Below, piece after piece: positions 1-64,000 of a stretch of DNA of 64,000 nt; position 1 is the stretch's first letter; each line of letters opens with the position of its first letter. The stretch is from contig NZ_FNCI01000012.1 in the NCBI RefSeq assembly GCF_900100755.1, forward strand, positions 1-64,000. Reading direction: 5' to 3'. Both the position numbers and the translations under genes were made by a program. The notes beneath the pieces were generated by a model. That model searched no databases. It saw nothing but the letters and a program-made list of their open reading frames with translations, and had not been told where the DNA came from. Source of the stretch: Onishia taeanensis. GTDB lineage: Bacteria > Pseudomonadota > Gammaproteobacteria > Pseudomonadales > Halomonadaceae.

Positions 1-252
1 GGGACACTGCACACGAGGGACTTGAGCAACGACTTGCGTTCGAAACTGACAGGTATCGAGGTGTCGCCAACGACGTTCCCGGGAGTCGTAGCCCGGGCAG
101 GCATGACCACAGCGGGGGCAGTCAAGCTTGGCGCTGCGATCCAGACAGACCTGAACGACAACTTCTCCCTGATCCTTATCCAGTTCGACCCCTGAGACAA
201 ACCAGGGAGAGGGGAGTCCCAGGATCTGTTCGTAGAGAGTGCATTGATCCAA
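1..252 (-). CDS. ISL3-family transposase, N-terminal part (runs off window)
   Basis: The reverse strand reads an open frame from a TTG at 252 to the window edge, giving 84 residues. It starts with MDQCTLYEQILGL, a typical opening of ISL3-family transposases, and continues with a cysteine-rich zinc-binding region (C45, C48, C52, C68, C83) that serves as the DNA-binding domain in this family. The DDE catalytic domain would lie beyond position 1 and cannot be seen. A stop codon lies in frame only three codons upstream of the TTG, so the start must be close to this point. A weak GGATGG ribosome site lies about ten bases upstream. The family call is from recognition of the N-terminal pattern; whether the complete gene is intact is unknown. 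Confidence 0.85.
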   Translation of the reverse strand, partial: MDQCTLYEQILGLPSPWFVSGVELDKDQGEVVVQVCLDRSAKLDCPRCGHACPGYDSRERRWRHLDTCQFRTQVVAQVPRVQCP

Positions 253-347
253 CGTTGGTCACCATCCATCGGATTAATCGGATGGGATAACAGTGACCAA
301 AATTGGCAAGTAAATAAAGAGTTACCCACCAGAAGAAGTGAAGAGCC
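1..347 (-). mobile_element. ISL3-like insertion sequence, one end
   Basis: The element enters from the left edge. Its probable terminal repeat is read on the minus strand from 347 and begins GGCTCTTCACTTCTTC, and GGCTCTT-type ends are usual for ISL3 elements. The transposase start lies about 95 bases inside this end. The 8 bases outside (348-355, tcatttat) would be the target duplication if the element is complete, but the other end is outside the window. Confidence 0.6.
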
Positions 348-770
348 TCATTTATACAGTATTCGGCATAAAAGCCGGTTTAGGCAAACACTAATATGTG
401 TGATCCGCACCAGGATGAAGTGGCCCAAGCCCGTCAGACCGGTACCCTCCACCCGGTTGAAGCCGCCCGTGGGGCGGGCGATCACTTGCGGAATCAGGGC
501 GTGTAATGTGCTCACGTCTGATGGGGCTGATGTTGCGCTTGGCTATTGAGACTGCCTTGACCGGTAAAATCATTCTCCGCAAAAGAGTGGCGCCTTCTAC
601 ACTGGGTAGTAGCCGTTAGGCTCTCTGGCAGACGTTGGCAAACAAGAATCGGCGGCAACAGCAGTGGGCATTGTCTGCAAGATAGTGCGGATGAAGAGAA
701 GCTTGGATGCTCGGGCCCGCCAGAGTACGAAAGACTTAATTGAATGCTAATATTAACAAGAGGCATTATC
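348..770. other. Non-coding or decayed accessory stretch
   Basis: I see no convincing gene here. A short plus-strand frame at 396-506 (36 codons, beginning MCDPHQDEVAQARQ) has a protein-like composition and may be the tail of a decayed gene, but I do not recognise the family. The last bases contain the ribosome site (AAGAGG, 758-763) of the next gene. Confidence 0.4.
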
Positions 771-1316
771 ATGGATATGCTAATAAAGTCTTCTCTGCCC
801 GTACTGGTGTGTGCTTCTTTTCTCCTGGCCTCCTCGGCCATGGCTCAAGGGGTAGGCCCCAGTGTGGGCGACCGTGAGTTCTCTCTCTCCGGTACCGGTA
901 GCAGCAATAAGGACTTCGACAATAGCAGTTTCGGTATTTCCGGCGATTACGGCTGGTATCTGACCGGCAACACGCTGGCGGGTATTCGTCAGAGCGTCAA
1001 TTTTGCCGATATCGAAGGTGAGGGGGTTTCTGACGACTTCTGGAATGGTAGCACTCGTGGCTTTGCCGATTACCACTTCGGCCGGGGGGCGGCCCGTCCT
1101 TTCGTGGGTGCCTCTCTCGGCGCTATTTATGGCGACGGCGTGAAGGACACCGGCATCGCCGGTCTGGAAACTGGCCTGAAGTACTACCTGCTGTCTACCA
1201 CCTTCATCCAGGGCAGAGCCGAGTACCAGTTCTTGTTCGATAGCGGCGACAGCGCCGAACAAAACTACGACGATGGCGCCTGGGCCTATACCCTCGGCAT
1301 GGGCGTCAACTTCTGA
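771..1316 (+). CDS. Outer-membrane beta-barrel protein
   Basis: The product is 181 residues. It begins with a signal peptide (a lysine, then a hydrophobic core ending SSAMA, cleaved near residue 25). The rest is rich in glycine, aromatic residues and alternating polar and hydrophobic positions, and it ends GMGVNF with a terminal phenylalanine, the recognition signal for outer-membrane barrel insertion. Its size suits an eight-stranded barrel of the OmpW/OmpX/OmpA-barrel type. The start at 771 is chosen because AAGAGG lies seven bases upstream and the signal peptide begins there; an ATG at 744 in the same frame has no such support. No specific substrate or role can be assigned. It stands alone among accessory remnants. 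Confidence 0.75.
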   Translation: MDMLIKSSLPVLVCASFLLASSAMAQGVGPSVGDREFSLSGTGSSNKDFDNSSFGISGDYGWYLTGNTLAGIRQSVNFADIEGEGVSDDFWNGSTRGFADYHFGRGAARPFVGASLGAIYGDGVKDTGIAGLETGLKYYLLSTTFIQGRAEYQFLFDSGDSAEQNYDDGAWAYTLGMGVNF

Positions 1317-1487
1317 GGATCAGCGATGACGCCATGATCAAGCGGCTCTGTGCGGGGTGCCGCAAGCACTCAGGGCCTGCTTGATGAATGGTTTTGTGCC
1401 ATGACTGGTTTTTTCGCGCTGGTTTGGTGTAGGAGCGAGGTGTGAGTTCGTGTTTCTTGGGGGCGTCAGTGACATATATTTGCTCCA

Positions 1488-1601
1488 ATGTACACTAGCG
1501 CTGAAACGGATATCTTCAAGGCCGATGCCGATTCGCTATAGAGCAACGAAGAGCGGGATGAGTGGCAGTTCAAGACTGGTCTCAAACTGCCGTGTTTATG
1601 A
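1488..1601 (+). pseudogene. Remnant of a RelE-like toxin gene
   Basis: Read from the ATG at 1488 the frame gives MYTSAETDIFKADADSL, a stop, then SNEERDEWQFKTGLKL and a second stop. The two halves together resemble the N-terminus of RelE/HigB-type toxins, which often start MYTV-ET-x-F-x-x-x-A-D and continue with an E-E-R-D-E helix. The internal amber codon and the early end after 38 codons suggest a decayed, truncated copy. No antitoxin partner is recognisable. The identification rests on a short pattern and is tentative. Confidence 0.4.
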
Positions 1602-1610
1602 TCACTAACA

Positions 1611-1646
1611 GAAGAGGCCGGTCACGTTTTCGTGACCGGCCTCTTC
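1611..1646. terminator. Perfect 16-bp hairpin, possible terminator
   Basis: GAAGAGGCCGGTCACG at 1611-1626 is perfectly complementary to 1631-1646 around a TTTT loop. There is no T-tract on either side, so it is not a classical intrinsic terminator. It could still stop transcription from the barrel-protein gene, or be a repeat of another kind. Confidence 0.55.
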
Positions 1647-1732
1647 CAGATGCTGCCCCCCTCTGAAGCTAGGGTTCATTGCTTCGAGGTTTGGGATGCC
1701 TGCTGGGTGATACTGACAGTAAGGGAGATAGT

Positions 1733-1801
1733 ATGGGCCTTGACTATACCCAAGCCGAACTCACCGCAGAAGAACGCCTAGGCTCACTCGCTCTACACTG
1801 A
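1733..1801 (+). CDS. Possible 22-codon small ORF
   Basis: An ATG at 1733 follows AAGGGAGA (1721-1728) and opens a frame encoding MGLDYTQAELTAEERLGSLA plus two residues before TGA. The protein-like acidic sequence and the ribosome site make it possible, but it may equally be the debris of a larger gene. Its end overlaps the 3' end of the convergent DUF2628 gene by nine bases. Confidence 0.2.
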   Translation: MGLDYTQAELTAEERLGSLALH

Positions 1802-2170
1802 CTGTTGTGACGATGCAGGGCTATTATCTCCTTTCAGATGCAGTGCAATCGCACCATCTGGATTGGCGGCCGAGACGCTATTGACATGATCAAAGCCGCG
1901 GGCAACAAGATTCTTTTCGCGCCAGTTGTTGCCGTTTACCCCACAGGCGATGTAAATCACCAACATCAGTATCGCGGCTATAAGACCGAGATCGGTTTCG
2001 GGAGGGACGATGGAAAGCACAAACGCCAGAACCAATAGTCCGCTGCCGATACCCCAAAGCTTCTTCACTAGCGCCCAGATTGGGCCGAAGAAGAAACCCG
2101 GCCAGGACCAGCCTTGCTTGACTGCTTGGCGTGTTCCGTCCGGGTGCTGATAGATCTTGAACTGTTTCAT
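1793..2170 (-). CDS. DUF2628 family membrane protein
   Basis: The product is 125 residues. It opens with MKQFKIYQHPDG and has the GFFFGPIWAL segment (about residues 25-34) typical of DUF2628 proteins. Two membrane segments follow at about 38-55 and 61-78, then a polar tail. The family is widespread with no firmly known function; it is often found as a small inner-membrane protein. The start at 2170 is preferred over 2197 because AAGGAG lies six bases upstream. It is followed on the same strand (upstream, from 2237) by a lipoprotein gene, so the two may be cotranscribed. Confidence 0.8.
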   Translation of the reverse strand: MKQFKIYQHPDGTRQAVKQGWSWPGFFFGPIWALVKKLWGIGSGLLVLAFVLSIVPPETDLGLIAAILMLVIYIACGVNGNNWREKNLVARGFDHVNSVSAANPDGAIALHLKGDNSPASSQQSV

Positions 2171-2236
2171 TCTTCGCTCCTTGAAGAACAGCGCCACCTG
2201 ATGTGGCGCCGTAGTGATTCAATCACTGCATACTCT

Positions 2237-2698
2237 CTAACTGCAGGTTCCTTTCTCTGCCATGTCGAGCTCTTGGATTTCATTCATGCCTTGGTTTTCC
2301 TCCAGCTGGCGGAGGTTCGCTCCACCCACGAAGACCCCAGGCTTCAGGTACTGTTCTACGAAATAGTTCTTGCCTGATTCGGTATATAGATCAAGCGTGT
2401 TGGGGGAGAACTCGGATTCTGTCGCGATCTCGTGTTCTTCGTCTCCTTCTACCGGGTGGTAGAAGAACACTCCTTGAGCACTTTCGCCGATGCACTCACC
2501 GTCGATCCATATGTCCTTTTTCAAGCTAGCTCCAAGGATGGAGTTCGAGCGGAAGACATAGATCCCGGCTTCCCCTGTTTCAGGGGTTTCAAATGCCTTG
2601 GCCTCGGCGGTTCGTGACTCTGGGGCCATCTTCACTGATGCACAGCCTGTCATTAGGGCCAGAACAGAGATGGTCGCGGCTGTTTTGAAAAGCTTCAT
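2237..2698 (-). CDS. DUF2846-type lipoprotein
   Basis: The product is 153 residues with a lipoprotein signal peptide ending LMTGC (lipid-carrying Cys19), so it should be membrane-anchored in the periplasm. The mature part contains GIYVFRSN, a conserved IDG-E-IG turn and a domain pattern like DUF2846, small lipoproteins of unknown function. No charged residue that would clearly retain it in the inner membrane is seen after the Cys (ASVK), so outer-membrane sorting is likely. It lies 66 bases upstream of the DUF2628 gene in the same direction. Confidence 0.7.
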   Translation of the reverse strand: MKLFKTAATISVLALMTGCASVKMAPESRTAEAKAFETPETGEAGIYVFRSNSILGASLKKDIWIDGECIGESAQGVFFYHPVEGDEEHEIATESEFSPNTLDLYTESGKNYFVEQYLKPGVFVGGANLRQLEENQGMNEIQELDMAEKGTCS

Positions 2699-3291
2699 TA
2701 GGGGGTTCCCTGGATTTTTTCCTGCTGTTTAGATGGGCAGCTTCTTGCCACCTTTATTGCTTGTTAGACCTTAGGGATGAATGTCTGATGGGCATACTTC
2801 ATAGAGGTCAGAGCAAATCCTACCAAATCATATCGATAATTAGCGATCCTTCATGGATCTTTGGTGATGCTTGGGGGCAGAACTCCGGGGCTGGATTCCA
2901 AGGGCCGTCGATTTGATTATCGCTAAGTTGATCAGAGTGCCGCTTGAGTCGCGCGTGCCTTCGACACATCGCCTCGCCTGTAGGCTAAGCGTGTCAGTAT
3001 TTATGCCCCCATGCGCTTGGGCGCCAGTCCCCGCCATTGCTGGGCTGTGGGCAGGTGGTGAGGCAGGTAGGAGTTATGCGGATCTGTGTGGACTTGACGG
3101 CTGACGAGCAAGCTGCTGATTGTTTGCCCGATTCTGAGAGTCACCACAGATTCTGAAGGAACCCGCGCACAGGGGCATACGCACGCACGTTGCATGAGAA
3201 TATTAGGATAATAGTGGGGACTAGCTGGGGACTGAGATTGGTGAAAATCAAAATTTTCGGACCAATAAAATCAGTAACTTAGGAGAGATTT
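2699..3291. other. Gene-free stretch next to tRNA-Leu
   Basis: About 590 bases with no convincing coding region on either strand. The short open frames here lack ribosome sites and family resemblance. The stretch near 3230-3290 is AT-rich compared with the rest of the window. It lies immediately beyond the 3' end of the tRNA-Leu gene, a common position for integrated elements, but no integrase or duplicated tRNA end was found. Confidence 0.5.
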
Positions 3292-3376
3292 TGGTGCGGA
3301 TGGGGAGACTCGAACTCCCACGCGCTAAGGCACTAGAACCTAAATCTAGCGTGTCTACCAATTCCACCACATCCGC
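3292..3376 (-). tRNA. tRNA-Leu (anticodon UAG)
   Basis: The minus strand reads GCGGATGTGG...CCATCCGCACCA with a seven-base acceptor stem (GCGGATG/CATCCGC), the Leu-type D loop (AATTGGTAGAC), an anticodon arm CTAGA-TTTAGGT-TCTAG giving UAG, a long variable arm and an encoded CCA. It closely matches the pattern of E. coli leuW. Confidence 0.95.
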
Positions 3377-3387
3377 AACGCAGCAAC

Positions 3388-3415
3388 ATTGTAGAGATGA
3401 CAGTCGCTAAGTCAA
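3388..3415 (-). promoter_or_regulatory. Sigma-70 promoter of tRNA-Leu
   Basis: The minus strand has TTGACT (3415-3410), a 16-base spacer and TACAAT (3393-3388), eleven bases before the tRNA. The -35 hexamer overlaps the bioD stop codon. Confidence 0.75.
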
Positions 3416-4101
3416 GGTAAATTCGGAAGTTTTAGGCGGCTAGCGGCCTGTTCGGGCAATGTGCCGTTTGGGCCTCCGGTGAGATAGGGGATGCGGCCCA
3501 GGCAGGGGGCCGGCAAATGGTGTGCGAGACTCGCCAAGTTATCATCGGCCTCGTCGAAATCGGTGGTGATGCCATTGGCAACCCAGCCCGCAAGCCGCAG
3601 GCCCTGAGCGCTAATCGCTTCGGCGGTGAGGCGTGCATGGTTGATGCACCCCAGTCGTAGTCCGACGACGAGAATCACCGGCACCTGCAAGGCGCCGGCC
3701 AGATCGCTCAGGTCCTCGTTATCGTTGAGCGGAACCCGCCAACCGCCTGCACCTTCGATCAGCGTCAGGTCGCGCTTCAGGGCCAGGGCGCCCCCCATGG
3801 CATCGGTCAGCGTCGCCAGGTGCAGCCTGTCGCCGGCCTGGCGGGCCGCCAGGTGTGGCGCGATGGCGGGGGCGTAAGCGAAGGGGTTGATGGTGGCGTA
3901 GTCGACGTCAGGATAGCTGCGGGCCTGCAGGGCCAGGGCATCTTCATTACGTAACCCTTCGGCATGAAGGTCACATCCCGAGGCCACGGGTTTGAGGCCC
4001 AGGGTCGTCAGGCCTTGACGTCGCGCCAAGGCCAGCAGCCCTGCGGTGACCAGCGTCTTGCCGGCATCGGTGTCTGTTCCGGTGATGAAATAGGTTGCCA
4101 T
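3412..4101 (-). CDS. bioD: ATP-dependent dethiobiotin synthetase
   Basis: BioD closes the ureido ring of dethiobiotin from 7,8-diaminopelargonic acid, CO2 and ATP in the cytoplasm, the step before biotin synthase. The 229-residue product has the P-loop GTDTDAGKT at residues 8-16, the EGAGGWRVPL segment that binds the substrate, and the usual length. It is the last gene of the biotin operon, 29 bases after bioC. No bioA (which makes its substrate) lies in this window. Confidence 0.95.
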   Translation of the reverse strand: MATYFITGTDTDAGKTLVTAGLLALARRQGLTTLGLKPVASGCDLHAEGLRNEDALALQARSYPDVDYATINPFAYAPAIAPHLAARQAGDRLHLATLTDAMGGALALKRDLTLIEGAGGWRVPLNDNEDLSDLAGALQVPVILVVGLRLGCINHARLTAEAISAQGLRLAGWVANGITTDFDEADDNLASLAHHLPAPCLGRIPYLTGGPNGTLPEQAASRLKLPNLP

Positions 4102-4130
4102 GCAGTAGGTGTCCGTAATGCTTGGGGGCG

Positions 4131-4955
4131 TCAGGTCTTGACGAGCTCAAGTGTCAGGCGTTGATAGCTAACCGGTAGGCCCTGGCTATTGCGTATTTGC
4201 TCGAAGCGCTCCTTGGCCCGTGCCACGTCACGCCGCGTCAGGGGGCTGGCAGAGCGTGATAGCTGAGCCCCTACACCCTTGATCGAGGCCATCACCGCTG
4301 AAAAATCCGGGTAATGAAAGCGCTCCTCGACCTGTTCAAGAACCCTGTCATGGAAGCCGGCTCTGTTAGCCGACTGCTCCAGTGCCGATGCAGGCAGGAA
4401 ATTGAGCAGGGCGCTGGGGCGAGACCAGGCCCAGCCGACTTCTCCGAGAGTGCCGGGGCCGAGGGTGTTGATCAGCGCTCGTCCGCCAGGCCGCAGCACC
4501 CGCTGGAGCTCTGCCAGCACGGCGTCCAGATCTGGACACCACTGGATGGCTAGGTTGGAGAACACCAGATCCAGACTCTGGTCGGCCAGTGGAAGGTTGG
4601 CGGCGTCACCGCATAGCCAGCCAATCCCGTCGCCATGCTCGGCCTGGGCTCTTGCCAGCATGCCCGGAGCCAAGTCGAGCCCGAACACCTGAGCCGATAG
4701 GCCAGGGGCTGAATAGCGCTGGGCCAGACGGGCCGCCCAGTGGCCGGGGCCGCAGCCCAGGTCGAGAATCTGGGTTGCGGTGTCGGGAAGCCGCTGCCAG
4801 AGGGCTTGTCCCATGGTCTGCTGTGCCTGGGCCAGTTCGCCATAGCGGGGGGCGGCACGGCTGAAGGCATGGGCAACGCGCCGGTGCCAGTCGCTGTAGG
4901 GCGAAGCCGGCGTCGCGTCAGGTAATGGGCTTGAGAGGGACGTTGCCAGATTCAC
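4131..4955 (-). CDS. bioC: Malonyl-ACP O-methyltransferase
   Basis: BioC methylates the free carboxyl of malonyl-ACP with SAM so that the fatty-acid enzymes can build the pimeloyl chain of biotin. The 274-residue product has the class I methyltransferase motif LDLGCGPG at residues 64-71, the acidic FGLDLAPGM segment after it, and an RVLRPGG segment later on. Its ATG overlaps the bioH stop codon by four bases, so translation is probably coupled. An alternative methyltransferase role is unlikely given the neighbours bioH, bioF and bioD. Confidence 0.92.
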   Translation of the reverse strand: MNLATSLSSPLPDATPASPYSDWHRRVAHAFSRAAPRYGELAQAQQTMGQALWQRLPDTATQILDLGCGPGHWAARLAQRYSAPGLSAQVFGLDLAPGMLARAQAEHGDGIGWLCGDAANLPLADQSLDLVFSNLAIQWCPDLDAVLAELQRVLRPGGRALINTLGPGTLGEVGWAWSRPSALLNFLPASALEQSANRAGFHDRVLEQVEERFHYPDFSAVMASIKGVGAQLSRSASPLTRRDVARAKERFEQIRNSQGLPVSYQRLTLELVKT

Positions 4956-5719
4956 GCAGGCTCCCTGCGGGGCAGTGGGTCGGTGTCCGCATGTGTCCTT
5001 GCTGCATGCTCGTGAGCCAGCTCGGCCAGCCGGCCGGCCAGAATCTGCGGCTGCGAGAGCTGCGGACAGTGTCCGGCCTGTTCGATGGGTCGCGCTTGAG
5101 TCGAGCCGTGGTGGGCGGCTGCCGTCAGTGGATCCCGTTCGCCTATCACGGTGAGTATCGGGCAGGGGGAGGACGCGCAGAGCTCGGTATTATCGAGTCC
5201 TTTTAGCCAGTTAAGGCCAGCGGCAAGGCTTGCATGCGTGGCGGGGGGCTCCTTGCCAATCAGTGCTTGCAGTTGGCGATGAGTATGGCGGGGGCTTGGC
5301 TCACCGCTTAGCTGCCAGCGCAGGAAGTGGCGCCAGGTCGCTAGCGGGTCCTGCTGGAAGGCATCGTAAAAGGCGTCGAGGGCGGCTGGCGTGACGCCGC
5401 CGCGCGCTTCGTCAAGGGACGTGAAGCGCTCGCGCATGCCCAGTAATACCAGCGCTCTGGGTACCGGCAAATGCGTCAGCAGTGCCGTTGCCAGCAGGCC
5501 GCCAAGCGACCAGCCGACCCAAAGGGCGTCTTGGGGAAGGTCATCGGCCATGGCCCTGGCCAATGTCGCCAGATCCCTGGGCATGTCGGCATCCTGGCGA
5601 TTGCCATAGCCCGGCCAGTCGGGCGTGGTTATCTCGATATCGGCGGGCAGTGAGACGATCAGTGGCTCCCAAATACGGGCGTCTATGCCCCAGCCGGATA
5701 GCAGGACGATTCGTGTCAC
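4952..5719 (-). CDS. bioH: Pimeloyl-ACP methyl ester esterase
   Basis: BioH removes the methyl group added by BioC to release pimeloyl-ACP. The 255-residue alpha/beta hydrolase has the nucleophile elbow GWSLGG (Ser71), an acid in GERDPL (Asp196) and a histidine in AGHCPQ (His217), the full catalytic triad. It overlaps bioF by four bases at its start and bioC by four bases at its end. In E. coli bioH is unlinked; here it sits inside the operon between bioF and bioC, as in several other gammaproteobacteria. Confidence 0.93.
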   Translation of the reverse strand: MTRIVLLSGWGIDARIWEPLIVSLPADIEITTPDWPGYGNRQDADMPRDLATLARAMADDLPQDALWVGWSLGGLLATALLTHLPVPRALVLLGMRERFTSLDEARGGVTPAALDAFYDAFQQDPLATWRHFLRWQLSGEPSPRHTHRQLQALIGKEPPATHASLAAGLNWLKGLDNTELCASSPCPILTVIGERDPLTAAAHHGSTQARPIEQAGHCPQLSQPQILAGRLAELAHEHAARTHADTDPLPRREPA

Positions 5720-6906
5720 GATGCCTTGGCCTCTCGGAACTTGAGTTCGGCGAGCACGTCGAGCAACGCCTGGATGTCGTGCGATTCATGCAGGGCGTTG
5801 AGTACGACTCTAAGACGTGCCGTGCCGCGGGGCACGGTTGGGTGGCGAATCGCACCGACCATGAAACCGGCCTCGCGCAGGGCCATGCTCCAGCGCATGA
5901 CACGCTTATTATCGCCCAGCAGGATGGGCTGAATGGGCGTTTCAGAGTCCATCAGAGGCAGCCCAAGGGAGTCGGCTGCCTGGCGGAAATGCTGGATATG
6001 GGCATGCAGCCTTTCTCGGCGCTCGGGTTCCTGCTCGCTGATATCCATCGCGCGCAGGGTTGCATGGGCCATTCCTGGAGGTTGAGCCGTCGTGTAGATA
6101 TAGGGCTTGGCGAATTGTGTTAGGGAGTCGATCAGCACCGCGTCGCCTGCAACAAAGGCGCCACAGCTGCCAAATGCCTTGCCGAGTGTGCCGACCAGCA
6201 CGGGCACCTGCCGATTGGAAAAACGCTGCCCAACCAGGCCTTCTCCTTGTTGGCCTAGTACGCCGATACCATGGGCATCGTCGATCATCAACCAGGCCCC
6301 CTGGCGCTGGCAGGTGGCGGCGAGACCTTCCACGTCGGCCGTGTCGCCATCCATGCTGAACACGCCGTCGCTGACCACCAGTTTGGCAGACTCTCGCGGC
6401 GCCCGGCTAAGGAGGCGCTCGAGATCGTCAAGGTCACGGTGATGAAAGCGCCGCGAAGGTGACTGGGCCAGGCGAGCGCCATCCAGCAGCGAGGCATGGT
6501 TCAGCCGGTCCTGAAAGACCCGTGTCTCGCCATCGCACAGGGTCTGAAGGACGCCAAGGTTGGCCATGTAGCCGGTGGAGAACAGCAGCGCCCTGGGGCG
6601 TCCGGTGAGCTCGGCGAGACGTTCCTCCAGTGCCTGGTGGACAGCAAAGTGGCCATTGACCAGATGGGAAGCGCCGGCGCCGGCGCCATCGCGACGGGCG
6701 CCGGCCGCCAGGGCTTCGGCGACCCGAGGGTCGCGCGCCAGGCCCAGATAGTCGTTGCTCGCGAAGTCGCGCAGCGGGGCCCCCGGGTTGGGGGACATGC
6801 TCAGGCGCTCGCGCCACAGGTCCTGCTTGCGCTGGCGGGCCAGTCGCGCTTCGAGACGGCTCCGGAGCACGTCAGGCGATGTCGTCGGTTTCGGCGGTGG
6901 CATCAT
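5716..6906 (-). CDS. bioF: 8-amino-7-oxononanoate synthase
   Basis: BioF is a PLP enzyme that condenses pimeloyl-ACP with L-alanine to KAPA. The product has the [10 protein letters not shown] opening, [10 protein letters not shown]-like substrate segment (DGVFSMDGD), the [10 protein letters not shown] motif that holds PLP, and the PLP lysine in [10 protein letters not shown] place the start at 6906 (396 residues, near the usual 385-390) because AGGAG lies seven bases upstream. This makes bioF overlap bioB by 35 bases. A GTG at 6870, just after the bioB stop, is another possible start but lacks a ribosome site. Confidence 0.93.
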
Positions 6907-7963
6907 AGAAGAGCTCCTGGGGGACCTTGCGTTCGATGGCCTGGCGGCGCAGAGAGGCATCCAGGGCTTCTTCCTGCGCGGCCTCGTCCTGGCACATCCG
7001 GTTTTCTTCGGGGTGTAAGCCAAGCTTGTCGAACAGAGTCCGGTCACGCAGAACGTCTGGGTTTTCGGTGGTCAGTAGCTTGTCACCATAGAATATCGAA
7101 TTGGCGCCGGCGATAAAGGCCAAGGCCTGAGTTGAGTCGCTCATCAACTCGCGTCCGGCGGACAGGCGCACGTGACTCTTGGGCATCATGATGCGCGCTA
7201 CGGCAATGGCGCGCACGAAATCAATGGGGTCCAGGTCATCGACATCCTCAAGCGGGGTGCCTTTGACCTTGACCAGCATATTGATGGGCACCGATTCCGG
7301 GTGCGGAGACAGGCTGGCCAGTTGCTTGAGCATCGAGGCACGGTCGCGGGGCGCCTCGCCCATGCCGAGAATGCCGCCGGAGCAGATTTTCATGCCGGCC
7401 CCGCGCACGTTGGCCAGGGTCTCGAGGCGCTCGTCATAGCTGCGCGTGGTGATGATCTCGCCGTAGTACTCCGGTGAGGTATCCAGGTTGTGGTTGTAAT
7501 AATCCAGCCCGGCGGTGGAAAGCTGCTGCGCCTGTTCGTCGTCAAGCATGCCAAGCGTCATGCATGTTTCCAGCCCCAAAGATTTGACCTGGCGGACCAT
7601 CTCTAGCACCACGTCGAGATCCTTCTGACGCGGGCTGCGCCAGGCGGCCCCCATGCAGAAGCGGGAGGCGCCGGCGGCCTTGGCGTCACGAGCCTGCGCG
7701 ACCACTTTCTCGATTTCGAGCAGCTTTTCCTTGCCAAGGCCGGTGTTGTAGTGGCCCGACTGCGGGCAGTACTTGCAGTCTTCAGGGCAGGCGCCGGTCT
7801 TGATCGATAGCAGGGTCGATACCTGTACGGCGTTGGCATCGAAGTGCTGGCGGTGTACCTGCTGAGCCTGGAAGAGCAGATCATTGAAGGGTAGGGCGAA
7901 CAGGGCCTCTATCTCGTCGAGATGCCAGTCATGGCGAATGGCGGCGGGGCTGGCTAAGGTCAT
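6872..7963 (-). CDS. bioB: Biotin synthase
   Basis: BioB is a radical SAM enzyme that inserts sulfur into dethiobiotin. The 363-residue product has the cluster-binding CPEDCKYC motif (Cys59, Cys63, Cys66) and the later segments around the [2Fe-2S] cluster ([23 protein letters not shown]). It is the first gene of the bio operon. The region upstream carries a BirA-box-like palindrome, so repression by biotinyl-AMP-loaded BirA is likely. Confidence 0.96.
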
Positions 7964-7986
7964 ATCAGAGGCACTCGTGATGTCTG

Positions 7987-8014
7987 GTTAACTTTTATTT
8001 CGCTTGGAGTTAAC
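7987..8014. promoter_or_regulatory. Candidate BirA operator
   Basis: Two GTTAAC half-sites lie at 7987-7992 and 8009-8014, separated by 16 bases. The proteobacterial BirA signal is TTGTTAACC, about 14-15 bases, GGTTAACAA, which gives the same 16-base separation between the GTTAAC cores. The site sits between bioB and the divergent comF gene, about 24 bases before the bioB ATG. It covers the likely comF ribosome site. Confidence 0.7.
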
Positions 8015-8018
8015 GGTG

Positions 8019-8825
8019 ATGATAGGGGCTGCAACGTTGCTGTCAACTGGGTGGCTTTCGGTGGTTGACCGCTGGCTGCGGTTCGCCCTGCCAGGTCATT
8101 GTGTTTTTTGTCTTGGTGAGCCACCTGGCGGTGCGCACTGGTGTGCCGCCTGTGCGGCGACATTGCCATGGAATACGCTCGCCTGCGTTGGCTGCGCCGA
8201 GCCCATGGCCGAAACCTTGGCGTCGGGCAGGCGTTGGCTCGACGGCGATATTCGCTGCGGTGCTTGCCTGACCAGGCCTCCCGCCTTCGATAGTGCTTGG
8301 GTGCCGCTGCGCTATGAGCAAGAGGTCATGCGCCTGGTGCAGGCGTTCAAGTTTTCGGCTTCGCCGCGGGCAGGCACGCTCTTGCTGGCGCTGATCGAGG
8401 CGGGCCTGGCAGCAAGGCACGACGAGAGTTCGGCAAGCGCGACGACACAGGGCGGGATGGCACCGGCCGTTGGCTCGCTGCCCGGCGCGGTGATTCCGGT
8501 GCCGCTGCATCCGCTGCGGGCAAGGGAGCGTGGTTTCGATCAGGCCGACTGGCTGGGGCGGCGGCTCGCCCGGCGATTGGGGGTGCCTTGCATGACGGCG
8601 CAGCGGATACGCATGACGCCGACCCAGCGCGGCCTGTCGCGCAAGGCGCGCCGTGCCAACCTGCGCAATGCCTTCACGATCGAGCGGCCGTTGCCTGCGC
8701 ATGTGGTGCTGCTCGACGATGTGATGACGACCGGTGCCACTTTCGAGGCGTTGGCGAAGGCCTGCCGAGCGGCGGGGGCTCAGCGTATCGAGGCCTGGGC
8801 GGTGGCGCGCACTCCCATGACGTGA
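8019..8825 (+). CDS. comF: ComF family phosphoribosyltransferase-like protein
   Basis: The 268-residue product has an N-terminal zinc-binding region with CVFC, CAAC, CVGC and CGAC cysteine pairs, followed by a phosphoribosyltransferase fold with the PRPP-binding signature VVLLDDVMTTGAT near the C-terminus. ComF (GntX in E. coli) takes part in DNA uptake and use of external DNA in some species; its chemistry is not settled. It is divergent from bioB, as gntX/comF often is next to bio genes in gammaproteobacteria. I chose ATG 8019; a GTG at 8016 is equally close to the GGAG at 8005-8008. Confidence 0.88.
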   Translation: MIGAATLLSTGWLSVVDRWLRFALPGHCVFCLGEPPGGAHWCAACAATLPWNTLACVGCAEPMAETLASGRRWLDGDIRCGACLTRPPAFDSAWVPLRYEQEVMRLVQAFKFSASPRAGTLLLALIEAGLAARHDESSASATTQGGMAPAVGSLPGAVIPVPLHPLRARERGFDQADWLGRRLARRLGVPCMTAQRIRMTPTQRGLSRKARRANLRNAFTIERPLPAHVVLLDDVMTTGATFEALAKACRAAGAQRIEAWAVARTPMT

Positions 8826-8939
8826 GCTCGAGGACTACGTCTGATGTTTGCATTCAGGGTGTTTAGTCAGGGTGCTTATTCAGGTGATGAGGGCGATATC
8901 TGCTAGCATGCCGGTTTATTTGCCAATCAGGATCACGCC

Positions 8940-9930
8940 GTGGCCGACGCCCCCCATCCCTTCGAACAGCTAAGTCCCTCACGCATCGTCGATGCCGTCG
9001 AGTCGCTGGGCTTCTGGTTGCCAGGAGAACCCTTTGCGCTCAACAGCTACGAGAACCGGGTCTTCCTGTTTCACGATGACGAGCGGCGTCGCTGGGTGGC
9101 CAAGTTTTACCGTCCCCAGCGCTGGAGCGATGCGCAGATTCAGGAAGAGCATGATTTTCTGGTCGAGCTGGGAGCCGCGGGGGTGCCGGTGGCCGTTCCC
9201 TGGCGCGATGCCGAGGGCGTCAGCCTGCATCCATCACTTTGAGGGCTTTCGCTTTGCGCTGTTCCCGCAGCTCAGCGGTCAGGCGCCGGAGCTCGATAAC
9301 CCGTCCCATCTCTTTGCCCTCGGCGACTTGGTCGGACAGCTGCATGCGATTGGCGACCAACGCCCCTTCAAGCATCGCCAGTGGCTGGATATGACGCGCA
9401 TGGTCGAGGAAAGCCGCGAGCAGGTGCTGACATCGCCATGGTTGAGTCGCCAACAGCGCCAAGCCTATGAGCGTATCAGCGCCACCCTGGGCGAGCAGCT
9501 CAAGGCGCGGGCGTTTCCAGCCGAGTCGCTGATTCGTACCCACGGAGATTGCCATCTGGGCAATATTCTGGGCCGGGACGAGCACTTTGCGCTGGTCGAT
9601 TTCGATGACTGCTTGATGGCGCCGGCGGTTCAGGATCTGTGGATGATGCTGACCGCCCAGCACGATCAGGAAGCACAGATGCAGCTATCCGAGTTGCTCG
9701 AGGGCTATGAGCAGCATCGCGACTTTCCCCGCGGCGAACTGGCCTGGGTCGAGCCGCTGAGAAGCCTGCGTCTGATTCGCTATGCTGCCTGGCTGGTCAC
9801 GCGCTGGTCAGATCCGGCGTTTCCCAGGGCCTTTCCCTGGGTCGCCGACGAGGGCTATTGGGATCAGCACCTGCGTACGCTCGAGCATCAGCGCCAGATT
9901 CTCGATGACAAGCCTCGCTGGCTGGCTTGA
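8940..9930 (+). pseudogene. srkA: SrkA (YihE/RdoA) stress-response kinase, frameshifted
   Basis: SrkA is a cytoplasmic Ser/Thr kinase that counters stress-induced cell death. The first 97 codons from the GTG at 8940 give the usual N-terminus (NSYENRVFLF, VAKFYRPQRW), then the frame ends at a TGA at 9240. The rest, including GFRFALFP, the catalytic loop THGDCHLGNIL and the metal-binding LVDFDD, continues in the next frame to 9930. The total length of 991 bases is one more than a multiple of three. Deleting one C in catccatcac (9228-9237) restores LHHHFEGFRFALFP and a 329-residue protein, the family length. All catalytic motifs are intact, so this is either a recent mutation or a sequencing error. 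Confidence 0.85.
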
Positions 9931-10036
9931 GGAAGTCGATAGGGCAGAATGTCGGCCAGCCAAGCATAGGGACTGACGGAGGGGCTGACGAAAGGTCGCG
10001 CGAGGCTCTCAGTGCCGGTCGTGGGTCGCGTCTCGA

Positions 10037-10612
10037 TTACTGGGCTGGCGCTTCATCGGCATGAAGGCGCTGTTCGTTGAGGCGACGCGAGGGGTTGTCC
10101 TGGGCCTCGATGGCCAGTGCCTGCCCCAGTTCCAGCTGGAACGCATGAGCCGGGCGCAACTCGACACTCTGACAGCCTTGTTCGTTGCTTGCGGTGCAGG
10201 TGGCCTCGACCCCGAAGTCGCCGTTGGCTTCGCGAGCCGCCGCCGACAGCTTGCCGCTGTAAATCTCGCGGGCATCGCCCATCAAGCCGATGCAGGTCAG
10301 GCTGTTGGCGGATAGCCGTATGCGTCCCTCGACCAGGCGGGCATCGGAGGTAATCAGGCAGTGCGAGGGCAGTGCGTGTGCCGCTTCTTGCCCGTCGGCA
10401 TTGCTAGGACTGTCTCCAGAGCGGCGTCCTGTCGCCGGTTTGAGCAGGACATTGGCTTGGCTGGGGGTGGCCTGACTTAGGCTCAGGGTATCGACAACCT
10501 GCACATCGAGGCGGGCCTCAGAAGGAAGACGCAGGGTGTCGCCCATGGCCAGGCTCGGCAGCATCAGGCCGGGTGCCAGCAGGAGGGCAAGGCGTTTCAG
10601 CGTAGGGGGCAT
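10037..10612 (-). CDS. Hypothetical exported protein
   Basis: The 191-residue product starts with a signal peptide (MPPTLKRLALLLAPGLMLPS, cleaved near SLAMG). The mature protein has four cysteines (HCLI, LTCIG, ATCTA, QGCQS), which suggests periplasmic disulfides, and a C-terminal helix region. I do not recognise the family. The central part, where a segment with R-L-x-x-N-x-L-x-C is followed by a G-E/D-rich stretch and LELGQALAI, loosely recalls VirB10/TraB-type beta domains, but this is weak. It stands alone, facing the folE gene. Confidence 0.6.
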   Translation of the reverse strand: MPPTLKRLALLLAPGLMLPSLAMGDTLRLPSEARLDVQVVDTLSLSQATPSQANVLLKPATGRRSGDSPSNADGQEAAHALPSHCLITSDARLVEGRIRLSANSLTCIGLMGDAREIYSGKLSAAAREANGDFGVEATCTASNEQGCQSVELRPAHAFQLELGQALAIEAQDNPSRRLNEQRLHADEAPAQ

Positions 10613-10856
10613 TTCGGTGTCCAGCGAGCCTTCCAGGGTATGGTGTTCATTCTACCATAGGGCCGTTGGGCGGCATCAGCCCCCGGAGCAGGGCTGAACG
10701 CGGCAAGATGTCACGCCGTTCGCGGGTATTGTCCACGAGCAGCGCTGCATGGCGGCGCTGGGTAGGATAAAATCTAGGGCTTTATGACATTTATGTGTTG
10801 TACGAAAAAACAATTCTGTATACCTTTTGTATATTATTTAGCGTAAAGGCCCGACC

Positions 10857-11414
10857 ATGACCGAACAACTCGCCGACCATTTTCGTCAGATCATCACCGG
10901 CCTGGGCGAAGACCCGGAGCGAGAGGGCCTGCGCGACACCCCCAAGCGGGCCGCCAAGGCCATGCAATTCTTGACTCACGGTTACGAGCAGTCGCTGGAG
11001 TCTCTGATCAATGGGGCCGTCTTCGAATCCGAAACCGATGAGATGGTGCTGGTCAAAGATATCGAGCTGTACTCCATGTGTGAGCATCACATGCTGCCTT
11101 TTATCGGCAAGTGCCATATCGCTTACCTACCGAGCGGCAAGGTGCTGGGGCTTTCCAAGTTCGCCCGCATCGTCGACATGTATGCGCGGCGCCTGCAGAT
11201 TCAGGAGAATCTGACGCGCCAGATCGCCGAAGCCGTGCAGCAGGTCACCGATGCCCGCGGCGTGGCGGTGGTCATCGAGGCCAAGCATCTATGCATGATG
11301 ATGCGCGGTGTGGAGAAGCAGAACTCCAGCATGAGCAGCTCCGTCATGCTGGGCGCCTTCCGGGCCAATCAGTCGACTCGCCAGGAGTTCCTGACCCTGA
11401 TCAACGGACGCTGA
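10857..11414 (+). CDS. folE: GTP cyclohydrolase I
   Basis: FolE turns GTP into 7,8-dihydroneopterin triphosphate. The 185-residue product has zinc ligands Cys75, His78 (CEHH) and Cys146 (HLCM), the GKCHIAYLP loop and the family ending around [11 protein letters not shown]. It starts a two-gene operon with folX 25 bases downstream, so its product is probably steered towards the epimerised monapterin branch rather than only to folate. No known riboswitch is seen in the 240-base leader, although that leader is AT-rich just before the gene. Confidence 0.96.
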
Positions 11415-11439
11415 GCCGCTCAAACGAAGGGAGTTCGCC

Positions 11440-11850
11440 ATGCCGCTGCACGCCTTGAACGACCAGCATCTCGATCATGACCTTGCCACCATTCGCATCA
11501 AGAATCTTCGGCTGCGGACCTATATTGGTATCAAGGAAGAAGAGATACGCAACCGTCAGGATGTGGTGATCAATGCGGTGATTCGCTATCGCGCGGATCG
11601 TGCGGTGCAGTTCAACCATATCGATCAGGCGTTGAACTATCGCACCATCACCAAGCACGTCATCACGCATGTGGAAGAAAACCGCTTCCTGCTCCTGGAG
11701 CGCATGACGCGGGAGGTGCTGGATATCATCATGTCCTATGAGCAGGTGCTGACCGCACAAGTTGAGATCGACAAGCTCCACGCGCTGCGTTTCTCTGATT
11801 CGGTATCGATCACGCTGTCTGATTCTAGGGAAGTGGCTGCTGGCGCCTGA
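11440..11850 (+). CDS. folX: Dihydroneopterin triphosphate 2'-epimerase
   Basis: FolX epimerises dihydroneopterin triphosphate to the monapterin form, precursor of tetrahydromonapterin, the cofactor of bacterial phenylalanine hydroxylase. The 136-residue product carries [34 protein letters not shown] and [16 protein letters not shown], closer to FolX than to the paralogue FolB. An AAGGGAG ribosome site lies seven bases before the ATG. It is cotranscribed with folE. The reductase FolM is not in this window. Confidence 0.92.
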
Positions 11851-11916
11851 ATGACTTGGTGACAGTGGCCGATTCGGCTTAGCATGGAAGTCAGAGTCGA
11901 TTGACAGGAGATTCCC

Positions 11917-12408
11917 TTGGACGGCGACATCCTCGCCTTCGATGACGACGCCCAGCAAGGCGTCGTCGAGGCCACTGACGGTCAGCGATTTACCTTCCAG
12001 CTTTCTGACTGGCGTGGTCGAGGCCTGCCTGGGCCTCATATGCCGGTTCGCTTCACGCCCCGGGGTGAGCGAGCCGAGCAGCTGATCAATCGGCCGGAAG
12101 CCCAGCTCAAGGCCCGGGCCAGCCGGCCCCATTCCCCTCAAGATGACGCCAGAGACGCTGTTTCCCGCCGGCATTCTGGCTTTGCCATCGCGGCCATCAG
12201 CGTGGCGTTTCTCAGCTTGTTTCTGGATGGGCTAGCCCCCTTGTTGGGGCTGGTCGTTGCCGTACTGGCCGGGTTGGGACTGAGACAGATCCACCGTGCG
12301 CCTCAGCGTTATTCGGGGCGACTGTTCTGCTGGGGGGCCATTGGCCTATCACTGCTGCTGGCCGTGCTGTCAGTCTTGGTGGAGCCATCGCTTCAGCCTC
12401 CCAATTGA
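11917..12408 (+). CDS. Cold-shock-like domain protein with two membrane segments
   Basis: The 163-residue product starts at a TTG preceded by AGGAG. Residues about 8-55 (GVVEATDGQRFTFQLSDW, then PVRFTPRG) resemble a cold-shock or S1-like beta-barrel of the kind found in DUF1294-type proteins. A polar linker with many Arg and Asp follows. Residues about 88-112 and 124-145 are hydrophobic membrane segments, with the C-terminus short. The domain pair suggests a membrane-tethered nucleic-acid-binding or regulatory protein, but no function is established. No ATG is available near the start. Confidence 0.55.
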   Translation: MDGDILAFDDDAQQGVVEATDGQRFTFQLSDWRGRGLPGPHMPVRFTPRGERAEQLINRPEAQLKARASRPHSPQDDARDAVSRRHSGFAIAAISVAFLSLFLDGLAPLLGLVVAVLAGLGLRQIHRAPQRYSGRLFCWGAIGLSLLLAVLSVLVEPSLQPPN

Positions 12409-12468
12409 TTTGGCGTCATCCGCATGCGGTTTGGGTCACCCCGCCGCTTCACAGGAAGGAGAATTCCC

Positions 12469-13926
12469 ATGGAAAGTCTGCAAGACAATACGCTGTTTCG
12501 CCCCTTTGCCTATATCGATGGCAGCTGGGTCGCTGCTGACAGCGGCGAGCAGATCGAGGTGCTCAATCCGGCCACAGGTGAGGTGATTGGCCAAGTGCCG
12601 CGCCTGGGCCGCGACGAAACAGAGCGAGCCATCGCCGCCGCCGAGACGGCCTTTCCCGCTTGGCGTGCGCTGACCGCGCTCGAGCGTGCCGACATCCTCA
12701 TGAAGTGGCACGACCTGATGCACGAGCACCAGCAGGAGCTGGCTCAGATCATGACCCTCGAGCAGGGCAAGCCGCTCAAGGAAGCCGCCGGTGAAATCGC
12801 CTATGCGGCGAGTTTCCTGCGCTGGTTCGCCGAGCAGGCGCGGCGCGTCTATGGCGAGACCATTCCCGCGGCCAACGCCAACCAGCGGATCGTAGTCACC
12901 AAGTCGCCCATCGGGGTGGTCGGGGCCATCACGCCCTGGAACTTCCCGGCGGCGATGATCACCCGCAAGGCTGGGGCCGCGCTTGCGGCCGGCTGCCCGA
13001 TCGTGGTCAAGCCTGCCAGCCAGACACCATTTTCGGCGACCGCTATGGCGCTGCTGGCTGAGCGCGCCGGCGTACCGCGCGGTATCTTCAACGTGGTGCC
13101 GGGTCAGGCCAGCGCGATTGCGGCGGCCATGACGGAGTCCCCGGTGGTGCGCAAGATTACCTTTACCGGCTCTACCGAGGTGGGTCGTCAACTGATGGCG
13201 CAGGCCTCAGAGAACATCCAGAAGCTGTCGCTGGAGCTGGGTGGCAATGCGCCCTTCATCGTCTTCGAGGGCGCGGACCTGGACGCCGCCGTTGATGGCG
13301 CCATGGCGGCCAAGTTCCGCAATGCCGGTCAGACCTGCGTATGCACCAACCGCTTCCTGGTGCAGTCCAGCGTCATCAATGCCTTCTGCGAGAAGCTGGC
13401 CGCGGCCATGAACTCCGAACTGCATGTCGGCGACGGCACGCATGAAGGCATCAACATCGGCCCGCTGATCGACGAGAAGGCGGTAGCCAAGGTCAGCGAG
13501 CACGTTCAGGACGCCGTCGACAACGGCGCCCATGTGCTGTTCGGCGGCCATCCTCACCCGCTGGGTGGCAGCTTCTTCACGCCGACGCTGGTCAACGGCG
13601 TGACCCCCGACATGAAAGTGGCCAAGGAAGAGACCTTCGGCCCGCTGGCGGCGGTGTTCTCCTTCGATGATGAAGAGGACGCCGTGGACATGGCCAATGA
13701 CACCGAGTTCGGGCTGGCGGCGTACTTCTATAGCCGTGACCTGGGGCAGGTGTGGCGCGTCTCCGAGGCGTTGGAGTATGGCATGGTGGGTATCAATACC
13801 GGGGCGATCTCCAACGCCGCGGCCCCCTTCGGCGGGGTCAAGGCCTCGGGTCTTGGTCGCGAGGGCGGCCATCAGGGCATCGAGGAATTCCTCGAGACCA
13901 AGTACCTGTGCATCGATCTGGGGTAA
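12469..13926 (+). CDS. gabD: NADP+-dependent succinate-semialdehyde dehydrogenase
   Basis: The 485-residue aldehyde dehydrogenase has the general base Glu256 (LELGG), the nucleophile Cys290 (GQTCVC) and the ITPWNFPAAMITRK and FTGSTEVGR cofactor segments. It matches GabD along its length (for example ASFLRWFAEQARRVYGETIP). It oxidises succinate semialdehyde to succinate in GABA use; glutarate semialdehyde in lysine breakdown is an alternative substrate for close relatives. The start at 12469 has AAGGAG nine bases upstream. No gabT lies beside it, and it ends at a terminator shared with purH. Confidence 0.92.
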   Translation: MESLQDNTLFRPFAYIDGSWVAADSGEQIEVLNPATGEVIGQVPRLGRDETERAIAAAETAFPAWRALTALERADILMKWHDLMHEHQQELAQIMTLEQGKPLKEAAGEIAYAASFLRWFAEQARRVYGETIPAANANQRIVVTKSPIGVVGAITPWNFPAAMITRKAGAALAAGCPIVVKPASQTPFSATAMALLAERAGVPRGIFNVVPGQASAIAAAMTESPVVRKITFTGSTEVGRQLMAQASENIQKLSLELGGNAPFIVFEGADLDAAVDGAMAAKFRNAGQTCVCTNRFLVQSSVINAFCEKLAAAMNSELHVGDGTHEGINIGPLIDEKAVAKVSEHVQDAVDNGAHVLFGGHPHPLGGSFFTPTLVNGVTPDMKVAKEETFGPLAAVFSFDDEEDAVDMANDTEFGLAAYFYSRDLGQVWRVSEALEYGMVGINTGAISNAAAPFGGVKASGLGREGGHQGIEEFLETKYLCIDLG

Positions 13927-13981
13927 TACGCCCGAGTCATGCGCCCGAAGAGATAAGAAGGAAGCAATAAGCGCGTAAGAG

Positions 13982-14016
13982 AAAGCCCCCACAGGCACGA
14001 GTCCTGTGGGGGCTTT
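13982..14016. terminator. Bidirectional intrinsic terminator gabD/purH
   Basis: AAAGCCCCCACAGG (13982-13995) pairs with CCTGTGGGGGCTTT (14003-14016) around a seven-base loop. T-runs follow on both strands, which suits the convergent gabD and purH genes. Confidence 0.9.
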
Positions 14017-14048
14017 TACGTAGCGGAAGTCACCCTGACCTTCCGTCT

Positions 14049-15635
14049 TTAGTGACGGAAGTGACGCATGCCGGTAAACACCATGGCGATGCCGGCTTCG
14101 TTGGCCGCTTCGATCACTTCGGCGTCACGCATCGAGCCGCCGGGCTGGATCACGGCGGTGATCCCGGCGGCGGCGGCGGCATCGATCCCGTCACGAAACG
14201 GGAAGAAGGCATCGCTTGCCATCACCGAGCCGGGCACCGACAGGCCTTCGTCGGCGGCCTTGATGCCGGCGATCTTGGCCGAGTAGACGCGGCTCATTTG
14301 GCCGGCGCCCACGCCGATGGTCTGGCCCTGCTGGGCATAGACGATGGCGTTGGATTTGACGTGCTTGGCGACCTTCCAGGCGAAGGCCAGGTCACGCAGC
14401 TCCTGCTCGCTGGGGGCGCGTTCGGTCACCACCTTGAGCTCATCGCGACCGACCATGCCCAGGTCACGATCCTGTACCAGCAGGCCACCGGTGACGCGCT
14501 TGAGGTCGTGAGCCGGGTGGCGCTCGCCGGGCCAGTGGGCGGCCACGTCGAGCAGGCGCACGTTCTTCTTCTCGGCAACGATGGCCACTGCCTCGTCGCT
14601 AACTCCCGGGGCGATGATCACTTCGACGAACTGGCGGTCGATGATCGCGCGGGCGGTCTCGGCATCCAGCGGCACGTTGAAGGCGATGATGCCGCCGAAG
14701 GCGCTGGTCGGGTCGGTAGTGAAGGCTTTCTCGTAGGCTTCGAGAGCCGTCTCGCCAACGGCTACGCCGCAGGGATTGGCGTGCTTGACGATTACGCAGG
14801 CGGTATCGGTGTAGGCCTTGACACACTCGAAGGCCGCATCGGTATCGGCGACGTTATTGAACGACAGCGCCTTGCCCTGCAGCGAGGTGGCGGTGGCGAC
14901 GCTGGCTTCGCTGGCATCGTCCTCGACGTAGAAGGCAGCCTGCTGGTGCGGGTTCTCGCCGTAACGCATGTCCTGCTTCTTGACGAACTGGGTGTTGTAG
15001 GTCCGCGGCAGGCCGTCGGTGCCGCCCTCGACCTTGGTGCCCAGGTAGTTGGCGATGGCGCCGTCGTAGCGGGCAGTATGCTCGAAGGCCTTGACCGCCA
15101 GGTCGAAGCGAGTGGCGTCGCTTACCGCGCCGTTCTGCTCGGCGATTTCGGCAAGCACGCGCGGGTAGTCGCCGGCGTCGACCACGATACTGGTATGGGC
15201 ATGGTTCTTGGCGCAGGCGCGCACCATGGTTGGGCCGCCGATATCGATGTTCTCGATGGCGTCTTCGAGGGTGCAGTCCGGACGGGCCACGGTCTGAGCG
15301 AACGGGTAGAGGTTGACCACCACCATGTCGATCGGCGCGATATCGTGCTCGGCCATGACAGCGTCATCCTGGCCGCGACGACCGAGAATGCCACCGTGGA
15401 TCTTGGGATGCAGGGTCTTGACCCGGCCGTCCATGATCTCCGGGAAGCCGGTATGCTCGGACACCTCGGTGACGGCGACGCCCTCTTCCTTGAGCAGGCG
15501 GAAGGTGCCGCCGGTGGAGAGTAGTTCGACGCCGTGGGCGACGAGGCCCTTGGCAAACTCGACGATGCCTGTCTTGTCGGAGACGCTGATCAGGGCGCGG
15601 CGTACCGGCAGCGGTGAAGAGGCTTGATTGGCCAT
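14049..15635 (-). CDS. purH: Bifunctional AICAR transformylase/IMP cyclohydrolase
   Basis: PurH carries out the last two steps of IMP synthesis. The 528-residue product has the N-terminal cyclohydrolase domain ([23 protein letters not shown], with the phosphate-binding [17 protein letters not shown]) and the C-terminal transformylase domain with [11 protein letters not shown] and [11 protein letters not shown]. coli PurH has 529 residues. ATG 15635 is chosen; an in-frame TTG at 15680 is also open but would add residues not found in the family. It follows fis in the same direction with 74 bases between. Confidence 0.97.
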
Positions 15636-15709
15636 TAGCGGACTACCATTCGTTGCGTTTAGGGGAGGGGAAACGGCCAAGGGCGCCGCGCGGGCGCCCT
15701 TGAGGGAAA

Positions 15710-16051
15710 TCAGATCAGTGCATACTGCTTGAGCTTCTTGCGCAGAGTGCCGCGGTTGAGGCCGAGCATCTCGGCGGCGCGGGTCTGGTTGCCATTGGCG
15801 TGTTCCATCACCGTGGTCAACAGCGGCGCCTCGACCTCGGCCATGACCATGGCATAGAGATCGGTCACCACGCCGCCGTCAAGATGGTCGAAGTAGCGGC
15901 GCATGGCGGCATCGACCGCCTCGCGAAGCGGCTGTTCCTGATGATGGGGGGCGCTTGCCAAGGCGGCACCGCGCTCGATGGCGGTGAGGCTCAAGGCATT
16001 CTCGCCGGTGGCCATGAGGTCGTCGGGCGTTGTCGCTTGCCTACTGGTCAT
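15710..16051 (-). CDS. fis: DNA-binding protein Fis
   Basis: Fis is a nucleoid protein that bends DNA and activates stable-RNA promoters. The 113-residue product ends with the Fis helix-turn-helix [19 protein letters not shown] at about residues 89-107. The N-terminal half is longer and less conserved than the 98-residue E. coli form. The ATG overlaps the dusB stop codon by four bases, the conserved dusB-fis arrangement of gammaproteobacteria. Confidence 0.95.
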
Positions 16052-17082
16052 GCTGCACTGGTTCCATCTGTTGTCAGGGTCCGTGGCGAGCCTTCGGCGC
16101 CGTGACAAAACAGTTCGTCCACGAAATGAAGTTGATCCCGGGCGCTGTCCAGGATGTTGAAGCGGGCTCGATGGGCCTTGAGTTCGTCGGCTGGACAGTG
16201 CCAAGCCAGATACCATCCCAGGTGCTTGCGCGCGATGCGAACGCCCATGTGTTCCCCATAAAAGTCGTGCAGGGCGCTGAGGTGCCCTTGCATCACACGG
16301 CGACGCTCGTCCCGAGAGGGAGCGGGCAGTGTCGTGCCGTGGCGCAGGTAATGGTCAATCTCCTGGAAGATCCAGGGATTGCCCTGGGCGCCACGCCCGA
16401 TCATCACCGCATCCGCACCAGTATAGTCGAGGACGGCGGCGGCCTTGGCCGGAGAATCGATATCGCCGTTGGCGAATACCGGTATCGACACGGCGGCCTT
16501 GATGGCGGCGATGGTGTCGTACTCGGCATCGCCGCTGTAGCGCTGCTGGCGATGCCGACCATGCACGGCGAGGGCCTGAATGCCCGTCTCTTGCGCTAGC
16601 TTGGCGACTCGCACGCCGTTGTTGCTGTCGGCACACCAGCCGGTACGAATCTTCAGCGTCACCGGGATGTCGACGGCAGCAACCACGGCACCGAGAATCT
16701 CGGCGACCAGCGCTTCGTCGCGCAGGAGTGCCGAGCCGGCGGCCTTGTTGCAAACCTTCTTCGCCGGGCAGCCCATGTTGATGTCGATGATCTCGGCGCC
16801 TTGGTCGGCGTTGAGGCGCGCCGCCTCGGCCAGCATCTTGGCATCGCCGCCGGCGATCTGCACGCTGCGGGGCCCCGGCTCGCCGTTATGATCGAGTCTC
16901 AGGCGCGACTTGCGCGTATGCCAGAGAGCCGGATCAGAGGTCACCATCTCGGACACCACCAGACCCGCGCCCAGCTGCCGGCAGAGCTGGCGAAAGGGGC
17001 GATCGGTGACGCCGGCCATGGGGGCCAGGATCACGCGATTGGTCAAGCGGTGCCGACCGATGGCGGGCAGGCTAGCGGGCAT
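16048..17082 (-). CDS. dusB: tRNA-dihydrouridine synthase B
   Basis: DusB reduces uridines in the D loop of tRNA with FMN and NADPH. The 344-residue product has the FMN-binding APMAGVTDRPFR opening, the catalytic cysteine in INMGCPAKKV, and the ANGDI and IGRGAQGNPWIF segments. The start at 17082 gives the usual N-terminus; a longer form from 17127 is possible. It is coupled to fis downstream and lies 98 bases after prmA, in the order prmA-dusB-fis known from Pseudomonas and relatives. Confidence 0.94.
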   Translation of the reverse strand: MPASLPAIGRHRLTNRVILAPMAGVTDRPFRQLCRQLGAGLVVSEMVTSDPALWHTRKSRLRLDHNGEPGPRSVQIAGGDAKMLAEAARLNADQGAEIIDINMGCPAKKVCNKAAGSALLRDEALVAEILGAVVAAVDIPVTLKIRTGWCADSNNGVRVAKLAQETGIQALAVHGRHRQQRYSGDAEYDTIAAIKAAVSIPVFANGDIDSPAKAAAVLDYTGADAVMIGRGAQGNPWIFQEIDHYLRHGTTLPAPSRDERRRVMQGHLSALHDFYGEHMGVRIARKHLGWYLAWHCPADELKAHRARFNILDSARDQLHFVDELFCHGAEGSPRTLTTDGTSAA

Positions 17083-17180
17083 GGGCGTCACGGGGTTGCT
17101 CGAACAGAGGGGGCATATCATACCCATCGACCGGCGTTGGGTGAAGGCGAAAATGCGCCTTTGCCTAGCCGGTCGTTCCG

Positions 17181-18095
17181 TCAGGCGCCGGTTCGATGCC
17201 CTTCGAGGCGCACCCAGCCCTCGCGTTCCTCGGGTTCGGCCATGCTAAGGCCTTGGGCCAGATAGGCTTCCAGTACCTCGTCGGCCTGATGGGCGAGGAT
17301 GCCCGACAGGGCCAGACGACCGCCGGGGGCGACGTGCCCGGCGATGGTGGGCGCCAGTTCGATCAGCGGGCCGGCCAGGATGTTGGCCACGACGATCGGG
17401 TAGCGGTCGGCGCTGAGTTGCTCGGGATAGTAGAGAGCCAGGCGATCCTCCTCTACCTCGTTGCGCTCGGCGTTGTCACGGCTGGCGGTCAGGGCCTGGG
17501 GGTCGATATCGCTGCCGGTGGCGCGCTTGGCACCCAGTTTGAGGGCGGCGATCGCCAGTATCCCAGAGCCACACCCCACGTCGAGCACCTCGCGGCCGTC
17601 CAGCTCGCCAGCAACCGCCAGGCCATCGAGCCATTCGAGGCACAGGGCGGTGGTGGGATGGGTGCCAGTGCCAAAGGCCAAGCCCGGGTCGAGCCGCAGA
17701 TTGACGGCCTCCGCATCCGGCGCTTCCTGCCAGCTCGGCACGATCCACAGGCGGCTGCCCATCTTCAGCGGGGCGAAGCCGTCCATCCATTCGCGCTCCC
17801 AGTCGCGATCGGCCAGCAGCTCATACTCGATCTCGGGGCAGGGCTCGTCGGGGACCTCGGCGGCCCAGGCCGCGCGGACCTGATCGAGCATGGCATCGAT
17901 GCCTTCCAGGTCGTCATAGAGCCCGGTCAGTACCGTCTCGTCCCACAGGGGGGTAGTGCCTCGATCGGGTTCGAAAACCGGATCGTCGTGGGCGTCCTGC
18001 AGCGTAATGGCGCTGGCGCCCTCGGCGAGCAGCAGCTCTTCGAGAATTTCGGCCTGGGCCGGGGCGATGCGAGCCTTGAGTTGTAACCAGGGCAT
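17181..18095 (-). CDS. prmA: Ribosomal protein L11 methyltransferase
   Basis: PrmA trimethylates lysines of ribosomal protein L11. The 304-residue product has the N-terminal substrate-recognition domain and the methyltransferase domain with DPGLAFGTGTHPTT, VLDVGCGSGILAIAA and VANILAGPL. Length and motifs are those of the family. Confidence 0.95.
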   Translation of the reverse strand: MPWLQLKARIAPAQAEILEELLLAEGASAITLQDAHDDPVFEPDRGTTPLWDETVLTGLYDDLEGIDAMLDQVRAAWAAEVPDEPCPEIEYELLADRDWEREWMDGFAPLKMGSRLWIVPSWQEAPDAEAVNLRLDPGLAFGTGTHPTTALCLEWLDGLAVAGELDGREVLDVGCGSGILAIAALKLGAKRATGSDIDPQALTASRDNAERNEVEEDRLALYYPEQLSADRYPIVVANILAGPLIELAPTIAGHVAPGGRLALSGILAHQADEVLEAYLAQGLSMAEPEEREGWVRLEGHRTGA

Positions 18096-18135
18096 AGCGT
18101 CGGTCTCTCGTTAAAAAATCGCGGTGGAAAACGCC

Positions 18136-18161
18136 AGCGGGGCGGCATAGGCCGCCCCGCT
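18136..18161. terminator. GC-rich hairpin between accC and prmA
   Basis: AGCGGGGCGGC (18136-18146) pairs with GCCGCCCCGCT (18151-18161) around a four-base loop. On the minus strand a weak T-run (GTTTTCC) follows a few bases later, so it may partially end accBC transcription before prmA. Confidence 0.55.
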
Positions 18162-18195
18162 GAGGAGAAATCCCTCGATACCTTTGTCGTGGATG

Positions 18196-18221
18196 CCTGT
18201 CGTTAACACCTGTCGTTAACA
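18196..18221. repeat. 13-bp tandem repeat (two copies)
   Basis: CCTGTCGTTAACA occurs twice in direct succession at 18196-18208 and 18209-18221, in the gap between accC and prmA. Confidence 0.8.
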
Positions 18222-18275
18222 CCCGGGATGAGCGTCAAGCCGTCCCGTGATTCACGTTCAGGTTCTCTCTCAGGC

Positions 18276-19616
18276 TCAGGACTCGAGCTTTTTCTCAAGG
18301 TAGTGGATGTTGACCCCGCCCTGTTGGAAATAGCCGTCGCGGACCAGATCCTTCTGCAGATCGATATTGGTCTTGATGCCTTCCACCAGTAGCTCGTCCA
18401 GCGCATTGCGCATGCGTGTCAGGGCGTTCTCGCGATTCTTGCCCCAGGTGATCAGCTTGCCGATCAGGGAGTCGTAGTGAGGCGGCACCGTGTAGCCGGT
18501 GTAGAGATGCGAGTCCATGCGCACGCCGAGACCGCCGGGCGCATGATAGAGGCTGACCTTGCCCGGCGACGGCATGAAGGTGCGTGCATCCTCAGCGTTG
18601 ATGCGGCACTCGAAGGCATGCCCGTTGAGGGCGATATCCTCCTGGCGCACCGACAGCGGCTGGCCTGAGGCGATAAGCAGCTGCTCCTTGACGATGTCGA
18701 TGCCGGTGACCATCTCGGTGACCGGGTGCTCGACCTGTACGCGCGTGTTCATCTCGATGAAGAAGAACTGGCCATTCTCGTACAGGAATTCGAAGGTGCC
18801 GGCACCGCGGTAGCCGATTTCGATGCAAGCATCGGTACAGGCCTTGAGGACCTGTGCGCGGGCATCAGGGTCGAGCCCGGGGGCCGGCGCTTCCTCGAGT
18901 ACCTTCTGATGGCGGCGCTGCAGCGAGCAATCGCGATCATAGAGGTGCACGGCATTGCCCTGGCCGTCGGCGAGTACCTGTACCTCGACGTGGCGAGGCT
19001 GTTCCAGATACTTCTCCATGTAGACGGTGCCGTCGCCGAATGCGGCATTGGCCTCATTCTGCGTCACGCTGATCGAGGAGAGCAGGTGAGCCTCGCTATG
19101 TACCACGCGCATGCCGCGACCGCCGCCGCCGGAAGCCGCCTTGATGATCACCGGATAGCCGATGCGCCGAGCCACCGCCAGCGCTTCTTCCGGGTCTTCG
19201 GGGACTGCGCCGTCGGAGCCAGGAACCGTCGGCACGCCGGCCTTCATCATCGCCTCGATGGCGCTGACCTTGTCGCCCATCAGGCGAATGGTGTCGGCGC
19301 GCGGGCCAATGAAGGTGAAACCGGAGCGCTCGACCTGTTCGGCAAAGTTGGCATTCTCGGAGAGGAAGCCATAGCCCGGATGAATGGCATCTGCATCGGT
19401 GACTTCCGCGGCACTGATCAGTGCCGGAATGTTCAGGTAGGACTTCGCCGAGGAGGCCGGGCCGATGCATACCGCTTCGTCCGCTAGGCGCACATGCATC
19501 AGTTCACGGTCGGCCTGGGAATGCACCGCCACGGTCTTGATGCCCAGCTCTTTGCAGGCACGCAGGATGCGCAGGGCTATCTCGCCACGATTGGCGATGA
19601 GTACCTTGTCCAACAT
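18276..19616 (-). CDS. accC: Acetyl-CoA carboxylase, biotin carboxylase subunit
   Basis: AccC carboxylates the biotin of BCCP using ATP and bicarbonate, the first half of malonyl-CoA formation. The 446-residue product has the LIANRGEIA opening, the ATP-grasp glycine loop [12 protein letters not shown], the [14 protein letters not shown] segment, and the usual length. It lies 46 bases downstream of accB in the standard accBC operon. Confidence 0.97.
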
Positions 19617-19662
19617 CTTGTATCCGCCCAGGTTGGAGTGGAAAGGGGAGGTGAGAATGGCC

Positions 19663-20118
19663 TTAGCCGATGACCAGCATGGGCTGATCGTATTCCACCG
19701 GTTCGCCGTCTTCGACCAGGATGGCTTCGATGACGCCGTCCTTGTCCGCTTCGATCTGGTTCATCATCTTCATGGCTTCGACGATGCAGATCGTTTCCCC
19801 TTTCTTGACGCTTTGGCCGACTTCGACAAACGACTTGGCGCCGGGAGCCGGTGCACGATAGAAGGTGCCGACCATCGGTGAGTTAACGGTATGGCCGGTG
19901 GGCTCGGCCGGGGCGGCGGGCTCTGCCGGTGCGGAAGGCGCGGCCGGTGCGGCGGCAGCGGGTGCCGCCGGCGCAGCAGCGGCAGGGGCCGGCTGATAGG
20001 CCACACCGTTGGGATGACGGCTGATACGAACCGACTCTTCGCCTTCCTGAATCTCGATTTCGCTGATGTTGGATTCTTCCAGCAGCTCGATCAGCTTCTT
20101 GACCTTGCGGATATCCAT
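19663..20118 (-). CDS. accB: Biotin carboxyl carrier protein of acetyl-CoA carboxylase
   Basis: AccB carries biotin between the carboxylase and carboxyltransferase halves of acetyl-CoA carboxylase. The 151-residue product has an N-terminal dimer-forming region, an Ala/Pro-rich linker at about residues 43-73, and the biotinyl domain with EAMKMM, where Lys117 is biotinylated. The C-terminal domain also has the thumb-like insert ([12 protein letters not shown]) of bacterial BCCPs. It heads the accBC operon. Confidence 0.97.
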
Positions 20119-20335
20119 GAGTCTGTCTCGATCGGGTGATAAGGGGTGGGTCAGGTGTGCAGGTTGATCCGGCTTTGGGCGCTGTCAACCTGCTCAAACT
20201 TTGTCTAGATCACGGCATGATGTTGCACGATGCCGCTGATAGTCGCCTCTAAACGGCGTGTCGGCGGAGTGTGCCGAAAAAAACGGGTCATGTCCAGTTA
20301 CGCTCGGAACCACTCAGACAGTGTTCCTACAGGGG

Positions 20336-22222
20336 TTAGGCCGAGTGTCCGTCGGACTCATCACCCTTGGCAAACCATTCCAGCAAGGCATTCAGATGAT
20401 CGGCGAAGAGGGCGGCTTGCACTTCCCCTTGGATGCGGGCATCTCTGATTTCCTTGCCGGCGTTGAAGAACATCAGGCTGGGAGGGCCGAATAGCTCGAA
20501 GCGCTCGAGCAGGGCGCGGCTTTCCGCGTTGCTCTCGGTGACATCGACGCGAATGCGGTAAAAGTCGTCGAGCCGTGCTGCTACCTGCGGGTCGGGGAAA
20601 ACGTCACGTTCCATGATCTTGCAGGATATGCACCAGTCGGCGCTGACGTCGACGAAGGCCGGTTGGCCACTGCGCGTGGCGCGCTCGAGCTCGGCGTTCA
20701 GTCCCGCGAGCCCCGTGACCGTGGTAAAGCTTGGCGAGGCATCGGGCTGGCTGGTGTTAGCGGTGGCAGTACTGGTTTGCCAGGCTAGTGGGCGCAGTGG
20801 GTCCTGGGCGCCGCCGGCTGCCCCGACGACCAGGGTGAGGCCCCAGGTCAGTAGCATCAGCCCACCGGCCTGGCTCAGCCGGGCAGCTCCCTTGGGGTGA
20901 TCGAAACGCAGGGCGCCCAGCGCTAGAGCACTGCCAATCGCCAGCGCAGCCCACAGCAGAAGCGTTAGCGGCCCCGGCAGTAGCCGCTCGATCAGCCAGA
21001 CCGCAACGCCTAGCAAGAGCACGCCGAAGGCGGACTTGACGTGCTGCATCCAGGCGCCGCTGCGGGGAAGCAGAGTGGCGCCGAAGGTGCCGACGATCAG
21101 CAGTGGCACGCCCATGCCCAACGCCAGGGCGAGCAGCCCCAGCCCGCCCATGAGGGCATCACCGGTGGAGGAGATAAACACCAGTGCGCCGGCCAAGGGA
21201 GCCGAAACGCAGGGCGATACCACCAGCACCGACAGGGCGCCGGCGAGCGCCAATCCCAGCGGACCGCTGCGCTGGGCGCGATCCTGCCAGGCGTCTAGGC
21301 GCTGGCTGAGCCTCACCGGCAGTCGTAGCTGGAAGATGCTGAACATGGCCAGGGCGAAGACGACGAACAGGGCGGCGAACGGAATCAAGACTGCTGGAGA
21401 CTGCAGGCGTGCCTGGAGATTGAGGCCGGCGCCGAACAGGCCCATCAGCACCCCGACGCCTGCATAGGTCAGGGCCATGCCGGTCACGTAGCTGCCCGAC
21501 AGGGCGAAGGCGCGCAGCCGCGAGGGGCGCTGGCCGACGATGATCGAGGCAAGGATCGGCATCATCGGCAGCACGCAGGGGGTGAAGGTCAGCCCCAGCC
21601 CGGCGAGGAAAAAGAGGCCCAGTACCAATGCCGGAGAGGCATCCTGCAAGAGGTTGCTGAAGTGGCCGTCTTCACTGGTCAGCGAGGACGCCTTCGGCGT
21701 TGTCTCGGTGGACTCGGCGCTGCCCCCTTTTGTAGAAGCGGGGGGCGTGGCGAAGGCCGCCGGGGCGGAGCCAGGCAGGGCCGTCAGCTCGACCTGCTGC
21801 GGGGGGTAGCAGAGCCCGGCCTCAGCGCAGCCCTGATAGTGCAGGGTAACGTCGATCGCGTCAGCCCCGCCCTGGGCCTTGATAGGCACCGGAAAGGTGA
21901 CGCTATCGTGAAAGACATAGACCTCGCCGAGGAACTCATCATTCTTGAAGGTGCCGGCTGGCAAGAGGGGCTCGCCAAGCGTGGCCTCGGCGGTGTCGTT
22001 GCTGATGCCTAGCCGGTGGCGGTAAAGATAGTAGCCATCGGCAGCGTCGATGCCGATCATCAGCCGGTCGCCGTCGATCCAGGCGTGGGGGCTGAAGGCC
22101 TCCTCTACCGGCAGGAAGTCGCCATTGTCGCCACCAGAGGGAAACAACTGGGCCTGTACCGGAAGCGAAAAGGCCAATAGCAGGCTAACGGCGAGAAAGA
22201 AGCGTGAGATCAACGTCAACAT
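20336..22222 (-). CDS. dsbD: Thiol:disulfide interchange protein DsbD
   Basis: DsbD moves electrons from cytoplasmic thioredoxin through the inner membrane to DsbC, DsbG and CcmG. The product (628 residues from ATG 22222) has a signal peptide, an N-terminal alpha domain with the cysteine pair in YQGCAEAGLCYPPQ, eight hydrophobic segments in the middle including the FTPCVLPMMP and VSPCVSAPL cysteines, and a C-terminal thioredoxin-like domain with the CISCK active site (DWCISCKIMERD). All three redox cysteine pairs are present. The start is uncertain: no ribosome site fits ATG 22222 well, and nearby TTG codons at 22219 and 22213 are possible. Confidence 0.93.
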   Translation of the reverse strand: MLTLISRFFLAVSLLLAFSLPVQAQLFPSGGDNGDFLPVEEAFSPHAWIDGDRLMIGIDAADGYYLYRHRLGISNDTAEATLGEPLLPAGTFKNDEFLGEVYVFHDSVTFPVPIKAQGGADAIDVTLHYQGCAEAGLCYPPQQVELTALPGSAPAAFATPPASTKGGSAESTETTPKASSLTSEDGHFSNLLQDASPALVLGLFFLAGLGLTFTPCVLPMMPILASIIVGQRPSRLRAFALSGSYVTGMALTYAGVGVLMGLFGAGLNLQARLQSPAVLIPFAALFVVFALAMFSIFQLRLPVRLSQRLDAWQDRAQRSGPLGLALAGALSVLVVSPCVSAPLAGALVFISSTGDALMGGLGLLALALGMGVPLLIVGTFGATLLPRSGAWMQHVKSAFGVLLLGVAVWLIERLLPGPLTLLLWAALAIGSALALGALRFDHPKGAARLSQAGGLMLLTWGLTLVVGAAGGAQDPLRPLAWQTSTATANTSQPDASPSFTTVTGLAGLNAELERATRSGQPAFVDVSADWCISCKIMERDVFPDPQVAARLDDFYRIRVDVTESNAESRALLERFELFGPPSLMFFNAGKEIRDARIQGEVQAALFADHLNALLEWFAKGDESDGHSA

Positions 22223-22494
22223 CCTTGCAGGTATTCGGGGCGTTAAGAGTAGAGACCAAGACGGCAATGATTCGAAACAGGCATGGCTCGGGTGCGGCTC
22301 AGCGATAACGCCTTTATCACCACAGCCGTCAGCCAGCGCTTGTCTGCGACCGGAGCGCTCGACAGGAGTTCCTCAGCCGTGGAAACCTCCCAGGCATTCA
22401 CCTGCTAGGATAACGCATACGACTTGTCGGCTTCATGCCAAGCATGCGGCGACAGCGCAGGTGACTTCCTTACCAATCGCCAAGGACCTAGACG

Positions 22495-23904
22495 ATGTCA
22501 TTGTTTGGATCACGCAAGCCCCGTCCCAACCGGCCCACGGATATCCTGGAGCGCCCCGAGTACGGCTGGGTGTGGAAGCCGCTGCTGGGGCTGGTCGTTG
22601 TCTACCTGGTCGTGACCCTGGCGCTGGGAGCTTGGTGGAGCCTGACGCCGGACGACTTCAACGTGCAGCAGGCCAGCGCCGAGCAGCGTGGCCGTCTTGG
22701 GGCTGACGCTTCCAAGGCCGCGCCGCCCGATACTAGCCCGGCAGAGCGCGGGGCGGTGATCGTCGCGACCCAGATGACGTTGCTCGATACGTTGCTCGAC
22801 AAGCCGGGTGGCTATCTGCGTAATGACATGCTGCCGCCGGGGCTATGGCTCGACAACATGCCTGCCTGGGAGCTTGGCGTGCTCAAGCAGGCCCGCGGCG
22901 AAGCGGATACCCTGGCGGAGAAGGGCATCAGGGAAGACGGAGCGTTGAAAGAGGCCCAGGAGCGGCTCGATGGCGACAGCCAGGACTGGCTTTATCCTTC
23001 CACCGAACACCGCATCGCCAAGGCCCGCGATGCTTACGCCGTGGTATTGAATGATCTTAACCAGCAGCGCGATGCGCTGCCGGCAGAGGGCGATGTGCCG
23101 GCGTACTGGCTGACTCGCGTGGCCCGGCGTCTGGATGACTTGACCTATCGCCTGTTGGCTAGCGTCGCCGATCCAGAAGCCATGCGCGAACTCGAGGTGG
23201 ATGTCGAGCAGTTGCCGGGCCGGACGCCCTGGTACCGGGTCGACGATATTTTCTTCGAGGCCCGTGGCCAGGCCTGGGCGCTGGAGCATCTACTGGCGGC
23301 CATGGATGCCGACTATGGTGACGTGGTCACCGCCGCCGATGCCGAGCCCTTGGTGGAGCGCCTACAAGCCGAGCTCAAGCAGGCGCAGCGCACACTCTGG
23401 AGCCCGGTGGTGCTGAACGGTACGGGGTTTGGCATCTTCGCCAATCACTCGCTGATGATGGCCGCTTATACCCAGCGTGCGGCCAAGCTGGCCGAGGCGC
23501 TTTCCGGGCGTCTGGCGGGGGTTAGTGCGCCGGAGCCCACGCTGAACCAGCCGGAGGGTGCGCCGGCGCAAGAGCCGGTAACCGACCAGCCGGGCGCTCA
23601 GGCCGGAGCCCAGGCGGGGGCAGAGGCGCAAGACGGATCGTCCGCACCACAAGACGCGTCGCCAGCCCAAGCTGATACCAGCACCTCGACGGCGGGCGAT
23701 GCCTCGACGTCCGATGACCCAGCGTCGTCGGATGCAGAGGCCAAGGCACCCGACGCCACTTCCGGCGCGGCCGATTCTTCTTCTGGCGCGGACGCCACCG
23801 ATGAGCCAGCGGCTACGCCATCGCCCAGCAGTGACGATGCCAGTGCTGCTGAGCCGTCGGCCGACTCGGCGGCTGATAAGGGGGATACAAGCGGGGAAGG
23901 CTAG
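22495..23904 (+). CDS. DUF2333 family protein with acidic C-terminal tail
   Basis: The 469-residue product has one membrane segment near residues 28-48, followed by a large predicted periplasmic domain with the DUF2333 pattern (LDTLLDKPGGYLRNDMLPPG, then WYRVDDIFFEARGQAWAL, and FANHSLMMAAY). Its function is unknown. The last 120 or so residues are a low-complexity Ala/Ser/Asp/Pro-rich acidic tail, a typical feature of halophile proteins and probably disordered. The tail seems longer than the family core requires. It is a single gene, ended by a terminator. Confidence 0.82.
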   Translation: MSLFGSRKPRPNRPTDILERPEYGWVWKPLLGLVVVYLVVTLALGAWWSLTPDDFNVQQASAEQRGRLGADASKAAPPDTSPAERGAVIVATQMTLLDTLLDKPGGYLRNDMLPPGLWLDNMPAWELGVLKQARGEADTLAEKGIREDGALKEAQERLDGDSQDWLYPSTEHRIAKARDAYAVVLNDLNQQRDALPAEGDVPAYWLTRVARRLDDLTYRLLASVADPEAMRELEVDVEQLPGRTPWYRVDDIFFEARGQAWALEHLLAAMDADYGDVVTAADAEPLVERLQAELKQAQRTLWSPVVLNGTGFGIFANHSLMMAAYTQRAAKLAEALSGRLAGVSAPEPTLNQPEGAPAQEPVTDQPGAQAGAQAGAEAQDGSSAPQDASPAQADTSTSTAGDASTSDDPASSDAEAKAPDATSGAADSSSGADATDEPAATPSPSSDDASAAEPSADSAADKGDTSGEG

Positions 23905-24052
23905 CGTGCAGCAAGCCGCCAGGTCATGAGGAATGGCATATCAGAAAGTCGGCGAGGCAGGTGGCAAAGACAGGCGACTTAGCCAGGCAAATGCAAGATA
24001 TCCAGACGGTTGAGAAGCGGGTGCTGAAAGCAGTTATTGCAGTCAGTTATTG

Positions 24053-24081
24053 AAAAGGGGCGCTCAATGAGCGCCCCTTTT
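24053..24081. terminator. Bidirectional intrinsic terminator
   Basis: AAAAGGGGCGCTC (24053-24065) pairs with GAGCGCCCCTTTT (24069-24081) around a three-base loop, between the convergent DUF2333 gene and ppa. Confidence 0.88.
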
Positions 24082-24188
24082 GCGTTGTGCCAAATCCTGC
24101 GGCACCCGTTGCTTACGTTGCGGCGTAACGGCTCATTGGCACGTTACCCGGGGCGGTCTTCCACCCACTGAGCGACTCGCGGATCGCT

Positions 24189-24719
24189 TCAGGCTTTCTC
24201 AAAGGCAGCAGCAGCCTTTTCGATGGCCTTGCGAGCGGCGTCGGCGCCGTCCCAGGATTCCACTTTGACCCACTTGCCTTTCTCGAGATCCTTGTAGTTC
24301 TCGAAGAAGTGAGCGATCTGCTGGCGCAGAAGCTCGGGCAGGTCGGTGACTTCCTGAATGTCGTCGTAAAGAGCAGTGAGCTTCTGGTGCGGCACACAGA
24401 CCAGCTTGGCATCTTCGCCGGCTTCGTCGGTCATGTTCAGGATGCCGACCGGGCGCGCACGGATCACGCTGCCGGGCTGCACCGGATAGGGCGTCACCAC
24501 TAGGGCATCCAGCGCATCGCCGTCGTCGGCCAGGGTGTCCGGGATATAGCCGTAGTTGGCCGGGTAGAACATCGGCGTGGCCATGAAGCGGTCGACCAAC
24601 AGCGCATCGAGATCCTTGTCGATTTCATACTTGATCGGTGCATGGTTGGCAGGAATCTCGATGGCGACGTAGATGTCGTTGGGGAGATCTTTGCCGGCGG
24701 GAATCTTGTCGAAGCTCAT
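24189..24719 (-). CDS. ppa: Inorganic pyrophosphatase
   Basis: Ppa hydrolyses pyrophosphate in the cytoplasm. The 176-residue product equals E. coli Ppa in length and has the metal-binding [11 protein letters not shown] segment, the [11 protein letters not shown] loop and KWVKVESW. The start at 24719 has AAGGA seven bases upstream. The longer open frame upstream is not part of the gene. It is divergent from the phosphatase/kinase-like gene at 24902. Confidence 0.96.
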
Positions 24720-24873
24720 CGTCGCGTCCTTGGGTTGGCAGTAATCGTTGCCTGTTAAGTCTCGCGGATTATACGAACTGCGCGGCGCGATTACCAATGC
24801 GACCAAGGCCGTCATGGGCTCCGACAGGGCCTTTGAGTGTGTATGATAGGCCCATCCTCTATCAGGAGGGGGT

Positions 24874-24897
24874 ATGACTGCCGGATCAAGGAGATAG
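24874..24897 (+). CDS. Seven-codon leader mini-ORF
   Basis: An ATG at 24874 follows a strong AGGAGGGGG ribosome site and encodes MTAGSRR before TAG. Its last codons contain the AAGGAGATAG that serves as the ribosome site of the next gene, whose GTG start lies four bases after the TAG. This layout would allow translational coupling. Only sequence layout supports it. Confidence 0.3.
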
Positions 24898-24901
24898 GTA
24901 G

Positions 24902-26614
24902 GTGGAGTCCGAGTTAGCGTTGAGCGTAGGGCAGGCCTTCGTGGCGCCGGAGCGTCGTCGTCATCGCAGTTCGATGTCGGTGCGCATTCCCGAACCACGA
25001 TTGTTGGCGCTGAAGGGCGCCTGTGCACTGATCAGCGACTCGAGCTCGCGTAATGCGATTGCCCATCAGGCCGGCGAGCTCAGTGTGCGCGGTTTTCTTG
25101 CCGACTATATATCCACCCCCGAGCATTGGGATATCAAGACGTCGGCGACTCGGGTGCTGAGGGCGCTCAACGGCTGGTGTCACAGCCAGAGCGGCCATGT
25201 TAGCGGCGGCAGCTATGTCTGCTCGCTATCGGCGATGATCTATCGCGGCCGCGAGGCCCATCTATTCCATATGGGCGATACGCTGGTCTTTCGTCTGCGT
25301 GGGGCCGAGTTCGAGCAGCTCTCCCGTGATCATGTCACGGATCTGGGGGGATACCGCTATCCCTCCCGGGCCTTGGGCATGGATGGCAATCTGGATATCG
25401 ACTACATCACCATGCCGCTGAAACAGGGCGATATCTTCCTGTTCACCACCCCGGCCGTGCGCGGCACCCTGATGCCCTCCGACTACGTACAATTGATCCG
25501 CCAGGATGCAAGCGATCTGGATGCCGCCTGCGAGCGCCTTGCCGCAACGGCACAGGAGCGTGCGCAGGAGCGTGGCTACGGAGGCGAACAGTTCTGTTTT
25601 CAGCTGGTGCGCATCGACCGTCTCCCGGAAGACGTGACCGAGGCCCCGGACAAGCTTTATGGCGACCTGCCGGTACCGGCGGAGCTGAGCGTTGGCCAGC
25701 GCCTGGATGGTCTCGAGGTGCGAGGCGTGCTGTCGCGCACCGCCCAGTCACGGGTCTATCGGGTCTTTGATCCGGTCAGTCGCCGAGAAATGGTCATGAA
25801 GGCGCCCAGCCCCGAGCTTTCCAGCCGCAATGCCTATCTCGAACACTTCCTGCTGCAGCAGTGGGTGGTCGAGCGCGTCAGGTCACCTTTCGTGGCGCGG
25901 ATCATGGAGCCGTCGCGACCGCGCACTCATCTGTATTATTTGATGAACCTGATCGAGGGCGAGCGCCTCTCCGACTGGGCGCGGCGTCACCCTCAAGCGA
26001 GCCTCTCTCAGCGGTTGGACATCGCGCGCCAGCTGGCCAAGGCGGTGCAGGCACTGCACCGCCGTGACCTGCTTCATCAGCAGATTCACCCTGACAACGT
26101 GCTGGTAGATACCCACGGGCAGGTGGTGCTGGCCGACTTCAGCGCATGTCGGCTACGGGAAGGGGACGGGCATAAACATTCGCGGGAGCTGGCGCGCCAG
26201 CTCGGCCTCACCGAACACAGTGCGCCGGAATATGCGCTGGATGACGACGTGGGGCGGCGTAGCGATCAGTATGCGCTGGCCTCGACGATCTACTGGCTAG
26301 TCACCGGCGGGCTGCCCTACGATATGCCGCCGCATCAGTTGCGAAGCCATACCGATCTTGAGCAGCTGAGCTACAAGAGTGCCCGCTCGCTGAATCCCGA
26401 GGTGCCACAGGCACTGGATGACGCCCTGCGCCGAGCCCTGGATCCGCAGCGAGCGCTGCGCTTCCGCCGTCTTTCGGAGTTGGTGGTCGCTCTGCGAGAG
26501 CCCCGCAACAAGGGCGAGGCCGTCAAGGCGACGTCATCGGTCTCCAATCGCTTTTGGCAGGGACTGGCGGTGCTGTTGCTGGCGTTGCTGGTGATCTCCT
26601 GGCTAATGCGCTAG
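24902..26614 (+). CDS. Fused PP2C-like and kinase-like protein, apparently catalytically degenerate
   Basis: The 570-residue product starts at a GTG behind AAGGAG. Residues 1-240 resemble the PP2C phosphatase half and 265-535 the Ser/Thr kinase half of the bifunctional kinase/phosphatase proteins of pseudomonads and halomonads; a membrane anchor ends the protein (about 549-568). In the phosphatase half the segments that normally hold metal-binding Asp read CALISDSSS (42-50) instead of ALADG and TTPAV (182-186) instead of TDGV; only GD at 125-126 remains. In the kinase half the catalytic loop is HQQIHPDN (392-399) instead of H-x-D-x-K/R-P-x-N, so the catalytic Asp is Gln. The ATP lysine (Lys300) and DFS (412-414) remain, and the glycine loop is degenerate. 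I infer a pseudoenzyme with a sensing or scaffold role. Confidence 0.8.
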
Positions 26615-26660
26615 GCCCTCTCGCTCTGGTTGCCGTACAAAACGGCCAAGCAGGCACGCG

Positions 26661-26688
26661 AAAACGCCCCGGCAAGCCGGGGCGTTTT
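26661..26688. terminator. Bidirectional intrinsic terminator
   Basis: AAAACGCCCCGGC (26661-26673) pairs with GCCGGGGCGTTTT (26676-26688) between two convergent genes. Confidence 0.88.
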
Positions 26689-26751
26689 GGTGTTGATCAT
26701 AGGCCGTCGCTGGGTAGCTGCCCGGCGACGGCGAGACGCAGCAGTTGATGC

Positions 26752-28011
26752 CTAGAGGGTAAAGACAGGCAGTTTGCGCTCGACGCGTTCGAGCTTGAGG
26801 CGTGCCACCCGCGGCAGGCCGTTGTCGAACGGCGGGAAATCTTCACCCTGGATCAGCGGCGACAGATAGCGGCGGCAGGATTCGGTGATGCCGAAGCCGT
26901 CCTCGCGGATGAAATCCTTGGGCATGAATTTCTCGCGATTGGCGATCTCGCTCAGCGGCGCGGCACCGATCTCCCAGGCATAGGGGGTATCGCTGACCCG
27001 GTCGATGGTCGGCATCATGGCGTTTTCACCGGCCACGGCAAGCTCCACTGCCTTCTCACCGACGGCGTAGGCCTGATCGACGTCGGTCTTGGACGCCAGA
27101 TGGCGTGCGGCGCGCTGGAGGTAGTCGGCGACTGCCCAGTGATACTTGTAGCCTAGGTCCTGCTTGACCATGCCGGCCAGCGTCGGCGCTACACCGCCCA
27201 GCTGGCGATGGCCGAAAGCATCGGTATTGCCAGAGTCGGCCAGGAAGGTGCCGTCCTCGTAGCGGGCGCCTTCGGAGACCACGATCACGCAGTAGCCATA
27301 GTGCTTGACCGCTTCCTCGACTCGCGCCATCACCGCCTTACGGTCGAAGGCCACCTCGGGGAAGATCACCAGGTGGGGCGGCTCACCTTCACCTTCGCCA
27401 GCCAGTGCGCCGGCCGCGGCGATCCAGCCCGCATGGCGGCCCATGACCTCGAGCACGAAGACCTTGGTGGAGGTGGCGCACATGGAGGCGATGTCCAGCG
27501 AAGTCTCGAGGGTCGAGGTGGCGATGTATTTGGCCACGCTGCCGAAGCCCGGTGAGTTGTCGGTGATCGGCAGGTCGTTATCGACGGTCTTGGGCACGTG
27601 GATAGCGGTCAGCGGGTAGCCGAGCTTTTCCGACAGCTGAGAGACCTTGAGGCAGGTATCGGCGCTGTCGCCACCGCCGTTATAGAAGAAATAGCGGATG
27701 TCGTGAGCCTTGAAGACCTCGATCAGCCGCTCGTACTGGGCGCGGTGAGTCTCGATGTCCTTGAGCTTGTAACGGCAGGAGCCGAAGGCGCCGCCTGGGG
27801 TGTGGCGCAGTGCAGCGATGGTCTCGTCGGATTCTTGAGAAACATCGATCAGGTCTTCGGTCAGGGCGCCGATGATGCCGTTGTGACCGGCATAGACTTT
27901 GCCGATCTTGTCGTCGTGGCGACGGCACGCTTCAATCACGCCGCAGGCGCTGGCATTGATGACGGCGGTGACGCCACCGGACTGGGCATAGAAGGCGTTG
28001 TGCTGGGCCAT
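26752..28011 (-). CDS. pfp: Pyrophosphate-type 6-phosphofructokinase
   Basis: The 419-residue product belongs to the PFK family. It opens with AQSGGVTAVINAS and carries PKTVDNDLPITDNSPGFGS and VMGRHAGWIA. The lysine in PKTVDND (Lys141) replaces the glycine of ATP-using enzymes, and the next key segment is GGGDS (112-116) with Asp115 where ATP-PFK has glycine; both are marks of PPi-dependent forms. It should reversibly phosphorylate fructose 6-phosphate with PPi in place of the usual irreversible ATP step. The residue equivalent to the Mg-binding Asp103 of E. coli is Gly here. It lies close to ppa, which competes for PPi. Confidence 0.88.
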   Translation of the reverse strand: MAQHNAFYAQSGGVTAVINASACGVIEACRRHDDKIGKVYAGHNGIIGALTEDLIDVSQESDETIAALRHTPGGAFGSCRYKLKDIETHRAQYERLIEVFKAHDIRYFFYNGGGDSADTCLKVSQLSEKLGYPLTAIHVPKTVDNDLPITDNSPGFGSVAKYIATSTLETSLDIASMCATSTKVFVLEVMGRHAGWIAAAGALAGEGEGEPPHLVIFPEVAFDRKAVMARVEEAVKHYGYCVIVVSEGARYEDGTFLADSGNTDAFGHRQLGGVAPTLAGMVKQDLGYKYHWAVADYLQRAARHLASKTDVDQAYAVGEKAVELAVAGENAMMPTIDRVSDTPYAWEIGAAPLSEIANREKFMPKDFIREDGFGITESCRRYLSPLIQGEDFPPFDNGLPRVARLKLERVERKLPVFTL

Positions 28012-28180
28012 GGGGCTGCTGAGCTCCTGGAAAGCGGGTCATCGTAGGGGCGAATTGTCAGGTCGCCATAGTAGCCCAAAGTGAGGCGACCTGCACCCGC
28101 CGGGCACGCGCGCTGGCACCAGGATGGAGGCGGCGCGGGCGCCATGCTAGTCTGCCTGCCACCCTGGCAGGAGGCACGCG

Positions 28181-29557
28181 ATGCACGTACATATCCTTGG
28201 AATCTGCGGTACCTTCATGGGCAGCCTGGCGCTGCTGGCCCGTGAGCTTGGCCATCGGGTCAGCGGCTCGGATGCCAATGTCTATCCGCCGATGAGCACA
28301 CAGCTGGCGGCGGCGGGTATTACCCTGCAAGACGGCTATGGTGCGGACAACCTCGTGCCGCGCCCGGACCTGGTCATCATCGGCAACGCCCTGTCCCGGG
28401 GTAATCCTGAGGTGGAAGCGGTGCTCGAGGCTCGGCTTCCCTACATCTCAGGCCCTCAGTGGCTTGCCGAGCATGTCTTGCCCGGACGGCGGGTGATCGC
28501 CGTTGCCGGCACCCACGGCAAGACCACCACGGCAAGCCTGACCGCCTGGCTACTCGAGGCGGCGGGTCTCGAACCCGGCTTTCTGATCGGTGGGGTGCCG
28601 CGCAATTTCGGCGTTTCGGCGCGTCTCGGCGGGGCGGATGCCCCCTTCGTGGTGGAAGCCGACGAGTACGACACCGCCTTCTTCGACAAGCGCTCCAAGT
28701 TCGTGCACTACCGCCCCGAGATCGCGATACTCAACAACCTTGAGTTCGACCACGCCGATATCTTTGCCGACCTCGCGGCCATCGAGCGGCAATTTCATCA
28801 TCTGGTGCGCACCGTGCCGGGCGATGGTGCGCTGCTGGTGGCGGACGGTGAGCCGGCGCTGGACCGTGTGCTGGAGCAGGGCGCCTGGACGCCGGTCAGC
28901 CGCTTCGGTACCGCGGCCGAGAGTGACTGGCGGTTTAGCCTGGAGGCGGCCGATGCCAGTCGTTTCCGCGTACAGCATGCCGATGAAGGGGGGCGCGAGG
29001 AAGCGACGGTGCACTACGGCCTGAGCGGTGAATATAACGCGCGCAATGCGTTGGCCGCGCTGGCTGCCGCTCATTGCCTCGGCGTAGGCCTAGAGGCGGG
29101 CGCAGCGGCGCTATCGCGCTTCGAGAGTCCGCGGCGCCGCCAGGAACTGCGCGGCGACATCGCGGGTATTCGCGTCATCGACGATTTCGCCCATCATCCG
29201 ACTGCCATTGCCGCGACGCTTGGTGGCCTCAAGGCCGGCGGTGACGGTCGCCTGCTGGCGGTGATCGAGCCGCGCTCCAATACCATGCGGCTTGGCACCC
29301 TGCGCGCTCGCCTGGCCGATAGCGTGGCGGCGGCCGACGCGGTCTGGTGGTATCAGCCGGCAGGCCTCGACTGGTCGCTGGACGAGGTGGTCGCGGCAAG
29401 CCCCGTCGCCTCGCGGGTGATCGATGATCTCGATGCCCTGGTCGCTGCGGTAGTGGCCGAGGCCAAGCCGGGGGATCGCATCGTGGCGATGTCCAACGGT
29501 GGCTTCGGTGGTATTCACGAGCGGTTGCTCGCTGCCCTGGAGGTGGCTCATGGCTGA
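28181..29557 (+). CDS. mpl: UDP-MurNAc:L-alanyl-gamma-D-glutamyl-meso-DAP ligase
   Basis: Mpl re-attaches recovered murein tripeptide to UDP-MurNAc in peptidoglycan recycling. The 458-residue Mur ligase has the [14 protein letters not shown] opening of Mpl, the ATP loop GTHGKTTT (residues 110-117), [16 protein letters not shown] and [15 protein letters not shown] lies just upstream of the ATG. It overlaps ubiX by eight bases, an order also found in other gammaproteobacteria. Confidence 0.95.
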
Positions 29558-30239
29558 ATCTCACCTATCGCCCCAGCGATCGGCGCAAGGATCGGTGGCC
29601 GAGGGCTTCGCCTTTCCGGTCACCGTGGCGTTGACTGGCGCCTCTGGGGCCCAGTACGGCCTGCGTTTGATCGAGGCGCTGGTGGCGGCGAACCATGAAG
29701 TCTGGGTGATGATCTCCAAGGCGGCTCATCTGGTGATCGCCACCGAGACCGACGTCAAGCTGCCGGCACAGCCGGAGCGGCTTACCGACGCCCTGTCGTC
29801 GCGCAGCGGGGCGCGGCCGGGGCAGATCCGCTGTTTTGCACGAGAGGACTGGATGGCGCCGGTGGCGTCAGGCTCAGGGGCGCCCTCGGCGATGGTGGTT
29901 TGCCCCTGCTCCACCGGGTCGCTGTCCGCGATTGCCTGCGGGGCCAGTAATAACCTGATCGAGCGGGCCGCAGACGTGGCCCTGAAGGAGCGTCGCACCC
30001 TGGTGCTGGTGCCTCGGGAAACGCCGTTCTCGGCGATTCACCTCGAGCACATGCTGAGTCTGACCCGGATGGGCGCCGTGATTCTGCCGGCCGCGCCTGG
30101 CTTCTATCACCAGCCGGCCAGCATTGATGATCTGATCGACTTTATCGTCGCCAGAATTCTCAACCAATTAGGCATAGAGCATCGGCTGATGCCCCGCTGG
30201 GGCGAGTCGCCGGCGAGCGATGGCAGGGAAGGAATATGA
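29550..30239 (+). CDS. ubiX: Flavin prenyltransferase
   Basis: UbiX makes the prenylated FMN used by the decarboxylase UbiD in ubiquinone synthesis. The 229-residue product has the TGASGAQYG flavin loop, [26 protein letters not shown] and [10 protein letters not shown]. The N-terminus is about 25 residues longer than usual; the start at 29550 is supported by GGAGG upstream. It overlaps the next gene by four bases. Confidence 0.94.
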
Positions 30240-30859
30240 TTGCAGTGGCCACTTTGTCGGTATTCGTGCCGACCTTTTTTCTGGTGTCACTGACGCCGGG
30301 CATGTGCATGACGCTGGCCATGGTGCTGGGGATGACTCAGGGTGTGCGCCGTGCGCTGTGGATGATGGTGGGCGAGCTTGCCGGCGTTGCTTTGGTGGCG
30401 GTGTCCGCTGGGGCGGGGGTGGCGGCGCTGATGCTGGCCCAGCCAGCGCTGTTCACCGCCTTCAAGTGGCTCGGTGGTGCCTATCTGGCGTATCTGGGCA
30501 TCATGATGTGGCGTGAACGGGGGCGTATGGCGATCCCCGAGCTGTCCGGCGAGCAGCAGGCGGTTGGGCGCCGCACGCTGATGATGCAGGGATTCGTGAC
30601 CGCGATTGCCAATCCCAAGGGCTGGGCCTTCTTCGTGGCACTGCTGCCGCCGTTTCTCGATGCCAGCCGCTCGTTGGCGCCGCAGCTCGCGGTGTTGGTG
30701 ACGATGATCCTGGCCATCGAGTTTCTCTGCCTGATGCTATATGCCGCAGGCGGGCGCAGCGCCGGGCGGCTGCTTGGCAATGCCGGGCACGTGCGGCTGC
30801 TCAATCGCCTGGCCGGTACCCTGATGATCGGCGTTGGTGCCTGGCTGGCGCTGGGCTAG
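30236..30859 (+). CDS. LysE/RhtB-family exporter
   Basis: The 207-residue membrane protein has the LysE pattern: an N-terminal [13 protein letters not shown]-like segment, [33 protein letters not shown] and about six hydrophobic segments. Members export amino acids such as lysine, threonine or homoserine; the substrate here cannot be told. It is translationally coupled to ubiX by a four-base overlap. Confidence 0.88.
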
Positions 30860-30915
30860 GCCGCGGGCCGATGATTTCCGGGCCAGACGTTTCGTTCGGG
30901 AGACTGCGCAGCGGC

Positions 30916-32319
30916 CTAGACCGGCGGTAGCCAGATAAGTCGAATCACCAGCAACGTCAGCGACGCCAGGGCGAGGCGCAGCCATGGCGCGTCGTTCATT
31001 GGTCGATGCGGCGTACGATGATAGCTGATATTGACCATGGCACAGCCCATCAGGCCCAGCAGTACGCCCCCGAGCAGGTCACTGGCCCAGTGTACGTCCA
31101 GCACCAGCCGCGACAGCGCCATTGGTATGCAGACGAGGATTGCCAGCCAGTAGGCCATATGGCGACGCTGGGAGATGACCTCCCGGGCGAAGAAGGCCGC
31201 CGCCAGGCCGAATACCAGCACCGATATCGAAGTATGGGCGCTGGGGTAGGAGGCGGAATCGGCCAGATAAGCTGGGGCCTCGGGCCGTAAGCGGCCGATC
31301 AGGTGCTTGAGCAGGGTGTTGGCCATGGCCATGCCGGCAAGCCCTGTAGCCAGATGCAACAGGGCCGTTATATGCCGCCTTGCCAGCAACCATGCCGCCC
31401 AGGGCAGGCAGAGCGCAATGATACCGGCGGCATCGCCGATTTTGGCCATTCCCACTGCCGCCCGCGTCAGCCAGGGCGATTGGATGGCCGTCATCAGGGC
31501 GCGAATCTGTTCGTCCATGACCAGAGGGCCGTGGGCATCCAGTACGGCCAGGGTCCACAGGCAGAAACCGGTGGACGACAGCACCAGCAGGCTTAGCGAG
31601 GCCAGTGGGATCTCGCCGTGAGGCTGTGAGCCGAGTCGCTGCCACAGCCGGCTGCTCCAGGGGCGTGCCAGGGCCAGTCTGGCTAGGCGCCGATAGAGCC
31701 AGCCCTCTTTGGCCAGCTGATGGCGCAGCCAGGAAAATGCCAGTGCCGCAAGGGCGGTGGCGACGGCGAGCAAGATCAGCCACTTGTCACTGCCTGCTGG
31801 CAGAGTCAGCAGTTCTTTCCAAGTGCGTCCCAAGAGGTAGCCCGGTAGCACATAGGCCGGCGCCCAGACCAGCGCCGAGGCGATATTGGCCCACGCAAAG
31901 GTATGGGGGCGCATATGCATCATGCCGGCGATCATGGGGACGACCGGTCGCACCGGGCCGGCGAAGCGGCCGAATGCCACCGACAGGGTGCCATGACGTT
32001 GGAAAAAGCGCGTGCCGTGGGTGAGCCATTCTGGGTGGCGAGAGAACGGCCAGAGTCGCGGCACGCGCTCGCGCTGGGTGTAGCCCAAGGCAAAGCTCAG
32101 TGTGTCTCCCACTACCGCGCCCAGGAAGGCCGCCAGCAAGACCAGCGGGATCGCCAGCTGCTGATGCCCCGCTAGCGAGGCGGCGGCCGTGATCAGTACC
32201 ACGCCGGGTACGACCAGCCCGATGACCGCCAGGCTCTCCACCAGGGAAATAACGGCGATAGCCAATATCAGCAAAGATGGCGAGGGGGTGAGCTGATACA
32301 TCCAGTCGACAAGGCTCAT
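30916..32319 (-). CDS. DedA-PAP2 fusion membrane protein
   Basis: The 467-residue product joins an N-terminal DedA domain (residues about 1-190; VESLAVIGLVVPG, FLGAVVGDTLSFALGY, FGRFAGPVRPVVPMIAG) to a C-terminal PAP2 phosphatase domain. The PAP2 signatures are KHLIGRLRP, YPSAHTS (Ala where many have Gly) and SRLVLDVHWASD, so the catalytic His residues are present. DedA proteins take part in lipid flipping and membrane homeostasis, and PAP2 enzymes dephosphorylate lipids such as undecaprenyl pyrophosphate or phosphatidate. The fusion suggests lipid recycling at the inner membrane. It overlaps the upstream gene by four bases. Confidence 0.88.
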   Translation of the reverse strand: MSLVDWMYQLTPSPSLLILAIAVISLVESLAVIGLVVPGVVLITAAASLAGHQQLAIPLVLLAAFLGAVVGDTLSFALGYTQRERVPRLWPFSRHPEWLTHGTRFFQRHGTLSVAFGRFAGPVRPVVPMIAGMMHMRPHTFAWANIASALVWAPAYVLPGYLLGRTWKELLTLPAGSDKWLILLAVATALAALAFSWLRHQLAKEGWLYRRLARLALARPWSSRLWQRLGSQPHGEIPLASLSLLVLSSTGFCLWTLAVLDAHGPLVMDEQIRALMTAIQSPWLTRAAVGMAKIGDAAGIIALCLPWAAWLLARRHITALLHLATGLAGMAMANTLLKHLIGRLRPEAPAYLADSASYPSAHTSISVLVFGLAAAFFAREVISQRRHMAYWLAILVCIPMALSRLVLDVHWASDLLGGVLLGLMGCAMVNISYHRTPHRPMNDAPWLRLALASLTLLVIRLIWLPPV

Positions 32320-33257
32320 GGTGTGCTGTCCACTAGGGCGCGTTCCTTGATGCGTAGGCGCTGTTCGAAGGCTGACAGGCTTTCGCCCGGGTGCAGGGTG
32401 CAGGCGACCACCATGGCGCTGAGGTGGCCGGTTTCGCTGATCGCGGTGTCATTGAGCATGGTAAGCAGGCGGTTGCGTGTCATCAGGGCATCGTTTTCGT
32501 CGGTGCCGGGCAGCAGCATCCACAGCAGGGATTCGCCGGTGCGACCAAGCGTGTCATCCAGCCTGCAGCTGCGACGAGCCGCTTGGCAGAAGCGCTGCAG
32601 CAGCTCCAGGCGCAGTCGGGCGCCGAACTGTTCGTGGGCCATTTCAAGCTGTGGCAGATGGATCACTAGCACACTGAGTCGGCGACCGAGCGCATTGGCA
32701 CGCTTGTGCTCCTGAGGCAGGCGCTCGGCGATCATGTCGCTTGAGAGGGCGTCGCACTCCGGGTCATGTGGCGAGGTCAGCTTGTCCAGGGTTAACTGGC
32801 GCATCATTTCCCATTGCGCCAGGGCGCCGGCCAGGCTGACCGCCAGGTAGGATAGTGTTGCGATCAGCGATGGCCCGTTGCCGTTAAGTAGCAGCCATAC
32901 CGGGGCCATCAGCAGGTTGACGTAAAGGGCATACCGCATCGAGAGCAGCAGCGTCGTTAGCACCGGCGGAAACCCCAGCCAGAGTATGTCTGGCGTCTGG
33001 CCGTTGCGTATCAGCTCAGCACAGAGCAGGTAGCTTGCCAGCAGGGTGATGATAGCGGCAGCACGACGTGCGGAGGGTGTGCCAAGGCTCATCAGCGTGG
33101 CGGTCAGCAACGCCATGCTCAGCGCTGCCGGCAACAGGATGCGATCGAATTGGCCCATCTGGTAATGCCAAAGGGCTGCACCCGCGGTCAGTAGGGTGAT
33201 CCAGGCATGGAAAACGCAATAGAGCCATGAGTGAGGCAAGCTGTCCTGATTTGGCAT
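32316..33257 (-). CDS. Membrane protein with degenerate GGDEF domain
   Basis: The 313-residue product has about five N-terminal membrane segments (to about residue 150) and a C-terminal domain built like a GGDEF domain. Where the catalytic motif should stand it reads LGRTGESLLWMLLPG, so GGDEF is replaced by TGESL and cyclase activity is not expected. The ATG at 33257 follows AGGAGGAG. It starts four bases after the upstream paralogue ends and is coupled to the DedA-PAP2 gene, so the three form an operon. It may be a c-di-GMP or lipid-related sensor, but the ligand is unknown. Confidence 0.7.
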   Translation of the reverse strand: MPNQDSLPHSWLYCVFHAWITLLTAGAALWHYQMGQFDRILLPAALSMALLTATLMSLGTPSARRAAAIITLLASYLLCAELIRNGQTPDILWLGFPPVLTTLLLSMRYALYVNLLMAPVWLLLNGNGPSLIATLSYLAVSLAGALAQWEMMRQLTLDKLTSPHDPECDALSSDMIAERLPQEHKRANALGRRLSVLVIHLPQLEMAHEQFGARLRLELLQRFCQAARRSCRLDDTLGRTGESLLWMLLPGTDENDALMTRNRLLTMLNDTAISETGHLSAMVVACTLHPGESLSAFEQRLRIKERALVDSTP

Positions 33258-33261
33258 GAGC

Positions 33262-34122
33262 CTACTCCTCCTCAATGATGACCAGTGGCTGGCGCTGGTC
33301 CCTGAGCGCCTGATATTCGCTGGCCAGGGTCAGCGGTCGAGCTAGGGTGATAAACCGGCAGCGCAGCGGGGTGGGCATGCCATCCAGCAGGAGATTGCGT
33401 CGCTCACGGGCCTGTTCGAGATCGCTGCTGATCAGCAGGGTGGCCAGGGTGCGGTTATCGAGTTTGTAACAGGCCTCATAGTCGTTGATGTGCAGACTAA
33501 GTCGGTCCATCAGTGGCCAGAATTGGCGGCTTTGGGTGCGCAGAAGTACTAGTTCGGCATATGAGCCTTCACGCTCGCTGCGAACGACTTCGCGGGTCAG
33601 GTCGTCCCCCAGTTGGTGGGCCGACCACAAGGGGGCGCCGGGTATCAGTCGCCGTCGCCGGCCGACCCTGAGCCAAGCGGACTGCACCTCGCGGGCGCGG
33701 GCGAGGCCCAGCAGCATCAGGCCAACCAGCAACATGGTAACCAGCAGTGTCTGGCCGACATCGAGGTCGGTTTGTAGTTGCCAAGTAGCGTAGCCCGCCA
33801 GAAGGCCATGCAAAATCATCAGCCAGATAGGCTGCGGCAGCATCAGCAGCAGGGCAAAACACCACAGCCAGGCGGTCTGATGCTGTGGGTCGACAGTGAA
33901 CAGGCCTGCCAGGAAAAAACTGGGCAGCAGTTGCCAGGGGACGCGGGACGGCCAGCGGACGCTGCGTTTTAGCGTCAGCGATGAGCCAGTCAGCCAGAGT
34001 CCTGCAAGCACCAGTAACATGCCGCCGGGTAGCGTGGGGGCCGACAGGGCCAGCAGAATTAAAAGGAGAGCGCACCCCAGCATGGCCGCTTGCAGCGGGG
34101 CGACTTTGTACTTGCTTCCCAT
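33262..34122 (-). CDS. Second membrane protein with degenerate GGDEF-like domain
   Basis: The 286-residue product has a similar layout to its neighbour: several membrane segments in the first half, then a soluble domain where the GGDEF position reads [15 protein letters not shown], so the motif is DNRTL. The first half has a Trp-rich TM pair ([15 protein letters not shown]) and a second pair ending [11 protein letters not shown]. The soluble part fits a GGDEF fold only by its pattern of helices and by comparison with the neighbour. The start at 34122 is preferred; a TTG at 34149 also stays open. It is the first gene of the operon. Confidence 0.6.
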
Positions 34123-34202
34123 GGGCCTTATATTGTTTCCCTTGCGCAAACTTGTATGACGATACCGGCCCTGGAGCCGCCTACGAGGAGTCTTTGTTCA
34201 GC

Positions 34203-35513
34203 ATGTCAGCACACTACTCAGAGGCCGTCGCCGGTAATGGCGGCATGACGCCCATTACCGATGTTGATGCCTACGTGACTCAGCTGGGTCAGCAGGCCAG
34301 CTCCGCTGCTGCCATGATGCGGCGTTGCACCTCGGCTAGCAAGAATTCGGCACTGCTGGCGATGGCCCGACACCTCGAGGAGTCGCGCGCCAGTGTTCTC
34401 GAGGCGAACCGTCAGGACCTGCTGCGTGGTCGTGAAGCGGGCCTCGATGATGCCCTCTTGGATCGGCTGGCGCTGGATGATGCTCGCGTCGATGCGATGA
34501 TCAGTGGCCTTGAGCAGGTCGCCGGGCTGCCTGACCCTGTCGGCGAGATCGATGGCTTGCGGGCGCGACCCAGCGGCATTCAGGTCGGTCAGATGCGTGT
34601 GCCTCTGGGGGTGATCGGCATCATCTACGAGTCTCGGCCCAACGTCACCCTGGAGGCTGCCAGTCTGTGCCTCAAGTCCGGTAATGCCTGCATTCTGCGC
34701 GGCGGTTCCGAGGCCCGAGACAGCAATGCTGCCCTGGCGCTCTGCATTGCTGCCGGCCTTGCCGAAGCTGGGCTGCCCGCGGCGGCCGTGCAAGTGGTGG
34801 CGACCACTGATCGCGCTGCGGTAGGGCGTTTGATCGCCATGCCCGAGCACGTCGATGTGATCATCCCTCGTGGCGGCAAGTCGCTGATCGAGCGCATTAC
34901 GCGCGAGGCTCGGGTGCCGGTCATCAAGCACCTCGACGGCGTCTGTCACGTCTACGTCGACGCCACGGCCGATCTCGACAAGGCGCTGGCGATCGCGGTG
35001 AATGCCAAGACCCAACGCTATGGCACCTGCAATACCATGGAGACCCTGCTGCTGGACGCGCCGGTTGCCGAGGTGCTGCTGCCGAGGCTCGCCGCGGCCT
35101 ATGCCGAGCACGGGGTCGAGCTGCGCGGCTGTCCGCGTACCCAAGCCCTGTTGCCCAGCGTGGTGCCTGCCGAGGAGGCCGACTGGCATGCCGAGTATCT
35201 GGCGCCGGTGCTGGCGATTCGAGTGGTCGATGGCATCGATGCGGCAATGGATCACATCGGCCATTACGGCTCTCATCATACCGATGCCATCGTTACCGAG
35301 CACTATGGCTTGGCACGCCGTTTCCTGGCCGAGGTGGACTCCAGCTCGGTGGTCGTCAACGCCTCGACTCGCTTCGCCGATGGTGTCGAGTACGGTCTGG
35401 GCGCCGAGATCGGCATTTCCACCGACAAGCTGCATGCTCGTGGCCCGGTGGGCCTCGAGGGCCTGACGACCCGCAAGTACGTCGTGATGGGCGATGGGCA
35501 TGTGCGCACTTGA
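34203..35513 (+). CDS. proA: Glutamate-5-semialdehyde dehydrogenase (gamma-glutamyl phosphate reductase)
   Basis: ProA reduces gamma-glutamyl phosphate to glutamate semialdehyde in proline synthesis. The 436-residue product has [13 protein letters not shown], the nucleophile cysteine in [14 protein letters not shown], and [23 protein letters not shown] 34203 has GAGGAG some twelve bases upstream, and a TTG at 34194 is an alternative. proB is not adjacent; proA is followed by nadD, an order conserved in many gammaproteobacteria. Confidence 0.95.
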
Positions 35514-35535
35514 TGCGAGTTCCGCGGGCGCTGCG

Positions 35536-36189
35536 ATGAGTCGCCCGCCTCGTGTGGCGATGCTAGGCGGGACCTTCGATCCTGTGCACCTGGGCCACCT
35601 GCGCAGCGCCGTCGAGCTGCGCATGCAGCTGGGGCTGGATCGCGTACACATGATTCCGGCCCATGTGCCGCCTCATCGCGCGGCGCCGGGGGTGTCCAGC
35701 ACCGAGCGTCTGGCGATGCTGCGCGCCGGTATCGGCGATACGCCGGGGCTCTATGCCGATGATCGTGAGCTCAGGCGTGAGGGGCCGTCATATTCGGCCG
35801 ATACCCTGACAAGTCTGCGTGAGGAATACGGCAGCGAGGCGCGGTTATTGATGGTCGTGGGCCACGATGCCTTTTTGAAGCTTGCCAGTTGGCATGACCC
35901 CGAGGAGCTCTTTGCTCTGGCGCATGTGGTGGTCATCGATCGGCCCGGTCATGCGGCTCCCTTGCCGCCAGTTCTTCAGGAACTCATTGCCGGTCGCGAG
36001 GTCAAGGACTCCGACGCGTTATTCGATGCGCCGCATGGCAGCCTCATGCGGCTGGCGCTGCCCAGTCGCTTGGCGGTATCCGCCACCGCCATCCGCGGTT
36101 GGCTGGCCAGCGGCGAGAGCGTGCGTTACCTGCTGCCCGAGGCGGTGCTATCGCATATCGCCAGGGGTGGGCTATATCGCGGTGAATGA
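35536..36189 (+). CDS. nadD: Nicotinate-mononucleotide adenylyltransferase
   Basis: NadD adenylates nicotinate mononucleotide to deamido-NAD. The 217-residue product opens with VAMLGGTFDPVHLGHLRSA, the nucleotidyltransferase GxFxPxHxGH signature, and ends with SATAIRGWL-type motif (SATAIRGWLASGES). The start at 35536 gives the family length; the open frame runs a little further upstream into proA. Confidence 0.95.
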   Translation: MSRPPRVAMLGGTFDPVHLGHLRSAVELRMQLGLDRVHMIPAHVPPHRAAPGVSSTERLAMLRAGIGDTPGLYADDRELRREGPSYSADTLTSLREEYGSEARLLMVVGHDAFLKLASWHDPEELFALAHVVVIDRPGHAAPLPPVLQELIAGREVKDSDALFDAPHGSLMRLALPSRLAVSATAIRGWLASGESVRYLLPEAVLSHIARGGLYRGE

Positions 36190-36256
36190 GGCGCTGTCGC
36201 CTGGGTCTCAAACGGGTAGAATAGGCGTCGAACCATGCATTTATGAATGAGGCGAT

Positions 36257-36622
36257 ATGCACATCGATGTTTTGAAACCCCTGGTCGTCGATGCCCTGGA
36301 GTCACTGAAGGGCCAGGACATCACCACCCTAGACGTATCCGATCTGACCGACGTCACCGATCAAATGCTGATCGTTAGCGGGACATCCAGCCGCCACGTG
36401 GCGGCGCTGGCCAATAGTGTGGTCGAGACCGTCAAGGAACATGACGTCATGCCGCTTGGCGTTGAAGGCCAAAGCGGCGCCGACTGGGTACTGGTCGATC
36501 TCGGTGATCTGGTGGTTCATGTGATGCTTCCCGAAGCCCGTGAGCTCTATGATCTCGAGCGGCTGTGGACCGAGCTGCCCCGTGATGGCGCCCACGAGCG
36601 TCAAGGCGGAGGCCTGGCGTGA
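36257..36622 (+). CDS. rsfS: Ribosomal silencing factor RsfS
   Basis: RsfS binds protein L14 and keeps the subunits apart when nutrients are scarce. The 121-residue product has the DUF143 pattern: [27 protein letters not shown]-like core, [20 protein letters not shown] and ELYDLERLW. Motifs are seen in separate pieces and length is usual. The downstream rlmH GTG overlaps its stop by four bases. Confidence 0.95.
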
Positions 36623-37086
36623 AGCTGCGCGTGCTGGCAGTTGGCACGCGCATGCCTGACTGGGTAGAGAAGGGCGTTGAGGAGTATCGCAAGCGCCTGC
36701 CCAGGGACTTCGCCTTGGAAATACACGAGATAGCCCCCGGTGCCCGAGGCAAGAACGCCGATACGGCGCGAGCCATTGCCCTTGAAGGCGAGCGGATGCG
36801 TGACAAGCTGCGCGGCAACGAGCAGCTTGTTGCGCTGGAGGTGGGCGGCAAGCCCTGGAGCACCGAGCAATTGGCGAAGGAGGCTGACCAGTGGCGCTTG
36901 GAAGGGCGCGATGTGGCCCTGCTGATCGGTGGTCCTGAGGGCCTGGAACCCCAACTGTCGGCGAGCGCCCATCAGCGCTGGTCGCTGTCACCGCTGACCT
37001 TGCCGCACCCGCTGGTGCGCATCCTGCTGGCCGAGCAGCTCTATCGAGCCTGGACCCTGCTGGTCGGCCACCCTTATCACCGTTGA
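36619..37086 (+). CDS. rlmH: 23S rRNA pseudouridine-1915 N3-methyltransferase
   Basis: RlmH methylates pseudouridine 1915 of 23S rRNA, a SPOUT-fold enzyme. The 155-residue product ends with the family tail [18 protein letters not shown] and has GGPEGL. The start is a GTG (36619) within the rsfS stop, GTGA. The rsfS-rlmH pair upstream of mrdA is the standard arrangement. Confidence 0.95.
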
Positions 37087-37153
37087 GTCGTCTAAGCCTT
37101 AGGGCTGTCGCTCCCGTGGAGAGTGATCGTTTTGATGTTGTCGGAATCCGCGA

Positions 37154-39046
37154 GTGTCCTTCATGCGTAAGCATCGTCAGGCGCTGAAGAATGCCCGTCA
37201 GGAAATGCATACCTTCCGCGTCCGCTCGCTGGTCGCGGCTTGCCTGGTGGTTCTGCTCACCGGTGCCTTGATGGCGCGGCTCGTCTACCTGCAGGTGGTT
37301 CAGCATGATGTCTATATCACGCGTTCGGAGAACAACCGCGTGCGGGTCGAGCCCCTGCCGCCCACTCGCGGGCTGATCTATGACCGTAACGGCGAGCTTT
37401 TGGCCGAGAATCGGCCGACCTACAACCTGACGCTGGTCCGCGAGCGAGTCGATGACATCGATGCCACCCTGGCGCTGCTGATCGACCTTCTCGATCTGCC
37501 CGATGCCGAAATCGACGCCTTTCGTGAGCGTTCCCGCCAGCGCCAGCGACCCTTCCAGCCGGCCTTGTTGATGAGTGATCTCAGCGAAGAGCAGATCGCC
37601 AAGCTCGCCGTGAATCGTTATCGGCTGCCGGGGGTCGAGGTCGAGGCGCAGCTGCTGCGCTACTACCCGGATGCCAAGATCATGTCCCATGCGCTGGGAT
37701 TTGTCGGGCGGATCAACGCAGAAGAGCTCAATCAACTGGACCCCGGCAACTACGCCGGTACCCACTTCGTCGGCAAGACCGGGGTGGAGCGGTACTACGA
37801 GGATGAGCTTCACGGCCAGGCAGGGCTGCGCAAGGTGGAAACCAATGCGCGGGGGCGGGTGCTGCGCGAGCTAGGGCGTACGGACCCGGTGCCAGGCAAG
37901 AACCTGACCCTGACCATCGACAAGGACCTGCAGTCTCTGGCCGTCGATCTGATGGACGGCCGGCGCGGTTCGATCGTGGCCATTGCCCCGAAGACCGGCG
38001 AAATTCTTGCCATGGTCTCGACGCCCGGGTTCGACAGCAACCAGTTCGTGACCGGCATTGATGTGGCGTCTTACCGGGCGCTACAGAACGATATTGACTT
38101 GCCGCTGTTCAACCGCGCGGCTCGCGGCCATTACCCGGCGGGCTCGACGGTCAAGCCTTTCATGGCGCTGTCGGGGTTGGTCGAAGGTGAGATCACGCCC
38201 AGCGATACCATCTATGATCCCGGCTATTACCAGTTGCCCAACGACTCACGGCGCTATCGCAACTGGCTGCGCTGGGGGCATGGCAAGGTCGATATGGAGC
38301 GCGCCATCACGGTGTCCAACAACACCTATTTCTACAGCCTGGCCCATGAGCTGGGTATCGATGCGATCAGCAAGCATATGCATCAATTCGGCTTCGGTGA
38401 GCGGGTGACCCAGGATGTCTATGGCGAGAGTACTGGCCTGATGCCCTCGCGGGAATGGAAGCGCGAACGTTTCAACCAGCCCTGGTATCCCGGCGAGACC
38501 CTGTCGGTGGGTATCGGGCAAGGCTACCTGCAGGTCACCCCCCTTCAACTGGCGACGGCCACGGCCGTGTTGGCGAACCGCGGCCACTGGGTAAAACCGC
38601 GGCTGGCCAAGAACATCGGTGACGAGGAGGTGCCGGTCGATCTTCCGGATACCAAGCAAGACATCACCATCGAGAATAACGAATGGTGGGATGACATCTA
38701 TGCCGGGATGGAGAACGTGCTCTCTGGGCGCGAGGGTACGGCGCGTCGCGCCGGCAAGGGTCTCGAGTACCGCATGGGCGGCAAGTCGGGTACGGCGCAG
38801 GTGTTTTCGCTGGGGCAGGACGAGAAGTACAACGCCGATGAGCTTGCCGAGCGGCTGCGTGACCATGCGCTGTTTATTGCCTTTGCCCCGGTGGATGATC
38901 CCCAGATCGCGATCTCGGTGATCGTCGAGAATGCCGGTGGCGGCAGCAGCCATGCGTCTTACCTGGCACGCGACATGGCGGATGCCTGGATATTGGGTCG
39001 CGACGATAAAGAGACTGACGATGACTCCGAGGGAGATGGCGCATGA
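37154..39046 (+). CDS. mrdA: Penicillin-binding protein 2
   Basis: PBP2 is the transpeptidase of the rod-shape peptidoglycan machine. The 630-residue product has one N-terminal membrane segment (about 27-47), the dimerisation region, and a transpeptidase domain with the active serine in STVK (Ser331-Lys334), SNN (388-390) and KSG (544-546). Upstream of the domain stands the VGRINAEELNQ-type linker typical of PBP2. A GTG at 37154 is used; ATG 37163 is also possible. It overlaps rodA by four bases. Confidence 0.96.
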   Translation: MSFMRKHRQALKNARQEMHTFRVRSLVAACLVVLLTGALMARLVYLQVVQHDVYITRSENNRVRVEPLPPTRGLIYDRNGELLAENRPTYNLTLVRERVDDIDATLALLIDLLDLPDAEIDAFRERSRQRQRPFQPALLMSDLSEEQIAKLAVNRYRLPGVEVEAQLLRYYPDAKIMSHALGFVGRINAEELNQLDPGNYAGTHFVGKTGVERYYEDELHGQAGLRKVETNARGRVLRELGRTDPVPGKNLTLTIDKDLQSLAVDLMDGRRGSIVAIAPKTGEILAMVSTPGFDSNQFVTGIDVASYRALQNDIDLPLFNRAARGHYPAGSTVKPFMALSGLVEGEITPSDTIYDPGYYQLPNDSRRYRNWLRWGHGKVDMERAITVSNNTYFYSLAHELGIDAISKHMHQFGFGERVTQDVYGESTGLMPSREWKRERFNQPWYPGETLSVGIGQGYLQVTPLQLATATAVLANRGHWVKPRLAKNIGDEEVPVDLPDTKQDITIENNEWWDDIYAGMENVLSGREGTARRAGKGLEYRMGGKSGTAQVFSLGQDEKYNADELAERLRDHALFIAFAPVDDPQIAISVIVENAGGGSSHASYLARDMADAWILGRDDKETDDDSEGDGA

Positions 39047-40206
39047 CGGTGTTGAGTGATCTGACCCGCTCCTTGCGCGCCCGCCCCGTCAGGCCGCCTC
39101 AGAGTGGCATGTCGCGTCGCAAGAGTCTGTGGATGCGTGTGCACCTGGACCCCTGGCTGCTGCTGCTGCTTGTGGTGTTGATGGGGGCAGGACTGATCGT
39201 GCTTTACAGTGCCAGCGGACAGAGCATGGCCGTGGTAGAAGCCCAGGCCATTCGACTGGGCGTGGCCCTGGTGGTGATGGCTGGGTTGGCTCAGCTATCA
39301 CCGGTGACCCTGATGCGCTGGGCACCGCTGGCCTATGGCGGAACCTTACTGATGCTGGTGGCGGTTGAGGTCATGGGGGATGTCGGCATGGGGGCCAAGC
39401 GCTGGCTGATCATCCCCGGGGTGATGCGCTTTCAGCCCTCTGAGCTGATGAAGCTGGCGATGCCGATGATGCTTGCCGCTTACCTGGGGCGGCGCCAGCT
39501 GCCGCCTCGAGTGCCGGACTTGATGGTCTGCGCGCTGATCTTAGCGCTGCCCGTGGTGCTGATCGCTCGTCAGCCGGACCTGGGCACCTCGCTACTGGTC
39601 GCGACGGCGGCGGTGTTCGTGGTGTTGCTGGCTGGGCTGTCCTGGCGTTTCATCGCCTTTTTCAGCGTGTTGATCGCATCAGCCCTGCCGCTGCTGTGGA
39701 TGAACATGCATGACTATCAGCGCCAGCGCGTGCTGACCTTTCTCAACCCCGAGAGCGACCCGCTGGGTGCCGGTTGGAACATCATCCAGTCGACCACCGC
39801 CATTGGTAGTGGCGGAGTGTTCGGCAAGGGCTGGCTCGAGGGCACCCAGTCTCAGCTCGAATTCCTGCCCGAACGCCATACGGACTTCATCGTCGCGGTA
39901 CTTGGCGAGGAATTTGGTCTGATAGGCATGTTGGCGGTGCTGTGTCTGTATCTGCTGATCGTCGCGCGGGGCCTGTGGCTCTCCAATGGCGCTCAGGACA
40001 GTTTCGGCCGCCTACTGGCGGGCAGTATCATTTTGACCTTCTTCATCTATGTATTCGTCAATGTGGGCATGGTCAGCGGTATCCTGCCGGTGGTGGGTGT
40101 GCCCCTGCCGTTGGTCAGTTACGGCGGGACCTCTAGCGTGACCTTGATGGCCGGTTTCGGTATTCTCATGTCCATTCATTCCCATCGGCGGTTGCTGCCC
40201 CGTTAG
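39043..40206 (+). CDS. rodA: Rod-shape peptidoglycan glycosyltransferase RodA
   Basis: RodA is the SEDS-family glycan polymerase that works with PBP2. The 387-residue polytopic protein has the SEDS features YSASGQSM, FQPSELMKLAMP, RQPDLGTSLL, LPERHTDFIVAVLGEEFG and a conserved PLPLVSYGGTSSVT near the end. It is coupled to mrdA by a four-base overlap. Confidence 0.96.
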   Translation: MTVLSDLTRSLRARPVRPPQSGMSRRKSLWMRVHLDPWLLLLLVVLMGAGLIVLYSASGQSMAVVEAQAIRLGVALVVMAGLAQLSPVTLMRWAPLAYGGTLLMLVAVEVMGDVGMGAKRWLIIPGVMRFQPSELMKLAMPMMLAAYLGRRQLPPRVPDLMVCALILALPVVLIARQPDLGTSLLVATAAVFVVLLAGLSWRFIAFFSVLIASALPLLWMNMHDYQRQRVLTFLNPESDPLGAGWNIIQSTTAIGSGGVFGKGWLEGTQSQLEFLPERHTDFIVAVLGEEFGLIGMLAVLCLYLLIVARGLWLSNGAQDSFGRLLAGSIILTFFIYVFVNVGMVSGILPVVGVPLPLVSYGGTSSVTLMAGFGILMSIHSHRRLLPR

Positions 40207-40235
40207 GGGGCGTTGACCACGGAGAGCCCTGATCG

Positions 40236-41273
40236 ATGATTGCAGGACGTACGACAAGGAAGCTGTTGCCCCTCATCGCCGGGCTTGGGCTGGGCCTTTG
40301 CGCCCAGGCGGTGAGTGCCGCCGACAGGCAATACGATGCGCATTTCGACCCGTCCACGCACCCCAAGGTGGCGGCACTGGTCGACGAGCTGGTGGAGCAG
40401 GGCATCGAACGAGACTGGCTGACCGATACGCTGAGCGACGCCGGCTATCGGCAGTCAGTGCTGGATGCCATGGCGGGCGCCGCTGAACGCCACCTGCGCT
40501 GGGATCAGTATCGTGCGATTTTCCTCAAGCCCGCCCGCATCGAGCGCGGTGCCGCCTTTATCGCCGAGCATCGCGAGGCCTTCGACCGCGCCGAGGCTGT
40601 GTATGGCGTGCCGGCCCCCGTGATTGCCGCCATCATCGGCGTTGAGACCGATTATGGGCGCGTGACCGGCAGTCACCGGGTGCTAGATTCGCTGGCCACG
40701 CTGGCCTTTCATCACCCCAAGCGTGGTGACTTCTTCCGCGGCGAGCTGGCGGCCTTCCTGGAAATCACCCACCAGGCCGGCGTTGCCCCGGGCAGCCTCA
40801 AGGGCTCCTATGCCGGCGCCATGGGCTATCCCCAGTTCATTCCCACCAGCTATCGCGCCTATGCCGTCGACTTCGACGACGATGGGGTGCGCGACCTGTG
40901 GCGTAACCCGGTCGACGCCATTGGCAGCGTGGCCAACTACTTCGCCGAACATGGCTGGCGCCCAGAGGGCGAGCTTTATGTAGACGCCAGCGGCCCCCAG
41001 ACGCCACCGGCGTCGATTGACTTCAATCAGACCCGGCCGCCCTATGCCAAGCTCTCAACCCTGGCCGAGGCAGGGGTCGAGGCCGAGTCGCCAGATCGCC
41101 TGGCCGCCAACGCCGAGGTGATTCCGTTGGCGCTGGATCTTGCCGATGGCGCCTATCGCTACCGGCTTGGACTGCATAACTTCTATGTGATCACTCGCTA
41201 CAACCATAGCCACCTCTACGCCATGGCGGTGACGGAGCTGGCTGAGGCGATTGCGCGGGAGGAGTCGGCATGA
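40236..41273 (+). CDS. mltB: Lytic murein transglycosylase B
   Basis: MltB cuts glycan strands to 1,6-anhydro-muropeptides. The 345-residue product has a signal peptide (cleaved near residue 28) without a lipobox, the catalytic glutamate in GVETDYGR (Glu137), and GSYAGAMGYPQFIPTSYRAYAVDFD. The lack of a lipid-anchor cysteine suggests a soluble periplasmic form. It overlaps rlpA by four bases. Confidence 0.94.
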   Translation: MIAGRTTRKLLPLIAGLGLGLCAQAVSAADRQYDAHFDPSTHPKVAALVDELVEQGIERDWLTDTLSDAGYRQSVLDAMAGAAERHLRWDQYRAIFLKPARIERGAAFIAEHREAFDRAEAVYGVPAPVIAAIIGVETDYGRVTGSHRVLDSLATLAFHHPKRGDFFRGELAAFLEITHQAGVAPGSLKGSYAGAMGYPQFIPTSYRAYAVDFDDDGVRDLWRNPVDAIGSVANYFAEHGWRPEGELYVDASGPQTPPASIDFNQTRPPYAKLSTLAEAGVEAESPDRLAANAEVIPLALDLADGAYRYRLGLHNFYVITRYNHSHLYAMAVTELAEAIAREESA

Positions 41274-42214
41274 AGCCATTGTGGATACTGCTGCCGGCCA
41301 TCGCCCTGCTGGCAGGCTGCGCCGCTGGGGGCGGTAGCGTGCAGCCGGTCAGCTCGGCAGAGCCAGCGGCGGCGGCCCCCGGTACCGCCGGCGGCCGCTA
41401 TGCCATGTCCAGTGATGCCTATCCCGAGACGCCGCCCGACGTGGCCAATGTGCCCGATGCGGTGCCACGCCCTGAACCGCGCGCCAGTGGCGGCAATCGT
41501 TCGACCTACGAAGTCTGGGGCAAGACGTACCATGTGCTGGACGACCCGCGGGGGTATCGGCAGGAGGGCACGGCCTCCTGGTATGGCAAGAAATTTCATG
41601 GCTATGCCACCGCCAGCGGCGATATCTACGACATGTATGAGATGTCGGCGGCCCACCGCTCCCTGCCGCTACCGAGCTATGTCCGGGTCACCAACCTGGA
41701 TAACGGTCGTCAGGTGATCGTGCGGGTCAACGACCGGGGCCCCTTCCACGGGAGCCGCGAGATCGACTTGTCCTATGCGGCGGCGGCGCGGCTCAATATT
41801 CTAGACCGAGGCACCGGCCGTGTCAGGGTCGAGGCGATTGACCCGGTGGCCTGGCAAGCTCGCCACTCCGGCGGGACGCCGGCGCCAGTCGACGCCGCCG
41901 CCGGCACCACGGCCACAGCTAGCCGCACTGCGCCGGTGCAACAAGCGGCGCCTGATCGCGACGCCGTTGAAAACGCCGACACCGACGGTTCGCTTTTTCT
42001 CCAGGTCGCGGCCTTGGGGTCCCAGGGTAACGCCCAGGCTCTCAAGACCCGCCTGGAGGACGAGCTCGACCAGCCGGTTCGCGTGACCAGCGACGCTCGC
42101 CTGCATCGTGTGCAGGTGGGCCCGCTGGCCGCTACTGGGGACCTTGAACCGGTGCGCGAAGCCTTGCGTCGTGCAGGCTTCGATCAGGCCCTGGTGATTC
42201 ATGACGGCACCTGA
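41270..42214 (+). CDS. rlpA: RlpA septal lytic transglycosylase lipoprotein
   Basis: RlpA cleaves glycan strands lacking stem peptides at the septum. The 314-residue product has a lipobox LLAGC (Cys17), a double-psi barrel with GTASWYGKKFHGYATASG and VRVNDRGPFHGSREIDLSYAAA, and a C-terminal SPOR domain (about 235-312) that binds denuded septal glycan. The domain order and length are those of the family. Confidence 0.94.
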   Translation: MKPLWILLPAIALLAGCAAGGGSVQPVSSAEPAAAAPGTAGGRYAMSSDAYPETPPDVANVPDAVPRPEPRASGGNRSTYEVWGKTYHVLDDPRGYRQEGTASWYGKKFHGYATASGDIYDMYEMSAAHRSLPLPSYVRVTNLDNGRQVIVRVNDRGPFHGSREIDLSYAAAARLNILDRGTGRVRVEAIDPVAWQARHSGGTPAPVDAAAGTTATASRTAPVQQAAPDRDAVENADTDGSLFLQVAALGSQGNAQALKTRLEDELDQPVRVTSDARLHRVQVGPLAATGDLEPVREALRRAGFDQALVIHDGT

Positions 42215-42271
42215 GACGCGTGCCGCTGTCCCATTTAACTTCCTTCGCTCAACGCCACGAGAAATGTTGTC

Positions 42272-43474
42272 ATGAAAGTCTCACTGTTCCGCGCCGGCCT
42301 TGGCCAACGCCTGATGTCCGCGCTCCTGCTGTGCCTGTTGTGTTTTGCCCTGCCGCTCCAGGCGCAGGAGGTCGACAGTCCCCGACCACAGACCATGATT
42401 CCGTCGCCGCCGAGTCTCGCGGCCTCGTCCTGGATCCTGATGGATGCCGATACCGGCGAAGTGCTGGTCAGTCATAATGCCGACGAGCGGCTGCCGCCGG
42501 CCAGCCTGACCAAGCTGATGACCGCTTACCTGGTCGAGCACGAGCTGTCGCGCGGCAACATCGACCGCGATGACCAAGTGCTGGTCAGCGAGAAGGCCTG
42601 GCGCACCGGTGGCTCGAGGATGTTCATTCAGGAAGGCTCCCAGGTAAGCGTCGATCAACTGCTCCAGGGTGTCATCATCCAGTCCGGTAATGATGCCAGC
42701 GTGGCACTTGCCGAACACATTGCCGGCGGTGAGTCCGCTTTCGCCGACCTGATGAATCAGCAGGCGGATCGCATGGGAATGGTCAACACCCATTTCGCCA
42801 ACGCCACCGGCCTGCCGCATGAGAATCACTATTCCTCGGCGCACGACCTGGCGCTGCTGGCTCGCCACATCATTAATGACTACCCGGAGCAGTACAAGGT
42901 CTACGCCGAGAAGGAGTACACCTATAACGATATTCGTCAGCCCAACCGCAACCGCCTGCTGTGGCGTGATTCCAGCGTCGATGGCCTGAAGACCGGTCAT
43001 ACCGAAGCCGCGGGCTACTGCCTGGTGGCCTCGGCCAAGCGCGACGACATGCGGCTGATCTCGGTGGTGATGGGCACCGACTCTGACGAAGCGCGTGCCC
43101 AGGAATCCCAGAAGCTGTTGAGCTACGGCTTCCGTTTCTTTGAAACCATGGAGCTCTACCCGCAGGGTGCCGTGCTGGCTACCCCGCGCATCTGGGGCGG
43201 CGAGAAGAACGACCTGCGTCTGGGCGTCGACCGCGAAGTCCGTATGACGGTGCCTCGCGGCCGTGGCGAAGAGCTGGCGGCGCGCCTGAACCTGCCAGAG
43301 TCGATCGATGCCCCGGTGGAAGCAGGGGAGCGCCTTGGCACCCTGGAAATCAAACTGGGCGACGAGGTGATCGGTGAGCGCCCGCTGGTGGCGCTGGAAA
43401 GCATCGATCAGGGCGGTATCTTCAAGCGTCTGCTGGACACCGTAAGGCGCTTCATCAGCGGTCTGTTCGACTGA
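42272..43474 (+). CDS. dacA: D-alanyl-D-alanine carboxypeptidase (PBP5/6 type)
   Basis: DacA trims the terminal D-Ala from peptidoglycan stem peptides. The 400-residue product has a signal peptide to about residue 32, the active serine in SLTK (78-81), SGN (138-140) and KTG (240-242), a C-terminal beta domain, and an amphipathic tail (KRLLDTVRRFISGLF) that anchors the enzyme to the membrane. It lies 57 bases after rlpA. Confidence 0.96.
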   Translation: MKVSLFRAGLGQRLMSALLLCLLCFALPLQAQEVDSPRPQTMIPSPPSLAASSWILMDADTGEVLVSHNADERLPPASLTKLMTAYLVEHELSRGNIDRDDQVLVSEKAWRTGGSRMFIQEGSQVSVDQLLQGVIIQSGNDASVALAEHIAGGESAFADLMNQQADRMGMVNTHFANATGLPHENHYSSAHDLALLARHIINDYPEQYKVYAEKEYTYNDIRQPNRNRLLWRDSSVDGLKTGHTEAAGYCLVASAKRDDMRLISVVMGTDSDEARAQESQKLLSYGFRFFETMELYPQGAVLATPRIWGGEKNDLRLGVDREVRMTVPRGRGEELAARLNLPESIDAPVEAGERLGTLEIKLGDEVIGERPLVALESIDQGGIFKRLLDTVRRFISGLFD

Positions 43475-43497
43475 GCGCGATGGGTCGCGATGAAGAC

Positions 43498-43523
43498 AGC
43501 GGGCGGCCCTATGGCCGCCCGCT
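43498..43523 (+). terminator. GC-rich hairpin after dacA
   Basis: AGCGGGCGGCC (43498-43508) pairs with GGCCGCCCGCT (43513-43523) around CTAT. The following T-run is weak (cttgg), so some read-through into ybeD is likely. Confidence 0.6.
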
Positions 43524-43583
43524 CTTGGTTGAGGGGAATAGGTTGAGTAGAATACTGGGACAAATCATTCCTCGAGTACGCTC

Positions 43584-43895
43584 ATGACCGACAAGTCCCT
43601 GCGGGACATGCGCCTTGCCGGCGCTCCCGCGTCAGCTCACGCAACCGAACTCGAATACCCCTGTGACTATTCACTGAAGATCGTCGGCGATGCCGTCGAC
43701 GGGTTGAGCGAGTTGGTGATCAAGATTGTCGAAGACCATGACCCGGCCTTCGACCGAAAGACCGTGCGCCTGGTGGACAGCCGTAACGGCAAGTTCCAGT
43801 CGGTGCGTCTGACCATCACTGCCACCGGTCCCGAGCAAATCGCCGCCCTGCATGCCGACCTCAAGGCCTCTGGTCGCGTACACATGGTGATCTGA
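43584..43895 (+). CDS. ybeD: DUF493/YbeD family protein
   Basis: The 103-residue product has the YbeD pattern ([17 protein letters not shown] near residue 28, then [14 protein letters not shown] and [11 protein letters not shown]). The family has an ACT-like ferredoxin fold and a proposed regulatory role in lipoate formation, not established. It stands upstream of lipB and overlaps its start by one base, the standard dacA-ybeD-lipB-lipA order. Confidence 0.92.
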
Positions 43896-44572
43896 TGGCC
43901 GAACTCGAGGTCTATCGGCTTGGTCGGCAGCCTTATCTGCCGGTCTGGCAGGCCATGCGTGAGCTCACCGACCATCGCGGGCCCGACCAGCCTGACCAGA
44001 TTTGGCTTGTCCAGCATGATCCCGTTTTCACTCAGGGGCAGGCCGGCCGCCCGGAGCATCTGCTGATGCCCGGCGATATTCCGGTGGTCGAGACCGACCG
44101 TGGTGGGCAGGTGACCTACCATGGCCCCGGGCAGTTGGTGATCTATCCGCTGCTCGACGTCAAGCGTGCCAAGCTTGGCGTGCGCGACCTGGTCACTGCG
44201 CTGGAAGACGCCGTGATCGATGCCCTCGCGGAGCACGGTGTTGCCGCAAGAGCGCGCCCGGATGCCCCGGGGGTCTATGTGGGCGATGCCAAGATCGCTT
44301 CTCTGGGGCTGCGTATTCGTCGTGGATGCAGCTTCCATGGCGTGGCCGTGAACCTGGCCATGGATCTGTCGCCTTTTGGGCGTATCAATCCCTGTGGCTA
44401 TGCTGGAATGGCCATGACCCAACTCGCCGACCTGGTCGATGACGCCCCTGACCTAGAGGCCGAGACGAATCGACTGGTCCGTTGTCTGGCCGCACGGCTT
44501 GGCAACATGCAACTCACCGACAAGCCCGGCATGCCGCCTTCTCTGGTTTCCGACCAGAGCGCGAGTGCCTAA
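43895..44572 (+). CDS. lipB: Octanoyl-[ACP]:protein octanoyltransferase
   Basis: LipB moves octanoyl from ACP to the lipoyl domains of 2-oxoacid dehydrogenases and the glycine cleavage system. The 225-residue product has [19 protein letters not shown], the catalytic lysine in AKIASLGL and the catalytic cysteine in INPCGYAG. Confidence 0.95.
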
Positions 44573-44599
44573 CGTTTACGAGCGCAGGATATCCTGATC

Positions 44600-45610
44600 A
44601 TGACCGAAAGCACCGCTACCCCCGTGACCCCGTCCACCGCCGATGCTGCTGCCGCCAAGAAGAAGGCCCGGGTCGAGCGCGGCGTCAAGCTGCGCGGCGC
44701 CGAGAAGGTGGCCCGCATTCCGGTCAAGGTGATTCCTACTGACAACGTGCCGCGCAAGCCGGACTGGCTGAAGGTGCGTATGCCGATCTCCCAGGAGGTC
44801 ACGCGCATCAAGCAGACCCTGCGCAAGCATGGCCTGCATACCGTCTGTGAAGAGGCGTCCTGCCCCAACCTGGGCGAGTGCTTCAACGGCGGCACCGCGA
44901 CCTTCATGATCCTCGGTGACATCTGCACCCGCCGCTGTCCGTTCTGTGACGTCGCCCACGGCCGTCCCAACGCGGTCAACGAGAAAGAGCCGCGGGAGCT
45001 CGCCGAGGCGATCGCGGAAATGCGCCTCAACTACGTGGTGGTTACCTCGGTAGACCGCGATGACCTGCGCGACGGAGGGTCGCAGCACTTTGCCGACTGC
45101 ATCCGCGAGATTCGCAACGATAGCCCGGATATCGAGATCGAGGTGCTGGTGCCGGACTTCCGTGGCCGCATGGAAGTGGCGCTGGATACTCTTGAGCAGA
45201 CGCCGCCGGATGTCTTCAACCACAACCTGGAGACGGTGCCGTCGCTGTATCGCAAGGTGCGTCCGGGCGCTGACTACCAGTGGTCGCTGGACCTGCTCAA
45301 AGGCTATAAGGAGCGTCGCCCGGATGTGATGACCAAGTCTGGCCTGATGCTCGGCGTCGGCGAGACCGACGAGCAGGTCATCGAGGTGATGCGTGACCTG
45401 CGGGCTCATGGCGTCGATATGCTGACCCTGGGTCAGTACATGCAGCCGTCCAAGAACCACCTGCCGATCGATCGCTGGGTGCACCCGGATACCTTCGACT
45501 GGTTCGCCGAGCAGGGCAAGGCCATGGGCTTCAAGCACGTGGCATCTGGCCCGCTGGTTCGCTCGTCCTACCATGCCGACCAGCAGGCTCACGGCATCGA
45601 GGTCAAGTAA
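44600..45610 (+). CDS. lipA: Lipoyl synthase
   Basis: LipA inserts two sulfur atoms into protein-bound octanoyl groups using radical SAM chemistry. The 336-residue product has both cluster motifs: [12 protein letters not shown] for the auxiliary cluster and CTRRCPFC for the SAM cluster. The N-terminal 40 residues are Ala/Lys-rich. It is the last gene of the plus-strand block and ends at a strong terminator. Confidence 0.96.
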
Positions 45611-45658
45611 GCCGCGATCGTGATATGGACTTGCCGATAGCCACGCTTTGGCAGATGC

Positions 45659-45692
45659 AAAAAGGCCGCGCCCCTCGGGGCGCGGCCTTTTT
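45659..45692. terminator. Bidirectional intrinsic terminator lipA/purN
   Basis: AAAAAGGCCGCGCCCC (45659-45674) pairs with GGGGCGCGGCCTTTTT (45677-45692). A- and T-runs on both sides suit the convergent lipA and purN genes. Confidence 0.92.
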
Positions 45693-45713
45693 CGTCCTGG
45701 GGCGACACTCGTG

Positions 45714-46454
45714 TCAGGCGTCGTCGTCTTCCAGGTCCTCGTCGAGCTCTTCGGCAGCATCGGCGTGGGAGAGGCGCAGGCCTTGGGGCGGCAGGGGCGT
45801 GCCGTCCAGGGTCGGTCCCTGGGCACCCAGGGTGAGGCGACCCTCGAGGAACCAGCGCACGGCGATCGGATAGATCAGGTGTTCGCGGCTCTGGACCTTC
45901 TGCTGAAGGCTGTCCTCGGTGTCCTCCGGGGTGACGTCGACGGCCGCCTGTACCACGACCGGGCCGCCATCCAGCTCCTCGCTAACGAAGTGTACGCTAA
46001 CGCCATGCTCGCTGACGCCGTCGGCCAACGCTCGAGCATGAGTGTGCAGACCCTGATAGGCCGGCAGCAGCGAGGGATGGATATTGAGCATGCGGCCATA
46101 GAAGCGCTGCACGAAGCGCGGCGTGAGGATGCGCATGAAGCCAGCCAGCACCACCAGGTCCGGCTCATGGCGCTCGATCACCTTGATCAGAGCGCCATCG
46201 AAGGCCTCGCGGCTGTCGTATTCACGGTGGGGCAGGGCGACCGCCTCGATGCCGGCATCCCGGGCGCGCTTGAGGCCGTAGGCATCGGCCTTGTTGGAGA
46301 TCACGGCAACGATCTCGCCGCCCAGCTCGTCATAGGACTGGGCATCGATCAGCGCCTGCAGGTTGCTGCCGCTGCCTGAGATCAGCACCACCACCCGGGG
46401 CGTGCTGGCCTGCTCGGCTTCGAAACCGTTGAGGGTGTCGGTTGCCTCGCTCAT
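45714..46454 (-). CDS. purN: Phosphoribosylglycinamide formyltransferase
   Basis: PurN formylates GAR with 10-formyl-THF in purine synthesis. The 246-residue product has [13 protein letters not shown], the catalytic [14 protein letters not shown] (Asn/His) and [14 protein letters not shown]. The N- and C-termini are extended and acidic (DEDLEDDDA) compared with the 212-residue E. coli form. It overlaps purM by four bases. Confidence 0.95.
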
Positions 46455-47542
46455 GCCTTGAGGTTCTCCAGCTTGACCTGTTCTTCCTCGCCGCTGCGCG
46501 CGACGATCTCACCCAGGCGATAGACGGTCTCGCCCTGAGCGCCCAGGTGCGCCATGGCGCTTTCGGTGTCGTCGGCGGAAACGGCGATCACCATGCCGAT
46601 GCCGCAGTTCAGGACACGATGCATCTCGTGCTCATCGACGTTGCCCTGGGCCTGCAGCCAGTCGAACACTGCTGGACGCGTCCAGGCATTGACGTCGATG
46701 CGGGCGCCGAGGGTCTCGGGCAGTACCCGCGGGATGTTCTCGGATAGGCCGCCGCCGGTGATGTGAGACAGCGCATGCACCGAGACGCCGCTTTGCTTGA
46801 TCAGCGACAGCAGCGACTTGACGTAGATGCGGGTCGGGGCGATCAGCGCCTCGCGCAGCGGCACGCCGTCGATGTCGGTGTCGAGGTCCGCACCGCTGAT
46901 TTCGAGGATCTTGCGGATCAGTGAATAGCCGTTGGAGTGCGGGCCGGATGAGGCCAGGCCGAGCAGGACGTCGCCTTCACCGACGCGGCTGCCGTCAAGA
47001 ATCTCGTCCTTCTCGACCACGCCGACGCAGAAGCCGGCCAGGTCGTAGTCGCTGCCTTCGTACATGCCGGGCATTTCGGCGGTTTCGCCCCCCACCAGGG
47101 CACAGCCGGACTGGGCACAGCCCTCGCCGATGCCGGTCACCACGTCGGCGGCGATGTCCACATCGAGCTTGCCCGTGGCATAGTAGTCGAGGAAGAACAG
47201 CGGCTCGGCGCCGGCGACGACCAGATCGTTGACGCACATGGCCACCAGGTCGATGCCGATGGTGTCATGTTTGCCGAGATCCATGGCGAGGCGCAGCTTG
47301 GTGCCGACGCCGTCGGTGCCAGAGACCAGCACCGGCTGGCGATAGCCGCTAGGCAGCTCGCAGAGTGCGCCAAAGCCGCCAAGGCCACCCATTACCTCGG
47401 GGCGAGTGGTACGCTTGGCGACGCCCTTGATGCGATCGACCAGGGCGTTACCGGCGTCGATGTCCACACCGGCGTCCTTGTAGCTCAGCGAGGCGGAATC
47501 GGCGGAAGAAGTAGAAGAGGAGTCCGACGGGCTGCGGGTCAT
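46451..47542 (-). CDS. purM: Phosphoribosylformylglycinamidine cyclo-ligase
   Basis: PurM makes AIR from FGAM with ATP. The 363-residue product has [31 protein letters not shown] and [13 protein letters not shown] 47542 has AGGA six bases upstream; the open frame runs further to 47602 but lacks support. A Ser/Thr-rich N-terminal tail of about 15 residues precedes the family start. purMN is divergent from perM-hda. Confidence 0.95.
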
Positions 47543-47653
47543 GGGCTTTCCTGTCGCAATACGATCATCAAGTGGGGCAAAAGTGGAACGGAATTGTAGC
47601 ATCGTGAGGGCCGCGCCGCACCGTGGAGAGACACGCGAACAGGGAGAGATGCA

Positions 47654-48730
47654 ATGCGCAGACAGTGGTGGCTAGTCCTGGGCCTGGTCGGCTTGATATG
47701 GCTGTTCGTCAGTCTGCAGCCGATACTGACGCCTTTCTTCATCAGCATGATACTGGCCTACCTGGGCGACCCGCTGGCCGACCGACTGGAAGCGCGCGGC
47801 CTGTCGCGGCGGTTATCGGTATCGCTGGTGTTCCTGTTGCTGAGCGTCATCCTGCTGCTGGCCTTGTTGCTGCTGGTGCCCGTGCTCGGCCGTCAGCTAG
47901 GCCAACTGATCGAGTCGCTACCCGCTATGCTCAACTGGGTGCAGGCCACCGTGGTGCCCTGGATTCAATCACTGACCGGCCAGGACTTCAGCACGGATAT
48001 CGACGCTCTGCGACAGGCCCTGATGTCCAATTGGAAGGAAACCGGGACTTTTGCCGCTACCCTACTGGCGCAGGTCTCCCGGTCGGGACTCGCGGTTGTG
48101 GCCTGGATCGGTAATCTGGCGCTGATTCCGGTGGTGACTTTCTATCTGCTGCTCGACTGGGATCGGCTCACCGCCAAGCTGCATGGTTCGCTGCCGCGCC
48201 AGTGGGAGCCGGCAGCGGTTCACCTGGCGCGGGAGTGCGACGAGGTGCTGTCGGCTTTCCTGCGTGGCCAACTGATCGTGATGCTGTGTTTGGGCATCAT
48301 CTATGCGCTGGGGCTTACCGTGCTTGGCCTGCGCTTTGCCCTGCTGATCGGTCTGCTGTCAGGGCTGGTCAGCATCGTGCCCTATCTCGGCGTCATCGTC
48401 GGTATTTCGGTGGCGGGTATAGTCGCCATCTTCCAGTTCGATAGCTGGCTGCCGCTGCTTGGGGTCGGAGCGGTGTTTGCCGTCGGCCAACTGGTCGAGA
48501 GCCTGGTGCTGCAGCCCAAGCTGTTGGGCGACAAGATCGGCCTGCACCCAGTGGCGGTAATCTTCGCCGTGCTGGCCGGTGGGCAGTTGTTCGGCTTTAC
48601 GGGGGTGCTGTTGGCCCTGCCGGTGGCAGCGGTAATCATGGTAGTGTTGCGCTATCTCCATGAACACTATAAAAACAGTACCTTATATGATGCTCATGGC
48701 ACTGAACGCCAGGATGAGGAGGCTTCATGA
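47654..48730 (+). CDS. perM: AI-2E family transporter (PerM)
   Basis: The 358-residue membrane protein has about eight hydrophobic segments, the family motif [13 protein letters not shown] and [24 protein letters not shown] near the end. Family members transport varied small molecules, and the substrate is unknown. It overlaps hda by four bases, the order typical of gammaproteobacteria. Confidence 0.9.
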
Positions 48731-49428
48731 AGCCCGGTGCAGCGCAGCTCCCACTCGGTGTGGGCATGCGCGACGATGCGACCTTTGCCAACTTCCAGCC
48801 TAGCGGCAACGAGGCGCTGGTCGGCGCCCTGCGTGCCCAGCTCGATGAGTCGGGCGAGCCTTTCCTGTTTCTGTGGGGTGGCGAGGGCGTTGGCTGCAGT
48901 CATCTTTTGCAGGCGGCCTGTCACGAAGCCAGCGATCGCGACAAGCGAGCGCTCTACCTGCCGCTGGACGAGCTCGGCCATTTTCCGCCGCATATGCTCG
49001 AGGACAGCGAACGCCTGGACCTGGTGGCCATCGATGACCTGCACCGGGTGCTGGGGCGCAAGCGCTGGGAGGAAGCGCTGTTTCATTGCTTCAATCGTCT
49101 GCGCGATGCCGGCAAGCGGTTGGTGATCGCTGCACCGGCAGCGCCTCGCCAGCTCGATATCAAACTGCCTGATCTCGCCTCGAGGCTGACCTGGGGCATG
49201 ACCTTTCACGTCAAGCCGCTAGACGATGTTGGCCGTTTCGAGGCCCTCAAGCTGCGCGCACGGGTGCGTGGCATGCAGCTACCCGACGAGGTCGCCCGTT
49301 ACATCCTGCATCGCGGGCCGAGGCGCCTGGGCGATCTTTTCGCCACCTTGGAAACCCTCGATCAGGCCTCGCTTTCAGCCCAGCGCAAGCTGACCATTCC
49401 CTTCGTCAAGCAGGCGCTTGACTGGTAA
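48727..49428 (+). CDS. hda: DnaA regulatory inactivator Hda
   Basis: Hda binds the DNA clamp and triggers ATP hydrolysis on DnaA after initiation. The 233-residue AAA+ protein starts with QLPLGVGMRDDATFANF, which includes the clamp-binding QLPLG. The Walker A region reads GGEGVGCSHLLQAA and Walker B VAIDDLHRV. The Walker A lacks the usual lysine after the glycine; Hda proteins vary here. Confidence 0.92.
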   Translation: MKPGAAQLPLGVGMRDDATFANFQPSGNEALVGALRAQLDESGEPFLFLWGGEGVGCSHLLQAACHEASDRDKRALYLPLDELGHFPPHMLEDSERLDLVAIDDLHRVLGRKRWEEALFHCFNRLRDAGKRLVIAAPAAPRQLDIKLPDLASRLTWGMTFHVKPLDDVGRFEALKLRARVRGMQLPDEVARYILHRGPRRLGDLFATLETLDQASLSAQRKLTIPFVKQALDW

Positions 49429-49495
49429 GTCGACGTCACCTGCTTGCCTGGCCTGCTACCAGTTTTTTGACCACGACGATGAGCCCGTGAGCCCC

Positions 49496-49999
49496 ATGAC
49501 TACCATGCCTGCTGCCCCCTCGACGCCCCTGGCGACTGATGCTCGTTGCCCTTGCGGCAGTGCTAATTCCTATGGCGAATGCTGCGCGCCTTTGCACCGG
49601 GGAGCGGTCACCCAGAGCGTCGAGGCGCTGATGCGCTCACGCTACTGTGCTTTCGTGCTAGGCCTTGAGGATTACCTGCGCAGGACCTGGCATCCCGATA
49701 CCTGCCCAACCGAAATGGGGCTGTCGGCAGATACGCGCTGGAAGCGCCTCGAGGTGCTGGACCACGGGCAGGTTGACGGCCAAGACAGAGAGGATGAGAC
49801 AGGCTGGGTGCACTTTCGTGCCACCTTTCATGAGCATGGTCGCTGGCAGCGCCTTGAAGAAGTCTCACGCTTTACCCGTCTGGGTGACAGATGGGTCTAT
49901 GTGGACGGGACTCCGCAGTTATCAGTGCTCAAGCCTGGACGTAATGAGGCATGTCCCTGCGGTAGCGGTCGCAAGCTGAAGAAATGCTGTGGCGTTTGA
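49496..49999 (+). CDS. YchJ family protein with two SEC-C motifs
   Basis: The 167-residue product has a zinc-binding SEC-C motif near each end (CPCGSANSYGECC and CPCGSGRKLKKCCG) flanking a YchJ core with the VEALMRSRYCAF segment. The family is widespread and of unknown role. The start is uncertain: ATG 49496 is used, but a longer frame from 49418 overlaps the end of hda. Confidence 0.85.
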   Translation: MTTMPAAPSTPLATDARCPCGSANSYGECCAPLHRGAVTQSVEALMRSRYCAFVLGLEDYLRRTWHPDTCPTEMGLSADTRWKRLEVLDHGQVDGQDREDETGWVHFRATFHEHGRWQRLEEVSRFTRLGDRWVYVDGTPQLSVLKPGRNEACPCGSGRKLKKCCGV

Positions 50000-50012
50000 A
50001 CGACTGCGCCGG

Positions 50013-50516
50013 CTATGAGGTCGGCGACAACGGCATTGAGGTGGAGAGCCGCAGCGTCTCAAAGTGCTCGAGCAGCAGCCGGTGTTCGGCGCGCTTCTGA
50101 TGTAAGCCGCCATGCAGGAATGGCTGCAGCAACAGCGTGGCGTTGAACTCGCACATGGCTTCGTAGAACTGCTGAGCGCGCTTGGCTGCCGCAATGGTCT
50201 TGCTGAACTGACGACGCGCCGCGCTGATCGGCTCATCGCCATCGGCGAGCGATATCGCCTCGCCACTGTGCTCTTGTTCGCACTGGGGCGTGAGCATGTC
50301 CATGCTGCCGGCCAAGGATTCGAGCCATGCCAAGCGGGCGTCGCATTCCGTGCCCAGGACGGTCAACAGCCGGCAAGTGGCGGCATCAAGTGGCAGGAAA
50401 TCAGAGGCCACGCGATGATAGCGTTGACCTTCCGCTTGCTCATGAGTCCAGAGTGTCTGGAGTTGCCGCTTGGGGTCTAGGTTGATGGCGAGCAGTGACC
50501 TGGCGGTAACGGTCAT
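50013..50516 (-). CDS. Hypothetical protein downstream of phasin
   Basis: The 167-residue product starts behind a strong AAGGAGG. It appears wholly alpha-helical and has several cysteines (CRLL, ECDARL, QCEQEH, MCEF). I do not recognise the family. It lies downstream of the phasin gene in the same direction, but a hairpin between them suggests separate transcripts or reduced read-through. A role at the polyhydroxyalkanoate granule is only a guess from position. Confidence 0.55.
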   Translation of the reverse strand: MTVTARSLLAINLDPKRQLQTLWTHEQAEGQRYHRVASDFLPLDAATCRLLTVLGTECDARLAWLESLAGSMDMLTPQCEQEHSGEAISLADGDEPISAARRQFSKTIAAAKRAQQFYEAMCEFNATLLLQPFLHGGLHQKRAEHRLLLEHFETLRLSTSMPLSPTS

Positions 50517-50702
50517 ATTGGCCTCCTTGTTGCCTTGGCAGCACTTGGGCTCGGTTGTCCATCCGCACAGCATAAGGGGTTACGCCCGCCCTCATTTTGA
50601 TGGCCATCAATAAAGCGAGCCCCTGAGGTATCGACGTGGCATTGATGTCGCTGTGTAACCTCTAGAGATGTCGGCCAGGCGCCTTCTGGAGCCAGTAGAC
50701 GT

Positions 50703-50737
50703 CAAAAGGCCGCCGATCAGGGACCGGCGGCCTTTTG
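50703..50737. terminator. Hairpin after phasin gene
   Basis: CAAAAGGCCGCCG (50703-50715) pairs with CGGCGGCCTTTTG (50725-50737) around a nine-base loop. It lies in a 350-base gap (50517-50867) downstream of the phasin gene that otherwise shows no gene. Confidence 0.75.
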
Positions 50738-50867
50738 AGTCGTGAGATGGCCGGCTAGCGGAACCGGACCGGCCACTCTCTCGTGCTGCAAGCTAATGCG
50801 ACTCACCTAGGCCGCCAATGACGGCTGGCGTCGTGGGTTTTTCAACCCTATAGCTTGTACAGCAAGC

Positions 50868-51236
50868 TTACTTGGCGGACTGAGAAGCGGTTTTGACGCT
50901 GCTCTCGACCAGCTTCTGGCTCTGCTGAGCGAAGTCCTGATGCAAGGCGACGACCTTCTCAGTGTCGCCCTTGACGCGCTCACCAAGATCTTTCGCGACC
51001 TTCTGCTGGTCTTCGATATAGCTGCGCAGGCCTTCGGCATCCTTGATGTCCAGGGCGGCGCGCGCCTGGCTCAGGGTGGTGTCGCTGTAGGCCTTGAAGG
51101 CATCGAACTGAGCGTTGGCCAGCTTCTCGCTGTAGTCGATGGTCAGCGCTGCATAGGCGCGGGCCGGACCGAAGAAGAAGGTTTCGAGCTGTTCGGTGGT
51201 CTTGCCAAAGTTGATGTTGTTCATGAAGTCGTTCAT
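50868..51236 (-). CDS. Phasin family protein
   Basis: Phasins coat polyhydroxyalkanoate granules. The 122-residue product starts MNDFMNNINF behind GGAGG and is a long amphipathic helix rich in Ala, Gln and Lys (ALTIDYSEKLANAQFDAFKAY, then ARAALDIKDAEGLRSYIEDQ), the phasin_2 pattern. The open frame extends further upstream, but the ribosome site fixes the start. No PHA synthase lies in this window. Confidence 0.85.
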   Translation of the reverse strand: MNDFMNNINFGKTTEQLETFFFGPARAYAALTIDYSEKLANAQFDAFKAYSDTTLSQARAALDIKDAEGLRSYIEDQQKVAKDLGERVKGDTEKVVALHQDFAQQSQKLVESSVKTASQSAK

Positions 51237-51418
51237 TGCACACCTCCGTAGGATATCTGGATACGAAGGATTTCGACCTTCGCTGCAATGCACAATAGCA
51301 GTCTCTTTGTTGCGGTGCAATATAGATCGTGGTCAAGAGCCCTGGAAGCTTGTCATGAGTGATCGCTATCCCCGGGCGAGCTTGGCATGATGGCTACAGG
51401 AATGGTCAGGGATGGACG

Positions 51419-52483
51419 ATGAGGATCAAGATGTCGGAAAAGGACTCGCTACCCCCAGTAGATTGGGATCCACACAAGGGGCATATCAGCGCTTTCACGA
51501 CCCGGGTCTATCAGGTCGAATGGCTGTTGGTGAGCCTGGCCATCTTCTACCTAGTGGTCGTCGGTTCGCCGCAGATGGGTGGCATGTCCATCGTGCTAGG
51601 TACCGCTGGCTATTTCCTGTTCAGCCTGCTGGCGAGTCGGCTCAAATATTTCGATGAGCGCCGGCGCCTGCTTTTGACCCTACATACCCTGGCCATGGTG
51701 GGCTTCATCACCTGGTTTCTGCATGGCATCGACGGTGTGCAGGGACCCATGGGCAGCCTCTACCTGCTTGCAGTGGTCACCAGCGCCTTGACCCTGGGAT
51801 CAACGGCAACCTTGCTATTGGTGGGCTTGATTGCGGCTTGCTACCTGTTTCTTTTCCAGTCCGCTGGTGGGGATTTGTTAAGCGCAGAGGGGCTCGTCCT
51901 GGCGGGCTCCAACCTGATGGTCTTTCTGATTACCGGCTATCTCACGGCGGTATTAGTGGATGCCATTCATGTCTCGAACCGCATGCTGTTGAAGTTGGCG
52001 ACCCGCGATGCCCTGACCAATATGTTCAATCGTCGTGCTTTCTTCGATTTGGTCACGCCTATTCATGCTGATGCCTTGCGCTATCGCCGCCCCTTCAGCG
52101 TGGTGATCATCGATATGGATGACCTAAAGGTCATCAATGACCGGGAGGGGCATTCGAGTGGGGATAGCGCGTTACGAGCGGTGGCGAGCTGCCTGGAAGA
52201 CTGCAAGCGGGCGAACGATCTGGTGGCCAGGTTAGGGGGGGATGAATTCGGCATGTTCCTCCCCAATACTGATGAACAGGGAGCCGTCGCGATGCTCGAG
52301 TGCCTGCTCGAGCGAGCCGAGGACGAGTTGCCCCGCATCAGTGTCGGGGTGGCCACCTATCCGCAGCACGGCGAGTCGCTCGAGACGCTGATGGAGCATG
52401 CCGATCATGCCATGTACTCGAGCAAGGCTGCCGGCGGGCACCGTGTTTTCCTGAGTGGCGCGCCTCGGCAAGTAGCCAACTGA
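51419..52483 (+). CDS. Membrane-bound diguanylate cyclase
   Basis: The 354-residue protein has five to six membrane segments (about 33-180) like a MASE-type sensor, followed by an intact GGDEF domain. GGDEF stands at 273-277 and the inhibitory I-site RAND at 264-267, five residues before it, so it should make c-di-GMP with product inhibition. The signal sensed by the membrane part is unknown. ATG 51419 is used; ATG 51431 with GAGGA upstream is an alternative. Confidence 0.88.
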   Translation: MRIKMSEKDSLPPVDWDPHKGHISAFTTRVYQVEWLLVSLAIFYLVVVGSPQMGGMSIVLGTAGYFLFSLLASRLKYFDERRRLLLTLHTLAMVGFITWFLHGIDGVQGPMGSLYLLAVVTSALTLGSTATLLLVGLIAACYLFLFQSAGGDLLSAEGLVLAGSNLMVFLITGYLTAVLVDAIHVSNRMLLKLATRDALTNMFNRRAFFDLVTPIHADALRYRRPFSVVIIDMDDLKVINDREGHSSGDSALRAVASCLEDCKRANDLVARLGGDEFGMFLPNTDEQGAVAMLECLLERAEDELPRISVGVATYPQHGESLETLMEHADHAMYSSKAAGGHRVFLSGAPRQVAN

Positions 52484-52553
52484 TGCTTTCACAACCTTGG
52501 ATAGTCTTTTTTCAGGTACAGGTAGTCTTTTCTCCGGTAATAAGGACAGCCCG

Positions 52554-53936
52554 ATGAACGATACCCGCATTGAGCATGACAGCATGGGTGAGCTAGAGGT
52601 GCCGGCTGACGCCCTCTATGGTGCTCAGACCCAGCGCGCGATCAATAACTTCCCGGTCAGCGGCCAGCCCATGCCAGTGGCTTTCATTCACGCCATTGCG
52701 CGTATCAAGGCCGCAGCAGCCAAGGTGAATGCCGAGCTTGGGTTGCTGGATGGGGCGCGTGCCGATGCGATACAGCAGGCGGCCGAGGCCATCATTGCCG
52801 GCAAGCACGATGATCAATTCCCCATCGACGTGTACCAGACGGGGTCGGGGACCTCGAGCAACATGAACATCAATGAGGTCATTGCTCACCTGGCGTCCCG
52901 GGAAGGGCTCGAGGTGGGGCCTAACGATCACGTCAACATGGGGCAGTCGAGCAACGACGTCATTCCCACGGCAATACACGTGTCGGCGTCCATGGCGGTG
53001 AAAGATGCGCTGTTGCCGGCGCTTGCGCACCTGCAGGCCACTATCGATGCCAGGGCCGCCGAGCTCGATGGCGTGGTCAAGACCGGCCGCACCCACCTGA
53101 TGGATGCCATGCCGGTGCGCATGAGCCAAGAGCTTGGTGGCTGGTCGAGCCAGGTGTCTCAGGCCATCGAGCGTTTCGAGGACGGGCAGGTGCGGCTTGG
53201 GCGCCTGGCCCAGGGCGGCACGGCCGTGGGGACCGGGGTCAATGCCCACCCCGAATTCGCCGAGCGCATGGCCATCGCCTTGAGCGATCAGACCGGCCTG
53301 GCGCTGATGCCCAACGACAGTCCCTTCGCCAGCCTGGCCGGCCAGGATGCCGCCGTCGAGCTCTCGGGGCATCTCAAGACCTATGCCTGTACGGTGATGA
53401 AGATCGCCAACGACCTGCGCTGGATGAATTCCGGGCCGCTGGCGGGCCTCGGCGAGATCGAACTGCAGGCCCTGCAGCCCGGCAGCTCTATCATGCCGGG
53501 TAAGGTCAACCCGGTGATTCCCGAATCGGCGGCCCAGGCCGCGGCTCAGGTCATCGGCCTGGATGCGGCAGTCACGGTGGCCGGGCAGAGCGGCAACTTC
53601 CAGCTTAACGTGATGCTGCCCCTGATCGCCCACAACCTGCATACCGCCATTGCGCTGATGACCAACGTCAGTCGACTGCTTGCCGATCGGGCCATCGCGA
53701 CCTTCAGCGTGCGTGAGGACAACATCACGGCGCCGCTGTCGCGCAACCCGATCCTGGTCACTGCCTTGAACTCGGTGATCGGCTACGATGCGGCGGCGGC
53801 GATTGCCAAGAAGGCCTATCAGGCGGGGCGGCCAATTCTCGATGTGGCCGAAGAAGACACCGACCTGGGGCGTGATGAACTGGAAAGGCTGCTGGACCCG
53901 GCGGCGCTGACGCGTGGCGGCATTCCCGGCGATTAA
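52554..53936 (+). CDS. fumC: Class II fumarate hydratase
   Basis: FumC interconverts fumarate and malate; unlike class I enzymes it has no iron-sulfur cluster. The 460-residue product has the GSSIMPGKVNP signature, TGSGTSSNMNINEV, and the His-containing KTGRTHLMDA. The start at 52554 has AAGGA seven bases upstream. It follows the diguanylate cyclase but with its own leader. Confidence 0.95.
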   Translation: MNDTRIEHDSMGELEVPADALYGAQTQRAINNFPVSGQPMPVAFIHAIARIKAAAAKVNAELGLLDGARADAIQQAAEAIIAGKHDDQFPIDVYQTGSGTSSNMNINEVIAHLASREGLEVGPNDHVNMGQSSNDVIPTAIHVSASMAVKDALLPALAHLQATIDARAAELDGVVKTGRTHLMDAMPVRMSQELGGWSSQVSQAIERFEDGQVRLGRLAQGGTAVGTGVNAHPEFAERMAIALSDQTGLALMPNDSPFASLAGQDAAVELSGHLKTYACTVMKIANDLRWMNSGPLAGLGEIELQALQPGSSIMPGKVNPVIPESAAQAAAQVIGLDAAVTVAGQSGNFQLNVMLPLIAHNLHTAIALMTNVSRLLADRAIATFSVREDNITAPLSRNPILVTALNSVIGYDAAAAIAKKAYQAGRPILDVAEEDTDLGRDELERLLDPAALTRGGIPGD

Positions 53937-54039
53937 TCGCCTTCACGCCTTGCTACTCGCAGGTAGATCGGCAGCGGGTGGCCTCGAGTCGGCCTATCAC
54001 CAATCGCATCATCTGGCCCCACAGCACGAGAACCCATCG

Positions 54040-54071
54040 AAAACGCCGCGCTCGGAAGAGTGCGGCGTTTT
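54040..54071. terminator. Intrinsic terminator fumC/glpD
   Basis: AAAACGCCGC (54040-54049) pairs with GCGGCGTTTT (54062-54071), with a second short CTC/GAG pairing inside and T-runs outside. It suits the convergent fumC and glpD. Confidence 0.85.
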
Positions 54072-54132
54072 TTACGCGCAGACGGCCTGCTAGGGGCCGC
54101 TTTTCAGGGCTGGGCGTGTGCTGGCCAAGCGG

Positions 54133-55635
54133 TCAGGCGGCCTGGGCCTCTCTGCGATGGGTGATATAGCGGCTCAGGCGTTCCACCTCATCCGCCGAGA
54201 GGCGCAGCCCCAGTTTGGTGCGCCGCCAGAGGATGTCATCGGCGTCGCGGGCCCATTCCCGCTCCAGCAGGTAGTCGACCTCGGCGGCGGTGAGGCCGGC
54301 GCCGAAGGCTTCGCCAAGGTCTTCCTCGCGACGGGCATTATCCAGAAAGCTCAAGCAAAGGCTGCCATAGCTCGAGGCCAAGCGCCGGGCCCGGGATTCG
54401 CCGAGGAAGGGATAGTCCCTGATCAGACGCGCCATGAAGGCGTCCTGGCTGCCGATGTCGCCGCCCGGTAGCGGTCGGTCGTCGGTCCAGCTCGGCCCCA
54501 TATTCGTAAGCACGGGTGCCAGCTTGTCCATGGCGGCTTCGGCCAGTCGACGATAGGTGGTGATCTTGCCGCCGAAAATCGACAGCAGCGGCGCGCCCTT
54601 GTCGTCCATGTCCAGGGTGTAGTCACGGGTCATGGCCGAGGGGTCGGCGGACTCGTCATCGCACAAGGGCCGCACCCCGGAGAAGGTGGTCACGATGTCA
54701 TCCCGGCTCAGGGTCTGACGGAAGTGCGCATTGACGACGTCGAGAATGTAGTCGGTTTCTTCGTCGCTGGCGTTGACCGTGGCCGGGTCGCCTTTGTAGC
54801 GACGGTCGGTGGTGCCAATCAGGCTGAAGTCCTGCTGATAGGGCAGCACGAAGACGATGCGGCCATCGTGGTTCTGCAGGATATAGGCGCGCTCGTCGAC
54901 GTTGATGCGCGGGACCACTAGGTGGCTGCCCTGAATCATGCGAATGCCATAGCGTGACCGGCGTGTCGTCTTGCCGCTGATGAACGACTCTACCCAGGGG
55001 CCCGCGGCATTGACCAAGGCCTTGGCGCGGCGAGTGACCTGCCGCCCGGTATCGCGATCCTCGAGCGTGATGCACCAGGCGCCGTTTTCTTCGCGCGCCT
55101 CGACGCAGCGGGTGCGGGTCATGATCTCGGCGCCCTGTTCCTGGGCCTGAAGGGCATTGAGTATCACCAGCCGAGCATCGTCCACCCAGCAGTCGGAATA
55201 CTCGAAGCCGCGGGTAATGGCCGGCTTAAGCGGGCTTGTGGCATCGAAGCGTAGCCCCTTGGAGCTTGGCAGGCTGGCGCGCTGGCTCAGGTGGTCATAC
55301 AGGAAGAGGCCGGCACGAATCATCCAGGCCGGACGCAGATGAGGCTGGTGCGGCAGGATGAAGCGCAGCGGCCAGACGATATGTGGCGCTTTCTTCAGCA
55401 GCACCTCGCGCTCGTGCAGGGCCTCGCGCACAAGGCGGAACTCGCGGTGCTCAAGGTAGCGCAACCCGCCGTGAATCAGCTTGCTGCTGGCAGATGAGGT
55501 GGCACTTGCCAGGTCCGCCTGCTCGCACAGCCCGACCCTGAGGCCTCGTCCTGCCGCGTCATTGGCAATGCCAACGCCGTTGATGCCGCCGCCGACGACG
55601 AAAAGATCGAGAAGCTGCTGCTGGGGTTCACGCAT
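54133..55635 (-). CDS. glpD: Aerobic glycerol-3-phosphate dehydrogenase
   Basis: GlpD oxidises glycerol 3-phosphate to DHAP at the inner membrane, passing electrons to ubiquinone. The 500-residue product has the FAD-binding VVGGGINGVGIANDAAGRGL, SSKLIHGGLRYLE and GGKITTYR. It is followed by a terminator and preceded by a GlpR-like operator, with glpR further upstream on the same strand. Confidence 0.96.
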   Translation of the reverse strand: MREPQQQLLDLFVVGGGINGVGIANDAAGRGLRVGLCEQADLASATSSASSKLIHGGLRYLEHREFRLVREALHEREVLLKKAPHIVWPLRFILPHQPHLRPAWMIRAGLFLYDHLSQRASLPSSKGLRFDATSPLKPAITRGFEYSDCWVDDARLVILNALQAQEQGAEIMTRTRCVEAREENGAWCITLEDRDTGRQVTRRAKALVNAAGPWVESFISGKTTRRSRYGIRMIQGSHLVVPRINVDERAYILQNHDGRIVFVLPYQQDFSLIGTTDRRYKGDPATVNASDEETDYILDVVNAHFRQTLSRDDIVTTFSGVRPLCDDESADPSAMTRDYTLDMDDKGAPLLSIFGGKITTYRRLAEAAMDKLAPVLTNMGPSWTDDRPLPGGDIGSQDAFMARLIRDYPFLGESRARRLASSYGSLCLSFLDNARREEDLGEAFGAGLTAAEVDYLLEREWARDADDILWRRTKLGLRLSADEVERLSRYITHRREAQAA

Positions 55636-55706
55636 GGTTCGCTCCGCGAGAAGAGGGCTCAGCGCGTCTCTCGGTGAGACTATTTGCTGGTGAGGCCCGA
55701 CATGTG

Positions 55707-55739
55707 TTCGTTTTAGAAAATTTAGTATAGGAAAGCGAA
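55707..55739. promoter_or_regulatory. GlpR operator-like sites upstream of glpD
   Basis: TTCGTTTTAGAA (55707-55718) matches the GlpR palindrome TTCG-N4-CGAA at 11 of its 12 comparable positions. A weaker half-site TAGGAAAGCGAA stands at 55728-55739. They lie 70-100 bases before the glpD start, in a 306-base gap (55636-55941) with no other feature. Confidence 0.6.
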
Positions 55740-55941
55740 CACTGAAGATGCAAATCGAAAATGCGCGTCATATAGACAGGCATGCCGGCGCAGCCGGATA
55801 TCGTCATCACGCGGGTAACGGCAGACTGCATCACTGAGGCTCGAGCTAGCAGAAGAGAGTGCGGGGGAGCATGAAGAAGAGAGTGTGGAGAAAGCAGGGC
55901 AACGCTGCCCGGCGATACGGACGGCGGGGTAGACGTGCGTA

Positions 55942-56718
55942 TCAGGCCTCGGAAGCCATCGGTGCGATATGCAGGGCCACATCGTGGCTGTCGAGCAGTC
56001 GGCGGATCGCTTCGGGCGGCTCACGATCCGTAAACAGGGCGTCGATTTGCGTAATGCGGCCCTGGCGGACGACCGCATTGCGGTGAAACTTCGAGTGATC
56101 GGCGATCAGGAACACCTGGCGAGAATTCTGGATGATGGCCTGAGCGACCCGCACTTCCTGGTAGTCGAACTCGAGCAGCGAGCCGTCCTCGTCGATGCCG
56201 CTGATGCCGATGATGCCGACGTCGACCTTGAACTGGTTGATGAAGTCGATGGCCGCCTCGCCGATGATGCCGCCGTCTCGCGAGCGTACCTGGCCGCCGG
56301 CGACGATGACGTTGAAGTCTTCCTTGTGCTGAAGGATGGCCGCCACGTTGAGGTTGTTGGTGATTACCTCGAGACCCTGGTGGTGCTGCAGCGCCTCGGC
56401 GACCAGCTCGTTACTGGTACCGATGTTGATGAACAGCGAGGCATGGTTGGGAATCTGGGCCGCCAGATACTCGGCGATACGTCGCTTGGCCTCGACGTTC
56501 AGGGTCTTGCGCGTGTGGTAGGCGGTGTTGACGGTGCTCGATTCCAGGCCTGCGCCGCCGTGCACGCGACGAATCAGCCCCTCATTGGCAAGGGCATTGA
56601 GGTCGCGTCGAATGGTCTGCGGCGTGACGCCGAAGTCGCGGGTCAACTGTTCGATGGAGGCGTAACCCTGGTGCTTGACCAGAGCGATGATGGCATCGTG
56701 ACGTTTCTGCTGAATCAT
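55942..56718 (-). CDS. glpR: Glycerol-3-phosphate regulon repressor
   Basis: The 258-residue DeoR-family protein has an N-terminal helix-turn-helix ([20 protein letters not shown], with [19 protein letters not shown] after it) and a C-terminal effector domain ending in the FTDREPP and HDV segments. The glpD and glpK neighbours and the TTCG-N4-CGAA operators identify it as GlpR, relieved by glycerol 3-phosphate. Confidence 0.92.
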
Positions 56719-56883
56719 GGCAGGCCCGGCCTGGCTGAAGGTAAGTATGAAACTAAGTAGGGGCGCGGTTGGGCGCGCTGGGGCTTATTTTAGCAAGAAA
56801 CGGCAGGGCGTTGGTGGCGTGGCATAGCGCATTGGTTGGGCGTTAGACGATGGTGGTATGCACGCAAGCCGTTCTGCCAATTG

Positions 56884-56928
56884 TTGTAAAACGAAAACCA
56901 CTTTACCCTTTTCTTATTCGAAAACGAA
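56884..56928. promoter_or_regulatory. GlpR operators in the glpR-glpK divergent region
   Basis: TTCGAAAACGAA (56917-56928) is a perfect TTCG-N4-CGAA palindrome. TTGTAAAACGAA (56884-56895) matches at 10 of 12 positions, 33 bases away. They lie 57-100 bases before glpK and would also control glpR. Confidence 0.7.
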
Positions 56929-56984
56929 AGGTGTCGCCGCCCCAACAGGGCCACCTGCACCGGCTCGCTAAAGGAATCTGTTTC

Positions 56985-58502
56985 ATGGCCTCCTGCATCC
57001 TGTCCATCGACCAGGGAACCACCAGCTCCCGCGCCATCCTGTTCAACCGGGACGGAGAGATCCTGGCCTCGGCCCAGGAGGAATTCGCCCAGCATTTTCC
57101 CGCCGATGGCTGGGTCGAGCATGATCCTGAGGATCTGTGGCGCACGGTCGAAAACAGCTGTCGAGCGGTGCTCGAAAAGGCCAGCCTGGGCGCCGATCAG
57201 GTGGCGGCGATCGGTATCACCAACCAGCGGGAAACGACCCTGGTATGGGATCGGGCGACGGGGAAGCCGGTGTATCCCGCCATTGTCTGGCAGGATCGGC
57301 GTACCCATGAGGTGTGTCGGCGCCTCAATGATCAGGGCCATGGCGAGCTGATTCAGCAGCGTACTGGCCTGCTCATCGACCCCTACTTCTCGGCGACCAA
57401 GCTCAAGTGGTTGCTGGACGAAGTGCCCGGTGTTCGTGAGCGCGCCGAGGCCGGCGAGCTGGCCTTCGGCACTGTCGATACCTTCTTGTTGTGGCGCCTG
57501 ACCGGTGGGCGCGTACATGCGACCGATGCCACCAACGCCTCGCGCACGGCGCTGTTCAATATTCACACCCAGCGCTGGGATGATGACCTGCTCGAGCTGT
57601 TCGGCATTCCGCAAAGCCTGCTGCCCGAGGTGAAGGATTCCAGCGCTGACTTCGGCACCGTCGATGACTCCCTGCTTGGCGCTCCGGTCCCGGTGGCCGG
57701 CATCGCCGGTGATCAGCAGGCGGCGCTGGTCGGTCAGGCCTGTTTTGCGCCAGGAATGGGCAAGAGCACCTACGGCACCGGCTGCTTCATGATCCTCAAT
57801 ACCGGCGACAAGGCCGAGACGTCGCGTAATCGCCTGCTTACCACCGTCGGCTATCGGCTCAACGGCAAGGTCACCTATGCCATGGAAGGCAGCATCTTCG
57901 TTGCCGGTGCCGCCATCCAGTGGCTGCGCGATGGCCTCAAGCTGTTCGCCGATGCCGCCGAGACCGAGCAGTTGGCCAGCACCACTCGCAGCGGGCACGG
58001 CGTCTATTTGGTGCCGGCCTTCACCGGGCTCGGTGCCCCGCACTGGGACCCTCAGGCTCGTGGCGCCATCTTCGGGCTGACACGGGATACCGGCATCGCC
58101 GAACTGGTCGCGGCCGGCCTGCAGTCGGTGTGTTTCCAGACGCGAGACCTGCAAGCCTGCATGGATGACGATATCGCCGCCACCACCGGCACCCTGCGCG
58201 TCGATGGTGGCATGGTCGCCAATAACTGGGTGATGCAGTTCCTGGCCGACATGCTGGGGGTGCCGGTTGATAGGCCTCAGGTGCTCGAGACCACGGCGTT
58301 GGGGGCCGCATATCTCGCCGGGCTGCATATTGGCTGGTATCGCGATCTCGATGAGATCGCGGCCCTGTGGAACGGCGAGCGCACCTTCACGCCCGAAATG
58401 CCCGAAGCGGAACGAGAGAGGCTCTATCAGGGCTGGCGGGAGGCGGTGCGCCGGGTAAGAAGTGACGTTCAGGCCGGCGATGACCAGGTGGTCGCTCTCT
58501 GA
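56985..58502 (+). CDS. glpK: Glycerol kinase
   Basis: GlpK phosphorylates glycerol on entry. The 505-residue product has [14 protein letters not shown] near the N-terminus, [19 protein letters not shown]-like IVWQDRRT, and [13 protein letters not shown] 56985 has AAGGAA eight bases upstream. There is no glpF next to it, which is unusual since glpF-glpK pairs are common. Confidence 0.96.
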
Positions 58503-58556
58503 GCATGGCTTGTCGCCAAGCGGTTGAGTTGCCGTCAGTTTTTTTTGGCAATGGGC

Positions 58557-58584
58557 TTGCATTCTACAGGGTGATGGGTAGAAT
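58557..58584 (+). promoter_or_regulatory. Sigma-70 promoter of tRNA-Val genes
   Basis: TTGCAT (58557-58562), a 16-base spacer and TAGAAT (58579-58584) stand 50 bases before the first tRNA-Val. Confidence 0.6.
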
Positions 58585-58633
58585 ACGTCTCCGTTGCCGA
58601 GGCAAGAAGTGCTCGCCACGCAGCAATAGATGC

Positions 58634-58710
58634 AGGACCGTAGCTCAGTTGGTTAGAGCGCCACGTTGACATCGTGGAGGTCAGCGGTTCAAATCCGCTC
58701 GGTCCTACCA
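58634..58710 (+). tRNA. tRNA-Val (anticodon GAC), copy 1
   Basis: The sequence folds as a tRNA: acceptor AGGACCG/CGGTCCT, D arm AGCTCAGTTGGTTAGAGC, anticodon arm CCACG-TTGACAT-CGTGG giving GAC, T arm GCGGTTCAAATCCGC and an encoded CCA. Confidence 0.95.
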
Positions 58711-58734
58711 AGCATCTTTGCCACGGCCAACAGC

Positions 58735-58811
58735 AGGACCGTAGCTCAGTTGGTTAGAGCGCCACGTTGACATCGTGGAGGTCAGCGGTTCAAATCCGCT
58801 CGGTCCTACCA
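58735..58811 (+). tRNA. tRNA-Val (anticodon GAC), copy 2
   Basis: Identical in sequence to the first copy over all 77 bases, 24 bases downstream. Both are probably made from one transcript. Confidence 0.95.
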
Positions 58812-58817
58812 GATTCT

Positions 58818-58848
58818 AAAACCCCGCAGCCAATGGCTGCGGGGTTTT
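58818..58848 (+). terminator. Intrinsic terminator after tRNA-Val
   Basis: AAAACCCCGCAGCC (58818-58831) pairs with GGCTGCGGGGTTTT (58835-58848), followed by more T. It also could serve the convergent msrC gene. Confidence 0.92.
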
Positions 58849-58901
58849 TTCGTTGCTGGCGCTTTTCTCTCAGCTTTGCAGCCATCTCCCCGTCTTGCCG
58901 C

Positions 58902-59378
58902 TCAGAGCGTCGACAGGTCGGTGCGTGCGGCGAATACCGCCATCAGCGCTTCGATGCCGGCCTGATCGTGCTCGTCGAAGCGACCGGGCAGGGGGCTATC
59001 CAGATCCAGCAGTCCCCACAGGCCATCATCCCCCAGAATGGGTACCACCAGCTCCGAGCGAGAGTCCGCATCGCAGGCGATGTGGTCGGCCACGGCGTGG
59101 ACATCCTCGACCCGCTGGGTTTCCTGGCTGCGAGCGGCGGCGCCACAGACACCTTTGCTGAAGGGAATCGGGTTGCAGGCGGGCTTGCCCTGGAAGGGGC
59201 CCAGAATCAGCGTTTCAGGCAGGCGGTGCAGATAGAAACCGGCCCAGTTGAGGTCGGGCAGGCTCTGCATGATGAAGGCGCAGGTCTGGGCGCTATTGGT
59301 CAGGGCATCGCGGGTATCGAGCAGGGCGTCGAGTTGGCGAGCCAGCAGGTCATAGTCGGTGGTGCGGCGTTCGGTCAT
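58902..59378 (-). CDS. msrC: Free methionine-(R)-sulfoxide reductase
   Basis: This GAF-domain enzyme reduces free methionine-R-sulfoxide. The 158-residue product has GPFQGKPACNPIPF, GVCGAAA, QRVEDVHAVADHIACDADSR and ELVVPI, with the catalytic cysteines of the fRMsr family. GAGGAG lies upstream of ATG 59378. It lies just downstream of the methionine transporter operon on the same strand. Confidence 0.92.
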   Translation of the reverse strand: MTERRTTDYDLLARQLDALLDTRDALTNSAQTCAFIMQSLPDLNWAGFYLHRLPETLILGPFQGKPACNPIPFSKGVCGAAARSQETQRVEDVHAVADHIACDADSRSELVVPILGDDGLWGLLDLDSPLPGRFDEHDQAGIEALMAVFAARTDLSTL

Positions 59379-59445
59379 GAGCGCTCCTCGTCTCATTCAG
59401 TAGAAGGTGTCATTGGTGATCGCCGATAAGGGCGAGTCCCAGATG

Positions 59446-59480
59446 GCAAAACGCCAGCGCAGGTGGCGCTGGCGTTTTGC
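59446..59480. terminator. Intrinsic terminator after metQ
   Basis: GCAAAACGCCAGCGC (59446-59460) pairs perfectly with GCGCTGGCGTTTTGC (59466-59480) around a five-base loop, 30 bases after the metQ stop. Confidence 0.9.
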
Positions 59481-59508
59481 GTTTAGCGGTCGGTATGCGG
59501 TCTGGCGC

Positions 59509-60330
59509 TTACTGCCAGCCGGGAACCGCAGCACCCTTGAACAGCTCGTCGGCCTTGGCGATCACGGCGTCGCTCTGGTAGGCGTCGACCAGCTGCTTGA
59601 TGGCTTCGCGGTCTTCATCGCCGCTACGCACCACGATCAGGTTGACGTAGGGGGACTCGGGGCCTTCCTTGATCAGGGCGTCGTCCAGGCTCAGGCCGGC
59701 CGGCTGGGCGAAGGTATTGTTGATGAAGGCCATATCGACGTCGGGCAGCACGCGCGGCAGTTGAGCCGCTTCGATCTCGCGGAACTCGAAGTCGTTCGGG
59801 TTATCGATGATGTCGATCGGCGTGGCTTCCAGGTTCTGCGGGTCCTCGAGCTCGATCAGGCCCTGGTTGTGCATCAGGATCAGTGAGCGGCCTTCGTTGG
59901 ACGGGTCGTTGGGCAGGGCGATGACGGCACCTTCCGGCAGGTCGTCGATGCTCTCGAACTTCTCGGAGTAGGCACCGATCGGGTAAACGAAGGTGCGTCC
60001 GGCAATCGCGAAGTCATAGCCGCGGTCGTTGACCATGCTCTGCATGTACGGCTCGTGCTGGAAGGCATTGGCATCCAGGCTGCCATCGGCCAGAGCGGCG
60101 TTGGGCGAGACATAGTCGGTGAACTCGATGATCTCGGCATCCAGGTCGTACTTCTCCTTGGCAATGCCCAGGGCCACCTGCATGACCTCGGTCTCGGGGC
60201 CAGCAACGGTGCCGATCTTGAGCGTCTGGTCTTCCTCACTGCTGCAGCCGGCCAGCAAGCCGGTACCGACGAGTGCTGCGGCCGCCAGCAGGCGGGTGGG
60301 GCGAAGCAGGTTTGCCAGGGTATTGGTCAT
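59509..60330 (-). CDS. metQ: Methionine ABC transporter substrate-binding lipoprotein
   Basis: MetQ captures methionine in the periplasm for MetNI. The 273-residue product has a lipobox LLAGC (Cys28) and the NlpA-type pattern: VSPNAALADGSLDANAFQHEPYM, RTFVYPIGAYS and GAVIALPNDPSNEGRSL. GGGAGAG lies before ATG 60330. It follows metI by 130 bases. Confidence 0.94.
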   Translation of the reverse strand: MTNTLANLLRPTRLLAAAALVGTGLLAGCSSEEDQTLKIGTVAGPETEVMQVALGIAKEKYDLDAEIIEFTDYVSPNAALADGSLDANAFQHEPYMQSMVNDRGYDFAIAGRTFVYPIGAYSEKFESIDDLPEGAVIALPNDPSNEGRSLILMHNQGLIELEDPQNLEATPIDIIDNPNDFEFREIEAAQLPRVLPDVDMAFINNTFAQPAGLSLDDALIKEGPESPYVNLIVVRSGDEDREAIKQLVDAYQSDAVIAKADELFKGAAVPGWQ

Positions 60331-60460
60331 CGTGATGCTCTCCCTTGGGGCTAATAAGCCGCGAATGATCTCCCGCCGGGTGGGCGAGGTGTTAATGGCA
60401 AACCGGACGGTTGGCGTCCGGCGCCGTTTGGCGTCCTGCCATCCGGGCAGGGCGCGATCG

Positions 60461-61114
60461 TTACTTGTGGTCGGCCTTGCGCACCAGGTGGTCGCCAAGG
60501 CTCTGAAAGCCCTGCACCATGACCACTAGAATGGCAACCGTGATCAGCATGACGACCGGGTCGAAACGGTTGTAGCCGTAGCGTATGCCCAGGTCACCCA
60601 GCCCGCCACCGCCGACGGCGCCGGCCATGGCCGAGTAGCTGATCAGCGTCACCACGGTGATGGTCATGCCATTGATGATGCCGCCCCTGGCTTCGGGGAG
60701 CAGCACCTTGGTAATGATTTGATAGGGCGTGGCGCCCATCGATTGGGCGGCCTCGACCAGCCCTGGCGGCACTTCATTCAGCGCCCCTTCGACCAGGCGA
60801 GCGACGAACGGAATCGCGGCGATGGTCAGCGGCACGATGGCGGCGTTGGTACCGATCGAGCTGCCAGCGATCAGCCGCGTAAAAGGAATGATCGCCACCA
60901 TCAGGATGATGAAGGGAATCGAGCGGCCGACGTTGGTCACGATAGCCAGCACACTCTGTGTCACCGGGTTGGCGAGAATTTGCCCCGGCCGTGTGACGTA
61001 GAGCAGCACGCCCAGCGGGATCCCGGCAATGGCTGCGATCAGCCCGGCGATGCCGACCATGTACAGCGTTTCGAGAGTGGACTCGAGAATCAGTTCAAGC
61101 ATCGCGTTGGACAT
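60461..61114 (-). CDS. metI: Methionine ABC transporter permease
   Basis: MetI forms the membrane channel. The 217-residue product has five hydrophobic segments and a conserved EAA loop (GLVEAAQSMGATPYQIITKVLLPEA). ATG 61114 has GGAGG nine bases upstream; its start overlaps the metN end by 20 bases. Another ATG at 61102 is possible. Confidence 0.95.
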   Translation of the reverse strand: MSNAMLELILESTLETLYMVGIAGLIAAIAGIPLGVLLYVTRPGQILANPVTQSVLAIVTNVGRSIPFIILMVAIIPFTRLIAGSSIGTNAAIVPLTIAAIPFVARLVEGALNEVPPGLVEAAQSMGATPYQIITKVLLPEARGGIINGMTITVVTLISYSAMAGAVGGGGLGDLGIRYGYNRFDPVVMLITVAILVVMVQGFQSLGDHLVRKADHK

Positions 61115-62138
61115 GGCCAAGCACCTCCACTTTAAGGTCGTGGGCTTCCAAGTAGTTGAGCGCCGCGCGGGTGTCGTGTGAGTTGCCGATCAGCTCGGCG
61201 ATCATCAGTCCCAGTGTGCGGTCCTGAATCGACTCGACCTTGGCCTGCAGGATGCTGACATCGACCCCGCACTCGCGGGCCAGACGTGATACCAGTGGTG
61301 TGGCCACGGCGTCGCCGCCGAAGGCCAGGCGTACCACCGGGTGAGTGTTGACGCTGGGCTCTGCCTCGAGTCGCTCGACCAATGCGCCCGGCGGCTCAAG
61401 CTCCAGGAAGTCATTGAGGAACTCGCGACCCAGCTGGGTCTGTGGTGCGGTGAAGAAGTCGCCAACGTCGGCCTCTTCTACCAGCTCGCCGTCGGAAATC
61501 AGGCCGACCCGGTCGCAGATGGTCTTGACCACTTCCATCTCGTGGGTAATCAGCAGAATGGTCAGGCCCAGCTGTTGGTTGATTTCCTTGAGAAGCTCGA
61601 GGATGGAACCGGTAGTTTGCGGGTCCAGTGCCGAGGTGGCCTCGTCGCACAGCAATACCTTGGGCCGGCTGGAAAGTGCCCGGGCGATGGCCACGCGCTG
61701 CTTCTGGCCGCCGGAGAGCTCGGCTGGGAACTTGTCGGCTTTATCGGCAAGCCCGGTTAGGTCGAGCAGTGGCAGCACGCGTTCCTGGATGGCGCTCTTG
61801 CTCATGCCAGCCAGCTCCAGCGGCAAGGCGACGTTGTCATAGACGCTGCGTGAAGAAAGCAGGTTGAAGTGCTGGAAGATCATGCCGATCTGGTGGCGGG
61901 CCTGATTGAGGCTTGGGCCACTCAGCCGCGTGAGCTCCTCGCCGTCGACCTGGACGCTGCCGGTGGTGGGGCGTTCAAGCAGGTTGACGCAGCGAATCAG
62001 CGTCGACTTGCCGGCACCGGACAGGCCGATGACGCCGTGGATGCTGCCTTTGGGGACATGCAGGTCGACGTGCTTCAAGGCCTGAATGGCATGAGCGCCG
62101 CTGCCGTATGTCTTGGAGACGTTTTCGAGTCTGATCAT
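61095..62138 (-). CDS. metN: Methionine ABC transporter ATP-binding protein
   Basis: MetN drives methionine import. The 347-residue product has Walker A GLSGAGKST, the ABC signature LSGGQKQRV, Walker B VLLCDEATSALDP, and a C-terminal NIL domain (about 265-340) that senses methionine and inhibits transport. It is the first gene of metNIQ, under a SAM-II riboswitch. The start at 62138 lacks a good ribosome site. Confidence 0.95.
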   Translation of the reverse strand: MIRLENVSKTYGSGAHAIQALKHVDLHVPKGSIHGVIGLSGAGKSTLIRCVNLLERPTTGSVQVDGEELTRLSGPSLNQARHQIGMIFQHFNLLSSRSVYDNVALPLELAGMSKSAIQERVLPLLDLTGLADKADKFPAELSGGQKQRVAIARALSSRPKVLLCDEATSALDPQTTGSILELLKEINQQLGLTILLITHEMEVVKTICDRVGLISDGELVEEADVGDFFTAPQTQLGREFLNDFLELEPPGALVERLEAEPSVNTHPVVRLAFGGDAVATPLVSRLARECGVDVSILQAKVESIQDRTLGLMIAELIGNSHDTRAALNYLEAHDLKVEVLGHVQRDA

Positions 62139-62209
62139 GGGTCCGTCGAGTCGCTGGCCGATCGAAGTGGCTGCGGCACCGTAAGGCAGAGAAGGGCAGT
62201 CTAGCGGGC

Positions 62210-62237
62210 AAAAAAAAGGCCACCCTGACGGGTGGCC
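62210..62237 (-). terminator. Attenuator terminator of the metN leader
   Basis: On the minus strand GGCCACCC (62237-62230) pairs with GGGTGGCC (62225-62218) around a four-base loop, followed by eight T (62217-62210). It lies 12 bases after the riboswitch and 72 bases before the metN start codon. Confidence 0.9.
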
Positions 62238-62249
62238 ATCAACGCTGGA

Positions 62250-62334
62250 CACACCCTTTTAGCTGCACTTCCCGCTCGGCTCGACGAATCGAGCCAGACG
62301 AGGGCGCCCGCAAGCCGGGTACAAATCGGCGCCT
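62250..62334 (-). ncRNA. SAM-II riboswitch with an extra hairpin
   Basis: Read on the minus strand, this shows the SAM-II consensus in order: P1 strand GGCGCC (62333-62328), GATTTG-TACCC, CTTGC, the second P1 strand GGCGCC and later GCTAAAAGGG (62263-62254). These match the known aptamer segments GAUUU-xACC, UUGC and GCUAAAAAGGG. Pseudoknot pairing ACCC with GGGT is present. Between P1 and the GCTAAA segment an extra hairpin stands: GGCTCGA (62295-62289 strand), loop TTCG, TCGAGCC (62284-62278). The typical aptamer is about 50 bases; this one is about 85. Position directly upstream of metN supports the call. Confidence 0.9.
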
Positions 62335-62350
62335 AAAAAAAGTGGTGTGA

Positions 62351-62379
62351 ATCTTAGGGTGCCCACCGTGGGGTGTCAA
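62351..62379 (-). promoter_or_regulatory. Sigma-70 promoter of metNIQ
   Basis: The minus strand has TTGACA (62379-62374), a 17-base spacer and TAAGAT (62356-62351), so transcription should start around 62344, about ten bases before the riboswitch P1. Confidence 0.8.
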
Positions 62380-62720
62380 CGATCCTGGTACAAGTTTCGG
62401 CCAATGGCGCCAATAACCAGTGCATATCGCTGTCCGCGAGGCGATATGTGCAAGATGTATATCGAAGCACGCGCGCTGCGCCTTGGGTCAGGCGTTCGCA
62501 GCACTTCACTAATGACGCTTCCAGGGGCGTTGCCATGAACTGTGCCAGAACCTTGCCCGCACAGTGATATTGGACGTTGCCGAGACGTTACCTGGCTATC
62601 TCGTCTCTCTCTCGCCTCTCTACGCGCTACAAGGCCCTGCTGGATGGGCGTTTAGGCTGGTAGACTCGACGTTTTGGGGGCGCCGAGTCGCCCGGATGAT
62701 GTCGTACGCAGAGGATCGTC
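62380..62720. other. Intergenic region between metNIQ leader and ribE
   Basis: About 340 bases without a convincing gene. It has an inverted repeat CATATCGC (62423-62430) and GCGATATG (about 62441-62448) and the upstream region of ribE. I looked for an FMN riboswitch before ribE and saw none. Confidence 0.45.
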
Positions 62721-63344
62721 ATGTTTACCGGTATTGTTCAAGGCACTGCCACTCTGGTGTCAGTGGCCGATAAAGAAAACTTCCGGACCTTCGAAATGGC
62801 CCTGCCGCCTGAGCTATGCGAAGGGCTCGAGACCGGCGCCTCGGTGGCGCATAACGGGGCCTGTCTGACGGTGACGGCCATCGAGGGGAGCCATGTTTGG
62901 GTGGACCTGATGCGCGAGACGCTGCGGCTGACCAATCTTGGTGCAGTAGCCGTGGGGGATCGCATCAATATAGAGCGTGCGGCACGCTTCGGTGACGAGA
63001 TCGGCGGCCATGCCATGTCCGGTCATGTGGTCTGCATGGCGGAGCTGGTCGAACTCGAGGAGGCGCCCAACAATCGTCGCCTGTGGTTCGAGGTGCCCGC
63101 TGCCTATGGCCGTTTCCTGTTCGACAAGGGCTACATTGGCGTGGATGGCATCAGCCTGACCATCGGCGAAGTGCGCCAAGATGATGGGCGCGCGCCTCGC
63201 TTCTGCGTGAACTTGATTCCCGAGACCCTGGCGCGGACCACCCTTGGCGACCGCAAGCCCGGCGATAACGTCAACATCGAGATCGATCCGCAGACCCAGG
63301 CGATCGTCGAGACCGTCGAGCGGGTAATGGCCAGTCGCGGCTGA
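62721..63344 (+). CDS. ribE: Riboflavin synthase, alpha subunit
   Basis: Riboflavin synthase forms riboflavin from two molecules of 6,7-dimethyl-8-ribityllumazine. The 207-residue product has two similar lumazine-binding domains: the first opens MFTGIVQGTATL with NGACLTVT, and the second has GHVV-LVE, GVDGISLTIGE and NLIPETLARTTLG. It stands alone here, divergent from metNIQ. Confidence 0.95.
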   Translation: MFTGIVQGTATLVSVADKENFRTFEMALPPELCEGLETGASVAHNGACLTVTAIEGSHVWVDLMRETLRLTNLGAVAVGDRINIERAARFGDEIGGHAMSGHVVCMAELVELEEAPNNRRLWFEVPAAYGRFLFDKGYIGVDGISLTIGEVRQDDGRAPRFCVNLIPETLARTTLGDRKPGDNVNIEIDPQTQAIVETVERVMASRG

Positions 63345-63622
63345 GTAGACGCCTCAAGGAGTTGACCACCCCGTCAGCTTTTCGTTGGCGGGCATGCGTG
63401 CCCCTGGCCCGGCGATTGCTTATAAATGGTCTAGCGAATGCCATGAGAGGCCAGGCTGTGCCCGTCATGGCCCATCGCAGCGGCCGGTGATCCCCCGAGG
63501 CTCGCCGGCCGTGTCGTATCAGGATGCCGCCTATCGCATCGGGCTTGGCCGATGGGGTAAGATGTGCGGCTTTTCTCGCACCCGGACCATCAGGGTCCAC
63601 GCGCCAGGGTAGGGTAACGCCG
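63345..63622. other. Intergenic region ribE to purine permease
   Basis: About 280 bases with GC-rich short inverted repeats but no gene or clear riboswitch. It should hold the promoter of the following permease. Confidence 0.4.
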
Positions 63623-64000
63623 ATGTTGAAACGACTGCTCGACAACCACTTCAAACTCAGCGAACACGGCACCAACGTTCGTACCGAGATCATCGCCGGG
63701 GTCACGACCTTCCTGACCATGGCCTACATCATCTTCGTTAACCCGAGCATCTTGTCGGAAGCCGGGGTCGATTATGGCGCGGTCTTCGTCGCCACCTGTG
63801 TGGCCGCCGCCATCGGCTGTCTGATCATGGGGTTATGGGCCAACTATCCCATCGCCATGGCGCCAGGCATGGGGCTCAACGCCTTCTTTACCTACGGTGT
63901 GGTGCTGGGCATGGGCTATTCCTGGGAGACCGCGCTGGGCGCCGTCTTCCTGTCGGGCCTGACTTTTTTCCTGCTCAGCGTGTTTCGCATCCGCGAGTGG
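63623..64000 (+). CDS. NCS2-family purine permease, N-terminal part
   Basis: The frame from ATG 63623 runs off the window after 126 residues. It opens MLKRLLDNHFKLSEHGTNVR and continues TEIIAGVTTFLTMAYIIFVNP and PGMGLNAFFTYGV, the pattern of AzgA-type adenine, guanine and hypoxanthine permeases. At least three membrane segments are seen. The exact purine cannot be told from the N-terminus. Confidence 0.92.
   Translation, partial: MLKRLLDNHFKLSEHGTNVRTEIIAGVTTFLTMAYIIFVNPSILSEAGVDYGAVFVATCVAAAIGCLIMGLWANYPIAMAPGMGLNAFFTYGVVLGMGYSWETALGAVFLSGLTFFLLSVFRIREW

Follow-up and report, generated by a model that had tools for sequence, protein, structure and literature searches.

The metNIQ genes of Onishia taeanensis (Halomonadaceae) are preceded by what we conclude, from comparison with related leaders, to be a SAM-II-type aptamer whose insertion hides it from Rfam. 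The element most probably (we estimate about 0.8) serves as a SAM-responsive OFF switch that acts by transcription attenuation ahead of these genes. We regard it as a variant of a known riboswitch class, with a structure that is solid on comparative grounds. The aptamer core, the insertion as a helix, the terminator, the promoter-like site and the gene context are established at the level of sequence; that SAM is the ligand, the direction of the switch and the role of the inserted helix are points that we infer. A sequence-only reading of the same DNA had proposed a SAM-II-type aptamer with an inserted hairpin and an attenuator ahead of metNIQ, and the comparative evidence supports that proposal.

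Organization of the metN leader

The window, i.e. the whole stretch of DNA analysed, comprises 64,000 nt of contig NZ_FNCI01000012.1. The promoter, the SAM-II-type aptamer and the terminator that had been predicted ahead of metN were all recovered on the minus strand where they had been placed. Related leaders carrying the insertion are represented by 99 rows (inserted rows), corresponding to 96 places, as L138/L053, L140/L205 and L145/L214 each represent the same place twice; L047 was set aside as identical to L012. The features of the locus are as follows.

62351–62379, minus strand: sigma-70-like promoter, TTGACA-17 nt-TAAGAT, 10 of 12 consensus matches
62333–62253, minus strand: SAM-II-type pseudoknot aptamer, whole, recognized by its core elements and relatives
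62328–62333, minus strand: P1 5' strand GGCGCC, pairing with the P1 3' strand
62322–62327, minus strand: GATTTG, conserved, SAM-II core
62317–62320, minus strand: predicted P2 pseudoknot 5' strand ACCC (within TACCC), facing GGGT
62310–62314, minus strand: CTTGC of the SAM-II core (within GGCTTGC; ATTGC in many relatives)
62303–62308, minus strand: P1 3' strand GGCGCC
62271–62302, minus strand: the insertion, an irregular hairpin of 32 nt abutting P1 on one side and AAGTGCA on the other
62295–62278, minus strand: 7-bp UUCG hairpin, the tip of the inserted helix
62264–62270, minus strand: loop strand AAGTGCA, aligned to AAATGC(C/A) in the short SAM-II forms
62258–62263, minus strand: GCTAAA, conserved, SAM-II core, followed by a single A and then GGGT
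62253–62256, minus strand: predicted P2 pseudoknot 3' strand GGGT
62256–62248, minus strand: proposed antiterminator strand GGGTG-T-GTC, beginning with the P2 GGGT
62238–62251, minus strand: linker TGTCCAGCGTTGAT, 14 nt, preceded by G at 62252, unchanged in 95 of the 99 inserted rows
62210–62237, minus strand: intrinsic terminator GGCCACCC-GTCA-GGGTGGCC followed by T8, an 8-bp GC-rich hairpin
61095–62138, minus strand: metN, methionine ABC transporter ATPase, ATG at 62138
60461–61120, minus strand: metI permease, above the NCBIfam cut-off
59509–60330, minus strand: metQ lipoprotein, ATG at 60330, above the TIGR00363 cut-off

In the 601 bases scanned, one promoter and one terminator were found, compared to 0.2 and 0.3, respectively, in shuffled sequences. 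Inspection by eye revealed TTGACA-like boxes at a similar spacing to P1 in the relatives, and transcription would be expected to start near 62346–62344. MetN scored 481.6 bits with TIGR02314, slightly below the NCBIfam cut-off of 499.7; for metQ, the stretch scanned with the profile began further upstream, at 60420. Past the 3' end of metQ, on the opposite strand, are two tRNA genes (58634–58808 of the window, plus strand; 72.9 bits each) located 27 bases apart.

Relationship to SAM-II riboswitches

The sequence-only reading had looked to the Rfam SAM-II covariance model (RF00521) for confirmation, which it did not provide: the locus reached 17.5 bits, short of the gathering score of 36, and the match covered model positions 10–44 only, that is, P1 and the P1 loop, with the core in register. 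At the gathering level, Rfam detected three tRNAs and nothing else in the whole window; at a permissive level, the 17.5-bit SAM_alpha match appeared amid chance matches to sRNA terminators, two of which had higher bit scores. A search of the whole host genome with RF00521 yielded no match, which says little by itself because 14 of 14 control genomes were equally silent. Among the relatives given to Rfam, the cut-off was passed by none of 13 inserted leaders and by two of seven short copies. The failure thus tracks divergence and insertion and is no disproof of membership in the SAM-II class; the gathering score marks a limit of detection and is not itself a trait of the riboswitch. Across 398 genomes of the phylum, RF00521 matched in 83, with spans of about 74–83 bases, so that SAM-II aptamers detectable by Rfam are without a long insertion, but the search filters are themselves biased against insertions.

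Two other Rfam families were considered. Identity with the SAM-II long loops family (RF01726) was rejected, since in a whole-genome search that model gave nothing at the locus at E≤10, its one match, below the cut-off, lying elsewhere in the host genome. The SAM-V model (RF01826) likewise failed to match the locus at E≤10.

The core itself is well preserved. The P1 stem encloses GATTTG...TTGC, and all six of its pairs form in 31 of 31 alignment rows; pair 2 changes from G-C to A-U in three of these, the remaining five being invariant. GCTAAA-(A/C)-GGG is found in 99 of 99 inserted rows, and the core is common to the long and short forms among the aligned relatives. The segments on which the earlier assignment had relied, GATTTG included, are kept. 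For the pseudoknot, covariation between ACCC and GGGU had also been suggested as a check. The CCC/GGG strands of P2 are complementary in every inserted row, but all three pairs are invariant and P2 is consequently without covariation support within the family; in the outgroup, other complementary letters are seen by eye (UCUU/AAGA in L153, CCUU/AAGG in L156).

Could the likeness to SAM-II be fortuitous and the leader an ordinary protein- or ribosome-mediated attenuator? The unmet Rfam cut-off at the locus would fit such a view, which we nevertheless consider extremely improbable: the same core can be aligned in short forms of the family and the order, and those short copies that pass the cut-off do so as SAM-II. 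Furthermore, the only frame open from the aptamer into metN is not maintained in the relatives. A leader peptide beginning at GTG 62252 and running into metN was accordingly rejected, the distances to metN in relatives falling in all three frames, as was a short frame from ATG 62239, which is absent in L123.

Structure of the inserted helix

The insertion had been described as a 7-bp UUCG hairpin. That hairpin is exact; however, it is merely the tip of the 32-nt irregular helix filling 62302–62271. The UUCG loop, which had been singled out as notable, is a detail of the genus, with A-UUCG-U occurring in three of 87 distinct inserts, all from Onishia; what is kept in the relatives is the inserted helix. 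The 87 distinct inserts (18–46 nt) all fold as one hairpin, and in 86 of them it is closed within 1 nt of both ends. Their mean folding z-score was -3.55 relative to mononucleotide shuffles, only two not being below -1. When counted from the insert ends, without alignment, basal pairs 1 to 4 form in 68, 86, 87 and 82 of the 87 inserts.

Covariation, proposed earlier as a check on the hairpin, was assessed after aligning 31 distinct leaders with MAFFT, and changes on both sides were found in five of the seven basal pairs of the insert stem. Over the whole structure, 94.4% of cells pair, compared to 36–50% when the partners are slid, and 51 cells show double changes, compared to 7–28. The covariation score of 0.165 was equalled in none of 500 shuffles. 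For two of the five measures the signal hardly stood out from column shuffles, namely for pairs changed on both sides (6 versus 4.3; 15 of 500 as high) and for further pair types (17 versus 17.2; 341 of 500). Loop and insert length vary freely across the relatives. Taken with the uniform folding and the covariation, this indicates, as far as sequence comparison goes, that selection keeps a helix at the insertion point and no particular sequence.

Distribution of the inserted and short forms

An exact pattern of the core elements with a long gap occurred in 32 of 275 Halomonadaceae genomes, and the reversed control pattern in none. All 32 loci have metN downstream on the same strand (in L042, the alignment covered no more than the first 29 residues of metN), 91–148 nt from the core, or 258 nt in one locus with an insertion. 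With the gap set to 12–42 nt, the pattern was found in 44 of the 275 genomes; these were partly the same long copies and partly short ones, the latter mostly away from metN. The presence of metN downstream was verified for the 32 pattern loci and for the rows of the MetN tree (see below).

A covariance model, R1, built from 23 inserted leaders, matched in 233 of the 275 family genomes, representing 20 of 24 genera, and these matches include short copies; for 96 genomes out of the 233, the insert itself was read. Given this reach and the absence of hits above the Rfam cut-off among the 13 inserted loci, the SAM-II class is probably wider than the databases say. The 60 stretches taken from relatives were picked among the best-scoring R1 rows, and diverged or insert-free leaders are therefore under-sampled. 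A strict long-form pattern applied to contigs of 84,980 species retrieved 27 stretches, from Halomonas, Billgrantia, Onishia, Modicisalibacter and one further Halomonadaceae bacterium.

In the order, R1 matched 37 of 293 genomes at E≤0.01, 29 outside the family. Eight outgroup loci were read (L151, L152, L154 and L155 were left out), and all eight contain the short form, with about 3–6 nt between P1 and the AAA/AAG strand. Three of them adjoin metN (L153, L156 and L157), one metA (L149) and one metK (L150), the latter two by Pfam, while L147 adjoins a frame that is metA-like by likeness; these six score 33–39 bits with R1. Two weak R1 matches outside the family span 69 and 71 bases (G464 and G697).

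Riboswitch variants with changed ligands are known, and an aptamer of SAM-II descent that now senses, for example, SAH or methionine might explain why helix and linker are so constant; a structural addition near the pocket in 96 family genomes could be read in the same way. Such a change is very unlikely, as the core retains GATTTG, TTGC and GCTAAA, metN is the gene controlled in 32 loci, and the outgroup copies are found on metA, metK and metN.

Origin of the insertion

A tree of 45 MetN proteins was rooted at the midpoint, rows of up to 300 residues (L042 and L144) having been dropped. The five family members with a short metN leader are set apart by a branch (95/85), the neighbouring group (95/88) consists of the 37 members with the insert, and the three short outgroup rows (L153, L156 and L157) fall outside both. 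Since ordinary short aptamers precede metN in these three outgroup and five family leaders, the inserted hairpin is probably derived. The simplest reading of the sequences is a single gain inside the family; one loss in the short group is a possible alternative.

Terminator and its possible alternative pairings

The automatic search recovered a terminator in 67 of the 68 inserted rows to which it was applied. In the first alignment, the hairpin and T-run are in place in 30 of 31 rows (one mismatched, L039; L016 interrupted). The script returned no terminator in the inserted leader L216 and in the short metN leaders L001 and L121. In L216, the aptamer and the inserted helix are kept and the linker and terminator are replaced, making it a candidate for loss of attenuation or for another expression platform. 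In L137 (positions 1613–1776; the same locus as L016), an insertion of about 164 bp interrupts the loop of the metN terminator. This insertion has the inverted ends TGGAGCC...GGCTCCA, resembles a small mobile element and, given its position, should disturb the attenuator.

These observations bear on the possibility that control by the SAM-II-type switch is mainly translational or mixed, with AAAAGGG as a ribosome or standby site and the terminator constitutive or secondary. There is a precedent in Sinorhizobium meliloti metA, where a Shine-Dalgarno sequence in the aptamer is described as serving a start codon 74 nt downstream (PMC9373788). In the present leader, about 115 nt separate AAAAGGG from the metN ATG downstream, the ribosome site of metN itself looks weak by eye, and in L216, L001 and L121 an aptamer stands ahead of metN where no terminator was found. 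We nonetheless judge this arrangement unlikely in view of the regularity with which hairpin and T-run accompany the inserted aptamers. In addition, relatives differ far less in the linker that joins aptamer and terminator than in the sequence preceding metN, and the frame from aptamer to metN is not kept, the distances falling in all three frames.

Attenuation, the reading that we favour, calls for a structure competing with the terminator. Pairing of GGGUG with CACCC had been suggested for this purpose; it is possible and extends to 8 bp rather than five, GGGUG-U-GUC being able to pair with all eight bases of the terminator 5' arm GGCCACCC. The predicted antiterminator hairpin is a variant of this pairing, in which GGGUG...CCA pairs with UGG-C-CACCC (-10.8 kcal/mol). 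It is weaker than the terminator (-17.6 kcal/mol) and would thus have to work kinetically. When the growing transcript was folded in steps of five with a pseudoknot-free model, the antiterminator was part of the minimum-energy structure of the 120-nt transcript and gave way to the terminator once 125 nt had been reached; the minimum-energy fold of the whole leader corresponds to neither the aptamer nor the antiterminator. A change of the linker GUC to GCC in L203 puts a C-G pair in the place of U-G within the 8-bp antiterminator. For the CCA/UGG version, a pair is lost in L203 and bases are lost in L123.

Pairing of the strand beginning with GCUAAA to its own terminator arm, over 7–10 bp, was found in most tandem copies (see below) and in the outgroup leaders L146, L147, L148 and L150, examples being GCUAAACAG/CUGUUUAGC in L150 and GCUAAAGCGG/CCGCUUUGGC in L148. 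The duplex found automatically is weak in L149 (-2.7) and in L153, L156 and L157 (about -7). When strands were swapped among 15 of 92 leaders (L149 left out), the mean energy was -11.5 kcal/mol with the own arm and -8.4 kcal/mol with other types. The result is not cleanly diagonal, the metN strand forming stronger duplexes with several foreign arms than with the arm of its own leader, and the antiterminator that we infer therefore rests on complementarity, the one improving change in L203 and analogy.

A proposed model for attenuation

In the proposed mechanism, RNA polymerase would start about 11–13 nt before P1, and P1 and the inserted hairpin would fold first. In the presence of SAM, the H-type pseudoknot would close, the ACCC of the P1 loop pairing with the GGGU that follows GCUAAA. 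With GGGU held in this way, GGCCACCC would be free, the terminator could form and metNIQ would not be transcribed. In the absence of SAM, GGGUG-U-GUC would pair with the whole GGCCACCC arm (or GGGUG...CCA with UGG-C-CACCC), the terminator would come too late to form, and methionine uptake would be on. The inserted helix, at the junction of P1 and the third loop, would give rise to a three-stemmed pseudoknot. Most likely, it replaces the linker of about 3–6 nt and stacks on or beside P1, fixing the junction.

The constancy of the linker is accounted for by this model only in part. The stretch from GGGTG to CACCC is identical in 91 of 99 inserted rows, although the MetN proteins behind inserted leaders are down to about 75% identical to that of the window (a partial match in L144 gives 68%). 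An antiterminator explains the two arms of this stretch, not the ten-base loop CAGCGUUGAU, which is intact in 95 of 99 rows. The GCGUU of the loop is complementary to the P1 5' strand NNCGC in 490 of 490 cells across 98 rows, G-U pairs allowed, and remains so where P1 reads GACGC and, in one leader, where the loop reads GCGUC; as both strands hardly vary, this is a hint and not proof. We tentatively raise two further roles for the linker, though it is doubtful that it has either. It might dock on the P1 strand, in which case the SAM-free antiterminator loop would bind P1, dismantle the aptamer and couple the two states at two points. Alternatively, it might act in trans as a small RNA, the terminated transcript then consisting of the aptamer, a conserved single-stranded seed and the terminator; the inserted helix would in that event be part of a dual-function switch.

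Comparison with known riboswitches

The preQ1-II and fluoride riboswitches differ from SAM-II in ligand and core, and the pocket of SAM-V is related to that of SAM-II. As three-stemmed pseudoknots (PMC11262651), the preQ1-II and fluoride aptamers share with the present element an extra hairpin inside the aptamer pseudoknot, which here is added to an existing class. SAM-V is described as an H-type pseudoknot SAM sensor (PMC6061858); its model was silent at our locus.

SAM-II as presented by Corbino et al. 2005 (RF00521, SAM_alpha; PMC1273637) has the same P1 and GATTTG/TTGC/GCTAAA core, a pseudoknot like the one predicted here, the same promoter a few nucleotides before P1, a terminator past the aptamer and methionine genes downstream. 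The metN leader differs from it in the helix that separates P1 from the third loop (32 nt here, 18–46 nt in relatives), in the ACCC/GGGU pseudoknot strands, in having metN as the target and in scoring below the Rfam cut-off. Optional sequence insertions are allowed in the consensus drawings of that paper, according to the legend of its Figure 1. The SAM-II long loops (RF01726; Weinberg et al. 2010, PMC2864571) are, by name and table entry, also enlarged-loop variants of SAM-II, from another lineage (Bacteroidetes and marine), and their model misses the locus. The S. meliloti metZ and metA leaders, too, combine a SAM-II aptamer with an intrinsic terminator, and terminated leader RNAs exist in the cell; these leaders are alphaproteobacterial and precede biosynthetic genes, and the accessible text does not mention an inserted helix (PMC9373788).

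The occurrence of SAM-II in a gammaproteobacterium, which had been regarded as notable, is already in print (PMC2258182; PMC1273637 for other proteobacterial lineages), as is the proposal that SAM-II with terminators acts as an OFF switch (PMC1273637, PMC2258182, PMC9373788). In a survey of about 200 proteobacterial genomes with Rfam profiles, as far as its accessible part shows, Rhizobiales and Rhodobacterales were the only groups reported to have SAM_alpha (PMC4239095). What is new is the inserted SAM-II form on metN in Halomonadaceae; the variant was not found in literature, mostly outside subscription journals and accessible in part, on SAM-II or SAM riboswitches in Halomonas or Halomonadaceae, on metN and on inserted hairpins. 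With it, metNIQ of this family gains a candidate regulator. The leaders also amount to a natural experiment, in which a compact pseudoknot aptamer acquired a helix, most simply once, and has retained it, free in sequence, across several genera. What is tolerated or needed at the third-loop junction of SAM-II thereby becomes testable, and the insertion point is a possible site for tagging the aptamer.

Additional SAM-II-like elements

Tandem pairs of SAM-II-like aptamers, 110–132 nt apart, were observed in 11 of 12 such loci examined (the short copies among L002–L030, plus L125, L135 and L136). The first aptamer of a pair reads GATTTG...GCTAAAGCG and mostly has its own terminator; the second carries GATTTAAGCACCAACTTGC...GCTAAAGCGGCG. 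In six of 22 tandem copies the script found no terminator, the T-runs being short or interrupted. Many of the short tandem copies lie ahead of other frames, and the two proteins tested were both without a Pfam family. Several genomes contain two such copies each, and the arrangement resembles a dispersed cassette headed by a SAM-sensing leader.

A different placement is seen in L126–L129 (genus g15), where a short SAM-II-like core, GATTTGACACAGCTTGCAGCCCTAC...GCTAAAGCGGAGCATCA(T/C)ATG, ends a few bases before the ATG, as might be expected, by analogy, of a translational switch. In L126, the frame downstream of this core encodes a CobW-type GTPase.
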